Assembly: GCA_020722965.1 (NCBI GenBank)
Contig: DYJT01000003.1
Span: 62,001-126,000, forward strand
DNA from: Brachyspira murdochii
GTDB taxonomy: Bacteria; Spirochaetota; JAAYUW01
DNA: 64,000 nt
Reading direction: 5' to 3'
The notes beneath the pieces were generated by a model, which saw only the letters and a list, made by a program, of their open reading frames with translations, did no database searches and was not told the DNA's origin. The position numbers were made by a program, and so were the translations under genes. This document shows, piece by piece, positions 1-64,000 of the stretch. Position 1 is the stretch's first letter. Every line of letters starts with the position of its first letter.

Positions 1-1002
1 CTTACTTGTAAGATGGCTTAATTTATCTGTAAAGTATAATTTAAACCATTGGATTGTATCATTTAATGTTTCTTCGATAGGTCTATGATTATAACCAAGT
101 TGCAATTCTGCCTTTTTGCTACTGATATTTGCATTACTTAATATTATCTGTAAAGATTCAGAGGTAATTAGTGGTTCTATTCCACTTTTTTTTGAAACCT
201 TTTCAAAAAAATAAGATAAAATCTGAAGAAGACTTATAGGTAAGTAGATCAATGGTTTTTTAATATTAAGTTTTTCTGACAGAAATTCAAAAAACTTTTT
301 AAAAGTCAAATATTCGCCTGATAATAAATAAATTTGCCCGTCCTCCCCTTTGTCAGAAGCTTTAATACAACCTTCTGCAACATCTCTTACATCTACAAAA
401 TTATAACCGCCAGACAAAGTGTACCAAACTTTTTTCTTCATAAAGTTTAAAATCAATCTGCCCATTCTAGAAGGTCTATAATCAAAAGGACCTATTATTC
501 CAGAAGGGCATACTATCTTACAATGCAACCCTGCTTTTACATATTCTAATATTTTCAGTGTTGCTATTGCCTTTGTTTTTCCGTATATACCAATCGCATT
601 AACAGGAGATACTGGAATTGTTTCATCAATGGTAATGCCATGAGAAACATCGGCAAGGGAATGAATTGATGAAACATAAACCATTGATTTAACATTTTTT
701 TCAAGAGCTTTTTTTGCTATATTTATCGCTCCAATAACATTAATATCATAAAGTAATGAAGGGTTTTTAGATGTAATAGCAATCATACTTGCCAGATGAT
801 ATACTTTATCTACATTTTCAAAAGCTAATGATAATATCTTTTCATCTCTTATATCACCTGTAATTATATCTACTGGTAAATTTTTTAAAGAGGATATATC
901 TTCGTTTTGTAATACTAATACCCTTACCTTTTCCCCATTTTCACATAATTTTTTAGTTAAAACAGATCCTAAAAACCCAGCCCCACCAGTTACTAATACC
1001 AT
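1..1002 (-). CDS. NAD-dependent epimerase/dehydratase family protein (extended SDR), cut by the window edge
   Basis: The reverse strand reads without a stop from an ATG at 1002 to the window edge, giving 334 codons; the C-terminus lies outside. The start is set by GGAGG five bases upstream. The protein opens MVLVTGGAGFLGSVLTKKL, a Rossmann fold with the GxxGxxG NAD(P)-binding motif. It continues with HLAS and a YGKTK stretch near residue 140, which supplies the YxxxK catalytic pair of extended short-chain dehydrogenases. This family acts on nucleotide-sugars, dihydroflavonols or 3-beta-hydroxysteroids, and the substrate cannot be told here. A terminator at 1194-1223 separates it from the upstream operon, so it has its own promoter. 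A palindrome lies 66 bases before the start. Confidence 0.85.
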   Translation of the reverse strand, partial: MVLVTGGAGFLGSVLTKKLCENGEKVRVLVLQNEDISSLKNLPVDIITGDIRDEKILSLAFENVDKVYHLASMIAITSKNPSLLYDINVIGAINIAKKALEKNVKSMVYVSSIHSLADVSHGITIDETIPVSPVNAIGIYGKTKAIATLKILEYVKAGLHCKIVCPSGIIGPFDYRPSRMGRLILNFMKKKVWYTLSGGYNFVDVRDVAEGCIKASDKGEDGQIYLLSGEYLTFKKFFEFLSEKLNIKKPLIYLPISLLQILSYFFEKVSKKSGIEPLITSESLQIILSNANISSKKAELQLGYNHRPIEETLNDTIQWFKLYFTDKLSHLTSK

Positions 1003-1193
1003 AAAACCTCCAATTTAAAAATACTTTTTTACTAAAACCAATTTAACAATTTGATCATAAATAATATAGTGAGTGCTCACTCTTTTTTCATTTAATAGAT
1101 TAATAGCCCATTATTAATCATTTGTCAAGTAAATTGATATAAATTTTTTATATTGCTATAAATAGGTGAAAGAAGTTGAATTAGGATATGAAT
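1003..1193. other. Non-coding leader between the epimerase gene and the oxidoreductase-operon terminator
   Basis: This AT-rich stretch contains the palindrome at 1068-1081 and nothing that reads as a gene on either strand. Together with the terminator and the operon's 3' untranslated tail it makes up a gene-free region of about 310 bases. Confidence 0.6.
1068..1081. promoter_or_regulatory. Short palindrome AGTGAG-tg-CTCACT, possible TetR-type operator
   Basis: The site has perfect 6-bp arms separated by two bases and sits in the leader of the epimerase gene. Several TetR/AcrR-family regulators bind sites of the form GAGTGA-N-TCACTC. No regulator gene is adjacent, so the link is by resemblance only. 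Confidence 0.35.
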
Positions 1194-1223
1194 AAAAAAA
1201 GGCTAGCATTCGAACTAGCCTTT
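1194..1223 (-). terminator. Rho-independent terminator of the 2-oxoacid oxidoreductase operon
   Basis: A perfect 9-bp stem, AAAGGCTAG with CTAGCCTTT, has an 8-base loop. On the minus strand it runs into seven consecutive T. It lies about 90 bases after the gamma-subunit stop codon and insulates the epimerase gene downstream. Confidence 0.85.
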
Positions 1224-1313
1224 CATAAAAATAATAAAAATAGGTATTTTAAAGCTTATATTCAATCTTTATACAAGAGTTCTTACTAAAAAGGAGCGTA
1301 GGAAGTTATGTGT

Positions 1314-1865
1314 TTAAATCTTATATTCACTTTTTATGTACTCAATACCTTCATTTATTGATTTTAAATTTAAATCTATGAATTTTGCCTTTGTTCCAGA
1401 TAGATTTTCTTCAAATACATTTTTCATCGTTTCAACAGAGACAATTTTGGTTACCTGTATAATGGCTCCTGCCATTATCATATTGATAACTTTCTGTGTT
1501 CCGATTCTATTTGCAATTTCATTCAAAGGTACTTTGAATACTTTTATATCTTTTCTAGATGGTTCAATATCGATTATTGATGAATTCATAAAGAGAATTC
1601 CACCATTTTTCAATGTTTTTTCGAATTTTTCTAAAGAAGGTCTATTCATGGCAACTAAAATAGAACTCTCTGTTACTACAGGTGATGCGATTGGATCACT
1701 TGAAATAATTACATGACAATTTGCAGTTCCACCTCTCATTTCAGGACCGTATGAAGGAAGCCACGAAACTTCTTTACCCTCTTCCATTGCTGCTTCAGAC
1801 AGAAATTTACCAAGGAGCATAACTCCCTGACCACCAAAACCTGCTAATATTAATTCTTCATGCAT
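1314..1865 (-). CDS. 2-oxoacid:ferredoxin oxidoreductase, gamma subunit
   Basis: This 183-residue protein opens with GFGGQGVMLLGK, the hallmark of the gamma domain (POR family). A later PSYGPEMRGGTANC segment is also characteristic. The gamma subunit works with alpha, beta and a delta ferredoxin to oxidise a 2-oxoacid to acyl-CoA, CO2 and reduced ferredoxin in the cytoplasm. It is the last gene of the five-gene operon. Its ATG shares one base with the beta-subunit stop (TAATG), which implies translational coupling. Length and motifs match the four-subunit KorABCD/VorABCD type. The substrate (2-oxoglutarate or branched-chain 2-oxoacids) cannot be decided from sequence alone. Confidence 0.92.
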   Translation of the reverse strand: MHEELILAGFGGQGVMLLGKFLSEAAMEEGKEVSWLPSYGPEMRGGTANCHVIISSDPIASPVVTESSILVAMNRPSLEKFEKTLKNGGILFMNSSIIDIEPSRKDIKVFKVPLNEIANRIGTQKVINMIMAGAIIQVTKIVSVETMKNVFEENLSGTKAKFIDLNLKSINEGIEYIKSEYKI

Positions 1866-2623
1866 TAGTTTCCTCCTTCATTGGCTGATACATCTTTATA
1901 AACACCAAGAGGATAATATGGCTCCATATTTTCTTTAAGCCATTTAACAGATTCAACCGGAGTCAATCCCCAGTTTGTAGGACAGGTAGATAAAACTTCG
2001 ACAAGAGTGAATCCTTTACCCTCTATCTGCATTTGAAATGCTTTTTTAATTGCCGCTTTCGCCTTATTTAGGTGAGGAATATCATAGACAGAGACTCTAG
2101 CAATATAGGCAGTTGATGGTATGGTCGCTAGCATCTCTGAGACTCTATATGGATAACCACAAAGAGCTGGATCTCTTCCATAAGGAGAGGTAGTTGTTTT
2201 TTGCCCCGTTAAAGTAGTTGGTGCCATTTGCCCACCAGTCATACCATAAATTGCATTGTTTATAAATATTGTTGTTATTTTTTCCCCTCTATGGGCAACA
2301 TGGACAATATCTCCCGTACCTATAGAAGCGAGATCTCCATCACCCTGGTAAGTAAAAACAACAGCATCTGGTACAGCTCTTTTTATACCGGTGGCAACTG
2401 CAGGTGCTCTTCCATGTGCTGCTTCATGCATATCACAATTAAAGTATTTATATGCAAAAACAGAACAACCAACAGGTGCTACACCTATTGCTCTATCAAG
2501 AACATTTAATTCAACCAATATTTCTGCAACAAGCTTATGAACAACACCATGTAAACAACCTGGACAATAATGCATAGGTACATCTGTTAGACCTTTTGAT
2601 TTTTCATATATTATTTTTCCCAT
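1865..2623 (-). CDS. 2-oxoacid:ferredoxin oxidoreductase, beta (thiamine diphosphate-binding) subunit
   Basis: A 252-residue protein with an N-terminal HYCPGCLHG cysteine motif and the ThDP/Mg-binding stretch GDGDLASIG followed about 30 residues later by NN (FINNAIYGMTGGQ). These are standard for beta subunits of the KorB/VorB-type enzymes. It forms the catalytic core with the alpha subunit encoded 15 bases upstream. The SPYGRDPALCG segment is typical of the VOR/KOR group rather than of pyruvate oxidoreductases. The family assignment is secure; the precise substrate is inference. Confidence 0.93.
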   Translation of the reverse strand: MGKIIYEKSKGLTDVPMHYCPGCLHGVVHKLVAEILVELNVLDRAIGVAPVGCSVFAYKYFNCDMHEAAHGRAPAVATGIKRAVPDAVVFTYQGDGDLASIGTGDIVHVAHRGEKITTIFINNAIYGMTGGQMAPTTLTGQKTTTSPYGRDPALCGYPYRVSEMLATIPSTAYIARVSVYDIPHLNKAKAAIKKAFQMQIEGKGFTLVEVLSTCPTNWGLTPVESVKWLKENMEPYYPLGVYKDVSANEGGN

Positions 2624-2638
2624 TTTTGTTCCTTAATT

Positions 2639-3712
2639 TTATTTTTTAAGAAGTTGTTTAACATATTCAATGATATCTTTTGGTTCAGGCACCACACCAC
2701 CAGTTCTTCCATAAAAATACACTGGCACCTTTCCATTAACGCTCAATTTTATATCTTCTACCATTTGACCGGTTGACATTTCAAGAGTTAAAATAAACTT
2801 TGCATTTGAGTTTGTCACCCATTTTTCGTAAACTTTACTAGGGAAAGGCCATAGGCTTATCGGTCTAATTAACCCTGCTTTAATTCCTTCTTCTTCAAGT
2901 TTTTTTATTACATATTTCGATATCCTTGATGTTGTACCATAAGAAGCGAAAATTAGATCTACATCACTATGCATATTATATTCTTCATATCTGACTTCTT
3001 TTTCTTCGATTATCTTATATTTTTCTTGTAATTCTTTATTTAATTTCTCAAGGTCTTCTGGTTCAATTTCTAGAGAGTTTATAATTCTTGGTTTTCCATT
3101 AGGTGAATTTCTTGTTCCTGTTGTTGCCCAATTTTTAGGTGGTAAATTTTTATTTGTTGATTCTTTAAATTCGACTGGTTCCATCATCTGTCCTATCATA
3201 CCATCACCAAGAACAAGAACTGGATTTCTATATGTATCTGCAATATCGAAAGCATCATGCATCAAATCAACAGCTTCTTGAACAGATGAAGGAGCTAGGA
3301 CTATAAGATGAACATCGCCATGGCACATTCCTTTAACTGCTTGCATATAGTCTGATTGAGCTGGAGCAATATTTCCTAATCCTGGGCCACCTCTAACCAT
3401 GTTGACTATTACACAAGGAAGCTGAGCACCTATCATATAAGAAATTCCTTCTGACATCAGTGATATACCAGGAGATGAAGATGATGTCATTACTCTTACT
3501 CCTGCCCCTGCAGCTCCATAAAGCATGTTTATGGCTGCAAATTCAGCTTCTGCTTGTAAATATACACCTCCCCTTTTTGGTAATTCACGAGACATATATT
3601 CTGGTATTTCATTTTGAGGAGTTATTGGATATCCAAAAAAGTACTTGCAGTTAGCACGAATAGCTGCTTCAGCGACTGCCTCATTACCTTTCATAAGAAT
3701 CTTTTTTCCCAT
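2639..3712 (-). CDS. vorB: 2-oxoacid:ferredoxin oxidoreductase, alpha subunit (VorB family)
   Basis: A 357-residue protein with the pyrimidine-binding domain of ThDP oxidoreductases: GNEAVAEAAIRANCKYFFGYP with the PITPQNEIPEY motif, and TSSSSPGISLMSEGISYMIG. A domain II ending in LWPFPSKVYEKW follows. Its length matches single-fold alpha subunits in which gamma and delta are separate genes, as here. The closest remembered annotation is 3-methyl-2-oxobutanoate dehydrogenase subunit VorB, although 2-oxoglutarate enzymes look alike. It lies 31 bases after the ferredoxin gene in the operon. Confidence 0.92.
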   Translation of the reverse strand: MGKKILMKGNEAVAEAAIRANCKYFFGYPITPQNEIPEYMSRELPKRGGVYLQAEAEFAAINMLYGAAGAGVRVMTSSSSPGISLMSEGISYMIGAQLPCVIVNMVRGGPGLGNIAPAQSDYMQAVKGMCHGDVHLIVLAPSSVQEAVDLMHDAFDIADTYRNPVLVLGDGMIGQMMEPVEFKESTNKNLPPKNWATTGTRNSPNGKPRIINSLEIEPEDLEKLNKELQEKYKIIEEKEVRYEEYNMHSDVDLIFASYGTTSRISKYVIKKLEEEGIKAGLIRPISLWPFPSKVYEKWVTNSNAKFILTLEMSTGQMVEDIKLSVNGKVPVYFYGRTGGVVPEPKDIIEYVKQLLKK

Positions 3713-3743
3713 CTTTTAATTCTCCTTGTAAGTCTTTTTAATA

Positions 3744-3962
3744 TTAATCAATTCTTTCAACAGTAATAACAGAATCTGGACAAATTCTTGCGCAATTTCC
3801 ACAGGCAATACATTTATCCATTTCTTTCACTGAAGCTAAATAATATCCTTTAGTATTCATCTTAGTAAAATCCATTACTACTATTTTGACAGGACAAACG
3901 GTAGTACAAAGCTCACAGCCTTTACATAATTCGGTATTAAAGGTAACTTTACCTTTTGGCAT
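3744..3962 (-). CDS. 2-oxoacid:ferredoxin oxidoreductase, delta subunit (2[4Fe-4S] ferredoxin)
   Basis: The 72-residue protein starts MPKGKVTFN and carries two CxxCxxCxxxC clusters: CKGCELCTTVCP and CIACGNCARICP. Each binds a [4Fe-4S] centre that passes electrons out of the enzyme. The start at 3962 is preferred over an in-frame ATG ten codons upstream because AGGAGG lies five bases before it, and because the longer start would overlap the preceding gene. The order ATPase, delta, alpha, beta, gamma and the 14-base gap to the ATPase indicate one transcript. Confidence 0.92.
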   Translation of the reverse strand: MPKGKVTFNTELCKGCELCTTVCPVKIVVMDFTKMNTKGYYLASVKEMDKCIACGNCARICPDSVITVERID

Positions 3963-3975
3963 GATTCCTCCTAAT

Positions 3976-4746
3976 TTAGTTAGTAAATTCATCTGTTAAC
4001 CATACTGGACGTAAGGTTATATCTAATTCAAAAATCTCCTCGGCGCTAAATTTATTTTGAATTAATTTAATATTACTTTGGTTTGCATCATAATCATTAC
4101 TATTAATATTTTTATCGATTATCTTTTTATCTATTATCCATTTCGGAATAACGACATATTTGTAATTTAAAGAAAGTTTATCTGCCAGCTGTCTACAAAT
4201 TTTCTCTCCTTTTTCTATCTGTTCTATTGTTGTTTCATAAAGAAGGTGTGTTGAATTAACAATATGTGTGACTTTTAATCTGGTTGCATTCTGAATATCT
4301 ATAAGAAAGCTGTAAACACCATCGAAATCTTCAGAGAAAGGTCTATTGACATTGACAAGATAATAAAAATCATATCCCTGATTCGTTAAGGACTGAGAAA
4401 ACCTTCCAAGTACCTTTGAACCTGCTGCATCTCCCCCAAGGTCTATTATTACATCGTAACTTTCATCGTAAAATACCGATTCCACTTCTCTTGGTATTGC
4501 GGGTAAATCCGCATTAGTAGCCTCGCTGGAAGGACCTATAATTTCGATACCATTTTTTCGTAATATATCTTTTATCCCTCTGGTTGTAAAATATGGATTT
4601 ACTATATCAAGATCTACGATAGCTATTTTATCTCTGTGACTATTAGACTTAAAAAGTTTTACTGCATAATTAGAAGCGAATTCGCTTTTCCCAACTCCAT
4701 AATGTCCACTGATTATCCTAATCCTTTTATCTTGTTGAAATGACAA
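3976..4746 (-). CDS. MinD/ParA-like P-loop ATPase heading the oxidoreductase operon
   Basis: The 256-residue protein has a Walker A GHYGVGKSE near residue 15, a switch-like VDLDIVNPYF, and a Walker-B-like IIDLGGDAAGS near residue 100. This is the deviant-Walker SIMIBI layout of MinD/ParA/Mrp relatives, but the deviant lysine after GK[GN] is replaced (GVGKSE). It is the first gene of the unit, with ferredoxin and oxidoreductase subunits following closely. A role in assembling or activating the iron-sulfur enzyme is plausible from context and from the Mrp/NBP35 analogy, but nothing in the sequence proves it. No membrane segment or cysteine pair is visible. Confidence 0.75.
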   Translation of the reverse strand: MSFQQDKRIRIISGHYGVGKSEFASNYAVKLFKSNSHRDKIAIVDLDIVNPYFTTRGIKDILRKNGIEIIGPSSEATNADLPAIPREVESVFYDESYDVIIDLGGDAAGSKVLGRFSQSLTNQGYDFYYLVNVNRPFSEDFDGVYSFLIDIQNATRLKVTHIVNSTHLLYETTIEQIEKGEKICRQLADKLSLNYKYVVIPKWIIDKKIIDKNINSNDYDANQSNIKLIQNKFSAEEIFELDITLRPVWLTDEFTN

Positions 4747-4877
4747 GTATTATCCTTTTTTTTAATTGATTAAATATTGCTAAAGAAATTTAAAAAGTCA
4801 AGTTATAATCCGATTAAAATTTTACTTGATTTATAATAAAAAAATTCAATTAATTATTATCGTGTTCATGATACATA

Positions 4878-4903
4878 TAGGGGGATTAATTAGGGGGATT
4901 AAT
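4878..4903 (+). repeat. 13-bp tandem duplication carrying the ribosome binding site
   Basis: TAGGGGGATTAAT occurs twice head to tail directly before the symporter gene, at 4878-4890 and 4891-4903. Each copy contains a strong GGGGG Shine-Dalgarno core. The second copy ends inside the ATG at 4902, and only the second core (4893-4897) is at normal spacing. Confidence 0.85.
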
Positions 4904-6131
4904 GAAAATTTCAACAAAGATAATTTTGTTTTTAACATTTGGTTTTTTGTTAGGTCTTTTTGTTACTTATGTCCCTGTTTTACATAAAATAAGCCAGTTA
5001 ATCGAACAGTTCTTCTTGAAATTATTAACATTTATAGTAAAACCATATATCTTTTTCTCTATAATTATCGCATTTTCGAACTTAAAAGATAGTGGGAAGA
5101 CAGGCAAGATTTTCCCCTTATTCTTTTTATTTACATTTTTATCTGGTCTTATTGCCACAATTATGTCAATTGGTTTTTCAATACTTATAAAACCAGGTTT
5201 TCAAATAGATCTTTTCGATGCCAAGACTCCAATATTGATAGAATTTGACAACATCTTTAATACAATTTTATCTTATATCCCCAAAAACTTTTCAGATATT
5301 TTTTCAAATAATATTTATCAGATAATCCCATCCTTTCTAATCGCAATGTTCATAGGTATAGCTATCTATTACTCAGTAAAAAGAGGCGAAATATTTTTGA
5401 ATTTTGTAAAGTCGGTTGAAGAAATAATGGATTATATAAATTTATATATCATCGAAATTTTTACATTTTCAACTTTTTTTATAGGATATGGACTTGCAAA
5501 TTCAATCAAACAGACCCAAAATTTTATTTTTCTTGTCAAACCGATGATAGTTATAATTTTCACACTTATTTTTCAGGTCTATATAATTCCTATGATATTA
5601 ATATTTTTCTGGTTGAAAAAAAACCCTATTACCTATTTTAAAAGCGTTTTGGGTGCTCAATTATCTGGTTTTGCAACAAGTTCGGTAATCACAAATTATC
5701 AAAATATCTTATTCCATTCCGAAAAAAATCTTGGGATAAACAGAACTATATCATCTATATATACGACACTTGGTTTAATTTTTAATATAGATGGAATTGC
5801 CATAACTTCTATAATCGGATTTTTCTATATTCTACAAATCCAGCAAGTTTCACTTTCTTTCCTTGAGATTCTCCCTCTTTTACTTGGGATGTTGTTATTA
5901 TTTATAGTTAAGGATGGATTTGCTTACCCTGAATTGCCTGCAGTAGTATTATTTCTATCTATTTCCGAAACATTACCTTTAGATATGCGGGCATTATTTG
6001 CTGCTGGATTATTTATTTTTTCCAGGTTATCATCCTTTATAACATCTTCTTCAATAATCTTTATTAACTATTTGATATCTGAAAAATACTTACGCGTTGC
6101 TTATATTCCACCATCCAAAGACCAAATTTAG
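4902..6131 (+). CDS. Dicarboxylate/amino acid:cation symporter (SDF family, GltP/DctA-like)
   Basis: A 409-residue, very hydrophobic protein with about eight membrane segments and re-entrant loops. The family's substrate and sodium sites are recognisable but divergent. FATSSVITN stands where SSxATLP is usual, TTLGLIFNIDGIA replaces PxGxTxNxDG (the NxDG core is kept), and VKDGFAYPELPAVV matches the HP2 region. Members import aspartate, glutamate, C4-dicarboxylates or neutral amino acids using Na+ or H+. The loss of the canonical LP after SSxAT and of the proline in PxGAT leaves substrate class open. It is transcribed divergently from the oxidoreductase operon and has the duplicated ribosome binding site described separately. 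Confidence 0.85.
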   Translation: MKISTKIILFLTFGFLLGLFVTYVPVLHKISQLIEQFFLKLLTFIVKPYIFFSIIIAFSNLKDSGKTGKIFPLFFLFTFLSGLIATIMSIGFSILIKPGFQIDLFDAKTPILIEFDNIFNTILSYIPKNFSDIFSNNIYQIIPSFLIAMFIGIAIYYSVKRGEIFLNFVKSVEEIMDYINLYIIEIFTFSTFFIGYGLANSIKQTQNFIFLVKPMIVIIFTLIFQVYIIPMILIFFWLKKNPITYFKSVLGAQLSGFATSSVITNYQNILFHSEKNLGINRTISSIYTTLGLIFNIDGIAITSIIGFFYILQIQQVSLSFLEILPLLLGMLLLFIVKDGFAYPELPAVVLFLSISETLPLDMRALFAAGLFIFSRLSSFITSSSIIFINYLISEKYLRVAYIPPSKDQI

Positions 6132-6198
6132 GTTTTTATTGACTTTTTTGTTCTCTTGCTTATTTTGAATGTTGACTTATACAATACAAGGATACTCT

Positions 6199-7614
6199 AT
6201 GAAAAAAAAGCTTAATACAATTATTTTTTACATTGTCGCTGTCGTTGTAATTCTTGGGTTTGGAGTTTTTGGAGTGATATATTTTACTCCTAATGCTGGA
6301 GTCCCATCGAATGCTATTGTCGTAGTTAATGGTCAACCAGTTTACTGGACAAGAGAACTTGGCTTCAGCTATAATCAAATTTTGGAATACTGGAAACAAA
6401 GAATTCCTGATTTAAACGAACAATATCAGCAACTTATTTTTAATAGTTTTATTCAACAGGTTGTAGAGGATAAAATAATACAACAGGCTACTATAAATTA
6501 TAAAATTAGAGTTTCCAACACAAAAATAAACCAAAAATTAATAGATAGTGGTATGTTTTACGATGAAAAAGGAGAATTTGCATTCAGCAAATTATCAAAA
6601 GATCAACAACTATATTATTTCAACCAATTCAAAAAGGATTTAACAAAGGAAGTTCTTGAAAATGATCTTTCATTTGGCTCGGTATTTATAACAGATTTTG
6701 AACTTGATAAATACTTTCATATCACTCATGATTTATATCAATTTGAATATTTTTATATTCCAATTGATGATGTTTCAAAAGAAGAACTTGAAAAGTATTA
6801 TTCAGGTGTAAAATCGAATTTTGAAGTAATGCAAGCCGCGCATATACTCGTAAAAGATCTTGAAACTGCTCAAAAAATAGCTATTGAACTAAAACAAAAT
6901 CCAGAAAAATTCATAGAATATGTTATTAAGTATAGTATTGATGAAGGCTCAAAATCAACAGCTGGTGATCTTGGAATATTCGACAGAAAAACAATGGTAA
7001 AAGAATTTTCTGACGCAGCTTTTAGCATGAAAAATGCTGGAGAAATTTCAGATCCTGTAAAATCTGAATATGGTTATCATATAATCAAATGTATAAAACC
7101 TCCCTACATTCCTACACTTTCTGATCAAAAAACTTATGATAAAGTTCTTCAAGATTATACTCAGGTAAATGAGGCAATTTTAATAGACAAGGCTAAAATA
7201 AAATCTCAGAAAATTTACGATTATTTCTTAAAAAGTGATTTAAAATCGATAGAAAAAGAATTTGGTATTAAGCCTTTAACTACTGGAGAATTTGCATATA
7301 GGCAAACTATTATAGATCAAAATAATACAAGTATTTCACAATTCTCCGGAGCAGACGATCTTTATAATCAACTCGCATTAATGAAAGTTGGTGAAATTTC
7401 AAAACCGATCAAACTGGAAAAAGGGTTTGTTATCGCAAAACTTTTAAATAAAAATGTTGCATCAAAAGAACTATTTGAACAAAAACTATCAGATATAGTT
7501 AGAGATGTAATTGGATTATTTAAATATATACTTTCAAATGATATTAAAGTCTTTTTACAAAACAGATCAAAGGTGGTATATCCTAAAAATAGCCCGGTAA
7601 ATGCCAAGCAATAA
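6199..7614 (+). CDS. Membrane-anchored parvulin-type peptidyl-prolyl isomerase (SurA/PrsA/PpiD-like)
   Basis: The 471-residue protein starts MKKKLN, chosen because AAGGA lies six bases upstream; an ATG ten codons earlier has no such site. An N-terminal membrane anchor (residues 6-30) is followed by a SurA_N-like helical region with NGQPV. A PpiC domain at roughly residues 210-300 reads QAAHILVKD, AGDLGIFDR and EYGYHIIKC, all diagnostic. A second, weaker parvulin-like region (KVGEISKPIKLEKGFVIAKL) lies near the C-terminus. It should fold exported or outer-membrane proteins in the periplasm. It overlaps the next gene by 14 bases. Confidence 0.9.
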   Translation: MKKKLNTIIFYIVAVVVILGFGVFGVIYFTPNAGVPSNAIVVVNGQPVYWTRELGFSYNQILEYWKQRIPDLNEQYQQLIFNSFIQQVVEDKIIQQATINYKIRVSNTKINQKLIDSGMFYDEKGEFAFSKLSKDQQLYYFNQFKKDLTKEVLENDLSFGSVFITDFELDKYFHITHDLYQFEYFYIPIDDVSKEELEKYYSGVKSNFEVMQAAHILVKDLETAQKIAIELKQNPEKFIEYVIKYSIDEGSKSTAGDLGIFDRKTMVKEFSDAAFSMKNAGEISDPVKSEYGYHIIKCIKPPYIPTLSDQKTYDKVLQDYTQVNEAILIDKAKIKSQKIYDYFLKSDLKSIEKEFGIKPLTTGEFAYRQTIIDQNNTSISQFSGADDLYNQLALMKVGEISKPIKLEKGFVIAKLLNKNVASKELFEQKLSDIVRDVIGLFKYILSNDIKVFLQNRSKVVYPKNSPVNAKQ

Positions 7615-9124
7615 CTTTATAAATAATTTAAGATTTCTCAAAGAGATATTGCCTTATAATATCTTTTATCAATTGATTAGTGATAAAGATAAGTATAAAA
7701 AGATAACGCTAGAAAAAAAGAATAATAAAAGCCTTCTTCTTATAGAAGATTATAATACAATAGAGTTTAAATATGAGCTGACTGCTATTGATGATTATCA
7801 AATAGCGGTCTTTAGCTCATTTTTTAGCTATATAGTTTTTAGCGATCAATTAAAAGAAAAGCCAGATTTATCGATAATTTTTACGGAAAAATTAAATCAA
7901 CTTGGAAATCTCTTTTATTCATTAGATCTTAATCTGTTAATTAAAAATAAAGATAATATTTTTTTTATTTTTTCTAAAACAGATGTTGAATATATAATCA
8001 ATTTTTTGACTAAAAACCCATCATTTCTTCAAAAACCAGCTATTAATTTTAAAATTTCTGAATATGATAAAATATTCTGTGAAAATAGCAGATTATCTTC
8101 TTATTTTTCAGAAAAATTTAATGATCTTCTTATCGATTACTCAACACATCAAATAATGCTGCCTAAACAGATTGTTAATGCAATTGAAAATTTTAAATAT
8201 ATTAAAAGCACCATTCAGTTTAATTTTAATGAAGATATCTTTGTTATTGCTATAAGTGCAGGTCCTTCTCTCAATAGTTCAATAGAAAAAATAAAAATGA
8301 TAAAAGATAGGGTCTTTATAATTGCGGTCGACACCGCATTAAAGCTCTTATTAAAAAATAATATTGTTCCTGATATAATAGTAGTATTGGACCCTCAAGT
8401 ACTGAATTTTCTCGATTTCGCTGGAATTTCAAACTTAGATAAATCTATTTTAGCAATTGAAATCTCTTCCTCATTTAAAATTGCTCAAAAATTTCAAGAT
8501 AATAAAAAACTCTCTTTTTTTGCAGGACTTTTACCAGAAGATGATGAAAATAACAAATTTTTACCGGTCAATCCATTGACTTTACTAATGTCAAAGGTTT
8601 TTTCTCTTACAGAAATTCCAGTGTTCGGAAATGTTGGACTCGCTGCGATTTCAGTTGCAAGCAAAATAAGTAATAAAATAATATTAGCTGGATTCGATAA
8701 TTCTTTTTCATCATTGATATATCATTGTAAAGAAACTATAGATATAGATTATTCATTAAAAAACCAATCTTATTCTTCCAATGCATTGTCGAGATTAATC
8801 AAGGATTCCCTTTCCCGCATTGATTTTTCTGGTCAAAGAACTTCGTTATTATTAGAAAGAAACGCTAAAATTTTTGAAAAATATTTTCCTGACAAACACT
8901 TTTACTTCATAAATGAAATACAGGAAGATTTTCAAGATAATTTTAAACAATTAAATAAAGATAAATTAGTGAAAATTTACAGGGTAGAAAGTAACATCGC
9001 AAAAGATCTATCCAAGATTAAAAGCCTTATTGTTAAATTTATAGATGAATCTTTTAAGGATTTCCCTTTAGCTAAGAAAAGATCAATAGAAAAAATCAAT
9101 AATTCTTTAAATCATATTTTTTAA
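7601..9124 (+). CDS. DUF115 / motility accessory factor family protein
   Basis: The 507-residue soluble protein has the DUF115 core from about residue 210: FVIAISAGPSLNSSIEKI, then IAVDTALKLLLKNNIVPDIIVVLDP, and later PVFGNVGLAAISVASK with IILAGFDNSF. The family (MAF_flag10; MptE-like fold) includes glycosyltransferase-like factors that modify flagellins with nonulosonic acids in Campylobacter and Aeromonas. Spirochaetes carry several copies. The start lies inside the preceding isomerase gene (14-base overlap), so the two are probably co-translated. A second, divergent DUF115 gene lies at 55014-56453. Donor and acceptor are unknown. Confidence 0.8.
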   Translation: MPSNNFINNLRFLKEILPYNIFYQLISDKDKYKKITLEKKNNKSLLLIEDYNTIEFKYELTAIDDYQIAVFSSFFSYIVFSDQLKEKPDLSIIFTEKLNQLGNLFYSLDLNLLIKNKDNIFFIFSKTDVEYIINFLTKNPSFLQKPAINFKISEYDKIFCENSRLSSYFSEKFNDLLIDYSTHQIMLPKQIVNAIENFKYIKSTIQFNFNEDIFVIAISAGPSLNSSIEKIKMIKDRVFIIAVDTALKLLLKNNIVPDIIVVLDPQVLNFLDFAGISNLDKSILAIEISSSFKIAQKFQDNKKLSFFAGLLPEDDENNKFLPVNPLTLLMSKVFSLTEIPVFGNVGLAAISVASKISNKIILAGFDNSFSSLIYHCKETIDIDYSLKNQSYSSNALSRLIKDSLSRIDFSGQRTSLLLERNAKIFEKYFPDKHFYFINEIQEDFQDNFKQLNKDKLVKIYRVESNIAKDLSKIKSLIVKFIDESFKDFPLAKKRSIEKINNSLNHIF

Positions 9125-9144
9125 TTTATTTTTAACAGGCTGTC

Positions 9145-9639
9145 TATGTATTTAAACAAAAAAGAAAATCTTGAACTTATAAATAAAATTAAAAAAAATT
9201 GAGGATAATAAAAAAATAAAGATTAAAACAACTGAAGATCTTTTTTCAAGAAAGGCAATCCTTGTTTATCCTTAATTTGCTATTACTTCATCAGAAGTCG
9301 CATATGAACTTGAAAAAGTATTTTATAAATATGTAAAACCTAAAATTTTAAGATCTGACAACCCAGTAGAATTTACATCAAAATTTTTTGCATCATTTCT
9401 CAAAAAACTTTAGAATATATCATGACAGAATACCTAAAGGATCACCTTATCTAAATGGAATCACAGAGAGATTTAATAAAACATTAAAATATGAACTTTA
9501 TCATGTAGAATATATACTAAATTTTAATGAACTCCTAAAATTGGCAAACAATTATGTCTTGTTCTATAATAATAAAAGACCACATCAAGCATTAAATAAT
9601 AAAACACCTTTTAAAGTTTATTTCAAAAAAAGTCCTTAA
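9145..9639 (+). pseudogene. Broken DDE transposase (rve integrase core, IS481/IS3-like) remnant
   Basis: Frame 3 reads DLFSRKAILVYP, then an in-frame TAA at 9273, then FAITSSEVAYELEKVF and LRSDNPVEFTSKFF, where the aspartate of the DDE triad is expected. At about 9400 the reading moves to another frame and continues GSPYLNGITERFNKTLKYE (the triad glutamate), YNNKRPHQALNNKTPFKVYF, and stops at 9639. One nonsense codon and one frameshift make it inactive. The N-terminal helix-turn-helix part is missing apart from a possible MYLNKKENLELINKIKKN start at 9145. Only the catalytic half survives. Confidence 0.85.
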
Positions 9640-9704
9640 ATTATTTAGATTTCCAAAATCATAATAATTTAAATAAAAATATATTGTAACTACAAACTTA
9701 ATTT

Positions 9705-9722
9705 GGTCCTAAAAAAGGGGGC
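9705..9722. other. Possible right end of the decayed insertion sequence
   Basis: The stretch GGTCCTAAAAAAGGGGGC resembles the outer ends I recall for IS3/IS481-type elements. It lies 65 bases after the transposase remnant. No matching left inverted repeat could be found before 9145, so the boundary is tentative. Confidence 0.3.
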
Positions 9723-9842
9723 ATCTCATTAATTCTAACCTCAACTTTTAAATTAATTTAAATATTGTACCTTGAAAATAACTCGATTTAGTCTAGTGAC
9801 TATTATAAAACAAAACAAAAATTTTTAGTAAAATATATCTAT

Positions 9843-10325
9843 TTACTGTTTATATCCGAATTTTCGTAAAATAGCATGTCTTTCTTCTTTCTTTTTCGTA
9901 TCCTCTAAGCCTATTGGGGTTTGGCCATCGATAACACCCAGTACACCTCTTCCTTCTTGATTTTGAGCGACAATAACAGAAAGGTTATTCGCAGTTGCGC
10001 AAAAGATTGTGCAAACTTCTGGTATTGCCTTTATTGCATTTAAAATCTGAATAGGGTAAATGTTTTTTAATACAATACAAAAAATATGTCCTGCACCAAT
10101 ATTTTTGCAATTTTCAATAGCATAATCAATCGCTTCTTGAGAAGTACCTGTATATCGAATAAGCCTATCTGTCGATGCTTCATTAAAAGCAACTCCAAAT
10201 TCTGCTTCAGGACTAACATTCTTTATGGCTTCATATATATCTTCTACAGATTTGATGAAATGAGTTTGCCCAATTATTATGTTATCATTCTCATCCTTTT
10301 TAATCTTAATTTCTAAAATATCCAT
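9843..10325 (-). CDS. Adenosine-specific kinase family protein (DUF355/PF04008)
   Basis: The 160-residue protein matches the adenosine-specific kinase family along its whole length. Key segments are IGQTHFIKSVEDIYEA, FGVAFNEAS, RYTGTSQEAI, IGAGHIFCIVL, VCTIFCATANNLSVIVAQ and RGVLGVIDGQTP. Archaeal and bacterial structures of this family bind adenosine or AMP, but the physiological role is not established. It is a single gene: the upstream neighbour is 160 bases away across a tandem-repeat region. The start has TTTCCCTCC (minus-strand GGAGGGAAA) in front of it. Cytoplasmic, with no membrane segments. Confidence 0.88.
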   Translation of the reverse strand: MDILEIKIKKDENDNIIIGQTHFIKSVEDIYEAIKNVSPEAEFGVAFNEASTDRLIRYTGTSQEAIDYAIENCKNIGAGHIFCIVLKNIYPIQILNAIKAIPEVCTIFCATANNLSVIVAQNQEGRGVLGVIDGQTPIGLEDTKKKEERHAILRKFGYKQ

Positions 10326-10399
10326 CTTTCCCTCCTATGATAAAATTCGAGCTTTAATTTAAATACAACTAAATTTAGCGAGTAAATTGTTTTTTCAAC

Positions 10400-10488
10400 T
10401 TCCCAAATATTTATAATTTTCCAAATATTTGCGATTTTCCAAACATTTATAATTTCCCAGATATTTACAATTTCTCAAATAATTTCCT
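10400..10488. repeat. Imperfect 18-bp tandem repeat, about five units
   Basis: Units begin at 10400 (17 bases), 10417, 10435, 10453 and 10471. The consensus is TTTCCAAATATTTATAA with a variable third base. The fourth and fifth units differ most (TTTCCCAGATATTTACAA; TTTCTCAAATAATTTCCT). The array ends at the stop codon of the glycoside hydrolase gene and fills its 3' side. Confidence 0.8.
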
Positions 10489-12462
10489 TTACCATACAAG
10501 CTTCATTTTTTCAATAATCTCATAATTGGTTTTTATAACCATTTCGATCATTTCTTTATATGGATTATTTTTACTATCAATCAATCCTCGATTTGCCCTT
10601 CGGCTGAGAGAGTCTATATCCAGCATCTTATACCATGCGGCTCCAATAATATAAGGTTTTGATGTAAGAGTAAGCATGCAGGCATGGTAAGTTTCACCTC
10701 TTTCTTTCTGTGTCATAAGAGCCTGAGACCAACTCCCATCCATAGGCCGATTGTAAGGATCAGGTCCGAATTCGTATAAATTGGAATCCAGAGCAGGGAC
10801 ACTCCATTCTCCAATGATGATAGGCTTACCAGTTTGTTTGTATATCCAATCTAAGATTTCTAATTCCCCTTGATCAAAACCGATATAAAGATTTTCTGGA
10901 TAAATATTAACAGCTATAACATCATACTTACTCCATAAGTCGATTGTCCGATAAAGGCAGATCATATAACCCAGATCGAACCGATTAGAAATCACTAAAT
11001 GGTTGGGATCCAGTTTTTTTACCAGGTTGTAAGTATAATCAATATATTCCTTTGTCATTATTCGCTCAAAAGCGATAAAATCAACAAACAATGGATCGTC
11101 CCATTCTGCTGGTTCTGGTTTATCCAATAAAATATCATTAAAGGAAGTATAATTATAAATACCGAAAGAAGAGGTCCATGATTTATTTAAGTTATTTATC
11201 TCCTTATATTTATCTTTCAAAAACCGAATAAATTCCTGTGAAGAATATTTACCCCAAACATATCTGAAAAGCGAACCTAAGTCTAATTCATTATCTATAA
11301 ACCATCCAACAAACCATGGTTTATCCCTGTATTGGTTGATAATTGCCCTAGCTTTTTTATAGGCATCCTGCCTCCATAAAGGATTAAAGGGATCGGGGAA
11401 ATAATGTCCAGATTTGTTTTTCTCTTTTCCTCTTTTGTCTTTTGCATAATATTTTTTATCTTCTCCCATATTTGATAATTCAAGGACATGAAACATGGGC
11501 ATATATTTAGCCCCTTTAGTAAATTTTTCATCTGTAATTTTTGCATATATTTCTGCTGTCCATCCTGCCAGAAAGTTAAATCCCCATTTTTCAAGCAGTT
11601 CATATTGATTTAGTGCATATCCCTTTTGGTCTTTTTCATATTCATTATCAAACCATTCTTTTAGTTTTATATTACCATTTTTCCCTTTCCCCGGGACTTC
11701 TCCCACGGTAGCTATAGCCCATGTGGCTCTACCCGTTGGATCTACAAGCCACCAACGTTTTTCATCTTCCAAAACCTGGAAATTACCGGTTCCCTTAAAA
11801 GAATTTAAAGAGGCATTACCAACAGGTTGAGCTAACGGCATCTTTCTCCATTTCTGATATTCTTCGATTTCTGTTTGATTTGCCTCATTAAGCTTAAGAT
11901 CATCTATAAAAACAGAACCTTCTGTACGCATCCATAAACAAAATTCAAGATCTACACTTGTGGCATCAGGGGGGATGCTCTCAAGTAACCAATATATATG
12001 TGTCCATTTATCAGTTGTCGAAAGTATTTTTTTGTAAACAAGGGATTTGTCATGTTGTCTGAAAATTTTAAATCGAATTATCAGTGGTTTTGGATATTCA
12101 TGCAAATCTTTCATTTTATACCAGAAAGACAAAATGTATTTCTTATCAGGCTTAATGGAAATAGGTTTTGCCGTTTTGAAGCCAGTCAATTCCCATGGCT
12201 CAGTCCAGACCCTTCCAATTTCCATCGAATATTTACCAGAATGAGCTGTCTTACCAGATGCTCTAACATAGTAGATCTTGGTACCTTCAGGAATTTTTTG
12301 TAACCATCCGACTGGAAAACCTTTATTTAATTCCTCAAAACCAGGATTTAATAAAATGTTCCCCGAAATTTCAGTTGCATCTTGAAAGCTAAAAAAAAGA
12401 ATTAACATATAAAAATATATTAAATATTTGATATATACATTAGATTTCTTTTTTTTATTCAT
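10489..12462 (-). CDS. Secreted clan-A glycoside hydrolase with N-terminal carbohydrate-binding module (agarase/GH42-like)
   Basis: This 657-residue protein has a basic, hydrophobic signal region (residues 1-28). A jelly-roll module follows (NPGFEELNKGFPVGW to GSVFIDDLKLNE, about 35-190), like carbohydrate-binding modules of the CBM4/9/22 type. The catalytic domain starts WWLVDPTGRATWAIATVG. GWFIDNELDLG provides the Asn-Glu acid/base (Glu about 391) and PIIIGEWSVPALDS the nucleophile (Glu about 551) of a TIM-barrel retaining hydrolase. The general design resembles beta-agarases and GH42-like enzymes, but the substrate is unknown. Two counted 60-base lines (10741 and 12181) are 28/60 G+C against 9/60 in the adjoining TPR gene, suggesting acquisition. 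It overlaps the TPR gene by 8 bases. Confidence 0.8.
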   Translation of the reverse strand: MNKKKKSNVYIKYLIYFYMLILFFSFQDATEISGNILLNPGFEELNKGFPVGWLQKIPEGTKIYYVRASGKTAHSGKYSMEIGRVWTEPWELTGFKTAKPISIKPDKKYILSFWYKMKDLHEYPKPLIIRFKIFRQHDKSLVYKKILSTTDKWTHIYWLLESIPPDATSVDLEFCLWMRTEGSVFIDDLKLNEANQTEIEEYQKWRKMPLAQPVGNASLNSFKGTGNFQVLEDEKRWWLVDPTGRATWAIATVGEVPGKGKNGNIKLKEWFDNEYEKDQKGYALNQYELLEKWGFNFLAGWTAEIYAKITDEKFTKGAKYMPMFHVLELSNMGEDKKYYAKDKRGKEKNKSGHYFPDPFNPLWRQDAYKKARAIINQYRDKPWFVGWFIDNELDLGSLFRYVWGKYSSQEFIRFLKDKYKEINNLNKSWTSSFGIYNYTSFNDILLDKPEPAEWDDPLFVDFIAFERIMTKEYIDYTYNLVKKLDPNHLVISNRFDLGYMICLYRTIDLWSKYDVIAVNIYPENLYIGFDQGELEILDWIYKQTGKPIIIGEWSVPALDSNLYEFGPDPYNRPMDGSWSQALMTQKERGETYHACMLTLTSKPYIIGAAWYKMLDIDSLSRRANRGLIDSKNNPYKEMIEMVIKTNYEIIEKMKLVW

Positions 12463-13600
12463 AGATTACCTTTATATTTTTTATTTCAATTTTAATTTTT
12501 GGTTCATCACTATCTAAAACCTTTAAGATTTTACCAAATATCTCTACCTGCTGTTTAACAAAAAGAGGAAATGGTTTTGGCAAGACACAGAGACTTATCC
12601 CATCTATATAAATAGGATTTTTTGAATAAACCATTACTGAAAAGTTTAAATCATCCAGTAATTCATAAACAATTGCTTTCCATTGGACAAAAAGATTTAA
12701 ATAAAGTAAAGGATTTTGAATAACTTCATTATATTGAGGGTTAAATGTTAATTTGTTAATAAGGGGTTCTGATAAAAGGTATTCAAGATTTTCCGCCTTC
12801 TGTTTATATTTTTCTTCAGCATTTGAATAGATAATCTTATTAAGCAAAAGTCTTGAATTGTTATAATCAAACTGCGAAATATATTTTTTCGCCAGATTGA
12901 TATCTTTTTCAATCTGTTTTTTATTATCATATAAATATAAAGTTGTAACCTCAATATTTGATTTATTTGTATTATTTTTTTGATCAATCTTTAATTCAGA
13001 TACTTTATCAGATTTTTCAAGATTGAAAATTATAAATAAAGAAAAAATTAGCGTAATAACAATCAATAAACTTATTATTACAAAAATTTTTTTTCTGTTA
13101 TTATTTTTAATATTATTTTGAAAATCCGAAAAGATCTCTTTTACAGAATCCACTTTTGTTATCTTGTTAGAGCTTTTAAAGGTTAAATTAAAATTGCTTA
13201 GTTTCAAAGGCCCGCAGGCTTTGTTATATTTCAAAAATGCTATAAAAGTCTTATTGTCTTTCGCTTTTTTTAATTCAGATAGGATCGATGTAGCAATTTT
13301 ATTCCCTTCTTTTGATAATTTAAGCCAATCTGTAAGAGCCTTTTCTATAAAACCCATCTTTGCATAACAATATGCTCTAAGCAATCTATATTTTTCAGAA
13401 TTTATTGAAAGATACTTTCTATAAACAACTAGTGCATCTTCATATTTTCTTTGCTCAATCAAAGAATAACCATAATAAATAACTATATTTTCATCAAACG
13501 GAAATGTTTTTAATAAATTAGAAAGTATGTTTTCGGCTTTTTGAAATTGTTTTTGACTCAGATATTTTATTGCTAAATTTAATGATGACTTTTCAACCAT
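12455..13600 (-). CDS. TPR protein with a single membrane segment
   Basis: This 381-residue protein has N-terminal tetratricopeptide-like helices (LAIKYLSQKQFQKAENILSN, YYGYSLIEQRKYEDALVVYRKY, residues 8-110). A lysine-rich stretch and one transmembrane helix near 170-195 (IFVIISLLIVITLIFSLFII) follow, then a C-terminal domain of about 185 residues with no recognised family. GGAAAGGG directly precedes the ATG. It starts 9 bases after the EF-P stop and overlaps the glycoside hydrolase start by 8 bases. Probably an inner-membrane scaffold whose C-terminal part faces the periplasm; function unknown. Confidence 0.75.
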   Translation of the reverse strand: MVEKSSLNLAIKYLSQKQFQKAENILSNLLKTFPFDENIVIYYGYSLIEQRKYEDALVVYRKYLSINSEKYRLLRAYCYAKMGFIEKALTDWLKLSKEGNKIATSILSELKKAKDNKTFIAFLKYNKACGPLKLSNFNLTFKSSNKITKVDSVKEIFSDFQNNIKNNNRKKIFVIISLLIVITLIFSLFIIFNLEKSDKVSELKIDQKNNTNKSNIEVTTLYLYDNKKQIEKDINLAKKYISQFDYNNSRLLLNKIIYSNAEEKYKQKAENLEYLLSEPLINKLTFNPQYNEVIQNPLLYLNLFVQWKAIVYELLDDLNFSVMVYSKNPIYIDGISLCVLPKPFPLFVKQQVEIFGKILKVLDSDEPKIKIEIKNIKVIYE

Positions 13601-13609
13601 CCCTTTCCT

Positions 13610-14173
13610 TTAAATTGATGCCCTTTCAACATAAGTACCATCTCGAGTATCAATTTTAAGGATATCACCTATTTTAATGAAAAGAGGAACACTTACTTTT
13701 AAGCCAGTCTCAAGAATAGCTGGTTTGGAACCACCGGAAACTGTATCTCCTTTTAATCCTGGTTCTGTTTCAACAACTTTAAGGTTTATAAATGTTGGAG
13801 GGTAGACAAAAATAGGTTTATCATCTATATATTCGATCTCAACCTGAAATCCCTCTTTAAGATAGTAGACATTATCTTCTAAATCTTCTACATGTATTTG
13901 TACCTGTTCATAGTTTTCATTATCCATAAAAGTATAAAAGTCATTGTCTTTATATAGAAATTCGGCTTTTCTCCTAAAAACAGGAACATCATCAAATTTT
14001 TCTTCTGGATTAAAGGTATATTCAAAGATATTCCCCTTTTTTAGGTTTTTAAGCTTAACTCTTACAATTGCATTCCCTTTACCTGGTTTATGATGATGAT
14101 AATCAACCACGATATGGTAATCTCCGTTATAATTAATAACCTGCCCCTTTCTTAAATCATTAGCTAAAATCAT
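13610..14173 (-). CDS. efp: Elongation factor P
   Basis: The 187-residue protein has the three-domain EF-P layout. Domain I carries the loop HHKPGKGNAIVRVK with Lys32 at the position that receives the post-translational extension in other bacteria. Domains II and III include YIDDKPIFVYPPTFINLKV, VETEPGLKGDT and SVPLFIKIGDILKIDTRDGTYVER. EF-P binds ribosomes stalled at consecutive prolines and promotes peptide bond formation. A GGAG is spaced normally before the ATG. The downstream TPR gene follows after 9 bases. The modifying enzyme is not encoded in the window, so the type of Lys32 modification is unknown. Confidence 0.97.
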   Translation of the reverse strand: MILANDLRKGQVINYNGDYHIVVDYHHHKPGKGNAIVRVKLKNLKKGNIFEYTFNPEEKFDDVPVFRRKAEFLYKDNDFYTFMDNENYEQVQIHVEDLEDNVYYLKEGFQVEIEYIDDKPIFVYPPTFINLKVVETEPGLKGDTVSGGSKPAILETGLKVSVPLFIKIGDILKIDTRDGTYVERASI

Positions 14174-14311
14174 TTGTATCTCCTTTTAATTTTGTTTACA
14201 TCTTGTTTATATTTTATAAAAAAGTTATGATAAGAGAGATTAACAACAAAAAGTAATTTTGCAATATCATATAGTTTAACAATAATAAAAAATTTAAATT
14301 AAAAAATTAAA

Positions 14312-16021
14312 TTAAAAAAAACCTGGTTGACTAAAACTGATTGTTATTGCAATTTGCTGAGATACTCCACCAAATCTAGGATGTTTAATTGTCAAAAATA
14401 TCGTCATAATTTTTTTTTGTGAATTAATATAATAGGATAGTATCTTTATTAAATCTCCTTGATATATCCCATAAAAAAGCGAAATTTCTGGGTTAAACAA
14501 CTTTTCTATTTTATAAAATTCTCCATCCTTAATTAGTTTGGAATCAAATATAATGGTCAAACAATTATTCAAATCATCGTTTGTGACGGAAAAATGCATT
14601 GGATATTTTGGTCTTCTTCCTGTAATCAGGAAAATTGTTTTATCCTTATAAATTATTGGTACAAACGAAGAAACAGGTAAAGAAGATATATAGTCTTGAA
14701 TTAAAAAGTAATAGTCTTTAGTTTTTATATCGATATTTTCAGAATAATAAAATTTGAAATCTTGAAAATTATTAATAGGAATTTTAGACATTAGTGAATA
14801 ATTTAAATTTCCTTTAACCTGATATAATAAATTATTATCATAAAAATAAAATCCGAGCCAGCTTCTTTGAACTTCGGTATTTAAATATAAATTTGATAAA
14901 ACATCCAGGAAAAAAGTCAATGGTAAGATAAAATTTAAATTTTGTGAATTTAAGATAGAAGCAAAGGCTATTCCAACGAGTTCAAAATTTGTTTTAAATG
15001 CTGGACCTCCAGAATTTCCAGGATTAAGTGGCGTATCTACTTGAATCACCTTACCTATTTGTAAAAATTGTCTATCAAGATTGGAAACAATCCCCTTTGT
15101 ATTAGAAAAACTTAATCCATATGGATTACCTGATGCGACAATTTCATCACCTATTTTTAATGAATCAGCAAGTTTGAAATATTTAAAATCTTCATTTTTA
15201 AATTTAATTTCCAGAATTGCCAGATCCATTATCTCATCAAATAGCATTATTGATGCTGGGAAAGCCATTGAATTAACCTTAACAGACAAAATATACCTTT
15301 TCCCTTCGGTGTTTACAACATGATAGTTGGTAATAATCTTATCGCTATCTATAAAGAAACCTGTTCCTATTGAAATATCTGGAATAGATTGGCCATTTTC
15401 AATTTTTACCCCTCTATCTGATATTATCATAGCGGTATTTTTATAGACATCTTCATAGGATGAGATAAATTGATTATCATTAAATTTTTTTTCTTTTAAT
15501 ACAATGAGTTCATCTTTAAAATATGGGAAAATTTTCATTAAATAATTTAAATATGAATTGAATAGATAATAGTTCTCAATCTTGTTTAATCTATCAATAA
15601 GATATGATAAAGAATCTTCAATTAATTGATCTTTTAAATCTTTATAATCTTTTTGATTTTTATTAATTACAAAAAAATAAAAAAGAGAATAATTATTTAA
15701 AAATTTAGTAATTTCCCAAATGGTTGTGTTTTCATTTAAATTCTTGATTAAACTTTCTTTTAAATATTCTAACATCATCATGTTCAGTTTGTTGATAAAT
15801 ATAGAATCATCAGAGTTCTGGAAAAAAATATAATATCTCATTATTTTATCAAAATCTTTAAATTTAAATATTTCATCTATTTCTGAAGAAGTTGGATTTA
15901 CACTGTAGGTTTTAATAATTTGATCATTAGATTTACATGAAACAAAATTAAAAATAAAAAAAATCATGAAAATATAGACAAAAATTAGCCTTCTGAATTT
16001 AACTTTTTTTAACTTCATCAA
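14312..16021 (-). CDS. Lipoprotein with S1C/HtrA-like trypsin domain
   Basis: This 569-residue protein has an N-terminal hydrophobic segment ending FNFVSC, a lipobox with the lipidated cysteine near residue 29. A helical region (30-190) is followed by a chymotrypsin-fold protease domain with NYHVV (His about 235), MDLAIL (Asp) and LNPGNSGGPA (Ser), a complete triad. No PDZ domain follows; instead there is a C-terminal region of about 190 residues without recognised family. It differs from classical DegP in being lipidated, having a long N-terminal extension and lacking PDZ. It should sit on the periplasmic face of a membrane. Monocistronic by spacing. Confidence 0.85.
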   Translation of the reverse strand: MMKLKKVKFRRLIFVYIFMIFFIFNFVSCKSNDQIIKTYSVNPTSSEIDEIFKFKDFDKIMRYYIFFQNSDDSIFINKLNMMMLEYLKESLIKNLNENTTIWEITKFLNNYSLFYFFVINKNQKDYKDLKDQLIEDSLSYLIDRLNKIENYYLFNSYLNYLMKIFPYFKDELIVLKEKKFNDNQFISSYEDVYKNTAMIISDRGVKIENGQSIPDISIGTGFFIDSDKIITNYHVVNTEGKRYILSVKVNSMAFPASIMLFDEIMDLAILEIKFKNEDFKYFKLADSLKIGDEIVASGNPYGLSFSNTKGIVSNLDRQFLQIGKVIQVDTPLNPGNSGGPAFKTNFELVGIAFASILNSQNLNFILPLTFFLDVLSNLYLNTEVQRSWLGFYFYDNNLLYQVKGNLNYSLMSKIPINNFQDFKFYYSENIDIKTKDYYFLIQDYISSLPVSSFVPIIYKDKTIFLITGRRPKYPMHFSVTNDDLNNCLTIIFDSKLIKDGEFYKIEKLFNPEISLFYGIYQGDLIKILSYYINSQKKIMTIFLTIKHPRFGGVSQQIAITISFSQPGFF

Positions 16022-16184
16022 AACCTCTTAAAACATATATTTTTTTAATATATCTAATAAATAGCAGTATAATGATAAAAAGCAAGAATTGAAATGATTG
16101 ACATTGTTTATATTTTATGCAAATTTGTTTAGTAAGTTAGTTAGAAATTTTTAAATTTTTTCATTGAAATAACTTGGAGGAATT

Positions 16185-18278
16185 ATGAGTATTGTTTCAT
16201 CTGCTTCTAATGTTAGAAATATCATCTTTCTCGGTCATACTGGCTCTGGAAAAACGATGGCCCTGGAATCCATTCTCTTTCAATTAAAGATGATTAAAGA
16301 AAAAGGTTCCATTGATAAAGGTACAACTGTTTCAGATTTTGATGAAGAAGAAAAAAATAGAAAAATATCTTTAAAAAGCTCAATTGCTGCCGTAAAATTT
16401 CAAGATTATAAATACAATTTTATCGATGCACCAGGTTCTGCCGATTTTGTTGGTGAAGTCAGATCAGCTATTCAAGTTGTTGATGGAGCAATAATTGTTA
16501 TAGATTCTGAATCAGGTGTTCAGATTGAAACTGTTAAACATTGGAAACTTTGCGAAGATAAAGAAATTCCAAGAATGTTTTTTATAAATAAGATGGATAA
16601 AGAAAATGCCAACTACGAAAAAGTTCTGGCAAATCTTCAAGAAAGTTTTTCCAGGACAATTATACCTATAGTTATTCCAATTATAGAAAATAAGAAGACA
16701 ATAGGATATATAGATATTATCCATAAAAAAGCCTATTTAAAAGATAATAATTCATATAAAGAAACATCTATTCCAGACAATAAATTAGATGAAGTCAATA
16801 AAATTTATGAAAAATTAATGGAGGCTGTAGCTGAAGGTGAAGATTGCTATATTGAAAAAGTTCTTTCTGGCGAAAGTTTAACAGATAATGAGATGATGGA
16901 TGGATTTTCAAAAACAGTTAGCAAATGTAAGTTTATTCCTGTAATCGCTGGATCTGCCTTTGAAAATGGTGGAATTCAGAGTTTGCTAAACATCATTTAT
17001 AAGGCTTTCCCACCTTATATATCTAAAAAATCATTCAATGCTTTATCTACAGCAGATAGATCAAAAGTGACAGTAGATATATCTTCTACAGGCAATTTTA
17101 TTGGATTTTGCTTTAAAACGGTAATAGATCAATTCAACGGTAAATTATCATTCATTAGAGTATTAAATGGTGAACTAAAAAAGGATGATGAAGTATTGAT
17201 TGTAGAGAAAAATAACAAATTTAAAATCACAAAGATTTTGCAACCTTTTGCCAATAAAATAGAAGAAATCGATAGAGGAGTAACAGGGGATATTATAATA
17301 CTTCAAAAAATAGATGATATTAACACAACCTTTACCCTTGGAAGTAAAGATATTACCTATACTTATGATTTTGACAAATTACCTCAACCTATTTATTCTG
17401 TCGCAATAAACGCAAAAGATAAAAACACAGAAGACAAATTAATTTCAGCTCTTCATAAATTTAGTGAAGAAGATTCAACTTTAATCATCAAATATGATCC
17501 TGAAACAAAACAGAATGTGCTTTCTGGAATGGGTGAACTTCATCTTGAAGTATATTTTTCTAAGATAAGAAAACAGTTAAAATTAGATTTTGAAACCTCT
17601 ATTCCAAGAATTAACTACAAAGAAACAATTACAAAACAAGTCGATGCAAGATATAAGCATAAAAAACAATCTGGTGGTCATGGACAGTATGGTGAAGTTG
17701 CTATAAAGGTTTCCCCAAATAAAAGAGGTGAAGGTTTTAAATTTATAAATTCAATTGTCGGTGGAGTTATTCCGAAACAATACATTCCTGGTGTTGAAAA
17801 AGGCTTACTGGAAGGTTTGAATAATGGAGTTTTAGGTAAATTCCCTATTATAGATATAATTGTCGAATTGCATGATGGATCATATCATGAAGTCGATTCT
17901 TCAGAAATGTCATTCAAGATAGCTGCAAGGCAGGCATTAAAAGAGGGGATGACAAAGGGTGATCCGATTTTGCTAGAGCCAATCATGACCCTTTCGGTAT
18001 ATGCCATGGACAAGTATACAGGAGATATAATTTCTGACTTAAATGGGAAAAGGGGAAAGATATTGGGAATGGATCCTATTCCTGGTGGCTTAACTTTAAT
18101 CAAAGCCGAAGTTCCGCATGCTGAACTTTTAAGATATGCAACAGATTTAAAATCCATTACTCAAGGAACAGCTTCTTTTGAATTAGAATTTTCCCATTAC
18201 TCTCCAATTTCAGGAAAACTTGCAGAACAGGTTATTGAGGAAAGGAAGAAATTCATTACTTCAGAAGAAGAAGAATAA
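16185..18278 (+). CDS. fusA: EF-G-like translation GTPase (EF-G2-type paralogue)
   Basis: This 697-residue protein has all five EF-G domains. G1 is GHTGSGKT (17-24), G3 is DAPGSADF (81-88) and G4 is NKMD; domain IV contains KQSGGHGQYGEV and domain V PHAELLRYATDLKSITQG. Two points mark it as an EF-G2-type factor rather than the main translocase. Canonical AHIDAGKTT is replaced by GHTGSGKTM, and the catalytic histidine after DxPG is serine (Ser85). Switch I reads RKIS instead of RGIT. Related EF-G2 proteins in Thermus and mycobacteria have slow or altered GTPase activity. GGAGG lies upstream and a strong terminator follows at 18321. The symbol is at family level. Confidence 0.88.
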   Translation: MSIVSSASNVRNIIFLGHTGSGKTMALESILFQLKMIKEKGSIDKGTTVSDFDEEEKNRKISLKSSIAAVKFQDYKYNFIDAPGSADFVGEVRSAIQVVDGAIIVIDSESGVQIETVKHWKLCEDKEIPRMFFINKMDKENANYEKVLANLQESFSRTIIPIVIPIIENKKTIGYIDIIHKKAYLKDNNSYKETSIPDNKLDEVNKIYEKLMEAVAEGEDCYIEKVLSGESLTDNEMMDGFSKTVSKCKFIPVIAGSAFENGGIQSLLNIIYKAFPPYISKKSFNALSTADRSKVTVDISSTGNFIGFCFKTVIDQFNGKLSFIRVLNGELKKDDEVLIVEKNNKFKITKILQPFANKIEEIDRGVTGDIIILQKIDDINTTFTLGSKDITYTYDFDKLPQPIYSVAINAKDKNTEDKLISALHKFSEEDSTLIIKYDPETKQNVLSGMGELHLEVYFSKIRKQLKLDFETSIPRINYKETITKQVDARYKHKKQSGGHGQYGEVAIKVSPNKRGEGFKFINSIVGGVIPKQYIPGVEKGLLEGLNNGVLGKFPIIDIIVELHDGSYHEVDSSEMSFKIAARQALKEGMTKGDPILLEPIMTLSVYAMDKYTGDIISDLNGKRGKILGMDPIPGGLTLIKAEVPHAELLRYATDLKSITQGTASFELEFSHYSPISGKLAEQVIEERKKFITSEEEE

Positions 18279-18320
18279 AAATATTGGTTTTTTAATTTTT
18301 TAATATTTTGAATAAGTAAT

Positions 18321-18349
18321 AAAAAAGCAGCTAACATGCTGCTTTTTTT
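18321..18349. terminator. Terminator after the EF-G-like gene (could work in both directions)
   Basis: An 11-bp stem, AAAAAAGCAGC with GCTGCTTTTTT, has a 6-base loop (TAACAT) and seven T on the plus-strand side. The A-run on the other side would give a U-run for minus-strand transcripts as well. It lies about 45 bases after the stop codon. Confidence 0.88.
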
Positions 18350-18405
18350 AAAAAATTTTAGTATATTTAAATTTTAAATATTTTGCTAGTATTATAGGAA
18401 AACTG

Positions 18406-18549
18406 ATGATTTTTTTTACTAAAAAGAAAAAAACGATTAATTGCAAATATTGCAATAAAAAACTTAGAGTTCCATATCTTAAAGGAAAAACATTAAGAGT
18501 TATCTGTCCTCATTGTGGTAGAAAATTTGAAGTAATTTTCCCTAAATAG
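18406..18549 (+). CDS. 47-residue zinc-ribbon protein (MJ0042-like finger)
   Basis: A short open frame runs from ATG 18406 to TAG 18549, preceded by AGGA at good spacing. It encodes four cysteines as two knuckles: INCKYCNKK near residue 13 and VICPHCGRKFEV near 34. Between them lies LRVPYLKGKTLRV, the spacing of MJ0042-type zinc ribbons (CPxC...vp...lrCpkCgxxf). The N-terminus is TKKKK-rich. Such fingers usually sit at the start of larger proteins, so a stand-alone version is notable. A nucleic-acid or protein interaction role is inference. It lies between the terminator and the oppositely directed methyltransferase gene. Confidence 0.7.
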   Translation: MIFFTKKKKTINCKYCNKKLRVPYLKGKTLRVICPHCGRKFEVIFPK

Positions 18550-18550
18550 C

Positions 18551-19174
18551 TTAAATTTCACAAATATAAATTGTCGAAAATTCGGTTTTTATTTTATCAA
18601 TTTTTGCAAAATATTTTTGCAAAACCAGGTTTATCTTATTTTCAGGATGATTATAAAACTTGATGTAAGTTTGTTCCTTCAAAAAAGGAAGTTGGAATCC
18701 CTTTTTTTGTTCAATATTGTTAAATATGAATATTCCTTCGCTGTTTAAAGAATTACTGACATTTGAAAAAAAGCTTTCTATATCCTGTATATGGACCAAA
18801 AGAAAAAACGAATAAATTAGATCGAAAAGAAAATCTATTTTTGCTTTTTCCAGATTAATTTTAATAAACTTAACATCTGTTCTAATCTTCTTTTTTGCTA
18901 TTTTCATCATATCTTGAGAAATATCTAATCCAAAAAGATTATTATTTTTATACTCCTTCTTTAGCAAATAAGATTCAACTCTTTTTAACACTCTTCCATC
19001 ACCACAGCCTAAATCTGCTAAAAAGATCTTTTGATTCTTACCATAGATGAAATCTATTTTTGAATAAAGTAGATTCTTGGTTATTTCCCAATCAAATGAA
19101 TCTAGATGTTGATAATATTTATAGTAATAATGAGAAAATAATTTATAACCTTCTTCACAATCGACTATTTTCAT
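18551..19174 (-). CDS. Class I SAM-dependent methyltransferase
   Basis: A 207-residue protein with motif I LADLGCGDGRVL near residue 52, acidic motif GLDIS, an INLEKA segment for motif III, and FDLIYSFFLLVHI (motif IV region) of the Methyltransf_11/25 type. The substrate is unknown. The only reasonable start is the ATG at 19174, yet no ribosome binding site precedes it. The bases just upstream are the GC stem and U-run of a structured RNA (see 19175-19350). Translation may therefore depend on read-through of that RNA, on a weak leaderless start, or the coding start may be wrong. Confidence 0.75.
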   Translation of the reverse strand: MKIVDCEEGYKLFSHYYYKYYQHLDSFDWEITKNLLYSKIDFIYGKNQKIFLADLGCGDGRVLKRVESYLLKKEYKNNNLFGLDISQDMMKIAKKKIRTDVKFIKINLEKAKIDFLFDLIYSFFLLVHIQDIESFFSNVSNSLNSEGIFIFNNIEQKKGFQLPFLKEQTYIKFYNHPENKINLVLQKYFAKIDKIKTEFSTIYICEI

Positions 19175-19350
19175 AAAAAACCCGGGGTATCGGCTCCGAA
19201 GGTTATGTTAACCCTTAAGTTAACTAGGGTTCCCTTATGCAACCGCCGGTAGCTAATGCATAACAAAAGCCGCCAATTGAATTGCCATTGGGATTCCCTT
19301 CCCTCTATGTGTAGGTTCACATATTTGTCCAGAAACCGATTATCCCAGGC
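19175..19350 (-). ncRNA. ssrS: Structured RNA, probable 6S RNA
   Basis: This island of about 176 nt has 81 G+C in its first 170 bases, far above the surroundings. On the minus strand the ends pair as GCCUGGG...CCCCGGG and AUCGGUUUC...GGAGCCGAU (16 bp with a small internal loop). A large bubble follows; its 5' side can form UAUGUG-aaccua-CACAUA and its 3' side GUUAAC-uuaagg-GUUAAC. The inner arm is long and irregular (GGGaaUCCC with GGGaaCCC, then CAAU/GUUG and GGcgGC/GCuaCC). Closing stem, central bubble and irregular terminal stem-loop, at this length, form the 6S RNA architecture. Six U follow the closing stem. The identity is inferred from structure, not from a covariance search. Confidence 0.55.
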
Positions 19351-19356
19351 AAAAAA

Positions 19357-19384
19357 CAAATACCATATTTTAATGAATTTTCAA
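19357..19384 (-). promoter_or_regulatory. Candidate promoter of the 6S-like RNA
   Basis: Minus-strand TTGAAA (19384-19379) is separated by 16 bases from TATTTG (19362-19357). The first base of the RNA closing stem lies seven bases downstream, where transcription would be expected to start. Confidence 0.45.
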
Positions 19385-19430
19385 ATTTTAATTTAAAAAT
19401 TTAATTTAAAAGAAACAAATATTATCAAAT

Positions 19431-20387
19431 TTATTTCAATAATCCATTAACTATCATATTTACCGCTTCTTCTTCGTTTAATCCTCTTGCCATAAGAGTT
19501 TCTAGCTTCTTCCTATCTATTCTTCCAATCGAAGCCTCATGAGTAATCTCTGCGAGGGAATTTTTTACACTAATAATCGGAGTGGAATATGCAACAGCAT
19601 CTTTACCATAAACTATCTCCTGGCAATCAGTATGACCTTTTGTGTAGCTTTTGTTGCCCTGAACCTCTCCCAACACACTACCATAAGCCTTATCTTTTAA
19701 TACAACTCTGCTTTTTGCTATCCCAGTTGCATATTCGCCATTCAAAATTAGAGATTCTCTAATCTCGATCCTGTCATCTGCTTTCCCGTAAACTTTTGTA
19801 TCTAATTTGCAAACACTTTTTTCCAATTGCTCTATTTCATAGTCTATTTTTAATATTCCAACTCTTCCTACGACAAGTTTAAACTCTTCATTTAAATAAC
19901 TTGATTTTGCAATTTTGCCTCTTAATGTAGGAAAAACTTTAACACCGCCAGAATTAGAATGATAATGAGTTTCTATATATTCCATTTCTGCTTCTTCATC
20001 TAGATAAACCTTGCTATCCATAATATGAATTATATTTTCGGCATTAGGAAAAGAGCAATGAGCTATAAATTTTACTTTTGATTTTTTCCCAATATGAAAT
20101 TCTGATTTTATAATCTGCTTTCCTTCTTTTGGAAGCATTCCAAAGCAAAGATGAATAGGTAAATTTTTAACAACACCATCTTTTATGTAAATCTTGACCG
20201 AAATGCCATCTTTTATCTTTTTGGTATTTATATCAATCCCTTCGGTCTGATTTTTTAATAAAACTTTATCATTATTTATAACTAGACTATCAAATTTTTT
20301 ATCCATTAAAGCAGAAGCATCTTCACCAATTTTCTCATAAGTTTTAATTATCGTTTCAAATTCTTTAGAATAATCTATACTATTCAT
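19431..20387 (-). CDS. SufB/SufD-family scaffold protein of a minimal SUF (SMS) system
   Basis: A 318-residue protein with the SufBD beta-helix core and the conserved C-terminal blocks KGHTDCQEIVYG and EITHEASIGRIDRKKLETLMARGLNEEEA. It is much shorter than SufB (about 470) because the N-terminal region is absent, as in the short SmsB-type proteins. With the SufC ATPase encoded 2 bases upstream it would form the SufBC core that assembles iron-sulfur clusters in the cytosol. No SufD, SufS or SufU is present in the window. This fits the reduced two-gene systems of many anaerobes, in which inorganic sulfide rather than a cysteine desulfurase may supply sulfur (inference). Confidence 0.88.
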   Translation of the reverse strand: MNSIDYSKEFETIIKTYEKIGEDASALMDKKFDSLVINNDKVLLKNQTEGIDINTKKIKDGISVKIYIKDGVVKNLPIHLCFGMLPKEGKQIIKSEFHIGKKSKVKFIAHCSFPNAENIIHIMDSKVYLDEEAEMEYIETHYHSNSGGVKVFPTLRGKIAKSSYLNEEFKLVVGRVGILKIDYEIEQLEKSVCKLDTKVYGKADDRIEIRESLILNGEYATGIAKSRVVLKDKAYGSVLGEVQGNKSYTKGHTDCQEIVYGKDAVAYSTPIISVKNSLAEITHEASIGRIDRKKLETLMARGLNEEEAVNMIVNGLLK

Positions 20388-20389
20388 TT

Positions 20390-21115
20390 TTATATAACCT
20401 CATTTATTTCACCAATATGATCGCAAGTTTTACAGTTCTTCTTAAAATATTCTGTTACCTCGTTGGTCGGTCCATCTTTCACGACTTTCCCATTACATAT
20501 CAAAAGAGCTTTATCACCAACCTTCGTCATCTCTTCATTATGAGTTATCAATATAGTTGATGCTCCTATCTTTTTGAAACTCTTTATTAGATTTTTGATA
20601 ATATGAATAGAAGCTATATCTATACCAGAGTCTGGCTCATCAAGAATTACAATCTTAGGTTTAATGGACAATACTGAGGCTAATTCTATCCTCTTTCGTT
20701 CGCCCCCACTCAAATTTTCATCTACTATTCTATTGAGATAAAGTTCTGGATTTAGTCCTACCAAATGTAAAAGTTTCTCTTGATTATTGTTTCCACCAAT
20801 ACTTAAATATTGTGAAACAGTAATCCCTTCGAAACTAGCGGGAGATTGCCAGGCTAGGGTAATTCCTAATTTCGCCCTTTGCGTTATTGAAAAATTCGAA
20901 ATATCCACACCATTAAATAAAATTTGACCTTTAGAAGGTTTATAACCTTCAAGTCCCATTATAATAGCTGCTAAAGTCGTTTTGCCTGTTCCGTTGAGTC
21001 CAAGTATCGAATGTATTTCATTTTCACCAATAGAAAGATTAAAACCTTTTAATATATCTTTTTCACCGACATTGAAATGAAGATCCTTTATCTCAAAAAC
21101 GAAATTTTGTGACAT
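20390..21115 (-). CDS. sufC: SufC-type ABC ATPase of the minimal SUF system
   Basis: A 241-residue soluble ABC ATPase: Walker A GLNGTGKT, Q-loop LAWQSPASFEG, signature LSGGERKRIELA, Walker B IVILDEPDSGID and switch LITHNEEM. The WQSP and DSGID variants are the SufC signatures. The start is set at 21115 (MSQNFVFEI): GGATTAG precedes it, and the upstream DGC gene stops at 21117, one base away, whereas the longer frame would overlap it by 44 bases. A C-terminal KKNCKTCDHIGE adds a Cys-x2-Cys not seen in E. coli SufC. Confidence 0.93.
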   Translation of the reverse strand: MSQNFVFEIKDLHFNVGEKDILKGFNLSIGENEIHSILGLNGTGKTTLAAIIMGLEGYKPSKGQILFNGVDISNFSITQRAKLGITLAWQSPASFEGITVSQYLSIGGNNNQEKLLHLVGLNPELYLNRIVDENLSGGERKRIELASVLSIKPKIVILDEPDSGIDIASIHIIKNLIKSFKKIGASTILITHNEEMTKVGDKALLICNGKVVKDGPTNEVTEYFKKNCKTCDHIGEINEVI

Positions 21116-21116
21116 T

Positions 21117-21542
21117 CTAATCCTTTCCTTTATCTGGTAACTTTGAAACTTCTGAAACAATTTTTTCAGTTATTCTGTTTACATCATCATCATTAAAATC
21201 AAGTGTAGGAATTTTCTCTACATTTTCTTTTGATATGATTATTTCATAGGTAGGCTTAATATTCAGTTGCCTTAATATTTTTGAAGCACACTCATTTGGA
21301 CAACCATTGATAACTATGAGTTTCTTAGCTTTTTCAGCGATTCCAACATGTGTTGGAGACCTTGCTGCCACTGCAGATAAGCAGCACATTCTGGTATTTT
21401 CGACTTTATTAGTTAATTTGACTGCTACCGCATGCCCTACCTGGCCTACTGAAGCAGCCCCATCACAAGCAAGTACAATGTCAAGATTTTCTGCTTCTTT
21501 TCCACAATGAGGTAATAATGTGTAGTTTTTTTGATTCTCCAT
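21117..21542 (-). CDS. DGC-domain (putative zinc-binding) protein upstream of sufC
   Basis: The 141-residue protein matches the DGC family (PF08859). It has LACDGAASVGQVGHAVAV (Asp-Gly near the ACDGAA cysteine), a CCLSAVAARSP segment and the VINGCPNECASKIL motif. The cysteines could bind metal; biochemical function is not established for the family. The ATG at 21542 is chosen because AAGGA lies seven bases upstream; a longer GTG frame would start inside the palindrome at 21585-21618. It is followed one base later by sufC, so the three genes form a tight operon and the protein is a candidate partner in iron-sulfur assembly. Confidence 0.8.
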   Translation of the reverse strand: MENQKNYTLLPHCGKEAENLDIVLACDGAASVGQVGHAVAVKLTNKVENTRMCCLSAVAARSPTHVGIAEKAKKLIVINGCPNECASKILRQLNIKPTYEIIISKENVEKIPTLDFNDDDVNRITEKIVSEVSKLPDKGKD

Positions 21543-21584
21543 CTGAATATCCTTAAATTTAAGTTTCTTCCGATTCCCCAATTT

Positions 21585-21618
21585 GCAAATAAAAATCAAT
21601 AATATTGATGTTATTTGC
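21585..21618. promoter_or_regulatory. Palindrome in the leader of the DGC-sufC-sufB operon
   Basis: Arms GCAAATAA and TTATTTGC (8 bp) enclose ATCAAT and ATTGAT (6 bp) with a one- to two-base asymmetry between the two helices and a 3-base centre. A further TGCAAAT half-site lies at 21634-21640. The site is 43 bases upstream of the DGC start. It may be an operator (for example for an Rrf2-type iron-sulfur regulator) or an mRNA hairpin. Confidence 0.45.
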
Positions 21619-21861
21619 ACAATTGCGTGTTACTGCAAATATAATTATATATTTAATAATGTCAATATAATGTCAATCAAATATAACTTAAAATTTCCCA
21701 CTGTAAGAATATCCCCTTATCATTTATTCATAAAATTTTTCTATCATCATTAACAATATTCTTGTAATTTATCAATTATATAATATTATAATTTTAAGAA
21801 AAAATCAATCCTAAATATTAAATTTTATTTTTAAAGATATTTTAATAAAAGGAGAGTTTTT

Positions 21862-22782
21862 ATGGCTATGCGTTTGATCACCAGATCAGATTTCGATGGA
21901 TTAGCATGCGCTGTATTACTTAAAGAAGCAGGTATAATCGATCATTTTAAGTTTGTTCATCCCAAAGATATTCAAGATGGCATTGTTGAAGTAAATGAAA
22001 ACGATGTTCTTGCTAACGTACCTTATTTAAAAGGTTGTGGGTTATGGTTTGATCATCATTTAAGTGAGGAAGAAAGAAATGCTTTTCCTTATAATTATAA
22101 AGGGATGAGTAAAGAAGCTCCATCAGCTGCCCAGGTTATTTATGACTATTATGATGGTGATACAAGGTTTAAAAACAAATTTAAAGGACTTATGAAGGCC
22201 GTCAATAAATCTGATTCAGGTAATTTAACAAAAGGAGAAATCTTACATCCAAAGGGATGGATTTTACTATCATTCATAATGGATCCGAGAACAAGCCTTG
22301 GAAGATTCAAAGATTACAGGATTTCAAATTATCAATTAATGGAAAAACTTGTAGATTACTGTAGAACTATGCCTATAAGCAAAATTTTGAAAATCGAGGA
22401 TATAAAAGAGAGAATAATAAGATATAAAGAGCAGGAAAAAGAATATAAAAAGATGCTTTTAAAATATAGCTATTTGAAAAAAAATGTCCTTATAATAGAT
22501 CTTAGAAATGCTCCAATTATTTATACAGGAAATAGATTCATAGAATATTGTATTTTCCCTAAAGCAACCATATCTATCAGGGTAATGTGGGGGAAACAGA
22601 ATCAAAATATAGTTTTTGCGGTTGGTCATTCTATAATAAATAGAAAATCAAATGTCAATGTTGGTTCTCTTTTATTGAAATATGGCGGAGGTGGCCATCC
22701 AAAAGTCGGCACATGCCAGGTTCCCGTCAATGAAGCAGATAAAATATTAGATGAACTTATTGAAGCATGTATCGGAAAATAA
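21862..22782 (+). CDS. DHH-family phosphoesterase
   Basis: A 306-residue protein with DHH motifs RSDFDGLACA (motif I), LWFDHHLSEE (motif III, Asp-His-His) and a DHHA1-like C-terminus ending GGGGHPKVGTCQVP. The DHH superfamily includes exopolyphosphatases, NrnA-type oligoribonucleases and cyclic dinucleotide phosphodiesterases. The GGGGH RNA/phosphate-binding loop with single-domain size is compatible with NrnA or a c-di-AMP phosphodiesterase, and the substrate is unresolved. A strong AAAGGAGAG precedes the ATG. The GH42 gene follows 21 bases after its stop, so the two are probably co-transcribed. Confidence 0.85.
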   Translation: MAMRLITRSDFDGLACAVLLKEAGIIDHFKFVHPKDIQDGIVEVNENDVLANVPYLKGCGLWFDHHLSEEERNAFPYNYKGMSKEAPSAAQVIYDYYDGDTRFKNKFKGLMKAVNKSDSGNLTKGEILHPKGWILLSFIMDPRTSLGRFKDYRISNYQLMEKLVDYCRTMPISKILKIEDIKERIIRYKEQEKEYKKMLLKYSYLKKNVLIIDLRNAPIIYTGNRFIEYCIFPKATISIRVMWGKQNQNIVFAVGHSIINRKSNVNVGSLLLKYGGGGHPKVGTCQVPVNEADKILDELIEACIGK

Positions 22783-22803
22783 TAATTAATGGGGATTTTT
22801 TAT

Positions 22804-24807
22804 ATGAGTGTTATCCAGAATAATAATTTTTTGTTTGGAATAGACTATTATCCAGAACAATGGAATAAGAATTTATGGGAAGATGATGCGAAAAGGATGT
22901 CATCTAGTGGTGTAAACTTAATAAGGATAATGGAATTCGCCTGGACAATTATAGAAAAAAAGGAAGGGGTCTTCGATTTTTCACTTTTTGATGAAGTGAT
23001 AGATTTATTTTCTCACTACAATATTAAAGTAGTACTCGGAACTCCAACCGCTACTATTCCATTTTGGTTATATCAGAAGAATCCCAAGATCATGCAGGTA
23101 ACATATAACGGCAACAGAAAAGAATTTGGAGGAAGAAGATCGGTATGCGTAAATAATTCAATATTTTTAAATCATGTTAATATTATTGTAGATGAAATTT
23201 CTAAACACTACGGTAAAAATAGCAATGTTATAGGTTGGCAGTTGGATAATGAAATTGGCCATGAAGGGTCTGATTTTTGCTATTGTGATTCATGTTTTGA
23301 AAAATGGAATCTTTGGTTAAAAGAAAAATACGAAAATATCGAGAATTTAAATAAAGCATGGGGAACTAATTTTTGGGGAACAAGTTACTCCGAATTCCAA
23401 ATTCCAACTCCAAAAAATACCTTTGGTTCACTTCAAAATCCATCTTTATTAATCGATTACTCTAGGTTTATGTCTGATAGTAATATTAAATTTTTGAACG
23501 CACAATACAACATACTTAAAAATAACATAAATAAAGACCAATGGATTGCTACAGATATTTTTATGCCTTCTTTATCATGTTCAATTGATTTTCAAGAGCT
23601 TACAAAAGACCATGATTTTATTGGATTAAACAATTATCCTGTATGGGGTGAACAGAATGAACCATTACCATATTATTTTATTTCACTCAATCTGTCATAT
23701 TTGAAAGGGTTAAAAGACAATAAACATTTTACCGTTTTCGAACAGATGTCAGGAATCCAGGGTCACAGTTGTATAGGTTATCTTCCTTCAATAGAAGAGC
23801 TTAGACTCTGGACTAATAAGGCAATTTCGTTTGGCGCAGATAAACTTTTTTATTTTAGATATAGAACAGCAAGTTCTGGTCAAGAACAACTTTGTTATGG
23901 ACTTATTAATCCCGACAATAATGAAACTGCATTATTTAAAAACTTAACGAATAATATCAAAGAAAATAGGGAAATTTTTGATAGAATAGCAAACTCGAAG
24001 CAAAAAAACTCTATAGCCTCCCTTGTCTATGATAAAGATAGTGTCAGGCTTTTAAGACATCAATACCAGACAAAAGGTCTATACAATAAACCTACAGAAT
24101 ATATGCAGGTTGGATATGAACTCGAATTTACAAGATGGTACGCACCTTTTTCACTTTTTAATATCTCTGTTGATGTAAAGTCGACTAATAATCTGAATCT
24201 TGATAACTATAAGATAATATCTTTGCCATTGTATTTAATGGTAGATGATCTATTTGTTGAAAAGATTAAAAAATGGGTAGAAAATGGTGGAATATTAATT
24301 TTATCATGGAGAACTGGGATTAGGACTAAAGAGAACATGGCTACTTCTGAAAAATTACCTGGTAAATTTTCAAAACTTGCAGGGATAGAAATTGAATCCT
24401 TTGAATCCTTAAATGAAACAAAAACTTATATTACTAGAGGATTATTTAAGATTAAGGTTGAAGCATGGGCAGACATTATAAAACCAGTTAAAGCAAAGGT
24501 TTTAGCTAAATATAGTGATAAGAAAAAACCATATTATGGTCAAGCTGCATTAACCGTTAATGAGTATGGTAAAGGTAAGGTCTATTATTTTGGAACTTCT
24601 CCATCTGGTTTAGGGCTTTTATTTTTATATTATAATATTTTTAGTAAAGCTAAACTTAAACCTAAATTTTTTGGCTTTGGAATTGAATCGATAGACTATA
24701 TTGATAACGAAAACAAAGAATTTAAAATAGTTATAAACAACACAAAAAAAATAAAAAAAGCTTTTAAAAAAAGATTAAAACCATTTGAAATTAAAATCAT
24801 AGAATAA
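22804..24807 (+). CDS. GH42 beta-galactosidase, cytoplasmic
   Basis: This 667-residue protein starts MSVIQNNN; GGGGAT at normal spacing favours this ATG over one five codons upstream. The TIM barrel opens GIDYYPEQWNKNLWEDDAKRM and has WQLDNEIGHE with acid/base Glu150 and TVFEQMSG with nucleophile Glu313. The family zinc site is present as SVCVNNS plus FCYCDSCFEKW. A trimerisation domain and small beta domain complete the usual GH42 length. There is no signal peptide, so it would cleave imported beta-galactosides. It lacks an adjacent transporter, unlike typical galactooligosaccharide loci. Confidence 0.92.
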   Translation: MSVIQNNNFLFGIDYYPEQWNKNLWEDDAKRMSSSGVNLIRIMEFAWTIIEKKEGVFDFSLFDEVIDLFSHYNIKVVLGTPTATIPFWLYQKNPKIMQVTYNGNRKEFGGRRSVCVNNSIFLNHVNIIVDEISKHYGKNSNVIGWQLDNEIGHEGSDFCYCDSCFEKWNLWLKEKYENIENLNKAWGTNFWGTSYSEFQIPTPKNTFGSLQNPSLLIDYSRFMSDSNIKFLNAQYNILKNNINKDQWIATDIFMPSLSCSIDFQELTKDHDFIGLNNYPVWGEQNEPLPYYFISLNLSYLKGLKDNKHFTVFEQMSGIQGHSCIGYLPSIEELRLWTNKAISFGADKLFYFRYRTASSGQEQLCYGLINPDNNETALFKNLTNNIKENREIFDRIANSKQKNSIASLVYDKDSVRLLRHQYQTKGLYNKPTEYMQVGYELEFTRWYAPFSLFNISVDVKSTNNLNLDNYKIISLPLYLMVDDLFVEKIKKWVENGGILILSWRTGIRTKENMATSEKLPGKFSKLAGIEIESFESLNETKTYITRGLFKIKVEAWADIIKPVKAKVLAKYSDKKKPYYGQAALTVNEYGKGKVYYFGTSPSGLGLLFLYYNIFSKAKLKPKFFGFGIESIDYIDNENKEFKIVINNTKKIKKAFKKRLKPFEIKIIE

Positions 24808-24940
24808 AACCATACTATAAGAAATATTCCAATAATTTTAAGATAAAAAATGTAAAATAATAATCATAGAATAAAAGATAGAGGGTAAAAGATATTGAAT
24901 GATATTTTTAACAAAATTAAGAATAAAAAAATTAAGGGCA

Positions 24941-24970
24941 AAAAAATGGCTGGTTATACACCAGCCATTT
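24941..24970 (-). terminator. Terminator of the glutamate dehydrogenase gene
   Basis: A perfect 10-bp stem, AAATGGCTGG with CCAGCCATTT, has a 7-base loop and six or more T on the minus-strand 3' side. It lies just beyond the gdhA stop and faces the end of the convergent GH42 gene. Confidence 0.88.
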
Positions 24971-24991
24971 TAATTATTGTAGTAAAATTTA

Positions 24992-26332
24992 CTATACTAA
25001 ACCCTGATCAATCATTGCATTAGCAACTTTTAAGAAACCAGCGATATTAGCACCATTAACAAGATTACCAGGAGTGCCAAATTCTTTAGCTGCGCTTTGA
25101 CATGAATTATGGATATTAATCATTATGTTATGTAATTTTTCATCAACCTCTTGAGCTGACCATGACATTCTTATGCTGTTTTGAGACATTTCGAGACCTG
25201 ATGTAGCAACACCACCGGCATTAGCAGCTTTTGCAGGTCCAAATAAAATATTGTTATCTATAAAATATTTTGCTGCATCGAGTGTACATGGCATATTTGC
25301 GGCTTCTACCACACATTTTACACCATTTTTAACAAGTTCTTTAGCGTCATCAATGTTAAGTTCATTCTGAGTAGCACATGGAATAGCGACATCTACTGGG
25401 GTAGACCATGGTCTTTTACCAGCTTCAAATTTTACTTTAAATTTATCAGCATAATCTTGAACTCTATCTCTACCTGAAGCCCTCATTTCAAGCATATAAT
25501 CTATTTTTTCGCCTTTAATTCCATCTGGATCGTATACAAAACCATCTGGTCCAGAAATTGTAACAACCTTACCACCAAGTTCAGTTATCTTCAAAGCAGC
25601 ACCCCAGGCAACATTACCAAAACCAGATAGAGCGACTTTTTTACCATTAAAATCCATTCCTTTGGTTTTTAGCATCTCCTGTGCAAAATATGTTACACCA
25701 TAACCTGTTGCTTCTGGTCTAACTAAAGAGCCACCCCAATTAAGTCCTTTTCCTGTTAATACACCGGTAAATTCATTAACAAGTTTCTTATATTGACCAA
25801 AAAGGTAACCTATCTCTCTTGCACCAACACCTATATCTCCAGCTGGTACATCTGTATCTGGGCCAATATGTCTGAAAAGTTCATTCATGAAAGCCTGACA
25901 GAATCTCATTACTTCAGCGTCTGATTTACCTCTTGGATCAAAATCTGAACCGCCTTTTCCACCGCCCATAGGTAAAGTAGTAAGACTATTTTTAAAAATC
26001 TGTTCAAAACCTAAAAATTTTAAAATCGATAAATTTACTGATGGATGAAATCTTAATCCACCTTTGTATGGTCCGATAGCCGAATTGAATTGAACTCTAT
26101 AACCCCTATTTATTTGAATTTCACCTTTATCATCTTGCCAGCAAACTCTGAAAGAAATAGCTCTTTCTGGTTCAACAATTCTTTCAAGGATTTTGTGCTT
26201 TTTATATCTTGGATCTTTGTCTACAACAACTCTAAGTGAATTTAATACCTCTTCGACAGATTGAATAAACTCTTTTTCCCATGGTAATCTTTCTTTTATA
26301 GAGCTAATTACTTCGTCAACATAATGACTCAT
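24992..26332 (-). CDS. gdhA: Glutamate dehydrogenase (small hexameric type, probably NADP-dependent)
   Basis: A 446-residue protein with the family blocks RGYRVQFNSAIGPYKGGLRFH, LPMGGGKGGSDFDP (catalytic-region lysine), PAGDIGVGAREIGYL and Rossmann motif GFGNVAWGAA. A serine in TISGPDG where NAD enzymes have an acidic residue suggests NADP(H). It interconverts 2-oxoglutarate plus ammonia and glutamate in the cytoplasm, and so links ammonia assimilation to the 2-oxoacid pool. TTTGGAGGAAAT directly precedes the ATG. It is a single-gene unit with its own terminator. Confidence 0.97.
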   Translation of the reverse strand: MSHYVDEVISSIKERLPWEKEFIQSVEEVLNSLRVVVDKDPRYKKHKILERIVEPERAISFRVCWQDDKGEIQINRGYRVQFNSAIGPYKGGLRFHPSVNLSILKFLGFEQIFKNSLTTLPMGGGKGGSDFDPRGKSDAEVMRFCQAFMNELFRHIGPDTDVPAGDIGVGAREIGYLFGQYKKLVNEFTGVLTGKGLNWGGSLVRPEATGYGVTYFAQEMLKTKGMDFNGKKVALSGFGNVAWGAALKITELGGKVVTISGPDGFVYDPDGIKGEKIDYMLEMRASGRDRVQDYADKFKVKFEAGKRPWSTPVDVAIPCATQNELNIDDAKELVKNGVKCVVEAANMPCTLDAAKYFIDNNILFGPAKAANAGGVATSGLEMSQNSIRMSWSAQEVDEKLHNIMINIHNSCQSAAKEFGTPGNLVNGANIAGFLKVANAMIDQGLV

Positions 26333-26534
26333 ATTTCCTCCAAATAAATAAAATTTAATAAAATTTTTATCCGTTTTAGTTAACTTAATTTTGTTTTTAA
26401 GTCAAGTATTTTAAAATATTCTTAATTTTGCTATAAATAGAGGTAAAAAATGGAAATAATCTTTGAATTTATTTTTAATAAATTCGCTATCTAATAAACT
26501 ATATTAGACAACTAATCTATTCACCCGTAAAAGA

Positions 26535-27365
26535 TTACAATTGTTTGCTAAACAATTTACGATAATCATCAGAAGTTTTGACAAGTTCATCGTGTGTACC
26601 AATAGAATCTATCCGTCCATTTTTAAGCACTATCATTTTGTTGCAATCTTTAAGGGTAGAAAGGCGATGTGATATTTTTATAACAATTTTATCCTTAAGA
26701 AAAAGTGATATATCAGAAAATATTTGTTCCTCAATATTACTATCCATAGAAGCAGTATACTCGTCAAAAATTGTAAGAGTTTAATCCTTTGGGTATCTTT
26801 TTGAGAAATGATTTAAAACTTGTTATTAATTTTTATATCTTCAAATTCATCATAGAACCTCAAAAGTAATTTAATAATAGTACTCTTCCCTGAGCCAATA
26901 TCACCCACCAATCCAATTTTTCACCTGGATTCAATTCAAATTTAAGATTTTTAAGAATCTCGCGTTCGGGTGAATATGAGAATTTTTTATATCAAATGAA
27001 ATTGTTTCGATTTTATCTAATTTTTCACCTTTTTGGGGATCCTCCATTAATGATTCAATTTCATCTTTAATAAAATTTAATGCAGGATTTATATCTCTAA
27101 AATTAATATTCAATTTATTTAGGTTATGAATTGCTCCAAAGTAAATAGAATAAATAAGATTTATTAAAGCCAGGTCGGCAACAATCATTTTATTACTTAA
27201 AAAGTAATAGGCAGTCAAAAAAAGCACACTGTTTTTTATACATTCAGTTAAAAAATCTATTGCCACTGAGACAAACATCCCATATTTGTTTACATCATAT
27301 ATTTTATTTTACCAATTGAAGATATATCTATTAAGCAATTTCAAAAAAGGTTGATGATTTGTGAT
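26535..27365 (-). pseudogene. Decayed ABC-type exporter (MsbA/LmrA-like), membrane and ATPase halves both damaged
   Basis: Three pieces survive on the minus strand. Around 27365-26940 is the end of a transmembrane domain (SNKMIVADLALINLIYS, FRDINPALNFI) with an in-frame TAA near 27308. Around 26935-26860 is a Walker [19 protein letters not shown]. At 26780-26535 are the D-loop and H-loop, DEYTASMDS and KISHRLSTLKDCNKM, with GTHDEL. Between Walker A and the D-loop only about 40 codons remain where about 110 are normal, so the Q-loop and the LSGGQ signature are gone. Frames also change several times. It cannot be functional. Confidence 0.85.
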
Positions 27366-28106
27366 TTGTTTTATAGATTCATCGATTTTTAAAAAGTTTA
27401 CCAAGTGTAATGAATTTAAATTTTAAAGAAAATTTTAAAAGCAATATTTGATAAAAATATTAGAAAGATATACCCCTACTAAAGCTAGGATAATGGAAAT
27501 TCCATATTTTTTAAGATTCATTAAGGTAACATTTTGGAGCACTGAACGAATAATGAAAGGAATGATAAATCATAATGACACTTCTATTAAAGAGAAAAAA
27601 ATAAAAGTAGAATGTAATTTTTGTATTGAAATAAAAAGCTTTTAAGTTTCATAAAATTTTACCTCACTTTTTTAGTTCCTGCATGTAACTATCTTAATTT
27701 TGCATCATTTTTTAAAAGCTTACAAATAAATGTTAGATGATGATTTAAAGATTTATAGATTCTTTAGGAAATATAATGCTTATTTCTGCGGTGCAAATTT
27801 TCTAAATAAATATAAATTTCTACTTTTTCACCGTTAACAATTCCACATTTTCATTTGCAGCCCATCTTTAATTCTGCCGGCTCATAAAGTTGTATCTTTT
27901 CGTCCTATTCATGACTTCATCTATTATATCTATTAATGTATAAATCTATATAAAATGCTGAATTTTAAAAATTATTTAACAAAAAAATTATGATTACAAA
28001 CTTTTCTTGGTAAAGACCCAAATTGAATTTGCAAGATTTAAATATATATTTTGTTTATCTTTTTATGTAAAGAGAAGCTTTAAATATAAAAAGGATAGCA
28101 ATATAT
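27366..28106. other. Gene-free decayed region
   Basis: About 740 bases lack a convincing gene. On the minus strand near 27930-27780 one frame reads YEPAELKMGCK, an in-frame TGA, then KCGIVNGEKVEIYIYLENL, which looks like the tail of a lost coding sequence of unknown family. A 65-codon open frame on the plus strand at 27448-27645 has no ribosome binding site and no recognisable content. No RNA structure or repeat was seen. Confidence 0.5.
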
Positions 28107-29477
28107 TCAGATTGTATAATAAGTAATATATTGATAATATTTCCATAATTCTGTTAAAGACATTATTTCAAAGATAGCAAAGGTAATCAATCCACCAGCT
28201 ATAATAATCAGCGAACCATAAATACCTATCTGTTGAGACCCATAAAAAGGAGAATATTCAAATTGAACAAAATAATTATATAAAATTGAACCGATTATAG
28301 AAGCTGCAATACCATAACATCCATACCAGAAATAACTATATACCTGATTTAAAATTTTCTTCGAATAATCCGCATAAAATGGTGTTGTATTTACTGGCAT
28401 CAAATAAACATATATTTCTTTTTCAAAATCATTATCATATATTTCTATAAAAATTTCTTTTGATTCATAACCAGAATTGCTTATAAGTAGAAAATGCTTA
28501 CCGGTGGGTAATTCTAATCTGACAGGTGAATTGCCCACAAAAATATTCCCTAGCATTACTTTTGAACCAGCTGGAAATGTATTAATTTTTAAAAGGCAAT
28601 GGTTTATTTTTTTATTTAATTTTATCGAAATTAATTGATCATCTTCAAGATCTATCTTTTGCTTAATTGAATCATATCCATCCTCAAACAAATTTATTTC
28701 ATGTTCACCCTCTTCTAAAACAAATTCAAAGGTAGATGGATAATCAATATCTTCAAAATGTCCCAATACTTTTCCGTCAATTTCGACAAATGCAGATGAT
28801 GAAAGTTCAATCGCTAAGGTATGAAAATTAAAATTCAATAAAAAGGACAATATCTTATTTATGAAGATTTTTTTAAAATCGCCGTAAAAGGTAATATAAT
28901 TATAATGAAATTCAAAAGTAGCTTCAAAAACCTGTTGATTAAAAATATAATACTTCTTACAATATATTGTTATTTTTGAACTTTTAATATCATACTGATA
29001 TGAAATTTCAAAATTAATAAGATTATATTGCTTTTTATTTTCTTCATCTTCATCTTTATCTTCAATAAGATTGAAATCTTTATTGTAAATCTCTTCAAGG
29101 AATTTAGGATTTATAGTAAATTGGTTATTGATGCTTCTTTGTTTCTGAAAAAAGATGGCAAGCTTATCAAAAATAAAGGTAATAAGCTGTTTTTTTTCTT
29201 TATTGTCAAATCTAATTTTCTTATCTACAAAATATTCTTCAAGAAATGAAGATATTGCTGATCCAATGAATTTTGATCTTTCATCATTATCTTTATTGAT
29301 AATACTATATTTGTATAAAATCTTATAATCAAAAATATGACTATAGGGAAACTTTAATTCTATAGCTGGAATTTTTTCGGGATAAATAGATATGTCAGAA
29401 GGGAAAGATAAGATATTTATCGAAAATAAAAAAAGAGAAACCAATATATAAATAAAAATAAATATATATCTTTTCAT
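28107..29477 (-). CDS. PEGA-domain membrane protein
   Basis: A 456-residue protein with an N-terminal signal segment (residues 5-25), a region of about 190 residues of unknown fold, and two consecutive PEGA repeats at roughly 225-370. These read SSAFVEIDGKVLGHFED...EGEHEINLFEDGYDS and INTFPAGSKVMLGNIFVGNSPVRLELPTGKHFLLISNSGYES. Two closing membrane helices lie near 390-445. PEGA domains are surface- or envelope-associated and thought to bind glycans or peptidoglycan. The topology puts the PEGA repeats in the periplasm or outside. A single gene by spacing, next to decayed DNA. Confidence 0.8.
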   Translation of the reverse strand: MKRYIFIFIYILVSLFLFSINILSFPSDISIYPEKIPAIELKFPYSHIFDYKILYKYSIINKDNDERSKFIGSAISSFLEEYFVDKKIRFDNKEKKQLITFIFDKLAIFFQKQRSINNQFTINPKFLEEIYNKDFNLIEDKDEDEENKKQYNLINFEISYQYDIKSSKITIYCKKYYIFNQQVFEATFEFHYNYITFYGDFKKIFINKILSFLLNFNFHTLAIELSSSAFVEIDGKVLGHFEDIDYPSTFEFVLEEGEHEINLFEDGYDSIKQKIDLEDDQLISIKLNKKINHCLLKINTFPAGSKVMLGNIFVGNSPVRLELPTGKHFLLISNSGYESKEIFIEIYDNDFEKEIYVYLMPVNTTPFYADYSKKILNQVYSYFWYGCYGIAASIIGSILYNYFVQFEYSPFYGSQQIGIYGSLIIIAGGLITFAIFEIMSLTELWKYYQYITYYTI

Positions 29478-29598
29478 TAAAATATTAATTCATTCAAATT
29501 ATTTTTCTATTAAAATTTGTATTAAAAATATTATTAAATAAAAGCATTATTCTTATATAAACTGTAATTTAAATTTATAGTATTATCTATAGTTTATA

Positions 29599-29967
29599 TT
29601 AATGCTTTTCAAGAGCTTTTTTTATAGCAGATATAAGTCTTTCTTCTTTGAAAGGTTTAACAATAAAATCCTTTGCCCCTGTCTGAATAGCGGAAATTAT
29701 GAGTTTTTGCTGCCCAAGAGCAGAACACATAATCACTTTAGCATTTTTGTCCATCAGCATTATCCTTTGTAAGGCTTCTAAACCATTCATCACTGGCATT
29801 GTAATATCTAGAAGGACGATATCTGGTTTTAATTCATTATATTTTTTAATTGCCTCAACACCATTAGACGCTTCCCCACAAACACTATAGCCATATTTTG
29901 CCAGAATATCTTTCATCATCATTCGAACAAAAGCCAGATCATCTACGATAAGAACAGATGATTTCAT
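29599..29967 (-). CDS. CheY-like single-domain response regulator
   Basis: The 122-residue receiver domain has the acid pocket Asp9/Asp10 (VLIVDDLAF), phospho-acceptor Asp54 (VLLDITMPVMNG), the Thr/Ser position (MCSALGQ) and the DFIVKPF lysine. No output domain is present. The start at 29967 (MKSSVLIVDD) is chosen because GGTGG lies eight bases upstream; five extra codons in the longer frame have no family counterpart. It resembles chemotaxis CheY and the stand-alone CheY-like proteins of spirochaetes. No che genes are near, so its kinase is unknown. It precedes nothing on the same strand, with prfB lying upstream. Confidence 0.9.
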   Translation of the reverse strand: MKSSVLIVDDLAFVRMMMKDILAKYGYSVCGEASNGVEAIKKYNELKPDIVLLDITMPVMNGLEALQRIMLMDKNAKVIMCSALGQQKLIISAIQTGAKDFIVKPFKEERLISAIKKALEKH

Positions 29968-30009
29968 AAAATATGCCACCAATTTTTATTTATTACTTTT
30001 TGTTAAACC

Positions 30010-31152
30010 TTACGAAAGAATGTTATATTTTTGCTTAAAGTCAAGAGAAATCATCGCGAAAATAAAATCATCTATAAACCCATCAAAAACTTTATCTGAT
30101 TGGGTGCTTTCATATTTTGTTCTATGATCTTTGATTAAGGTATATGGTTGAAGAACATAAGATCGTATCTGATTGCCCCAGGATATCTCTTTTTTTTCTG
30201 CAAATTTTTCTTCATCAGATTTCTTTTTCTCTTCTAAATAATACTGATATAACCTGGATTTTAAAACTTTTAATGCCCTTTCTCTGTTTTGATGTTGGGA
30301 TCTCTCGTTTTGACATACGACTACTATTTTCGTTGGGATATGGTAAATTCTAACAGCCGAATCTGTCGTATTTACATGTTGTCCACCTGCTCCAGAAGAT
30401 CTGAAAGTCTCAATTTTCAAATCGGCTGGATCTATTTCTACTTCTACTTCATCTGAAATCTGTGGATAAACATATACCGAAGCAAAAGATGTGTGTCTTC
30501 TTGCGTTACTGTCAAATGGTGAGATTCTTACCAACCTATGGACACCAGTCTCATATTTTAAAAACCCATAAGCATATTCACCCTTTACTTCTAATGTGGC
30601 AGCTTTGATGCCACCCCCCTCTGCCTGCACCAATTCGATTATGTCTACTTTAAAATTATTTCTTTCACAGTATCTTATATATTGCTTCAATAGCATCTGA
30701 GCCCAATCTGTAGATTCGAGTCCTCCAGCTCCTGGTTTTATATTAATGTAAGCGTTAGATTTATCAATCTCGTTAAATATAGAAAGATAAACGAATTTTA
30801 TAAAATATTTTGACACATCGAGATAAATCTTATAAATTTCGTTTATTTCGTTTGTATCATTAGAATTTGTATTATCAATTAATGAAATAAGGTCAGAAAA
30901 ATCGATTTCAAGTTTTTTTATTAGCTCAACCTTTTTTTGAAGAATTCTTTGCTCATCTAAAATTTTTTGTGCTTCTTTTTGATTATTCCAAAAATTATTA
31001 GAATAGATAATCTTATTAATATTTTCAAGTTGTTCATTTAAATTAGTCAAAGATATCGATTTCTTAATTTCTAAAAATTGATCGTTAAGTTTTTCTATCT
31101 CTTTTTTTAATTCATAATAATCGATTTTTAATACCTGTTTACCTGTATCCAT
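30010..31152 (-). CDS. prfB: Peptide chain release factor 2
   Basis: The 380-residue protein has the GGQ motif in SSGAGGQHVNTTDSAVRI, which triggers peptidyl-tRNA hydrolysis, and the RF2 codon-recognition motif SPF in HRLVRISPFDSNARRH. The helical N-terminal domain is complete. RF2 ends translation at UGA and UAA. The gene reads from ATG to stop in a single frame, so the autoregulatory +1 frameshift at an early UGA, common in other bacteria, is absent here. The upstream gap to the divergent amidase gene is 137 bases. Confidence 0.96.
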   Translation of the reverse strand: MDTGKQVLKIDYYELKKEIEKLNDQFLEIKKSISLTNLNEQLENINKIIYSNNFWNNQKEAQKILDEQRILQKKVELIKKLEIDFSDLISLIDNTNSNDTNEINEIYKIYLDVSKYFIKFVYLSIFNEIDKSNAYINIKPGAGGLESTDWAQMLLKQYIRYCERNNFKVDIIELVQAEGGGIKAATLEVKGEYAYGFLKYETGVHRLVRISPFDSNARRHTSFASVYVYPQISDEVEVEIDPADLKIETFRSSGAGGQHVNTTDSAVRIYHIPTKIVVVCQNERSQHQNRERALKVLKSRLYQYYLEEKKKSDEEKFAEKKEISWGNQIRSYVLQPYTLIKDHRTKYESTQSDKVFDGFIDDFIFAMISLDFKQKYNILS

Positions 31153-31224
31153 AGAACCAAAATATTAAAACAATAATTATTTTCAAGTAAAAATTAATAT
31201 TGAATTGTTTACCGTATCTTTTTT

Positions 31225-31230
31225 TATAAT
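31225..31230 (+). promoter_or_regulatory. Possible -10 box for the amidase - tRNA - Bat direction
   Basis: A perfect TATAAT lies 60 bases before the amidase ATG in the divergent region. A TTGAAT (31200-31205) precedes it, but at 19 bases, longer than ideal. Offered as a weak candidate only. Confidence 0.3.
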
Positions 31231-31289
31231 TAGTCTATTTTTAAAATAAGGTTCTTTACAATTATAGATTTTATTATATTAATTAATTA

Positions 31290-32087
31290 ATGGAAAAGAT
31301 TAAAATAGGAATTGTTCAATTTCAACCCAATAGAGCCAGTTTAGAGACTAACCTTAATAAAGCTTTTGAATTAATCGAGAAAAATAATGGCGCCGATATT
31401 TACCTTTTCCCTGAGCTTTTCCTAAGTGGATATCTTTTTGAATCTTCTGTTGAAGTTAGGAAATTATCCCTTATTAAAGATGATCCCTTTTTTGAAAAAA
31501 TTTTAAATTTCACCAAACAAAAAAAGATAGCAATCTGCGGTGGTTATATTGAGAATGAAAGCGGTAGATTTTTTAATTCTGCCTTTCTAATAGGTGAAGG
31601 AAATTTTTTATTAAATTATCGAAAAGTACATCTATTTGATGAAGAAAAAATATTTTTCACTCAATCTTCTAATGGTTTTAAAGTTATTGAATATAAATCT
31701 ATAAAATTTGGTATAATGATCTGTTTTGATTGGATTTTTCCTGAAGCAGCTAGAACTTTGACATTAAAAGGAGCCCAGATAATTTTACATCCTTCAAATC
31801 TTGTATTACCCTATTGTCAGGATGCAATGATTACTAGAGCAATCGAAAACAGGGTATTTATTGCAACAGCAAATAGAGTTGGAATTGAAAAAATTAAAAA
31901 TAAATCACTAAAATTTACAGGAAGATCTCAAATTGTAGATCCTTTCGGTAAAAGATTATTCAAACTCTCCACCAATAAAGAGATGGTTAAAATAATTCAA
32001 ATAGATCCTTTGATTTCAAATAACAAATTTATTACTCCCAATAATAATCTTTTATTAGATAGAAGACCAGATCAATATATTATTTGA
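31290..32087 (+). CDS. Carbon-nitrogen hydrolase (nitrilase superfamily amidase)
   Basis: The 265-residue protein has the Glu-Lys-Cys triad of the superfamily: LFPELFLSGY (Glu), NYRKVHLFDEE (Lys) and GIMICFDWIFPEAAR (Cys145). Length and motifs match the omega-amidase/aliphatic amidase branches that hydrolyse small amides such as 2-oxoglutaramate or N-carbamoyl compounds. The exact substrate cannot be told. The leader lacks an obvious Shine-Dalgarno sequence. It is the first plus-strand gene before tRNA-Leu and the Bat cluster. Confidence 0.88.
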   Translation: MEKIKIGIVQFQPNRASLETNLNKAFELIEKNNGADIYLFPELFLSGYLFESSVEVRKLSLIKDDPFFEKILNFTKQKKIAICGGYIENESGRFFNSAFLIGEGNFLLNYRKVHLFDEEKIFFTQSSNGFKVIEYKSIKFGIMICFDWIFPEAARTLTLKGAQIILHPSNLVLPYCQDAMITRAIENRVFIATANRVGIEKIKNKSLKFTGRSQIVDPFGKRLFKLSTNKEMVKIIQIDPLISNNKFITPNNNLLLDRRPDQYII

Positions 32088-32094
32088 TTTTAAT

Positions 32095-32176
32095 GTCGGA
32101 GTGGTGGAACTGGCAGACACGCTAGATTCAGGATCTAGTGAGGAAACTCATAGGGGTTCAAGTCCCCTCCCCGACA
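32095..32176 (+). tRNA. tRNA-Leu (anticodon CAG)
   Basis: An 82-nt tRNA with a long variable arm. Anticodon stem CTAGA/TCTAG encloses TTCAGGA, giving CAG (32129-32131), which reads CUG. The T arm is AGGGG-TTCAAGT-CCCCT. The acceptor GTCGGAG pairs with CCCCGAC except for an A-C mismatch at the sixth pair. The discriminator is A; CCA is not encoded. It ends 36 bases before the moxR start. Confidence 0.95.
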
Positions 32177-32212
32177 ATTTTATTTCTCAAATATCCTTTA
32201 TAGAGGTTATAG

Positions 32213-33169
32213 ATGCAGCAAGATGGTAAAAAAATTCTTTCAGATATTTTCAATATAGTTGAGAAAAAGATAGTTGGTCAACAAGAAGTAATTCAAAAAA
32301 TATGTATCGCCCTATTTGCAAATGGCCATGTCCTGCTTGAAGGTGTTCCAGGGATAGCGAAGACTTTAATTCTTAAGACAATCTCTTCTATTTTTAATTT
32401 TACTTTTAAAAGAATTCAATTTACACCAGATATACTTCCCTCAGATATTACTGGAAATATGGTATTTGATCCTAAAAATCTTTCTTTTACTCCATTTAAA
32501 GGGCCTATATTTAATTCAATAATTTTAGCAGATGAGGTAAATAGAGCTCCTGCAAAGGTTCAGTCGGCTCTTCTTCAGGCAATGCAAGAATACGAGGTAA
32601 ATCTTGGAGGAGAAAATTACAAACTTCCTGATCCATTCTTTGTCGTTGCTACACAAAACCCTATTGAACATGAAGGCACATATCCACTACCAGAAGCTCA
32701 ACTAGATAGATTTCTTTTCAAAATACTTATTAGTTACCCATCAAATGAAGAAGAAATTAAGATTTTAAAAAACATTCAATATATTGAAAACAACGAAATA
32801 GAGCAAATTGTTGATAATTTAAATTTTAATGAGATTCAAAATATTATAAGTAAAGTTTATTGTGACGATAGAATTTTGTCTTATATAACGAATATTGTTC
32901 AAGCTACTAGAAATCAAACATCATATGCATTATCACATTTATCTAATTATATACAATGGGGAGCTTCTCCAAGAGCATCAATTGCCCTTTTTAAAGCATC
33001 TAAGGTAAAAGCCTTCTTTGAAGGTAGAAATTTTGTGATTCCTGAAGATATTAAATTTATCGTATATGAAGTATTAAGACATAGAATAATTTTAACTTAT
33101 GAGGCTATAGCTGAAAATATTACTATTGACTCTATAATATCTGATATTTTAGAACATATACAGGTGTAA
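32213..33169 (+). CDS. moxR: MoxR-family AAA+ ATPase
   Basis: A 318-residue AAA+ protein: Walker A GVPGIAKT, the PSDITG segment, Walker B SIILADEVNRAP, sensor 1 VATQNP with the MoxR hallmark IEHEGTYPLPEAQLDRFLFK, and a C-terminal lid with GASPRAS. MoxR ATPases act as chaperones or maturation factors for von Willebrand A proteins encoded beside them. Here it heads the run DUF58, membrane protein, BatA, BatB, TPR, BatD and BatE, with 4 bases to the DUF58 start. Cytoplasmic. Confidence 0.95.
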   Translation: MQQDGKKILSDIFNIVEKKIVGQQEVIQKICIALFANGHVLLEGVPGIAKTLILKTISSIFNFTFKRIQFTPDILPSDITGNMVFDPKNLSFTPFKGPIFNSIILADEVNRAPAKVQSALLQAMQEYEVNLGGENYKLPDPFFVVATQNPIEHEGTYPLPEAQLDRFLFKILISYPSNEEEIKILKNIQYIENNEIEQIVDNLNFNEIQNIISKVYCDDRILSYITNIVQATRNQTSYALSHLSNYIQWGASPRASIALFKASKVKAFFEGRNFVIPEDIKFIVYEVLRHRIILTYEAIAENITIDSIISDILEHIQV

Positions 33170-33173
33170 TATT

Positions 33174-34016
33174 TTGAAAGTTAAATTAGTGGATGATATT
33201 TTTTTTAAAAATGTTTTATTATCGCTTTATAAAATATCTAATAAAAGCTTTATTGGTGAATTTAAAAGCGCTTTTAAAGGTCTAGGTCTTGATTTTTACC
33301 AAAATAGATTATTTACAGAAAATGATTCAATAAAAAATATAAACTGGAATCTGTTCGCGAAATTTAGAACATTATATGTAAAAGAATATATCGAAGACAG
33401 AAATAGATTTAATTTGATAGCAGTCGATATTTCTCCATCTATGTTTCAGAGTTTTGATAATAAAACCAAAATAAGAAAAGCATTGGAAGTTAGTCTTATA
33501 ATATTATATTCATCCTTAAAATCGAATGATAATACCTCTTTGGTCTTATTTGACGACAAAATAAGATATTTTTTCCCTTTTAATAGAAAGTTTAACTATT
33601 TTTTTACAATACTTAATACATTAAAATCAATAAGCATTGATCTACATAGCGCCAGCTATCCTGACCTTTTCTTTGAAAATTTACACAATATCTTAAAAAA
33701 AAGAACTCAAATATTTTTAATTTCAGATTTTGTCTTTGAAATAAATTATGGCTTATTAAGCTATCTTGGTGAGAAACATAACCTAACATCAATAATAATA
33801 GAAGATAATGAGGAATTGTTGTTATCTCAAAATTTAAAACATTTTTCTTCTTTGGAAAATGCGGATATTTTTCAACAAATACCATATTATATAATACTTG
33901 AAAATTCTATAAAATCATTACAAAAAGCAAATAATGATATATTATTCATTAAGACCGATGAGAATCCAATCTTTACATTACAGAAATTTTTCGAAAATAA
34001 AATTGTTAAACAGTAG
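33174..34016 (+). CDS. DUF58 protein of the Bat cluster
   Basis: The 280-residue protein has the DUF58 signature (NDSIKNINWNLFAKFRTLYVKEY) followed by a von Willebrand A-like fold (IAVDISPSM, where the metal-site DxSxS motif is kept). The start is a TTG at 33174 with AGGTG seven bases ahead. DUF58 proteins regularly sit between moxR and batA and are thought to be MoxR clients. No membrane segment is apparent, unlike many longer DUF58 proteins, so it probably acts in the cytoplasm. Confidence 0.88.
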   Translation: MKVKLVDDIFFKNVLLSLYKISNKSFIGEFKSAFKGLGLDFYQNRLFTENDSIKNINWNLFAKFRTLYVKEYIEDRNRFNLIAVDISPSMFQSFDNKTKIRKALEVSLIILYSSLKSNDNTSLVLFDDKIRYFFPFNRKFNYFFTILNTLKSISIDLHSASYPDLFFENLHNILKKRTQIFLISDFVFEINYGLLSYLGEKHNLTSIIIEDNEELLLSQNLKHFSSLENADIFQQIPYYIILENSIKSLQKANNDILFIKTDENPIFTLQKFFENKIVKQ

Positions 34017-34025
34017 CTATTATCT

Positions 34026-34874
34026 ATGAAAAAGAAAAATTTTACAATATTTATCATATTTTCTATCTCTTTACTGTTTATATCTTTTTATTATACAATT
34101 TATCCTAAGTCACCTTATAGCGGTCAAATAATTAAATTAACGATAAATCTTTATCAATTAGGGATATTTAATATAGACAAATCTAAAAGTTTTTTAAAAT
34201 CATTAAATCCATCTATAAATATTATCTCTTATAAATTTTCAAGTAAAAATGATAAATTCTATTTAAAAATTAAATTACAGATTTTTCTAACTGGTACAGT
34301 AAGAATGTCTGATTTAGTACTATTTGATGGTATCTCTTATTATAACTTTGATTCAATAGTCATTCCAATGAATTTAAAAATAGATGAAATTTATATTTTA
34401 CCGGTATCGAAGAATGTCAATAAATATCTAACTATAAGAATATTGTTATTATATATATTTTTTTTATTAGTCTCTTTTTTTTTATATATTATTTTTGTAA
34501 AATTCAAAAATTCTTTAAATTATTATATTAAAAAAAGAAAGGAATCGATATTTCTAAGAAAAAATTTAAAAATTTTGTTACAACTAGAAAATCTGAATAA
34601 AGACAGCCTTATAGGTATAATCAAATACAAAGAAAATCTTATAAAATTTAACAATACTGTTTTTAAAATACTTAATTCAGATTTATTTTCAAAAGAAAAT
34701 CCAGAGCTGACTTCGGAAATAAAAAAAGATTACTTTTCTCTTTCATTTTATTCTTTTGAAAACCCTCAAAATCTTTATAAAATGAAAGATAGTATAATAA
34801 ATAAAATTATTGAAACAATAGCAAATAAAATAAAAAAGATCATTGAAGATGAATATAGATTTAATAAAATTTGA
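34026..34874 (+). CDS. Uncharacterised two-helix membrane protein of the Bat cluster
   Basis: A 282-residue protein with an N-terminal membrane or signal segment (residues 5-26), a periplasmic region of about 115 residues, a strongly hydrophobic helix near 137-160 and a lysine-rich cytoplasmic tail of about 120 residues. The position between DUF58 and BatA corresponds to the poorly conserved third gene (DUF4381-like) in other Bat operons, but I cannot confirm family membership by motif. Its last 32 bases overlap the start of batA, indicating coupling. Confidence 0.65.
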   Translation: MKKKNFTIFIIFSISLLFISFYYTIYPKSPYSGQIIKLTINLYQLGIFNIDKSKSFLKSLNPSINIISYKFSSKNDKFYLKIKLQIFLTGTVRMSDLVLFDGISYYNFDSIVIPMNLKIDEIYILPVSKNVNKYLTIRILLLYIFFLLVSFFLYIIFVKFKNSLNYYIKKRKESIFLRKNLKILLQLENLNKDSLIGIIKYKENLIKFNNTVFKILNSDLFSKENPELTSEIKKDYFSLSFYSFENPQNLYKMKDSIINKIIETIANKIKKIIEDEYRFNKI

Positions 34875-35841
34875 AAGACCATTTTACCTGCTTTTTCTTA
34901 TACCTGCTATTATCTTGGGTTATCATATCTTGATAAAGGGGAATATCATAGATGGATACCCTCTAAGTTCCTTACGGAAAATACCAAACAAAAAAAACTA
35001 TATAAAGTTTTTTAAATATCTGTTCTTTTTTCTTTCGGCACTCCTATTAGTTCTTGGTGTATCGACGCCTCTTTACCCATCATCAAAAATACCTATAGAA
35101 GAAAAAGGGCATGCATTTATTTTCTGCATTGATATATCATCTACTATGAAGGCATTGGACTTTAATCCACAAAATAGATTAGACAAAGCGAAAGAAATTA
35201 TCGAAACATTTATTAAGATTAGAAAAACAGATTTTTTTGGCATCATTATATTTGCTAAATATTCAATTCCATATGTGCCATTAACTTCAGACAATAAATT
35301 TGTACTTGAAAGATTAAAAGAGATTAATCTTGATTTGATTGAGGATGGAACTGCAATAGGTAATGCAATTATTAGCGGAGTAAATCAACTAAAAGGATAT
35401 AAAGGCCAATCAAAAAATATAATTTTAATAACAGATGGCATAAATAATGAAGGTTATATTCATCCTATAAATGCTGCAAAAGAAGCAAAAAAACAAAACA
35501 TATTTATTTATCCTATCGCTATTGGTACAGAGGACCTTGTCCCCTTCCCTTTTAAAGATTCAAGAGGGATGATATATACAAGGAAAATAAAAATTTCAGT
35601 AGATTATGAAATTTTATTGCAGATTTCTAAAATCACAGGTAATGGTGAAAATTATGTTGGGAAAACAACAAAAGATCTTCAAAATATATTTAAAAAAATA
35701 GATAATCAACGTCCAATAGTTACAAATATAAAAACCTATACTAAGTATGAAAACCTTGATAAACCATTATATTTTATTTCAATTTTGTTTTTTTTGCTTT
35801 TTTTATTGTTCCAATTTATTACTACAGAAGTGGAGTTTTAG
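34843..35841 (+). CDS. batA: BatA-like von Willebrand A membrane protein
   Basis: A 332-residue protein with two N-terminal membrane helices (about 12-30 and 55-75), a von Willebrand A domain (about 85-285) and a C-terminal helix. The metal-ion site is kept: FCIDISSTM (DxSxT), the glycine-threonine in EDGTAIGNAI, and TDGINNEG. It matches Bacteroides/Leptospira BatA in length and topology. Bat proteins are linked to aerotolerance or envelope stress; the molecular role is unsettled. It overlaps both neighbours or abuts them: 32 bases upstream, 0 bases before batB. Confidence 0.9.
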   Translation: MKMNIDLIKFERPFYLLFLIPAIILGYHILIKGNIIDGYPLSSLRKIPNKKNYIKFFKYLFFFLSALLLVLGVSTPLYPSSKIPIEEKGHAFIFCIDISSTMKALDFNPQNRLDKAKEIIETFIKIRKTDFFGIIIFAKYSIPYVPLTSDNKFVLERLKEINLDLIEDGTAIGNAIISGVNQLKGYKGQSKNIILITDGINNEGYIHPINAAKEAKKQNIFIYPIAIGTEDLVPFPFKDSRGMIYTRKIKISVDYEILLQISKITGNGENYVGKTTKDLQNIFKKIDNQRPIVTNIKTYTKYENLDKPLYFISILFFLLFLLFQFITTEVEF

Positions 35842-36828
35842 TTGACAACTACTTCTATAACTTTTTTTCTAATTTTACTCTTGTTTATCTTTGCCATAAC
35901 TATTAAACAATATTTAAAAAACAGGAAAATTAAAAAATCAAGAAATCCAATTTTAAGAAGAAGATTTATTATCAGGATTTTTCTTCTTCTTTTAATATCT
36001 TTATTAATATCTTTGACATTTTCAAACTATAAAGGTGGAACTAAAAAGATTACAAATTATTCTATGATAATAGATAACATAATTATTATTGATTATTCTA
36101 CTTCAATGATTTCGAATGATATAAAACCAAATAGGTTTGAGCAAAGCAAAAATCTTTCCATGCATATTGTAGATAATCTAATTAATTCAAGATTCGCACT
36201 TATTCTTTTTGGTGATGATCCTTTACTGGAGGTTCCTTTAACAGATAACATTGAATTTTTGAAAAATGTATTATCAAGCATTCAAATCAATGAAGAAATA
36301 TATAGATCTTCAAATATATCCCTGGCTCTTATTTCGGCTATCGATCTTTTAATAAGAAGCCCGGCCATTTATAAAAATTTAATTGTTTTCTCAGATTTTG
36401 ATTTTGATAAAACACTACCAATTAAAGTAAAAGATCAGATTACCGAACAAATTACTTATCTTTTTAACATTGTTGTATCTTCAGAAAAAGGGTCTAATAT
36501 CTGGCTACCAAATAAAAACACTTTTCTTGTCGATAAATTCCAGAATGAGGTTTTTTCAGCTCCAAATAAAATATTTCTTAGTGATATTTCAAAATTACCA
36601 AATTCAAGTATATTATATTGGGACAACTTAAATTACAACAGTATTTCCTCGATATTAAACATCAATAAGGATCTGGCTACAAAAATGGAAAAACATGAAA
36701 CCTTTGCCGCAAGGGAGTTAAATTATCTATTTGGTCTTATCGGCTTTTTATTGATGATTTTGTATTTGGCAATTTTCTCAGATGTTTTTACTATAATCTT
36801 TAACATGATAACCCAAAAGAATGGTTAG
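35842..36828 (+). CDS. batB: BatB-like von Willebrand A membrane protein
   Basis: A 328-residue protein starting with TTG at 35842, immediately after the batA stop. It has two N-terminal helices, a von Willebrand A domain with IIDYSTSM (DxSxS), SSNISLALISA and VFSDFDFD (the second acidic metal ligand), and a C-terminal membrane helix near 295-320. It is paralogous to BatA in layout. In characterised clusters BatA and BatB form complexes with BatC. Confidence 0.85.
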   Translation: MTTTSITFFLILLLFIFAITIKQYLKNRKIKKSRNPILRRRFIIRIFLLLLISLLISLTFSNYKGGTKKITNYSMIIDNIIIIDYSTSMISNDIKPNRFEQSKNLSMHIVDNLINSRFALILFGDDPLLEVPLTDNIEFLKNVLSSIQINEEIYRSSNISLALISAIDLLIRSPAIYKNLIVFSDFDFDKTLPIKVKDQITEQITYLFNIVVSSEKGSNIWLPNKNTFLVDKFQNEVFSAPNKIFLSDISKLPNSSILYWDNLNYNSISSILNINKDLATKMEKHETFAARELNYLFGLIGFLLMILYLAIFSDVFTIIFNMITQKNG

Positions 36829-36852
36829 AAAGGAAAATAAACTTTTATAAAT

Positions 36853-37431
36853 ATGCTAAAAAACATATTAAAAATATTTCTAATTTCTACCTTAGTCTAT
36901 ATTCTAATTGTCGCAATAACACCAATTGGCAAGATATTGTTTCTATCATATTTTTCTACCGATGATGTATTCTTCAGTTACTTACATGAAAACTCAAAAA
37001 AAAATTTAATTCCAAAAGATTTAATAAAAATAGATATCATATATCTTTTACTAAAAAATGAATTATTCGATTCATTTGAAGATTATAATAAAACTATCGA
37101 AATAGATAAACTTAAAAAAAATGAAAAGGTTGTTTTATTAAACTACCTGGGTTTTTATTTTTATAAAAAAAACGAGCTTGAAAAATCAAAAGAATCTCTT
37201 GTTAAAGCTTGCAAGATTCAACCAAACAACTGGGTACTAATTTTAAATTTGAATTTCATCTTAAACCTATTAGAACAGAAAAATCAAAAAGATGAGAAAT
37301 CCAATAATGAATCATCGATATTCGATATAGTAAATTTGCAAGATTCAAACAACATTCAAAACGCTGTGAATCAAATGATTAAATCAAAGATAGAAAAAAA
37401 TAAAGAAAATAAAGATGATAGATACTGGTAG
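36853..37431 (+). CDS. batC: BatC-like TPR protein
   Basis: The 192-residue protein has an N-terminal signal anchor (residues 7-28). A tetratricopeptide pair near residues 90-140 reads NYLGFYFYKKNELEKSKESLVKACKIQPNNW, and a charged tail closes it. Position between BatB and BatD and a TPR content match BatC of other clusters. The symbol is by synteny. Confidence 0.72.
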   Translation: MLKNILKIFLISTLVYILIVAITPIGKILFLSYFSTDDVFFSYLHENSKKNLIPKDLIKIDIIYLLLKNELFDSFEDYNKTIEIDKLKKNEKVVLLNYLGFYFYKKNELEKSKESLVKACKIQPNNWVLILNLNFILNLLEQKNQKDEKSNNESSIFDIVNLQDSNNIQNAVNQMIKSKIEKNKENKDDRYW

Positions 37432-37440
37432 AATATATAG

Positions 37441-39030
37441 ATGAAAAAAAATAAAAATTCTATTTTATTATTTTTATTTATATTTTTTACTTTTTTTATA
37501 TTTATCTCTTATTCAAATGAAATTATAACAATAAATGCTAAAATAGATCCTCTTACTATTTATGTTGATGAAGAGTTTAAGATAATTGTCACAATTGAAT
37601 CAAACCACCCAATTAATATAGAAGAATATCCTTCATTTGCCAAGATTAAAGCTGTAAAACAAATTAAAGAACCTGAATTTCAACAAAAATATGAAGTACA
37701 ATTTCTTAATTATAAAATTGTTGAAAAATATACAGTAACAATTACCTTTTATCTTTTAGCAGAAGAAGAAGAGAATATCCTTGGAACATCATTTAAATTT
37801 AAGATTAATAACAATTATCATGTATTAAAAGATTTTATAATACCTATAATTTCTAGATCCAATAACCTATTAAGCCTAAAAGAAAATTATCTTTTATCTT
37901 TTATCTATGAACCTAAAGAGATATTTATAGGACAACCTTTTGAATGCGAATGGATTATATTTTCAAAGCAAGATATTGAAAAAATAACCATGATAAACAT
38001 TCCCCAAATAATTGGGGCAGTCTATCAGAAAATAGCTATACAAAACAACAAAGAGACTCTTTCAATTTTCGATGAACAAATAAATAAATATACTGTTTTA
38101 AAACTTCTTGTTTTCCCTCAGAATGAATCATTTGTTTTTTTTGACAAATTTGATATAGAAATAAAATATTATGAAGATAACGAACTTAAAGAAATTAAAC
38201 AGACATTTGTGGCTAAAAAAGTTTTTATTAAAGAACTTCCATATTTCAATCCAAATTTCTTCGGCTTAATCGGTGAGTATTCTGTCAGTTTTAACTATAA
38301 TAGAATTGAAAGTAAAAATTCAATATTTTACATTCTTGAAATCGTTTTAAATGGAAATGGAAACCATAAATATGTTGATTTTAAAAAATTGAAAATAAAT
38401 CAAATGGATTTTAATGTAATTGGTCCACAGATAGAACAGGACGATTCAAAAGTGGTGTTAACCTATTTTTTATACCCGAAACAAACGGGATATATTTCCT
38501 TTAATCATATAAATATTTCAATATTTGACCCATCAAAAAATGATTATGATAACATTATAATACCAAAATCATATGTCTACATAAATGAATTATTGGAAGT
38601 AGTACTAAATAATTTTAATTTTAGTAAGACAAATTACCTGATTGAAAAGAGAAAAATCTCAAATTTATTCGATTTCCTGGAAATTTTACCATTAGAAATA
38701 TTTTTAATATTTTTTATACTATTTATTATGCTATTTATCGCTATTATTTATTTATTTCAAAATATCAAAGCTGAATCAACAACAGAATTAAATAAGGATA
38801 AAAATATTATTACTCTTTGGGATCAATTTATAAAAATCAATAATATAAAGGATGAAAATGAATTAGAAATTTTCATCAATAAACAAAATTACAAAACAGG
38901 TCAACTTATTATCGAGACATTTAATTACTATAAATCTAATTTTAGTGAAAACCATAAATCAATTAATCAAAAAGATAAAATTAAATTATCCCAAAAGTTT
39001 TATAAATTTTTAAAAAAGAACAAAAAATAA
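37441..39030 (+). CDS. batD: BatD-like protein
   Basis: The 529-residue protein has a signal segment (8-25), a long beta-rich periplasmic region opening ITINAKIDPLTIYVDEEFKIIVTIE, which matches the start of the BatD/oxygen-tolerance family, a membrane helix near 420-445 and a cytoplasmic tail of about 85 residues. Size, topology and order (after the TPR gene, before BatE) agree with BatD. Confidence 0.85.
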   Translation: MKKNKNSILLFLFIFFTFFIFISYSNEIITINAKIDPLTIYVDEEFKIIVTIESNHPINIEEYPSFAKIKAVKQIKEPEFQQKYEVQFLNYKIVEKYTVTITFYLLAEEEENILGTSFKFKINNNYHVLKDFIIPIISRSNNLLSLKENYLLSFIYEPKEIFIGQPFECEWIIFSKQDIEKITMINIPQIIGAVYQKIAIQNNKETLSIFDEQINKYTVLKLLVFPQNESFVFFDKFDIEIKYYEDNELKEIKQTFVAKKVFIKELPYFNPNFFGLIGEYSVSFNYNRIESKNSIFYILEIVLNGNGNHKYVDFKKLKINQMDFNVIGPQIEQDDSKVVLTYFLYPKQTGYISFNHINISIFDPSKNDYDNIIIPKSYVYINELLEVVLNNFNFSKTNYLIEKRKISNLFDFLEILPLEIFLIFFILFIMLFIAIIYLFQNIKAESTTELNKDKNIITLWDQFIKINNIKDENELEIFINKQNYKTGQLIIETFNYYKSNFSENHKSINQKDKIKLSQKFYKFLKKNKK

Positions 39031-39046
39031 TCAAAAATAAGGATTT

Positions 39047-39820
39047 ATGAATATTATAAATATTAAAAAGAATTCATTTCTTTTCTTTCTTACCATGTTA
39101 TTTTTAGTGATACTGATTTTTACTTTTTATTTAGTTAAAGAACATTATCTTAATAATAAGATTGCCTATTATAATCAAGTATTTGAAAAAGCAAATAGAT
39201 TGATGGAAAACCAGGATTTTTTAAAAGCATTGTCGTATTTTGAAGGATTATACTTTAGTGGTTTTAAAACAATTTCTGTTATAAAGAATTGTATTTACCT
39301 TTATCAAATGACAAACCAAACAGATAAGTTATATCGCTTTATTCGCATTTCTTTTATAGATAAAGGTTTCTATCCCGAATATAAAAAATATCTTTGTTCA
39401 ATATTATCAGAAGATTACAAATGGATTATTAAAGCGAACTTGATAGATTATATTAATATCTATATAATAATATTTTTTGAATTAATATCACTTCTAATTT
39501 TTTTTATAAGCTTATTATCTATTAAAAAAGATAAAAAACTTAAAAATATTTTTTTTATTATTTTGATTTTAAATTTGATTGTTTTATGTTTATTTTTTTT
39601 AAAAACAGGTTATTATTTACATAGAAACGAGGCAATTTCGATTGAACACTGTGATGTTTTTAATTTTCCATTAAAAGATGCTACCCCAATATTTACTATA
39701 CAGGAACATGTTAAATTAAAAGTCATAGGAAATTTTGAATCATTTACTTTGATTAAATTACAAAACGATAAAAGTGGATGGATTAAAACTAAAAGTATTT
39801 TAAAGGTTTTTAATGAATGA
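39047..39820 (+). CDS. batE: BatE-like TPR/SH3 protein
   Basis: The 257-residue protein has an N-terminal helix (10-30), TPR-like helices (YYNQVFEKANRLMENQDFLKALSYFEGLY), two further membrane helices near 140-190, and a C-terminal bacterial SH3-like fold ending KLQNDKSGWIKTKSILKV. The SH3 after membrane helices is the BatE arrangement. Its stop codon shares ATGA with the start of the sensor kinase gene (four-base overlap). Confidence 0.82.
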   Translation: MNIINIKKNSFLFFLTMLFLVILIFTFYLVKEHYLNNKIAYYNQVFEKANRLMENQDFLKALSYFEGLYFSGFKTISVIKNCIYLYQMTNQTDKLYRFIRISFIDKGFYPEYKKYLCSILSEDYKWIIKANLIDYINIYIIIFFELISLLIFFISLLSIKKDKKLKNIFFIILILNLIVLCLFFLKTGYYLHRNEAISIEHCDVFNFPLKDATPIFTIQEHVKLKVIGNFESFTLIKLQNDKSGWIKTKSILKVFNE

Positions 39821-41790
39821 TTAATGAAAAGAAAAGTTATAATGAAATCATTAGATTTATAATTAAAGAAAGAAAATCTTTTTTAATTATAGCCTTTATA
39901 TTAATATCATTTCTACTTTTAACAATATTTTTTTATAATGATCTTATTAAAGAAGAAAGGAAATTCTTTCAAAACAGAATAATAGCAAATTTTAATACTA
40001 AAATAGACAGCACGGTTTCTTTTATTTTTAAATCAATTTCAATATTAAAAATGGATTATCAACCTGGAACTACCTTTTATTCATCAATTTTAGATCAGGT
40101 AGAACAGAATTCTTTTATCAATTTCGCAATAATCTTACCGTCACAATCTTTGATACTCGATATTTCAGAAGATGAGATAGAAGAAGAAAAGAAACAAGAA
40201 GCTTATTTAGGTTACTTATCCGCCTATCAAGCATACAAAAATAATAAATTCGCATTGGCAGAATCTTATCTTCTTGAAAATATTCAAACAAAGGGAAATT
40301 ATATATATACAGCAATAGAATCCTTTAAATTGCTGTTAAAAATTTATCTTGAAACCGAAAATTTTTCACAATTATCGTTATATTCCAATAGGGCTTTATC
40401 TTATATACTTTTTAATAATATAAGAACACAATTTGTCTTTGAGGTCTTAGAAATCCTTTACAATTTAAACCAGAATTTAAATATAAAAAAGGGCATATTA
40501 ATTCAGGCAATATTATTATCAAAAACATTTAATCTCCCGATCCCCAAAACTTATAATTTAACTAAAAGAATCGAAATTTTCCCTAAGTATATATTAGACT
40601 ATATTTCTTCTCAATCATTTTACAAAGAATATTTAACATTAAAGTCGACCGTAAATAATACTGGTATTCATTTTTTTAGTCTTCTAGATCAAGATAATTC
40701 TATATTCATAAATTTTTTACCAACAACTAACAAAGTATATACAATAATATATTCTTTTAACATTTCTCAACTATCCAGAATAATGGAAGACAATCTAAAG
40801 ACTTACGAGTTTAAATATTCTATAGACATAGATGATTTGGTTAAAGAATATGAAGCATATACTCTTTTTAAGGTTTCAGATATTACAATTGGAACATATA
40901 GAAAATTATACATTGCTATGTATGTAAGGAAAAGTGAACTTTTAGGTTATTTAAGCCAAAAAAGGTATAAGATAACAAATCTTGCCTTTTTAATACTGGT
41001 ATTTCTTATATTTTTTACTATTTTAATCTTATTTTCATTTACTTTAAAAGAATTTACCCTCAATAAATTGAAATCTGATTTTATATCGATAATCTCACAC
41101 GAATTAAAAACCCCGATAACAGCTATGCAATTGATGTTGGAAACAATAATAGAAAGGTATGAATCTTTCAATGATGATAAGAAATTGGATTACCTCGGAA
41201 ATATTTTTAAGGAAACCGAAAGATTATTATTTCTAATAAATAACTTACTCGTCTATTCGAGAAATGAAAAAAATAGACAGATAATTTTGATATCTTCGGT
41301 TAATCTTTCAAATATTTTAAATGATGTAGTAGAATTTTTCAAAATTGATAAAAAGAATATGAAAATTTATATTGATTTTCCAGAAAATGATATAATTATT
41401 GATGCAGATGGTCATTCTTTAAAACAGGTTTTTTATAATTTAATAGATAATGCTTACAAATATGGAAAAAATGATAAAAAACTTGAAATATCTGTGAGAG
41501 AAGAAAAAAATAATGTTAAAATCAAATTTAAGGATAATGGTATAGGTATTAGCAACAAAGAGCTACCTTTTATCTTTGAAAAATTTTATAGAGGGAATGA
41601 GACAAATTTTATTCCAGGGACAGGTTTAGGTTTAAGTCTTACAAAATCAATTATTGAAATGCATCAGGGTAAAATTTATGTAAATTCAACTTTGAATATA
41701 GGGACAGAATTTACAATTATATTACCTAAAAAGCAAAAAAATATTAAAAGGAGGTTTTTGAATGAACCAAAAGAAAATCTTACTGGTTGA
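39817..41790 (+). CDS. Membrane sensor histidine kinase coupled to the Bat operon
   Basis: This 657-residue kinase has a first membrane helix (about 20-40), a large extracytoplasmic region (about 345 residues) with helical repeat-like segments (YQAYKNNKFALAESYLLEN), a second helix near 388-410, then HisKA with SHELKTP (His428) and an HATPase domain with NLIDNAYKYG, FKDNGIGI and GTGLGLSLTKSI. No HAMP or PAS module separates the second helix from HisKA. It overlaps batE by 4 bases and the response regulator by 29, so it reads as part of the same transcript. It probably monitors the envelope or Bat activity (inference). Confidence 0.9.
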   Translation: MINEKKSYNEIIRFIIKERKSFLIIAFILISFLLLTIFFYNDLIKEERKFFQNRIIANFNTKIDSTVSFIFKSISILKMDYQPGTTFYSSILDQVEQNSFINFAIILPSQSLILDISEDEIEEEKKQEAYLGYLSAYQAYKNNKFALAESYLLENIQTKGNYIYTAIESFKLLLKIYLETENFSQLSLYSNRALSYILFNNIRTQFVFEVLEILYNLNQNLNIKKGILIQAILLSKTFNLPIPKTYNLTKRIEIFPKYILDYISSQSFYKEYLTLKSTVNNTGIHFFSLLDQDNSIFINFLPTTNKVYTIIYSFNISQLSRIMEDNLKTYEFKYSIDIDDLVKEYEAYTLFKVSDITIGTYRKLYIAMYVRKSELLGYLSQKRYKITNLAFLILVFLIFFTILILFSFTLKEFTLNKLKSDFISIISHELKTPITAMQLMLETIIERYESFNDDKKLDYLGNIFKETERLLFLINNLLVYSRNEKNRQIILISSVNLSNILNDVVEFFKIDKKNMKIYIDFPENDIIIDADGHSLKQVFYNLIDNAYKYGKNDKKLEISVREEKNNVKIKFKDNGIGISNKELPFIFEKFYRGNETNFIPGTGLGLSLTKSIIEMHQGKIYVNSTLNIGTEFTIILPKKQKNIKRRFLNEPKENLTG

Positions 41791-42448
41791 AGATGAAAAA
41801 GGGATTAGAAATGTCCTTAGAGATAACCTGGAATATGAAGGATACAGCATTCTTGAAGCCGAAGATGGAGTAAAAGGACTGGAAATTGCTAAAAATGAAA
41901 ATCCGGATCTTATAATTTTAGATTTAATGCTACCGCAGATGCATGGTTATGATTTTATAAAACAACTAAAAAAGACACATACTTCAATACCAATTATCAT
42001 TGTTTCCGCAAAATCTGAAGAGATTGATAAAATCAAAGGGCTTGATCTTGGAGCAGATGACTATATAACTAAGCCTTTTCAAATTAGGGAGTTGGTTTCT
42101 AGAATCAAAGCAATATTCAGAAGATACAATAAGACTCCTGAAACCATTCAGAACTTCTCTTTTAAAAACTTTCTAATAGATTTTGAAAAAGGGATATTTT
42201 ATAAAGATGGCGAAAAAGTCGATATTTCTTTTTATGAATTTGAAATTTTGAAATATCTGATAATAAATAAAAATAAGCCAGTAACAAGAAATGATATAAT
42301 TGAAACAGTATGGAAAGCAGAAGGTGCAATTTCTTCACGAAATATAGATACACATATAGTTAATTTACGAAAATTAATTGAAGAAGATCCTGCTAATCCA
42401 AAATATATTAAAACAGTATTCAGAATTGGATACAAATTTGAAATATAA
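41762..42448 (+). CDS. OmpR/PhoB-family response regulator
   Basis: The 228-residue regulator has a receiver domain with Glu10-Asp11, phospho-acceptor Asp54 (LIILDLMLPQMHG), SAKSE and DYITKPF. A C-terminal winged helix follows (ISFYEFEILKYLI, ETVWKAEGAISSRNIDTHIVNLRKLIE, IKTVFRIGYKFEI). The ATG lies inside the kinase gene, with AAGGAGG placed for initiation, so partner synthesis is coupled. It is presumably phosphorylated by the adjacent kinase and binds DNA as a dimer. Targets are unknown. Confidence 0.95.
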   Translation: MNQKKILLVEDEKGIRNVLRDNLEYEGYSILEAEDGVKGLEIAKNENPDLIILDLMLPQMHGYDFIKQLKKTHTSIPIIIVSAKSEEIDKIKGLDLGADDYITKPFQIRELVSRIKAIFRRYNKTPETIQNFSFKNFLIDFEKGIFYKDGEKVDISFYEFEILKYLIINKNKPVTRNDIIETVWKAEGAISSRNIDTHIVNLRKLIEEDPANPKYIKTVFRIGYKFEI

Positions 42449-42486
42449 TCCAACGAAAGTTTCTGATTCTTGAAAAATTATCTACT

Positions 42487-43029
42487 TTATAAACTATCGA
42501 GTGAAGAATCTAGAGACTGCTGTATTACTTTTTCAAGTTGCTCTTGGTCTTTACTGATTTGATTAAAAAATTCTTTATCTATTAATTTAACAATGAATGG
42601 ATCCTTTTCTAATATTAAAAGTGTTATAGAATCTTCCCAGACAAACTGTTTCTGATTAACTATTGGCTCTCCATATTTTTCATAAAGCCTTATATATTCC
42701 TCATAAACAGAAATGTAAGATGGATCGAAAAAGAATATTATCATTGAAAGAATTTCTTTATAAAAAACAAACAATATTTTCCTAAAATATGGTGGAAATA
42801 TAACTGCAACAACACTTTTATCTGGTTCATTAAAGTAAACATCTAATTCACCCTGTATTGTCATATTTTTTTCTGATATTATCTTTTCAAATTCGCCTTT
42901 TGCAATACCTAAGGATATTCCTTGAAAAGATCTATTTAAAAAGCTTGATTTGTTTTCTTCTTGAGCATCTATACTAAAGCAGAAAATTAAAATAAAAAGA
43001 ATAACAAATAAAAATTTTCTTGCTTTCAT
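42487..43029 (-). CDS. Small exported protein of unknown function
   Basis: The 180-residue protein has a clear signal peptide (MKARKFLFVILFILIFCFSIDA), cleaved probably after Ala22. The mature part begins FLNRSFQGISLGIAKGEFEKII, a pattern like small envelope proteins with an SmpA/OmlA-style 'G(I/M)SxxEf' repeat, followed by a beta-rich region. I do not recognise a family. It lies 80 bases after the RNA methyltransferase start... on the same strand, downstream of the cell-shape cluster, and converges on the response regulator gene. Confidence 0.65.
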   Translation of the reverse strand: MKARKFLFVILFILIFCFSIDAQEENKSSFLNRSFQGISLGIAKGEFEKIISEKNMTIQGELDVYFNEPDKSVVAVIFPPYFRKILFVFYKEILSMIIFFFDPSYISVYEEYIRLYEKYGEPIVNQKQFVWEDSITLLILEKDPFIVKLIDKEFFNQISKDQEQLEKVIQQSLDSSLDSL

Positions 43030-43109
43030 AAAATATTCAACTCTCTTATTTTTACTTTTGTGTCTTTTATCTTTTGTTTCGCTTTTCTTCTCTACACAAT
43101 CTGCTATGA

Positions 43110-43949
43110 TTATTTCTTAACTTTGGTATCTTGTGCCTTGTAAGCTAACCATGATGCCGCAATAGAAAAAGCAGAAGCCACATTTATCGAGTTTTTTATT
43201 CCATATTGCGGTATTTCTATAATATAATCTGCTTTTCGTAAAAATACTTCACTAACCCCAAACTCTTCATTACCACAAACAATTATCAACTTTTTCTTAT
43301 CACAAAAATCCCAGATCTTTTTGGAATTATTGTTTTTTTCTAAAATAGCAATTTCATACCCATTTTTTTCAATAAACTCAAATATCTTCTCTTCCTCTTT
43401 AAAAAGACAAACTTCAATTAATTTTTCGGCATTCATAGAGGTTCTATAAATTTTTTCAAATGGGATATTTGTCGTTATTCCATAAAAGAATACGCTTTTA
43501 AATCCAAAGGCTTCTGCACTTCTAATAATTGAACCAGCATTAAAAGGCGATCTGATATTATCTAATAAGACTATTAAATCCTTTCCTGAAGCTTCACTTA
43601 TTTTACCTTCTGATGAGCCATATCTCGTATAGTTTATAAAATCAGATTCATAATTTTTTGAATCTATTTTTAAAAAAATTTCATAACGTAATTTTAATAA
43701 AAAATCTAATAAATTTTGATAGTTTAAAGATGAACCATTTTGAATTTTATCTAGATAAACTTTTAGCAAAGATAAATATGAATTAAGATTACCATATATT
43801 TGCATGTAATCAAAAAGATTTTGAATTTGAGAGGGTAATTTAGTTTTTTCACCTAGTTTTATATTTAAAAGACAATTATCAAGTAAAAATAAAATTTTCT
43901 TTATCTGGTTTTTTTTACTTAACTTTTCAAAATTATGTTTATTAATCAT
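43110..43949 (-). CDS. SpoU/TrmH-family RNA 2'-O-methyltransferase
   Basis: The 279-residue protein has a C-terminal SPOUT domain with the three motifs: LLDNIRSPFNAGSIIRSAEAFG, IIVCGNEEFGVS and IPQYGIKNSINVASAFSIA. An N-terminal helical extension of about 120 residues replaces the usual L30e-like substrate domain. The trefoil-knot enzymes methylate ribose in tRNA or rRNA; the target nucleotide is unknown. Its start overlaps the end of the radical SAM gene by four bases (ATGA). Confidence 0.9.
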   Translation of the reverse strand: MINKHNFEKLSKKNQIKKILFLLDNCLLNIKLGEKTKLPSQIQNLFDYMQIYGNLNSYLSLLKVYLDKIQNGSSLNYQNLLDFLLKLRYEIFLKIDSKNYESDFINYTRYGSSEGKISEASGKDLIVLLDNIRSPFNAGSIIRSAEAFGFKSVFFYGITTNIPFEKIYRTSMNAEKLIEVCLFKEEEKIFEFIEKNGYEIAILEKNNNSKKIWDFCDKKKLIIVCGNEEFGVSEVFLRKADYIIEIPQYGIKNSINVASAFSIAASWLAYKAQDTKVKK

Positions 43950-46567
43950 TCTTCTATATGTATTTTTCTTTTTGAAAATATATCAAAGCATATTTTATTA
44001 TCAAAACCATTCAACAATTTAATAATATTGACTTGATTTTCATTTAATGATGTCGTCAATAAGATTGTCCCTTTTGATTTATTACCATAATCCAACTTTA
44101 TATCTATCGAGCTTGTTTGTATTTGTTTTTCATTTAATATATTTTGAATCTGATTGCGCAAATCATTTATATTAAGAGATTCAAAATCTGAAGCAAAATT
44201 TATCTGTAAATATTGTTTAACTTTTGCACTCTTTCTCCATTTTGGGATTGATTCTATCTCATTTATTTTATCGAATCTGAATCCATCTGGTAAAAATTGA
44301 TTGTAAATATCACAGAATTGTGAATAATTCAAAATCTTATTCTTACAATTAAAGATTAAGATATCATCATAAGATTCCATTCCTAAAGAAGTAGCAAAAG
44401 GGAAAAAAACTCTTGGCATTGGATTAAACCCATTAGAATATTCAAAATCAATCCCACCAATCCTTAATATTCGAATAAATATTCTATAAAAATCTAAATG
44501 GCCCACATATCGATATAAGCCAAATTTCGAAAATCTTAATAGGTATGTTTTATAATCATCTGTTTTTATTATGTTAGAACCTTGAAGATAGATTTCTTCT
44601 ACTTTATATAATTCATTAAGTATTGAATCTTCATCGTATTTTTTACTTAAAATATTCTTTTTATCATCATTACAAACAAAGCAAGATTTGCAGCCAGCGG
44701 AGATACAATTTTCAGTTCTTTCGGATCTATCATATTTTTCTCTTTCATTTATAAGAAAATTGGAAAAGCCTTCACCTTCAAAAATTTTTGCTAAATCCAG
44801 TTTCTCTTTTATCAAAATAGGTTTTTGCGAGTATATGTCGAATTTGCGATAAAATTCATTGTTCTTCTTCTCATCCCATGCATCAAAACAAACATTTTCA
44901 TCATAAGCCAAATTTAAAAAATATGATGCATCAAATGCTCCATTTGCAAAGAAATATTCTAAGAAGGATGAATAAGGATCATGATATTTGATGGAAATTT
45001 TGCTTGATCTGAATTTATTTTTAATTTTGTTCACTTTTTCTATAAAATTTAATACCGGGATTTGTTCATCAAAAGAAAAAGGAGTATATGGTTTTGGTAT
45101 TAATAAGGCAATACTTGCATTAACATTTAATTTTGGGAAATTATTTTTAATCTTTGATAAAAATTCGATTATCTTTTCTTCTTCATCCTCCATATCGGGA
45201 AAACCCATTATAAAATATAATTTAACAACTTTCCATCCCTTTAAGTAAAGATTTTGTATGATATAAATAAACTTATCTTCATCGAAATGTTTATTTATCT
45301 TATCTCTAAAACAATCTGAACCTGCTTCTACCGCGAAAGTTAATCCTGATTTCCTTACAGAACTTAATGAATTAAATAATTCTATATCAAAAGATGCTAT
45401 TCTTAAGGATGGAACCGAAAGAGAAACATTCTTTTTACTTAAATATTTCTCCATTGCCTTCATTAGTGAGACTATATTTGAATAATCCGAAATTGAAAGG
45501 CTGGAAAGATTACATTCTTCATGTCCCGTTATCATCAATGATTTTGCAAGATTTAAAGCTATATCTATAGAATCTTTTTCCCTGTATGGTCTATATACGA
45601 AGGAAGCCTGACAAAACCTGCAACCATTCAAACAACCCCTTGCAACCTCGCAAGACAATCTATCCTGAACTGTTTGCACTAATGGAAGGATATTTTGTAA
45701 TGGATATTTTACTTTATTAAGATCTTTAATTATCTGCCTTTTAACTTCTATCCCGCTAAAATCAGGTATTTTTATTTCATCCTTAAGATATTTTATAAAT
45801 TTTAAAGTCAGATTATCATCAGATTGCCTATCGATTATCTTGTTTTTAGGTTTATCGATAAAATTTTGATAATAATTTTTGATTTTCTCGTGAAAAGAAA
45901 AAACTCCATCAATATGAAGCAGGCTTTTTATTCTTTGGTCTCTTGATAGATTGTTTTTTTTATTCTTATTATCTAATTCCAAAATTTCGATTATTTTTTC
46001 TTCACCTTCACCTAAAAAGAAAAGATCTATGAAAGGGCTTAAAGGTATTGGATTAAAAACAGAAACACCTCCAACAATAACTATTGGATCCTCTTCTGCT
46101 CTATTTAATACAAAAGGGTTTAATTGAGCCAGTTTGAATAGAAATAGGATATTTGTATAATCCAACTCTGTTTGTAAGGTAAAGGCCCAAAGATCAAAAT
46201 TTTTTATAGGAGTCCAACTTTCTAGAGATAACAGCGGTAAATTTTTCAATAGCAGAAGTTCAACTAAATCTTTATCTGGTAAAAAAACCCTCTCACATAC
46301 AAAATTATCTTTTTTATTTATAAAATCATAAAAATATTTCAATGTGAGATTTGACATAGCTATTTCATATAAATCAGGGTAGGTTATTGCTACTTTATAC
46401 AATAAACTATCTTGATTCGATTTATTCTTGTGATAAGAATATGGTTCAATCCCGATATATCTAGCAGGTTTTAAAACTTTTTTGATTAAAGACTCAAATT
46501 CATTGCAATATAAAGGATTTTTAAAATAATTTTGATTAAAAAAAATATCTGGTATTAATTTATTCAT
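43946..46567 (-). CDS. Fused radical SAM (TIGR03960-type) and DUF2344 protein
   Basis: The 873-residue protein has an N-terminal B12-binding-like part with the VIVGGVSVFNPIPLSPFID block, then a radical SAM core with GCLNGCRFC (CxxxCxxC, near residue 315) inside EVARGCLNGCRFCQASFVYRP. SAM-binding features include AVEAGSDCFRDKINK and FIMGFPDMEDEEE. A CISAGCKSCFVC cluster (near 625) offers a second cysteine set. The last 210 residues are a DUF2344 domain (RFSKFGLYRYVGHLDFYRIF, GFNPMPRVFFPFATSLGMES). In clostridia and others these parts are separate neighbours next to RNase G genes; here they are one chain. Function is unestablished, with RNA modification suspected from context. Confidence 0.85.
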   Translation of the reverse strand: MNKLIPDIFFNQNYFKNPLYCNEFESLIKKVLKPARYIGIEPYSYHKNKSNQDSLLYKVAITYPDLYEIAMSNLTLKYFYDFINKKDNFVCERVFLPDKDLVELLLLKNLPLLSLESWTPIKNFDLWAFTLQTELDYTNILFLFKLAQLNPFVLNRAEEDPIVIVGGVSVFNPIPLSPFIDLFFLGEGEEKIIEILELDNKNKKNNLSRDQRIKSLLHIDGVFSFHEKIKNYYQNFIDKPKNKIIDRQSDDNLTLKFIKYLKDEIKIPDFSGIEVKRQIIKDLNKVKYPLQNILPLVQTVQDRLSCEVARGCLNGCRFCQASFVYRPYREKDSIDIALNLAKSLMITGHEECNLSSLSISDYSNIVSLMKAMEKYLSKKNVSLSVPSLRIASFDIELFNSLSSVRKSGLTFAVEAGSDCFRDKINKHFDEDKFIYIIQNLYLKGWKVVKLYFIMGFPDMEDEEEKIIEFLSKIKNNFPKLNVNASIALLIPKPYTPFSFDEQIPVLNFIEKVNKIKNKFRSSKISIKYHDPYSSFLEYFFANGAFDASYFLNLAYDENVCFDAWDEKKNNEFYRKFDIYSQKPILIKEKLDLAKIFEGEGFSNFLINEREKYDRSERTENCISAGCKSCFVCNDDKKNILSKKYDEDSILNELYKVEEIYLQGSNIIKTDDYKTYLLRFSKFGLYRYVGHLDFYRIFIRILRIGGIDFEYSNGFNPMPRVFFPFATSLGMESYDDILIFNCKNKILNYSQFCDIYNQFLPDGFRFDKINEIESIPKWRKSAKVKQYLQINFASDFESLNINDLRNQIQNILNEKQIQTSSIDIKLDYGNKSKGTILLTTSLNENQVNIIKLLNGFDNKICFDIFSKRKIHIEE

Positions 46568-47890
46568 TTATGATATTGAAAATCTCTTCATAGAAATATT
46601 TAATAAAATCATATATGCAAAAATAGATGTAATAAGACTTGAACCACCTGATGAGATAAAAGGAAGGGGAACTCCTGTAATCGGCATCAAACCAATGGTC
46701 ATCCCAATATTTAAAATTGTCTGATTAAAAAAATAGCCAAAAATACCAGCAAGAACAATTTTAGAATAATATGAGTTTGTTTTTTTTATAAGAGAAAGAA
46801 TCTTGTAAAAGATGATCCCCCACATTACAAGTATAGCAAAGGACAATAGAAATCCTCCCTCTTCGCCAATTGTTGAAAAGATAAAGTCGGTACTTCTTTC
46901 TGGCAAAAATCCAAATTGACTTTGTGTCCCCTTAAAAAGACCTTTCCCTGTTAATCCTCCGGCTCCTATAGCAATTTTACTTTGAATAATATTGTAACCC
47001 GACCCAAGTTTATCCAATTCTGGATTTAAAAATACCAATAGCCTTTTTTTCTGGTAATCTTGTAGAATTTTATCTGCTATTATACTTAAAATTAATGAAA
47101 AACCTATTCCTAAAAAAATAATTGAAATCCTGAATAGTAGCTTAGATTCATAATTTATAGAAACAATAAGGCTTATTAGACCTGTTATTATAATCAAGAG
47201 ACTGATAAGCAAAAAATATTTATTAGAAAAAATTATATTTTTAATAAAAACAGAAACATCTATAATCTTTAAATATACTCTTATTAATGGAAGTGAAAAA
47301 ATAAAAACTCCCATAATAAGAAGCAAAATCAACATTTCTGAGTTTAAATCAGCGATAAAACCTATTGTAATAAATATAAGAATAAATATGAAAGCTGACC
47401 CAAAATCTGGTTGTTTCAAAATCAACAAAACTGGTATTGCGGTTATTAATAAGGTGATAAAAAAGAATTTCAATGATTTTCTATATTTTTCATCATTCTG
47501 ATATAGTGAAATAACTTTTGCTAGAAATAAGATATAAAAAATTTTCATAAATTCTGAAGGTTGAATCCCAAATGGACCAAACCTTATCCAGCTTTTTGAT
47601 CCTCTTACCCTTGTTCCAATTATCAATGTAGCTATAAGCAATAAAATTCCAAAAAGGTATATAAATTCTGATAGATCACTTATTTTTTTTAAATCTAAAA
47701 AAAGTAAAAATATTCCAAATAATAAACCTATGCTACCATAAATAATCTGATTTAAATATCTATTTTTCAGCAGTGGTATATTTTTTGTACCCGAGTAAAT
47801 AAATAAAACAGAAATTATCAAGAATAGAGCTAAAATTATAATTAGAGTAAAATCAAGATATGAAATTTTTATTTTTTTTTCATTGATCAT
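46568..47890 (-). CDS. rodA: RodA, SEDS-family peptidoglycan glycosyltransferase
   Basis: The 440-residue polytopic protein has the SEDS blocks GSKSWIRFGPFGIQPSEFMKI, LKQPDFGSA, IAIGAGGLTGKGLFKGTQSQFGFLPERSTDFIFSTIGEEGG, and PLPFISSGGSSL. It polymerises lipid II with PBP2 during elongation. It is longer than typical RodA (about 370): residues 205-275 hold an additional stretch with two hydrophobic helices between the LKQPD block and the catalytic QKKRLLVFLNPELD loop. Start ATG follows directly on a small open frame that ends TAA. Confidence 0.95.
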   Translation of the reverse strand: MINEKKIKISYLDFTLIIILALFLIISVLFIYSGTKNIPLLKNRYLNQIIYGSIGLLFGIFLLFLDLKKISDLSEFIYLFGILLLIATLIIGTRVRGSKSWIRFGPFGIQPSEFMKIFYILFLAKVISLYQNDEKYRKSLKFFFITLLITAIPVLLILKQPDFGSAFIFILIFITIGFIADLNSEMLILLLIMGVFIFSLPLIRVYLKIIDVSVFIKNIIFSNKYFLLISLLIIITGLISLIVSINYESKLLFRISIIFLGIGFSLILSIIADKILQDYQKKRLLVFLNPELDKLGSGYNIIQSKIAIGAGGLTGKGLFKGTQSQFGFLPERSTDFIFSTIGEEGGFLLSFAILVMWGIIFYKILSLIKKTNSYYSKIVLAGIFGYFFNQTILNIGMTIGLMPITGVPLPFISSGGSSLITSIFAYMILLNISMKRFSIS

Positions 47891-47989
47891 TTAAACTAAA
47901 ATCCTCTTTCTATTCCTCATAATTTTTTGATAAACCTTTTCAGTCGCATTTACCATCGACCCTATTCTGCCAAGTCTACTACTTATCAT
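47891..47989 (-). CDS. Possible 32-residue small ORF between mrdA and rodA
   Basis: An ATG at 47989 opens a frame, MISSRLGRIGSMVNATEKVY and onward, that ends TAA at 47891, immediately before the rodA ATG. It is basic and shows no match I know. There is no good ribosome binding site. The DNA around its start resembles the last codons of mrdA (15 of 18 bases alike, 47976-47993 against 48043-48060), so it could be debris of a longer PBP2 tail rather than a gene. Confidence 0.25.
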   Translation of the reverse strand: MISSRLGRIGSMVNATEKVYQKIMRNRKRILV

Positions 47990-48042
47990 GTGTTGTCAAA
48001 TCTTATACCCATGACTTTTGAATGTTCGATACAAGTGCTTTC

Positions 48043-49863
48043 CTATTCCTCATCATGTGTTGATAACCCCCTGGATAAAAGTTTAAGATATTTTTTATAC
48101 CAGGCTTTTTGTATATCTATTTTGGCTTGCTCCATGCTTTTATTCCCATAATACATATCAAACAAAATAGAAGCTATTGGGGCTGCTATGGATGCTCCAT
48201 AACCAGAATTTTCCACCATAACCGTTATTACAAGCTCAGGGTTTTCATATGGACCAAATGCGGTAAACCATGAATGGGGTAAACCCATATTTTGGGCAGT
48301 ACCTGTTTTCCCTGCAATTTCAATTTCATATGTGGTTCCACCATATCTGGCTGTTCCTTCATCTACTACTTTTTTCATTGCCTGTTTTATAAACTTCCAG
48401 ATCCAATTTTCAATATTTGATTTTTGATTGATCCTGGATTTATAGCTATGAATTACCTTATTACTATTTAAATCAATAATTTCATTGACTACATGTGGTA
48501 CATAGTTAAAACCTTCATTTGCTATCATAACTGTTGCTAGATTCATTTGAAGTGGGGTTACCAATAAAAAGCCCTGCCCAATTGCGATATTTAAAGTATC
48601 TCCATCAAACCATGGTTCTGAGTATTTGTCAATTTTCCATTGTGCCGAAGGAATAAATCCATTCGATTCCCCCGGAAGATCTATTCCACTAGCTTTACCA
48701 AAACCAAATATTCTTGCATATTGGTTTATGGTTGTAATTGAAGTCTTAAGAGCTAGATTGTAAAAATAGATGTTGCAAGAATCTCTTATTGCCTCTTCTA
48801 AATCTAATAAACCATGATTGCCTAAACATTTAAACACTCTATCTCCTAATTTAAAAATATGATTACATAAAAATTTTGTATTTGTATCTATAGCCTTTGA
48901 ATCCAGACCGAGTGAAGCCATAAATATTTTAAAAGTAGATGCTGGTGGATATTCTGCACTAATTGGTCTAAAGAGAAAAGGATTTTCAGGATCATTATTT
49001 ATTTGATTGAACTGCTCAAGCGACATCCCTTTTATAAATAGATTAGGATCTATTGAAGGTGAAGAAACAAGGACTAAAATCTCACCTGTTTTCGCATTGG
49101 ATACGACAATGCTTCCTCTGTAACCCTGGAGTAAATTGAAGGCAGCCTCTTGAAGCCTTGCATCAATTGCCAGTTTAAGAGAAAAACCATGTTCTGGTTC
49201 TTTCAAGACATCTGAATTAATTATTTCACCTAAAGCATTTGTCTTTATTGCCTTTTTACCTTTTTCTCCTTTCAAATATTCATCATAAAATTTTTCAAGT
49301 CCTAATTTACCTATTAAGTCATTTCTGGTATATCCTTTTTTTGAGAGAAACATAAGTTCTTTTTGATCTATAGATCCAAGATAACCTATGAGATGAAACA
49401 TCTTCTGATCAAAAGGATAGTATCTATAATAACCATCTTCCCATCTAATATCAGGGTATTTAAATGAATTTTCTAACAATCTTGACAATACTTTTTCATC
49501 AAAAATCTGATTGATAAATATCTTGTCTCCGATTGGAGTTTTTTGATATTTTTCTTTAATAGAATTAATATCAATCGGAATTATTTCGTTTAAGAAATCG
49601 ATTTGCTGTTGAACACTTAAAAAATCCTTTTTATTCTTAATTAAATATATTTTCCATAGGGGTTTATTAATGGCTAGAGTTATTTCATTTCTGTCTATAA
49701 TAAGACCTCTAAGTGGCTCAATGGACTCGTACATTTCCAGATTTTTTAAAGAACTTAAGATATAGTTATAATTTGAAATTACCTGAAGATTAAATAATTT
49801 TAAAGTGAAAAAAGATAATACCAAAATTGATAAAATAATAAGGAAATTTATCTTATTTTTCAT
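48043..49863 (-). CDS. mrdA: Penicillin-binding protein 2 (elongation transpeptidase)
   Basis: The 606-residue protein has an N-terminal membrane helix (6-24), a pedestal region with IEPLRGLIIDRNEI and a transpeptidase domain with PASTFK (SxxK, Ser near 308), RDSCN (SxN) and GKTGTAQN (KTG). These define the active-site serine enzyme that cross-links peptidoglycan. It is encoded between mreD (11-base overlap) and rodA, as in most rod-shaped bacteria and spirochaetes, and should work in the Rod complex. Confidence 0.96.
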   Translation of the reverse strand: MKNKINFLIILSILVLSFFTLKLFNLQVISNYNYILSSLKNLEMYESIEPLRGLIIDRNEITLAINKPLWKIYLIKNKKDFLSVQQQIDFLNEIIPIDINSIKEKYQKTPIGDKIFINQIFDEKVLSRLLENSFKYPDIRWEDGYYRYYPFDQKMFHLIGYLGSIDQKELMFLSKKGYTRNDLIGKLGLEKFYDEYLKGEKGKKAIKTNALGEIINSDVLKEPEHGFSLKLAIDARLQEAAFNLLQGYRGSIVVSNAKTGEILVLVSSPSIDPNLFIKGMSLEQFNQINNDPENPFLFRPISAEYPPASTFKIFMASLGLDSKAIDTNTKFLCNHIFKLGDRVFKCLGNHGLLDLEEAIRDSCNIYFYNLALKTSITTINQYARIFGFGKASGIDLPGESNGFIPSAQWKIDKYSEPWFDGDTLNIAIGQGFLLVTPLQMNLATVMIANEGFNYVPHVVNEIIDLNSNKVIHSYKSRINQKSNIENWIWKFIKQAMKKVVDEGTARYGGTTYEIEIAGKTGTAQNMGLPHSWFTAFGPYENPELVITVMVENSGYGASIAAPIASILFDMYYGNKSMEQAKIDIQKAWYKKYLKLLSRGLSTHDEE

Positions 49864-50374
49864 ACATTCTTTTTGACAATAGTTCTATAACCGGAGGAAT
49901 AGATAGTATCATATATATAAAAGGGAAGATTAGTATAGTATAAAGGATATGAATACCATAAGACAACAAAGTATGGGTATATAAAATAAATATTTCTTTA
50001 AAAATATATCCAAATAGATAATAAACAAAAAGCTTGACAAATAAGGCTAATAGAGTCAACAATAGATAAAAAGGAAGATTTTTTAGCAATAGTAATGATT
50101 TAAATCTATATAGTAAAGCGACTATTAAACAAAAAGCCAAAGCATTTAAACCCGCAAGGTTTCCAGAAAACACATCAATAATAAAACCACTAATAAAAGA
50201 ATAAATTAAAATTTCATATTCATCACCCAACTGAAAAAGGATAATTATCGAAATCAAAATTAGATCAGGCATAACATTCTTTATCGATATAATTCGATTT
50301 GATATTGAAGATAATTGAATAAACAGCAAAAAAGAACCTATAAAAAGAAAGAACATTATCCTTTTAATTAACAT
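49853..50374 (-). CDS. mreD: Rod shape-determining protein MreD
   Basis: The 173-residue protein is almost wholly hydrophobic with about five membrane helices and a central acidic SGFIIDVFSGNLAGLNAL segment, the most conserved MreD feature. Position after mreC and before mrdA supports the call. MreD links MreC to the Rod complex in the inner membrane. AAAGG precedes the start; 10 bases separate it from mreC. Confidence 0.92.
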   Translation of the reverse strand: MLIKRIMFFLFIGSFLLFIQLSSISNRIISIKNVMPDLILISIIILFQLGDEYEILIYSFISGFIIDVFSGNLAGLNALAFCLIVALLYRFKSLLLLKNLPFYLLLTLLALFVKLFVYYLFGYIFKEIFILYTHTLLSYGIHILYTILIFPFIYMILSIPPVIELLSKRMYEK

Positions 50375-50384
50375 TATCTAACCT

Positions 50385-51236
50385 TTAAAAATTACTGTCT
50401 TCAATTGATACATAGTCAATAATTACAAATACATAAGATATTTTTGAAAGGTTTAGGATCGGTTTTAGCCTTACCTTCTGATAGATTGAAAAATTTTGTT
50501 TTTGTATATCAACGACTCTACCAATAAGAAATCCTGGAGGAAATACACCTCCATATCCAGTAGTTAAAAATAGATCATTGAAATATATGTCTGCCTCATT
50601 CGGGAAATAACTAACCTCTAAAAGATTACTTTCTGGAGCATCACCTTTTGCAATACCACTGTAATTTGTATAAATTTCTTTAACAGATATTAATGAACGA
50701 GAATCAAATATAGTCATCACTTTTGAATAAAAAAAACTGGTTTCAATAATTTTACCAACGACTAATTTTTCACCATCTAAAGTGGTATATACCGCATCCC
50801 CTTTATTAATACCACTATTAGAGCCTTTGTTTATGGTTATAACAGAATAAAGATTTGATGGATCTTTAAAAACAATTTCAGCAACAACAGTTTTAAACTC
50901 AGAAACCTTTTGTAAATTTAATATTTTTCTCAGTTCTATATTTTCCCTTTCCATAAGATTAGCTTTGAACTGGGCGTCTTTTAAAGCCATTATTTCATTT
51001 TTAAGTATTTTGTTTTCATCCTTTAATCTTTTTATTTCACTTACAGAAGAAAATATCTGAATAATATTTTCAAACACAAAATTATATGCTTTTAAAAATG
51101 GATAGGCTATAGCTCCAAATATTATTTTTGGAGTAAGAACAAAACTTGAGGTTGTAAAAAACATACTCAGAATAGAAATAACTATAAACACAATGAATGT
51201 TATAGTAAATTTGTTTTTAATTAGATATTGATTCAT
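50385..51236 (-). CDS. mreC: Rod shape-determining protein MreC
   Basis: The 283-residue protein has an N-terminal membrane helix (11-35), a coiled coil near 62-95 (EIKRLKDENKILKNEIMALKD), and a beta-barrel periplasmic domain with VAEIVFKDPSNLYSVITINKGSNSGINKGDAV and a late TTGYGGVFPPGFLIGRV. These are the standard MreC landmarks. It activates PBP2-RodA from the periplasm. It follows mreB by 23 bases. Confidence 0.95.
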   Translation of the reverse strand: MNQYLIKNKFTITFIVFIVISILSMFFTTSSFVLTPKIIFGAIAYPFLKAYNFVFENIIQIFSSVSEIKRLKDENKILKNEIMALKDAQFKANLMERENIELRKILNLQKVSEFKTVVAEIVFKDPSNLYSVITINKGSNSGINKGDAVYTTLDGEKLVVGKIIETSFFYSKVMTIFDSRSLISVKEIYTNYSGIAKGDAPESNLLEVSYFPNEADIYFNDLFLTTGYGGVFPPGFLIGRVVDIQKQNFSIYQKVRLKPILNLSKISYVFVIIDYVSIEDSNF

Positions 51237-51259
51237 CTTTATTCAACAAAATTTATATA

Positions 51260-52276
51260 TTAAATTGTTTTATAAATTTTATTCTTGTCCAGAGCATCTA
51301 AAAATTTAGCAGTTCCCATAACAACAGCAGTTAGTGGGTTTTCTGCCAAGAATACAGGAACCTTAGTTTCTTCTGATACTAGCTTGTCTAATCCTCTAAG
51401 AAGAGAACCACCCCCTGCTAAAACTATCCCTCTATCTACAATATCTCCTGCAAGTTCAGGAGGAGTTTGGTCTAAAGTCTTTTTAATTTCTTCTATTATC
51501 TGATTCAAAGGTTCTTTTATAGCTTCTCTAATTTGATCGGAATCTATTATAAGTGTTTGAGGTAAACCTTTAATTGCATCTCTTCCCTTGATCTCGTATG
51601 TTAGTTTTTCATCGCCACGGAATGCAGATCCTACTTTAATCTTTATGTCTTCCGCGGTGTTTTCTCCTACTACCAGATTATGTTTTTTCTTTAAATAGTT
51701 GATTATAGCCTCATCAAATTCATCACCTGCAACTCTTATAGCATTTGTAACTACCATGCCTCCCAATGATATAACAGAAATTTCAGTTGTACCACCACCA
51801 ATATCGACAATCATATGACCCGCTGGTTCGTCTATGGGTATGTTTGAACCTATTGCAGCTGCCAATGATTCTGGTATAAGATGTGTATCCCTTGCCCCAG
51901 CTTGTTCAATGGATTCTCTAACTGCTTTTTTTTCTACTTCGGTTATACATGTTGGAATACCTACCACTACTCTAGGCTTTACAAGAGTTGATCTACCGAT
52001 AGCCTTACGGATGAAATCTTTTATCATTTTATTTACAACATCAAAATCCGCAATAACACCATCTCGCATAGGCTTAATAGCTCGTATAGCTTTTGGAGTT
52101 CTTCCAAGCATCTGTTTTGCTTCGTTTCCAATAGCCATTATATGATTTGTGCCTGTTTCAATAGCCACTACTGTCGGTTCATTTACGACAATGCCTCTAC
52201 CTTTTACATATATTAAGGTATTTACCGTTCCAAGATCGATCCCTACGTCACATGAAAAAAGATCAACCATACCCAT
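51260..52276 (-). CDS. mreB: Actin-like cell shape protein MreB
   Basis: The 338-residue protein has the actin-fold phosphate and adenosine motifs [36 protein letters not shown] and [14 protein letters not shown]. Length and identity are standard. Membrane-associated MreB filaments position the elongation machinery. It is the first of the contiguous mreBCD-mrdA-rodA set; the upstream TPR gene ends 11 bases before it. The N-terminal [10 protein letters not shown] is short, without an amphipathic helix like that of E. coli. Confidence 0.97.
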
Positions 52277-52287
52277 TTGTGACTCCT

Positions 52288-53211
52288 TTATTTTAACGCA
52301 TTAAGCAATTTTCTTGCTAATTCATTATTACTATTTATTAATAATGCTTTTGTAAGATAATTAGTTGCTGTTTTTAAATCATGCAATTGACTATAACAAT
52401 AACCTAAAAAATAGTAACTATTATCTGAGTTCGGATAAATATCAACACATAGTAAAAAATATTCAATTGCTTTTTTATATTGTTCAATTTCGCAATAAAT
52501 TTTTCCTAAAAGGAAAAGAGTTTCCTTTTTTATATCTAAATCATTCGTATTTTTCTCTATTGTTTTTAAGTATTGCAGGGCTTCATCTATTTTTTGTAAA
52601 TTTTTAAGGGTTAATGAATAATAGTAAAGGAATCGATAGTCATTTTCAAAGGTATTGAGGATCTTTTGCATTGTCTTATATGCTATATCGTACTTTTGAA
52701 CTTCAACATACATTATGCTTAATTTATAAAGAAAATCTGCTTCTGATATCAAAGACCTGGAAGTATTTACTATCTTTAAATATTTTTCAAAAAATTTAAT
52801 TGCATATGGATAATATGGTTTTCCAAGTTTATAATAATTATCCCCCATATAAAAATTTATATCAGAAGGTATTCTTTCATATTCACTATAAAAAGCCGCA
52901 CTTCTAAAATATAAAAGAGATGTTAGGTAATCACTTTGATAATAATAAATAATTCCAGCCTTATAAAAATACCACCAATTTATATTTACCCCTTTAGCAA
53001 TATGATTCAAAAGTAATTTCAATGCTTTATCATATTCTTTGTGTTCGATCAATTTATCTATATATGAATGAGAAAGACCCTTATTTATTGAAAATATCTT
53101 TTTATTAAAAAGAAAAAAATAAAAAACAGATAAAATAAATATTAAAAGTATTATAATAAATATTACATTTGATTTTCTTTTTTTATTATGTTGATAAGAT
53201 GTATAATACAT
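52288..53211 (-). CDS. Membrane-anchored TPR protein preceding mreB
   Basis: The 307-residue protein has one N-terminal membrane helix (15-36), then about six tetratricopeptide units. Examples are [60 protein letters not shown] and [30 protein letters not shown]. The repeats would be periplasmic. It lies 80 bases after flgB and 11 bases before mreB. A scaffold for the Rod complex or flagellar envelope structures is possible but unproven. Confidence 0.8.
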
Positions 53212-53291
53212 TTATATAACCTTAAATATTAAAGGACATGCAAATAGTAAAAATACAAATAAAAATGTCAATAAAGAATGATTGAAAATAA

Positions 53292-53717
53292 TTACTTCAA
53301 AACAAGATTAATTAAATTATAATCATGCTTTAGTAGATCAAGTAAAGCCGAGTAAACGAGTGTTGTCTTAGACAGATCGGTACTTTCTCTATCAATATCG
53401 ACATTGTTCCCATCATTTCTCATCGAAGAGGCATAATCAAGAACTCTTTTAGGATTTACCTCATCCCAGTTAACAGGAACTTTAAAAGGTATATGCCTTT
53501 CATCTGTGACTATTGCCTCTAAAGACTTATCATTTTCAACTTCAAAAGCTCTTTTTAGTTGAGCTTCAAATGTGACACTACTTCTTTTAAATCCAGGAGT
53601 ATCTGCATTTGCAATATTATTAGCAATTACCTCATATCTAAAATTATTTGCATTAATCCCTTTTTTTAACAATTTATATGTTCTTTCAGAAAATTTGTTT
53701 ATGCTAAAATTATCCAT
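53292..53717 (-). CDS. flgB: Flagellar basal-body rod protein FlgB
   Basis: The 141-residue protein matches FlgB in length and motifs. The N-terminal region ending RYEVIANNIANADTPGFKR carries the ANNxANxxTPGFK signature of flagellar axial proteins. A middle DERHIPFKVP follows, then NDGNNVDIDRESTDLSKTTLVYSALLDLL. FlgB forms the proximal rod with FlgC and FliE. Those partners normally follow flgB, but here the next genes are a TPR protein and mreB, so the operon is split in this genome. Confidence 0.93.
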   Translation of the reverse strand: MDNFSINKFSERTYKLLKKGINANNFRYEVIANNIANADTPGFKRSSVTFEAQLKRAFEVENDKSLEAIVTDERHIPFKVPVNWDEVNPKRVLDYASSMRNDGNNVDIDRESTDLSKTTLVYSALLDLLKHDYNLINLVLK

Positions 53718-53810
53718 AAATACCCTCTTACTAATTGTTTTCGGATTTTAATTAAAAACTAAAGTAAAGTAAAGAATAGAAATTCGATAATTAAATAAGG
53801 GGGGAAATAA

Positions 53811-55025
53811 ATGAATAATAAAGCTGTTTTTCTTTTTACAATATTATTCATTATCTTTTACTTAATTACACCAATATTTTCTGTGAAATGCATTGCATAC
53901 GACTTAGATGATTTTATAAACGATATACTATCTTTATATAAAAATGATCTGACAAATTCTCAAAAAGAAACCCTGAACAACAAGATTTCTATGTTTATTA
54001 ATCTAGTAATTTTAGATAAAAATAGATTTTTTGAATTAGCACAAAAAATTTACGAACTTGATAATGAAAAACAATTGAAGATTTATAAAATATTAAGAAA
54101 ATATCTCGATATAGAAAAATTAAAATTGCTATTCCCATCAAATTTAATAAACAATTTTCTAGACGCAAATTCAGAGATAAATGATAAATCAGGCTCCTTA
54201 GTAGAAATCAATGAAATTTATGAAAATGAAAATAATAAAAATAAAACAGAGACAAATAAAAATAATGAAGAGAACAAAGATAATAAGACCAATGCAAATA
54301 ATGAAGAAAACAAAAACAATAACAATTTAAATACCAATACAAATAATAAAGAGAATAAAGATAATAATAGCACCAATGCAAATAATGAAAGCAGTACCAA
54401 TAAAGATAATCAAATAAATAAAAGTGAAAACAAGAAAAGCGATAACGATGAAAACAAAGAAAACAAAGACAAAAAGGATAGCCAAAAGGAAGATGAAAGT
54501 ATAGAAGGAATTAAGATCCCTCACTATCCCGAAATATATAAACAATATTCTGAAAATGAGCTTGAAAGTATTTTTAAGGATGCCGTCAAATCCTATTATA
54601 ATGGGGAAACTGATAAATCATTTACTCAGTTCTGGATTTGCATAGTAAATAATTACAATAAAGACAGTTCCTCTTATTATCTAGGACTAATATACGAGAA
54701 GAACAAAGATTATGATTCGGCTATTACCTTTTACAAAAATAGTATTGATTTATATCTTTCAAAGCCATCCATTGACTACAAATTCATAAGTTATATATAT
54801 AAAAGAATTGGAATTTCATACAATCAAAAAAGATTATTTGAACAAGCGATTTTATATTTATTAAAAGCCATTGAATATTACCCACTTGACGGAGAGTCAT
54901 ATTTCCAAATTGGTTATTCATATTATAACTTACAGAATTTTGAAAAATCCAGGCAATACTTTCAAAAGGCTTATCAACTTGGATATCAAAAGGCTTTGGA
55001 ATATTTACAGAAACTAGGGGTTTAA
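53811..55025 (+). CDS. Exported TPR protein with Asn/Lys/Glu-rich linker
   Basis: The 404-residue protein has a signal peptide (7-26), an N-terminal helical region (to about 130) and a low-complexity linker of about 95 residues (about 138-232) made almost only of Asn, Lys, Glu, Asp and Thr. The C-terminal TPR domain (250-400) includes SSSYYLGLIYEKNKDYDSAITFY and SYFQIGYSYYNLQNFEKSRQYF. The linker DNA contains degenerate repeats around ACCAATGCAAATAATGAA, for example near 54290 and 54371. GGGGGG precedes the ATG. Its 3' end overlaps the convergent DUF115 gene by 12 bases. Function unknown. Confidence 0.75.
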   Translation: MNNKAVFLFTILFIIFYLITPIFSVKCIAYDLDDFINDILSLYKNDLTNSQKETLNNKISMFINLVILDKNRFFELAQKIYELDNEKQLKIYKILRKYLDIEKLKLLFPSNLINNFLDANSEINDKSGSLVEINEIYENENNKNKTETNKNNEENKDNKTNANNEENKNNNNLNTNTNNKENKDNNSTNANNESSTNKDNQINKSENKKSDNDENKENKDKKDSQKEDESIEGIKIPHYPEIYKQYSENELESIFKDAVKSYYNGETDKSFTQFWICIVNNYNKDSSSYYLGLIYEKNKDYDSAITFYKNSIDLYLSKPSIDYKFISYIYKRIGISYNQKRLFEQAILYLLKAIEYYPLDGESYFQIGYSYYNLQNFEKSRQYFQKAYQLGYQKALEYLQKLGV

Positions 55026-56453
55026 ATTTTTAATTTCTTCTTCTAATTTTAATTCATTTAATATATTTAATCTTTTTATGCTCTCTTGATAAACAGGAAA
55101 TTTCTTTGTGTTCATAATCTTTTGATCTGTTTCCCAATTTAAGGATGTATTAAAATATGTCTGCTTCGAGATTAAATATTTATACAATGAATAACTTCCA
55201 TGATGTGTCTGCCTTTCATCTGATTTAAAATCCGAACCAACTAAAAATAGCTTAATTTCTCTATCTTTTGTTAATTCTTTAAACCCTTTATATAATGTTG
55301 GTAAAGTTGCTCCATAAAAAGGGAACTTAATCAGTTTATCGAGATCGATAAAGTTTTTTTCTTCTTCTGTCAAAAGATTAATCAAAATAGGTTCTACCTT
55401 CAGATTTTTTGTGATTGAAGGATGTATAATTGCTGAACATATTAACGGAATATTAAAATCTTCTATATTATAAAATCCAAATATACCAGCATCGAAGATA
55501 GTCTGATAATCTATATTAATCTTATATTGTTTTAATAGATTTACAGAAGAAGTGATAGAAATAGAGATAAAGTAGCTATTTATCGTTGAAATCTGTTTTA
55601 AATTTAGCCTGGTCAAAAATATTTCGGTAGAAAAAGATGCTCCCCAAAAAATAATTCCTTTTTTTCCACTTAAATAGAATCCTTCTTTTTTATTATTATT
55701 AAGCCAATTTTTCTCTTTATAAATTTTTAAGTTTTTCTTTATATTTCTTTCCCATTGTTTAGAAAAATACTTCTCGGTTATTAATGATTTTGAATAACTT
55801 TGAACTACAGAATTTATAATTTCAACAATCTGTCTGGATTTTTTAATCTCCTTTTCGGAATTTATAGATAAACTTTCAAAGTGAAATTTAAATTTATTAA
55901 AATCCTGTAAATCTTTGATATTATTAGACAAAAATAAATAAATCAAGTCCTTCAATAAATTTAAATTAACAGAAATAATAATCCTGTTATTAATTAATTC
56001 ATCCTTAAGATATCTTAAAAGGAATAAATATTTTTCATCTTCATCTAATTTATAAATAAAAACTTTTTTTAAATTCTGGCTTGAATAGTCAATTATAAAA
56101 AGGCTGGATAAAAAGGAATAAAAGGATGTATAAATTAAAAAAATATCTTCGTTTTTTAAATCTTTTTTATTATTAGAATAATAGAAAAATGATAGGCCAA
56201 ACCCACTTTCTAATATTAGAATCTTATCTTTAGTTTGAATATCAAGTTTTTTAAATTTTTCACATGGCTGATATTTTGAATATAAATATCTACCATTTAT
56301 TTTAAAATTTGGATTACCATCTTTTGCTATTTCGAAATATCCGTAAAACTCATTATAAATCTTTTCTTTTAATAATGATTCCTTTAATGATGAGTCAGAA
56401 AAGAAAAATTCTATATTTTTGGAAAAAATGTCCTTTATCTGCTGATAATCCAT
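55014..56453 (-). CDS. DUF115 / motility accessory factor family protein, divergent
   Basis: The 479-residue protein shows the DUF115 C-terminal block: GIIFWGASFSTEIFLTRLN, SFISISITSSVNLLKQYKINIDYQTIFDAG, and the late DFKSDERQTHHGSYSLYKYL typical of spirochaetal family members. The glycine-rich GPSL turn of the core is changed to GASF. The first 220 residues are poorly conserved. It follows CTP synthase by 5 bases on the same strand. A nonulosonic-acid glycosylation role would fit CTP synthase and GmhB-like neighbours, because activated nonulosonic acids are CMP-linked, but this is inference. Confidence 0.7.
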   Translation of the reverse strand: MDYQQIKDIFSKNIEFFFSDSSLKESLLKEKIYNEFYGYFEIAKDGNPNFKINGRYLYSKYQPCEKFKKLDIQTKDKILILESGFGLSFFYYSNNKKDLKNEDIFLIYTSFYSFLSSLFIIDYSSQNLKKVFIYKLDEDEKYLFLLRYLKDELINNRIIISVNLNLLKDLIYLFLSNNIKDLQDFNKFKFHFESLSINSEKEIKKSRQIVEIINSVVQSYSKSLITEKYFSKQWERNIKKNLKIYKEKNWLNNNKKEGFYLSGKKGIIFWGASFSTEIFLTRLNLKQISTINSYFISISITSSVNLLKQYKINIDYQTIFDAGIFGFYNIEDFNIPLICSAIIHPSITKNLKVEPILINLLTEEEKNFIDLDKLIKFPFYGATLPTLYKGFKELTKDREIKLFLVGSDFKSDERQTHHGSYSLYKYLISKQTYFNTSLNWETDQKIMNTKKFPVYQESIKRLNILNELKLEEEIKNLNP

Positions 56454-56458
56454 TTAAC

Positions 56459-58072
56459 TTATAGATCTTTTGTCTTTTTATAATTTACTGCACTTTCAAT
56501 AAATTTAGCAAAGATTGGATGAGAATTAAATGGTTTTGATTTGAATTCTGGGTGAAATTGCACACCAACTCCAAATGGATGTTCTTTATATTCTACTATT
56601 TCAACAAGATTTTTAGCAGGATTAATTCCTGAAATAATTAAACCTGCTTGAACGAATTTATCAAAATATTCATTATTAAATTCATATCTATGCCTATGTC
56701 TTTCATTAACCACAGATTGATTATATATCTTTTGCGCTAATGTCCCCTCTTTTATCCTGCATTCATAGGCACCAAGTCGCATTGTTCCACCTTTTTTATC
56801 AATATTAAATTGATCTTCCATAAGATGGATTACTGGATTATCTGTTTTGGCAAATTCACTGGAATTCGCATCCTTTATTTTAAGCACATTTCTAGCATAT
56901 TCAATTACCATGCATTGCATCCCAAGGCAAATACCGAAAAATGGGATCTTTCTCTCTCTGGCATTTTGAATAATTGCTATTTTACCTTCAATTCCCCTAT
57001 TACCAAAACCTCCAGGAACCAAAATGCCATCAACCTCTTTAATCAATTTCGATAAATACTCAGGATTTTTTTCAATATCTTCCGAATCTACTTTTAAAAT
57101 ATTTAGTTCTACATTATTTGCAATAGCTGCATGTTTTAAAGACTCATAAACCGATTTATATGCATCCTGAAGCTTGATATATTTCCCAACAACTGCGATA
57201 TTTATCTTTTTCTTTTTGTTATCTATTATATTTATTATATTTTCCCATTTTGTTAAATCGGGATCACATGATTTAATTCCAAGTTTATCTGCTAACTTTT
57301 TACCTAAGCCTTGCTTTGTATATATCAAAGGCAATCTATATACGGAATCCACATCGGGTGCTTCGAATATATCATCTTCAGATATTGAACAAAACATTGC
57401 TATCTTTTTTCTCATATCTTTTGAAAGTAATCCTGAAATCCTTGTCATTATGATATCTGGAACTATTCCAATCTGCCTCAAAACACCAACGCTGTGTTGG
57501 GTTGGTTTTGTTTTATATTCACCCGCTACCTCGATTTTTGGAATTAGAGTAAGATGGATGAAAATCATATTGTTTTTATTGTTTAACCTAAATTCTCTTG
57601 CTGCTTCTAAAAAAGGGACAGATTCGATGTCTCCAACAGTCCCACCTATTTCGATAATTTGAATGTCTGGCTTCACTATTTCTGTTAAATTTTTTATTTG
57701 TTTTTGTATCTCAGATGTAATATGAGGGATTACCTGAACAGTTTTACCAAGATAATCTCCTTTCCTTTCTCTTTCAATTACATTTAAATAAACTTTACCT
57801 GTGGTAATTGAATTTAATCTAGATAACTCTGAGTTTGTAAATCTGGCATAATTACCAAGATCTAAATCTGTTTCAGCACCATCATCTGTTACATAGACTT
57901 CACCATGTTGGTAAGGTGACATAGTCCCGGCATCGACATTTAAATAAGGGTCAATTTTCTGCATCGCGACTTTATAACCCATAGCTTCCATTATAGCACC
58001 GATAGATGAAGCCGCAATTCCTTTACCTAATGAAGAACAAACGCCACCAGTTATAAAAATATATTTTGTCAT
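56459..58072 (-). CDS. pyrG: CTP synthase
   Basis: The 537-residue protein has the synthetase domain (FITGGVCSSLGKGIAASSIG, KIDPYLNVDAGTMSPYQHGEV) and a C-terminal glutamine amidotransferase domain with VPGGFGNRGIEGK, nucleophile GICLGMQ, and the His-Glu pair in VQFHPEFKS. It converts UTP to CTP using glutamine. Full length compared with E. coli (545). It overlaps the phosphatase gene by four bases at its start (ATGA). Confidence 0.97.
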   Translation of the reverse strand: MTKYIFITGGVCSSLGKGIAASSIGAIMEAMGYKVAMQKIDPYLNVDAGTMSPYQHGEVYVTDDGAETDLDLGNYARFTNSELSRLNSITTGKVYLNVIERERKGDYLGKTVQVIPHITSEIQKQIKNLTEIVKPDIQIIEIGGTVGDIESVPFLEAAREFRLNNKNNMIFIHLTLIPKIEVAGEYKTKPTQHSVGVLRQIGIVPDIIMTRISGLLSKDMRKKIAMFCSISEDDIFEAPDVDSVYRLPLIYTKQGLGKKLADKLGIKSCDPDLTKWENIINIIDNKKKKINIAVVGKYIKLQDAYKSVYESLKHAAIANNVELNILKVDSEDIEKNPEYLSKLIKEVDGILVPGGFGNRGIEGKIAIIQNARERKIPFFGICLGMQCMVIEYARNVLKIKDANSSEFAKTDNPVIHLMEDQFNIDKKGGTMRLGAYECRIKEGTLAQKIYNQSVVNERHRHRYEFNNEYFDKFVQAGLIISGINPAKNLVEIVEYKEHPFGVGVQFHPEFKSKPFNSHPIFAKFIESAVNYKKTKDL

Positions 58073-58686
58073 GCTCTACCCTTTATTCTATTTTCATTAT
58101 TAAATTCAATTAAATTTGCAAATTCTATCAATGAACTAAAAATTGCAGTTTTCCCATTTTCTTCAAGTATTTCAATTTCAGTAAGATCTTTATAAACAGT
58201 TGGATCTTTGTATAAATAGTCATCTCGATGTATTATTATTGGGAAAATACCGCTTGCCTGAGCAAATAGAATATCTGTTAATCTATCTCCTATATAAAAT
58301 GATTTTGTATTATCTATTTGAAAATAGCTATTAAGTCGAGTATAAAGACCTTTTAATGGCTTTCTACAAATACAATTATAAGATGCAACATGTGTGCAAT
58401 ATAAAAAACCATCAAAAGAAAAACTATATTTTTTATGTAATTGGAAGTTTAAATTTATATAGTTACTTATTAAAACTTTTTCTTCAAAATTTCCTCTAGA
58501 AATCCCAGATTGATTTGATATTATAAAGAGATTGTATCCAAGATTTTTAAACTTTAAACATGATGGGATTATATCATCAAAGAAATATTCGATACTAAAT
58601 GCTGGATTGTATACCTGATCTTGCATTATAGTATCGTCTTTATCAAAAATAATTGCTTTTAACTTTTGCATAGCAATATATATCAT
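58069..58686 (-). CDS. HAD-IIIA phosphatase (GmhB/HisB-N-like)
   Basis: The 205-residue protein has the HAD motifs FDKDDTIM (motif I, Asp nucleophile), ISNQSGISRG (motif II), RKPLKGL (motif III lysine) and YIGDRLTDILFA (motif IV). The zinc loop of GmhB/HisB-N is present as CTHVASYNCIC. GmhB removes the 7-phosphate in heptose activation; histidinol-phosphatase uses the same fold. The Asp after the nucleophile spacing (DKDDT instead of DRDGT) is unusual. Alternative ATG codons lie at 58686 and 58671, and neither has a clear ribosome binding site. Confidence 0.85.
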   Translation of the reverse strand: MIYIAMQKLKAIIFDKDDTIMQDQVYNPAFSIEYFFDDIIPSCLKFKNLGYNLFIISNQSGISRGNFEEKVLISNYINLNFQLHKKYSFSFDGFLYCTHVASYNCICRKPLKGLYTRLNSYFQIDNTKSFYIGDRLTDILFAQASGIFPIIIHRDDYLYKDPTVYKDLTEIEILEENGKTAIFSSLIEFANLIEFNNENRIKGRA

Positions 58687-58765
58687 GAAATTTAAAAATG
58701 TGAATAAAATTCAAGAAGTCTCTTTTCGATTTTTCAGTGATTATTTATTTAACCTAAATTAAATC

Positions 58766-59320
58766 TTAATAAATATTAAAAGAAGAAATCTCATCTATCT
58801 TTTTTCTTTTCTTCCCTGAAGGATTCTCGTCTGGATAACCTACTGCAAGAAGAACAACTATTCTTTTATTTGATGGAATTTTTAGTAATTTTTTAATCTT
58901 TTTTTCATTAAAAATACCCATAATACATGTTGCTAAACCCAGTTCAGTAGCCTGAAGACAAAACTGCATGACACTACAACCAATATCAAAATTGGTAAAG
59001 CTTCTTCCTAAGGCAATCTGACCAATTGAAGACTCAAAATTTTTATGTTCCTCTACCACAACTATTATAGCAGAACAATCTTTAGCAAATTGATTAAATT
59101 TAACAGGACCCACACTTAAAAGTTCTACTACTTTATCTTTCAAATCATCATCATCAACGACAATATATTTCCATGGTTGAGAATTCGATGCTGATGGAGC
59201 CAACCTCGCCGATTCAAGACATTTTAATATTAAATCTCTTTCTATCTTCTTGCCTTTTACATATTTTCTACATGAAAATCTTTTTAATGCTAAATCCATA
59301 AAATTCATATTTTCACCCAT
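58766..59320 (-). CDS. Nitroreductase-family FMN oxidoreductase
   Basis: The 184-residue protein starts MGENMNFMDLALKRFSCRKY and has the FMN-binding SARLAPSASNSQPWKYIVV, a middle SFTNFDIGCSVMQFCLQATELGLATCIMGIF, and a late VLLAVGYPDENP. These are the standard nitroreductase positions for flavin and dimer contact. Substrate unknown. A second ATG lies three codons in (MNFMDL). The next upstream gene is 26 bases away, so the pair may be co-transcribed. Confidence 0.88.
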   Translation of the reverse strand: MGENMNFMDLALKRFSCRKYVKGKKIERDLILKCLESARLAPSASNSQPWKYIVVDDDDLKDKVVELLSVGPVKFNQFAKDCSAIIVVVEEHKNFESSIGQIALGRSFTNFDIGCSVMQFCLQATELGLATCIMGIFNEKKIKKLLKIPSNKRIVVLLAVGYPDENPSGKKRKKIDEISSFNIY

Positions 59321-59346
59321 TTAAGTTCTCTTACATATTTTAAATT

Positions 59347-59994
59347 TTACTCAAATAAGTTCTTTTCATAAATTTGCCCAAATTCATCGCTACCAATTTT
59401 ATTAAATCCAATTTTTCTTAAATAATTTGCATGCAGATTATGCCCTGAATGTGTTCTCAAAATTGAAAATCCATTTTCTTTTAAAAAATTCAAATTTTCA
59501 ATAAATAAAAATTTTGCGATCTTAAAATCTCTGTAATCAGGTATGACATAGTCAAGATGAATATAATGAAAATTATCTTTCTCTTCAATTATAAAGATTC
59601 CAGCAGGGACAAGATCTCTTAAGATAAAGTAATAATGAATATTTTGTAATTTTTTAAATTTTTGATCATCTTTATAGTCAAAGTAAGGAAAGAATTTATT
59701 TATATCTTTCTGGTAAAATAGGAAGAATCTATCAAGATATTTTGAATCTCCTGGAACTTCTAAAATAGAAAAATATATAGATGTTTTGCTCATTTTTATC
59801 AAATAATATATATTGACAAAACAGATAAAAAGGTTAAGAAAACCTACAGGTAATGAGTTTATTAAGAACCCATATATTGTAAATAAAAAACTACCTAAAA
59901 GGTTTAAAACTCTTAATTTAATTACCGAACTCATCATTAACGAGATTGCAACTATAAATGATGCACTATAACCTATTATTTCCCTGTAATCCAT
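59347..59994 (-). CDS. YgjV-like membrane domain fused to a GNAT acetyltransferase domain
   Basis: The first 70 residues form three membrane helices with the YgjV pattern (GYSASFIVAISLMMSSVIKLRVLNLLGSFLFTIYGFLI). The remainder (75-215) reads as an N-acetyltransferase fold: VPAGIFIIEE, IHLDYVIPDYRDFKIAKFLF (the acetyl-CoA loop lacks the usual GxGxG), and YLRKIGFNKIGSDEFGQIYEK, the 'lGF' end motif. The substrate is not known. The catalytic domain should face the cytoplasm. Confidence 0.75.
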   Translation of the reverse strand: MDYREIIGYSASFIVAISLMMSSVIKLRVLNLLGSFLFTIYGFLINSLPVGFLNLFICFVNIYYLIKMSKTSIYFSILEVPGDSKYLDRFFLFYQKDINKFFPYFDYKDDQKFKKLQNIHYYFILRDLVPAGIFIIEEKDNFHYIHLDYVIPDYRDFKIAKFLFIENLNFLKENGFSILRTHSGHNLHANYLRKIGFNKIGSDEFGQIYEKNLFE

Positions 59995-60112
59995 TTTTTA
60001 TTTAATAGATTTTATTTTTATTACCGAATAAAAATATCAAATATTAGAAATATTAAAAGATTGTTATTTGATTTTTTCAATAATTAATAAATAATATAAA
60101 AAAGGCATAAAA

Positions 60113-61162
60113 GTGATAGAATTAAAAAAGAAAAGTAAAATTGTAAGGCTAATTCAACTTTTGTTTATCTTAATTATTACCACCTTACTTTTTTCTCAAA
60201 TTGCTCCAAAAGCGATAAAATTTCCAGATAATGCTCAGGGAAATTTCTTTTTTAAGGTTTTTTTTGAAGAAGATAAAAATATCTATTCTTTTTATTGTGT
60301 AAATCTATTTGAAATTCCTTTTCAATTCAAATTATATATTTCAAATATAAAATACTTTGCCACTTCGACTTCTTTTCCTTATTATAATATTTCTAAGGCA
60401 AAAGAAGGGAAAAAATTCCTCTTTTCGATAGAATCTAAAAGTAATGTTGAACCAAAATTCTGGCTTCAAATTAACATAGGAGATCCGTTTTCCTCTTCAG
60501 CCGATAATTATATCTATACTCTTCCCTATCAACACAATTCAGAGTATTATGTCTATCAGGGATATAATTCTAATTTTACACATAAAGGACCCGCTTCCTA
60601 TTCCCTTGATTTTTCAATGCCTATTGGGACCCCAATCTGTGCCGTTAGGGAAGGAATAGTTTACAATGTTGTAGATTCTCACAATAAAAGTGGTCTTGCG
60701 AGCTATTATTCAAAGTTTACGAATTTTATATCTATCTACCATCCTGATGGAACCTATGCAATTTATGCACATTTAAAATATAAAGGGAGTTTAGTTAAGA
60801 TAGGTGAAAAGGTAAGAGTCGGGCAGATTATAGGTTATTCAGGAAATACTGGAAGAGCAAGTGGACCTCATCTTCATCTTCAGATAAATTTACCTATTTT
60901 CATGTTTCATAAAAGTATCCCGACCCCATTTTTAAACTCTGATGGCAATGGATATTACATAAAAGAAGGCAAATCCTACAAATCTTTTCATATAGAATTT
61001 CTATCCAATGAAGCATATTCTAACTTTTTAAGAAATATTTCCTCGCAAACAACTATCTTTTCTTTTATATATTATAAAAAACCCCACCACCGCCAACAGG
61101 TGGATGATGATTCTTCTTCAGGCTACCCTGAAGATTATGAAGAATTTGAGAATGTAGAATAA
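60113..61162 (+). CDS. Exported M23-family peptidase (LytM domain)
   Basis: The 349-residue protein starts with GTG at 60113, has a signal segment (10-28) and an N-terminal region of about 130 residues. The LytM domain has FTHKGPASYSLDFSMPIGTPI (His-x-Asp ligands), IYHPDGTYAIYAHL and GPHLHLQI (His-x-His). All metal ligands needed for an active D,L- or glycyl endopeptidase are present. A charged proline- and acid-rich C-terminal tail (HHRQQVDDDSSSGYPEDYEE) closes it. It probably remodels peptidoglycan in the periplasm. Confidence 0.9.
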   Translation: MIELKKKSKIVRLIQLLFILIITTLLFSQIAPKAIKFPDNAQGNFFFKVFFEEDKNIYSFYCVNLFEIPFQFKLYISNIKYFATSTSFPYYNISKAKEGKKFLFSIESKSNVEPKFWLQINIGDPFSSSADNYIYTLPYQHNSEYYVYQGYNSNFTHKGPASYSLDFSMPIGTPICAVREGIVYNVVDSHNKSGLASYYSKFTNFISIYHPDGTYAIYAHLKYKGSLVKIGEKVRVGQIIGYSGNTGRASGPHLHLQINLPIFMFHKSIPTPFLNSDGNGYYIKEGKSYKSFHIEFLSNEAYSNFLRNISSQTTIFSFIYYKKPHHRQQVDDDSSSGYPEDYEEFENVE

Positions 61163-61184
61163 ATTTAAATTTATAGCTTTTTTA

Positions 61185-62651
61185 CTACAATAAACCTTTA
61201 GCTATCTTAACAACATTTAATGCCCCATCATATAAACCAATGCTCTTATTTTTAACTATATTGTTGCAAAACAACGGGATCAAATCATCATCTTCTATCA
61301 TTAACGAAAGGGCTTGTAAAACCTGACCATCTTGCTGGCATTCAATAGTTCCATCTCCTATTTCAGATGATCTTATTGCACCCCATGCTTCATGCCCGCC
61401 AACTCGATGAATAAATAATTTTGGTATAGGATAATAACTCAATTCGCTTGGTTTTGTTATAAGAATATCAGAAAATCTCATTAAAATATTTGTATAGTAA
61501 ACAGCATTGAAAATATCACTATCGTAAAATAATATTATTTCTGGTTTATCTAATTTATCGATTTCTTCTTCGAAAAAGCTTTTTGAATCAGTAAATTTTT
61601 CAAATTTTTTGTATTTTATATCAAGATTTGATAATAAAGTTTCAATCTCTTTTAATCTATTATAATGATCACCAAAATTTATAAAAAGCGTCATCTTATC
61701 TTCTTTTATCTTATTTATAGAATTTGTAACAATCTTTTTAATCAATTTTTGCTGAGCTCCTGCACCTCCAATAGAAATTAAGACTCTTTTGGGAAGTTTA
61801 TTTTTGACTCTATTAATTCTTTTTTCGCAATCTTTTTCGATATTTTCAAGTATTTCAAAATCCACATAATGACCAACAAGAGCCAAATCTTCCTTTGGGA
61901 TAGGATTAAGTATCTGATTCTTTTCACCCATTTCTCGCAAAATTCTATATCCAAAATAACTTGAAGGTCCCTGAATGCAATGTTTTGATCCTGGAGCAAG
62001 ATGCAAAGCCATTGGCCAGTTGTCTACAACTGCGTTTACGACATTAGTAAATCCACTATGTATGGCCGTTTGAGCTGGCCATCCGTGTGAAGCTATAAAA
62101 GGAGTATCTTTTGGAAGTGAGCTTAAAACAGGTGTGAAAAGAGAAGTCATATTCAAATCATCAAGATTGTATGTCAATTTTTTAAAACCAATAGAATTTA
62201 AAGGTTCCCAATAAAGTTTGTCAAATAACTTATATTGTTGAGATAATCTTGAACCTAACGAATAAAGCGAGTTTAAATGCGAAATAATTTTACTTGCTGT
62301 TGAGCCTTTGATATTCATGAAATCCAACCAATATGGAGTAAAACCCAAAGCTCTGGCAGCCGATGCAAATGCTAATGAAAGTCTATAATGACCATATCCC
62401 ATCCTTATCGTTCCTATGACAACTGCATTACTTAAATCAATACTTTTTAAATTATTAAGATCTTTTTCTTCATTTTTATTTACAAGAATATTTATTCCTA
62501 AAAGTTTAATTACTTCTGAATCTGATTTAGTGGACATTAAATCTATTTTCTCATTTATTACCTTGAATTTTTTTTCTAATTTTTTCTTCTTTTGAATAGA
62601 TTTTTCAATTGTTTTTTCAGGAAATTTATTGTTAAATATGTTATTAACCAT
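61185..62651 (-). CDS. GT-B-like protein of unknown function
   Basis: The 488-residue protein has an N-terminal coiled segment (to about 60), then IGTIRMGYGHYRLSLAFASAARALG, the glycine-histidine loop seen at the start of MurG/MGDG-synthase-like GT-B enzymes. LISIGGAGAQQKLI and DILITKPSELSYYPIPKLFIHRVGGHEAWGAIRSSEIGDGT lie in the second half, where nucleotide-sugar is bound in relatives. No membrane segment is evident. I cannot name a family or substrate. It is a single gene facing the M23 peptidase gene. Confidence 0.65.
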   Translation of the reverse strand: MVNNIFNNKFPEKTIEKSIQKKKKLEKKFKVINEKIDLMSTKSDSEVIKLLGINILVNKNEEKDLNNLKSIDLSNAVVIGTIRMGYGHYRLSLAFASAARALGFTPYWLDFMNIKGSTASKIISHLNSLYSLGSRLSQQYKLFDKLYWEPLNSIGFKKLTYNLDDLNMTSLFTPVLSSLPKDTPFIASHGWPAQTAIHSGFTNVVNAVVDNWPMALHLAPGSKHCIQGPSSYFGYRILREMGEKNQILNPIPKEDLALVGHYVDFEILENIEKDCEKRINRVKNKLPKRVLISIGGAGAQQKLIKKIVTNSINKIKEDKMTLFINFGDHYNRLKEIETLLSNLDIKYKKFEKFTDSKSFFEEEIDKLDKPEIILFYDSDIFNAVYYTNILMRFSDILITKPSELSYYPIPKLFIHRVGGHEAWGAIRSSEIGDGTIECQQDGQVLQALSLMIEDDDLIPLFCNNIVKNKSIGLYDGALNVVKIAKGLL

Positions 62652-62798
62652 CTTTTTCTCCTATTTGTTATAAATAAACAACTTAAGTAATTATAAAAAA
62701 AGATGTAAAAATTTCAAGAAAAGATATGAAATAATTATAGTTAATAAGAAAATTTTGATTTTTAAATTTCATAGATTTTGTTTTTTGAAATATAAAAT

Positions 62799-62871
62799 CT
62801 GGGGTGTAGGGACTCGAACCCCAAACACTCGGAACCAAAATCCGATGTTCTGCCACTTGAACTACACCCCA
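62799..62871 (-). tRNA. tRNA-Gln (anticodon TTG)
   Basis: A 73-nt cloverleaf on the minus strand. The acceptor is TGGGGTG/CACCCCA with discriminator G. The anticodon stem TCGGA/TCCGA encloses TTTTGGT, giving TTG. The T arm is TGGGG-TTCGAGT-CCCTA. CCA is not encoded. Confidence 0.96.
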
Positions 62872-62933
62872 AACGACATAAAAAAAAATAACAACAATTA
62901 TTAAAAAATCAAGTAGGTTTATGAAAAATATAA

Positions 62934-63992
62934 TTAATTTCTTATCAATAGATAAGGTATTAAAAGATTATCAGGGAGGTATGAGTTTTTGGCAAATCTT
63001 AACTGTTCTACACCAAGATCATCTTCTCTATTTATGTATTTATATTTATTCTGTAAAAATTTTGCAGTAGCATTATTTATAAACTGACTAATCCCTATAT
63101 AATCGGAATTGTATTTTTCAAAATGTATGGTTGCCATCTCTTCTGTCTGCTCACTAAATACCGAAAAACCGATAATATTTTCATCGATTTCTACTATCGT
63201 AAGACCAATACAAGTTTCTTTAAAATAATTACATGAATTTTTTAATACCTTTTCTTCCATTTTTATTAGATTAATTAGATTCGAATCGAACTTTGAACTC
63301 AATTCTTTTTGGTAAATCCATTTATCTGCTAATTCTATGCATTTCCTGAAAGACTCACAATTTAAATTTTTTTTATCCTGGTAAATTATTTTATAATCAG
63401 GATAATTCTTAATAAATTGAGAAATTAAGTTTCTTTTCCCATGAAGTTTTCTTCCACTTAATTGAGCTAGTTTTTCAGATGTATAGATATAGTTTGCATT
63501 ATTTCTATCTTCTATCAATTTAAAATAATTTAAATATTGTTCGTTATTATCAAAATAATCTTTTTCGAAAAGACAAAAGTTTCCCTTAAATCCATTTTCA
63601 AGTTTATCGAATCCAAGTTTTTTATAAAATCCTTCAGATTCTTGAACAGAAATTAAACCAATCCAGGATATTTTTCTTTTTTCAAGATATTCTAGTATAA
63701 AATTAATTAACTTTTTACCAATTCCTTTATTCTTAAATTCTTTTTTAACTATTACATCCTGAATATATGCATCAGATACTACATCTGAAAGAACTCTAGC
63801 CATACCTATCAGATTTTTTTTATTGAAGGCTCCTACAAATAAAAAACTATTTTTTACAATATTTTTGACTTTGCCTGGGTTTTTATCATCTTCAATATTC
63901 CACCATCCAGCTTCTTTATATAGAGCAATTATTTTCTCTTTGTGGATATTTTTTATTTTTTTAATTTTGATCTTATCCAAAATAAAGCTCAT
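62934..63992 (-). CDS. GNAT acetyltransferase fused to a DUF2156 (LPG synthase C-like) domain
   Basis: The 352-residue protein has an N-terminal GNAT domain (1-145) with DVIVKKEFKNKGIGKKLINFI (acetyl-CoA loop) and GFYKKLGFDK. The C-terminal domain (150-352) carries DUF2156 hallmarks: YIYTSEKLAQLSGRKLHGKRNLISQF, MATIHFEKYNSDYIGISQFIN and NREDDLGVEQLRFAKNSYLPD. DUF2156 is a tandem-GNAT-like fold related to the aminoacyl-phosphatidylglycerol synthase catalytic part. No membrane segment is present, so a lipid-modifying role is not implied. Its start is eight bases from the window end and the ribosome binding site is barely visible. Confidence 0.85.
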   Translation of the reverse strand: MSFILDKIKIKKIKNIHKEKIIALYKEAGWWNIEDDKNPGKVKNIVKNSFLFVGAFNKKNLIGMARVLSDVVSDAYIQDVIVKKEFKNKGIGKKLINFILEYLEKRKISWIGLISVQESEGFYKKLGFDKLENGFKGNFCLFEKDYFDNNEQYLNYFKLIEDRNNANYIYTSEKLAQLSGRKLHGKRNLISQFIKNYPDYKIIYQDKKNLNCESFRKCIELADKWIYQKELSSKFDSNLINLIKMEEKVLKNSCNYFKETCIGLTIVEIDENIIGFSVFSEQTEEMATIHFEKYNSDYIGISQFINNATAKFLQNKYKYINREDDLGVEQLRFAKNSYLPDNLLIPYLLIRN

Positions 63993-64000
63993 AAAATCTA

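Follow-up and report, generated by a model that had tools for sequence, protein, structure and literature searches.

The minus strand of the 64,000-nucleotide stretch of DNA analysed here (the window) carries, from position 19350 to 19175, a G+C-rich island in AT-rich surroundings: 81 of its 176 bases are G or C, against a GC content of 27.8% for the window, and only 0.03% of the 176-base stretches in the window are equally G+C-rich. The island holds a probable 6S RNA gene (ssrS; 19175-19354, minus strand, the span that matches three Spirochaetota 6S models, R1, R2 and R3), whose likely transcript of about 176 nt would run from approximately 19350 to 19175. On the same strand lies a promoter (19357-19384) made up of TTGAAA (19384-19379), a 16-base spacer and TATTTG (19362-19357), from which transcription is expected to start near 19350. 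The RNA ends in a U-run encoded by six T (19175-19180), and the ATG (19174-19172) of a class I SAM-dependent methyltransferase gene (18551-19174, minus strand; Pfam Methyltransf_11/12/25/31) follows directly, with zero gap, as a downstream neighbour outside the RNA gene. A preliminary description had picked out the G+C-rich core, the promoter, the minus-strand fold and the U-run touching a start codon, and all of these were borne out; it had left the choice between a 6S RNA and a large leader that controls the methyltransferase. A 62-aa frame (19359-19171) that traverses the RNA gene was unsupported and was set aside.

Folded as RNA, the minus strand from 19360 to 19169 gave -66.0 kcal/mol compared with -48.9 +/- 3.9 kcal/mol for shuffled sequences (z -4.4; 0 of 200 shuffles as stable), whereas the plus strand gave a z of -1.1 and a structure on that strand was rejected. 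In the predicted minus-strand fold the 5' strand of a closing stem, GCCUGGGAUAAUCGGUUUC (19332-19350), pairs with positions 19197-19180, and the same 3' strand (19180-19197) is indicated by alignment. The 5' side of the central bubble spans 19306-19331 and includes a predicted hairpin at 19323-19306 (UAUGUGAACCUACACAUA); CUACACAUA on this side is common to the window RNA, its orthologue in a congener (85% identical RNA, on JAAZOT010000059.1, a Spirochaetales MAG) and a 6S RNA from the same order. A second hairpin, GUUAAC ... GUUAAC, is predicted on the 3' side of the bubble (19207-19224) by the minimum-energy fold; its sequence is kept in the orthologue, and the best folds of the two RNAs differ there. 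Between the two sides of the bubble, alignment to R1 places an internal (apical) arm at 19226-19299, opened by a GGGAAUCCC ... GGGAACCC helix that is conserved in Spirochaetota 6S RNAs. Overall, the window RNA forms 24 of 25 consensus 6S pairs. Counting against a 6S assignment, the central bubble in its minimum-energy fold holds a larger number of local hairpins than that of a textbook 6S RNA.

Searching all Rfam families at their gathering thresholds gave no match at the element. The 6S family RF00013, which the preliminary description had proposed as a check, gave no score on the window RNA even at E values up to 10 and found nothing in the whole of the window genome or in its two congeners. 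Neither did any other family, a match to which had been named as grounds for abandoning the 6S reading, produce a significant hit: the best permissive match was Qrr, on the other strand, whose 16.9 bits fall short of the cut-off of 50, and we regard the permissive matches in the window (E up to 10) as chance. Of 60 relatives across the phylum, 31 gave a 6S RNA with RF00013 at E values up to 1, and in 24 the match exceeded the cut-off; the one genome from the same order (G003) scored 47.7 bits against a cut-off of 46.4. Judged by the RF00013 gathering score, which is the curated cut-off of one model rather than a biological feature, the window RNA falls outside the 6S family. By RF00013 the 6S slot in this genus is empty.

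We relied on models from within the phylum, none of whose first 20 members, all 6S RNAs found by RF00013, comes from this genus. The covariance model built from these 20 Spirochaetota RNAs (R1) matched the window RNA over the full model at 41.6 bits (E 4.6e-8), the sole strong match in the window genome, where the next best reached 11.8 bits; the congener orthologue scored 45.8 bits (E 3.9e-9). To check whether the same-order sequence had carried this result, it was removed from the R1 set. The resulting model (R2) still matched the window RNA at full length in a direct scan of the window, with 29.0 bits (E 9.7e-6 for 64 kb) against 16.4 for the next match, and scored the orthologue at 35.1 bits (genome E 1.1e-5). 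A point against the assignment is that the R2 prescreen of the whole genome missed the window copy, which appeared in the direct scan alone. Model calibration was short and the E-values are accordingly rough, so that the argument is carried by the gaps in bit score. A third model (R3), which includes the window sequence itself, gave 83.7 bits. Thus models that exclude the RNA's own sequence connect it to 6S RNAs already accepted in the phylum, as the best R1 match in the genome and the best R2 match in the window. The second-best window match of both 6S models, at 5932-5997 on the plus strand (15-16 bits), comprises a CCUGC...GCGGG stem only and is probably a plain hairpin.

The 6S RNA of the same-order genome (contig 16, 74502-74691) was found by the same models as the window RNA. 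By eye, the two share a 5' GCCUGGGAUA, CUACACAUA, a GGGAAUCC arm and a GGGUUUU 3' end, and a closing stem and a 3' U-run are also common to both; they differ in the apical arm, the sequence of the 3' bubble and the neighbouring genes, and the same-order RNA, unlike that of the window, passes the RF00013 cut-off, if barely. The likeness extends to the RF00013 family (6S / SsrS) in length, closing stem, central bubble, U-run and an apical arm opened by a GGGA-UCC ... GGAACCC helix, the window RNA having diverged beyond what the Rfam model scores. These comparisons bear on whether the element could be some other, undescribed structured RNA that merely resembles 6S, as the negative results for RF00013 and every other Rfam family might suggest. 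Against such an RNA stand the matches, at full length and with no competitor of similar score, to two 6S models from which the genus is absent, as well as the kinship to the same-order 6S RNA, for example in the 5' GCCUGGGAUA and the 3' UA(C/U)CC(C/U)GGGUUUU; we consider it very unlikely. RF00013 alone would have wrongly spoken against 6S identity; the window RNA fills the slot that this model leaves empty.

Base-pair changes among relatives, another check suggested at the outset, also agree with the 6S structure. In an alignment of 24 sequences (A6), which was fitted to the model so that pair counts lean towards it, 93.5% of cells at the consensus 6S pairs were paired, compared with 41-51% when partners were slid, and two-sided changes occurred at 17 of the 25 pairs. 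For the helix that opens the apical arm, 97.5% of cells were paired across the 24 sequences, with two-sided changes at 5 of 7 pairs. Compensatory changes in this model-fitted alignment thus support the closing stem, the central bubble and the apical arm. Support for a separate transcription unit comes from the orthologue, which has TTGATA-16-TATAAT at the place matching the window promoter (11/12) and ends with eight T at the U-run, while its flanks have diverged; the TTGAAA-16-TATTTG of the window, taken alone, is unremarkable and lies under the promoter-scan threshold. The orthologous RNA, at 85% identity, is better conserved than the methyltransferase protein encoded next to it (56%). Judged from sequence, the locus has the makeup of a free-standing gene, some 160-200 nt long, that has a promoter and a terminator of its own. 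Taking homology, conservation, base-pair support, promoter and U-run together, we conclude, with a probability of roughly 0.93, that the element is this genome's 6S RNA (ssrS), about 176 nt long, with its own sigma-70-type promoter and a U-run end behind the closing stem.

The position of the U-run against the methyltransferase start codon invites a different reading, in which the RNA is a cis-acting, riboswitch-like leader with a terminator at the start codon of the gene it controls. The shared strand, the contact between U-run and ATG, and the adjacency of RNA and methyltransferase in both the window genome and the congener would fit such a leader. A leader or riboswitch would also keep a constant position directly before its gene, and this RNA does not: in the congener a stretch of 62 bases, showing no clear conservation, separates the U-run from the ATG of the methyltransferase, and in the same-order genome contig 16 carries the 6S RNA and contig 4 the closest methyltransferase homologue. 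The RNA, moreover, matches a trans-acting family. The leader reading of the preliminary description is not supported by these comparisons, and we rate it as very unlikely. Because of the 62-base gap and the separate contigs, the RNA gene appears to be free-standing, and the contact between U-run and start codon is a peculiarity of spacing. The absence of a Shine-Dalgarno sequence at the methyltransferase start, correctly reported beforehand, is not unusual: among the window's 42 long ATG frames, a crude test finds such a site in 15 and none in 27, and nothing special has to be invoked to explain a start codon that lacks one.

Compatible with 6S identity, and in addition to it, read-through of the 6S terminator might produce a bicistron, so that methyltransferase output would partly follow 6S transcription. 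The shared strand, the zero gap and the adjacency in two genomes speak for this, as does the E. coli ssrS-ygfA unit, in which a 6S gene is likewise followed by a same-strand protein gene (PMC2848244), although the E. coli neighbour is YgfA and the one here a methyltransferase. Against it, RNA and methyltransferase are not adjacent in the same-order genome. On balance we regard some bicistronic expression as possible, at somewhat less than even odds. A stronger version, in which the 6S terminator has become joined to the methyltransferase start in this lineage and read-through sets the output, seems improbable; if true, it would place a modification enzyme under the influence of growth phase. 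No regulatory link between RNA and methyltransferase is apparent from the sequence evidence, and the methyltransferase is a separate gene, whose transcription may come from read-through or start at a promoter within the RNA gene.

Members of the 6S family imitate an open promoter and restrain RNA polymerase. By analogy with the family, the window RNA would fold into a rod whose central bubble resembles an open promoter, and in stationary phase it would be bound to the housekeeping RNA polymerase holoenzyme; upon nutrient upshift the polymerase would use the bubble's 5' side as template for a short product RNA (pRNA), and the 6S RNA would be released. 6S RNA binds the housekeeping holoenzyme and leaves it when the pRNA, for which the 5' bubble and the closing stem serve as template, makes the RNA refold (PMC8876501). 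The window RNA appears to have the parts for such pRNA-driven release, namely the closing stem, the bubble and the apical arm. Its predicted fold also contains a helix in which GAGGG of the 5' bubble pairs with CCUUC on the 3' side of the inner closing stem, and which persists when the 5' strand is blocked as a pRNA would block it. This helix resembles the collapse helix in the 6S-1 RNA of B. subtilis, a likeness that we offer as a suggestion only, the helix being already present in the unblocked fold. Ms1 RNA of Actinobacteria is another 6S-like RNA that binds RNA polymerase (PMC9130861); it is about 300 nt long, carries additional hairpins at its ends and binds core polymerase, and there is no indication of a relation to the window RNA. 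Beyond its divergence from the Rfam model, the window 6S RNA is ordinary biology.

A 6S RNA is thus present in a spirochaete genus where the Rfam model reports none, and calls of 6S absence in this phylum consequently need care. R3 recovered 6S RNAs in five surveyed genomes that are negative by RF00013: the window genome, the congener and three of another genus. The matches in this other spirochaete genus, in G011 (L051), G057 (L059) and G034 (L060), are full length at 59-76 bits. About half of the surveyed spirochaete genomes, several single-contig genomes among them, yielded no 6S RNA with R3, reflecting either further divergence or real loss. No 6S RNA was found in the third genome of the genus (G002), a point against the assignment, although this genome is incomplete; a weak match on its contig 124 (14.8-15.5 bits) lacks the closing stem and was rejected. 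Short BLASTN matches in G003, G033, G047 and G056 (E 0.001-0.004, 23-35 bases) were judged to be chance, that in G003 lying outside its 6S locus.

In G002 the DHH-type gene, the neighbour of the RNA in the congener, is close to the edge of a contig, and the region upstream of it is different and does not contain the RNA. In the window, the genes at 19431-21620, which encode a SufB/D-like protein, a SufC-like ATPase and a further small protein, lie between the 6S RNA and the gene for a DHH-type phosphoesterase (21862). The 6S RNA and the DHH-type gene directly adjoin in the congener (L002), indicating that this block was gained or lost there.
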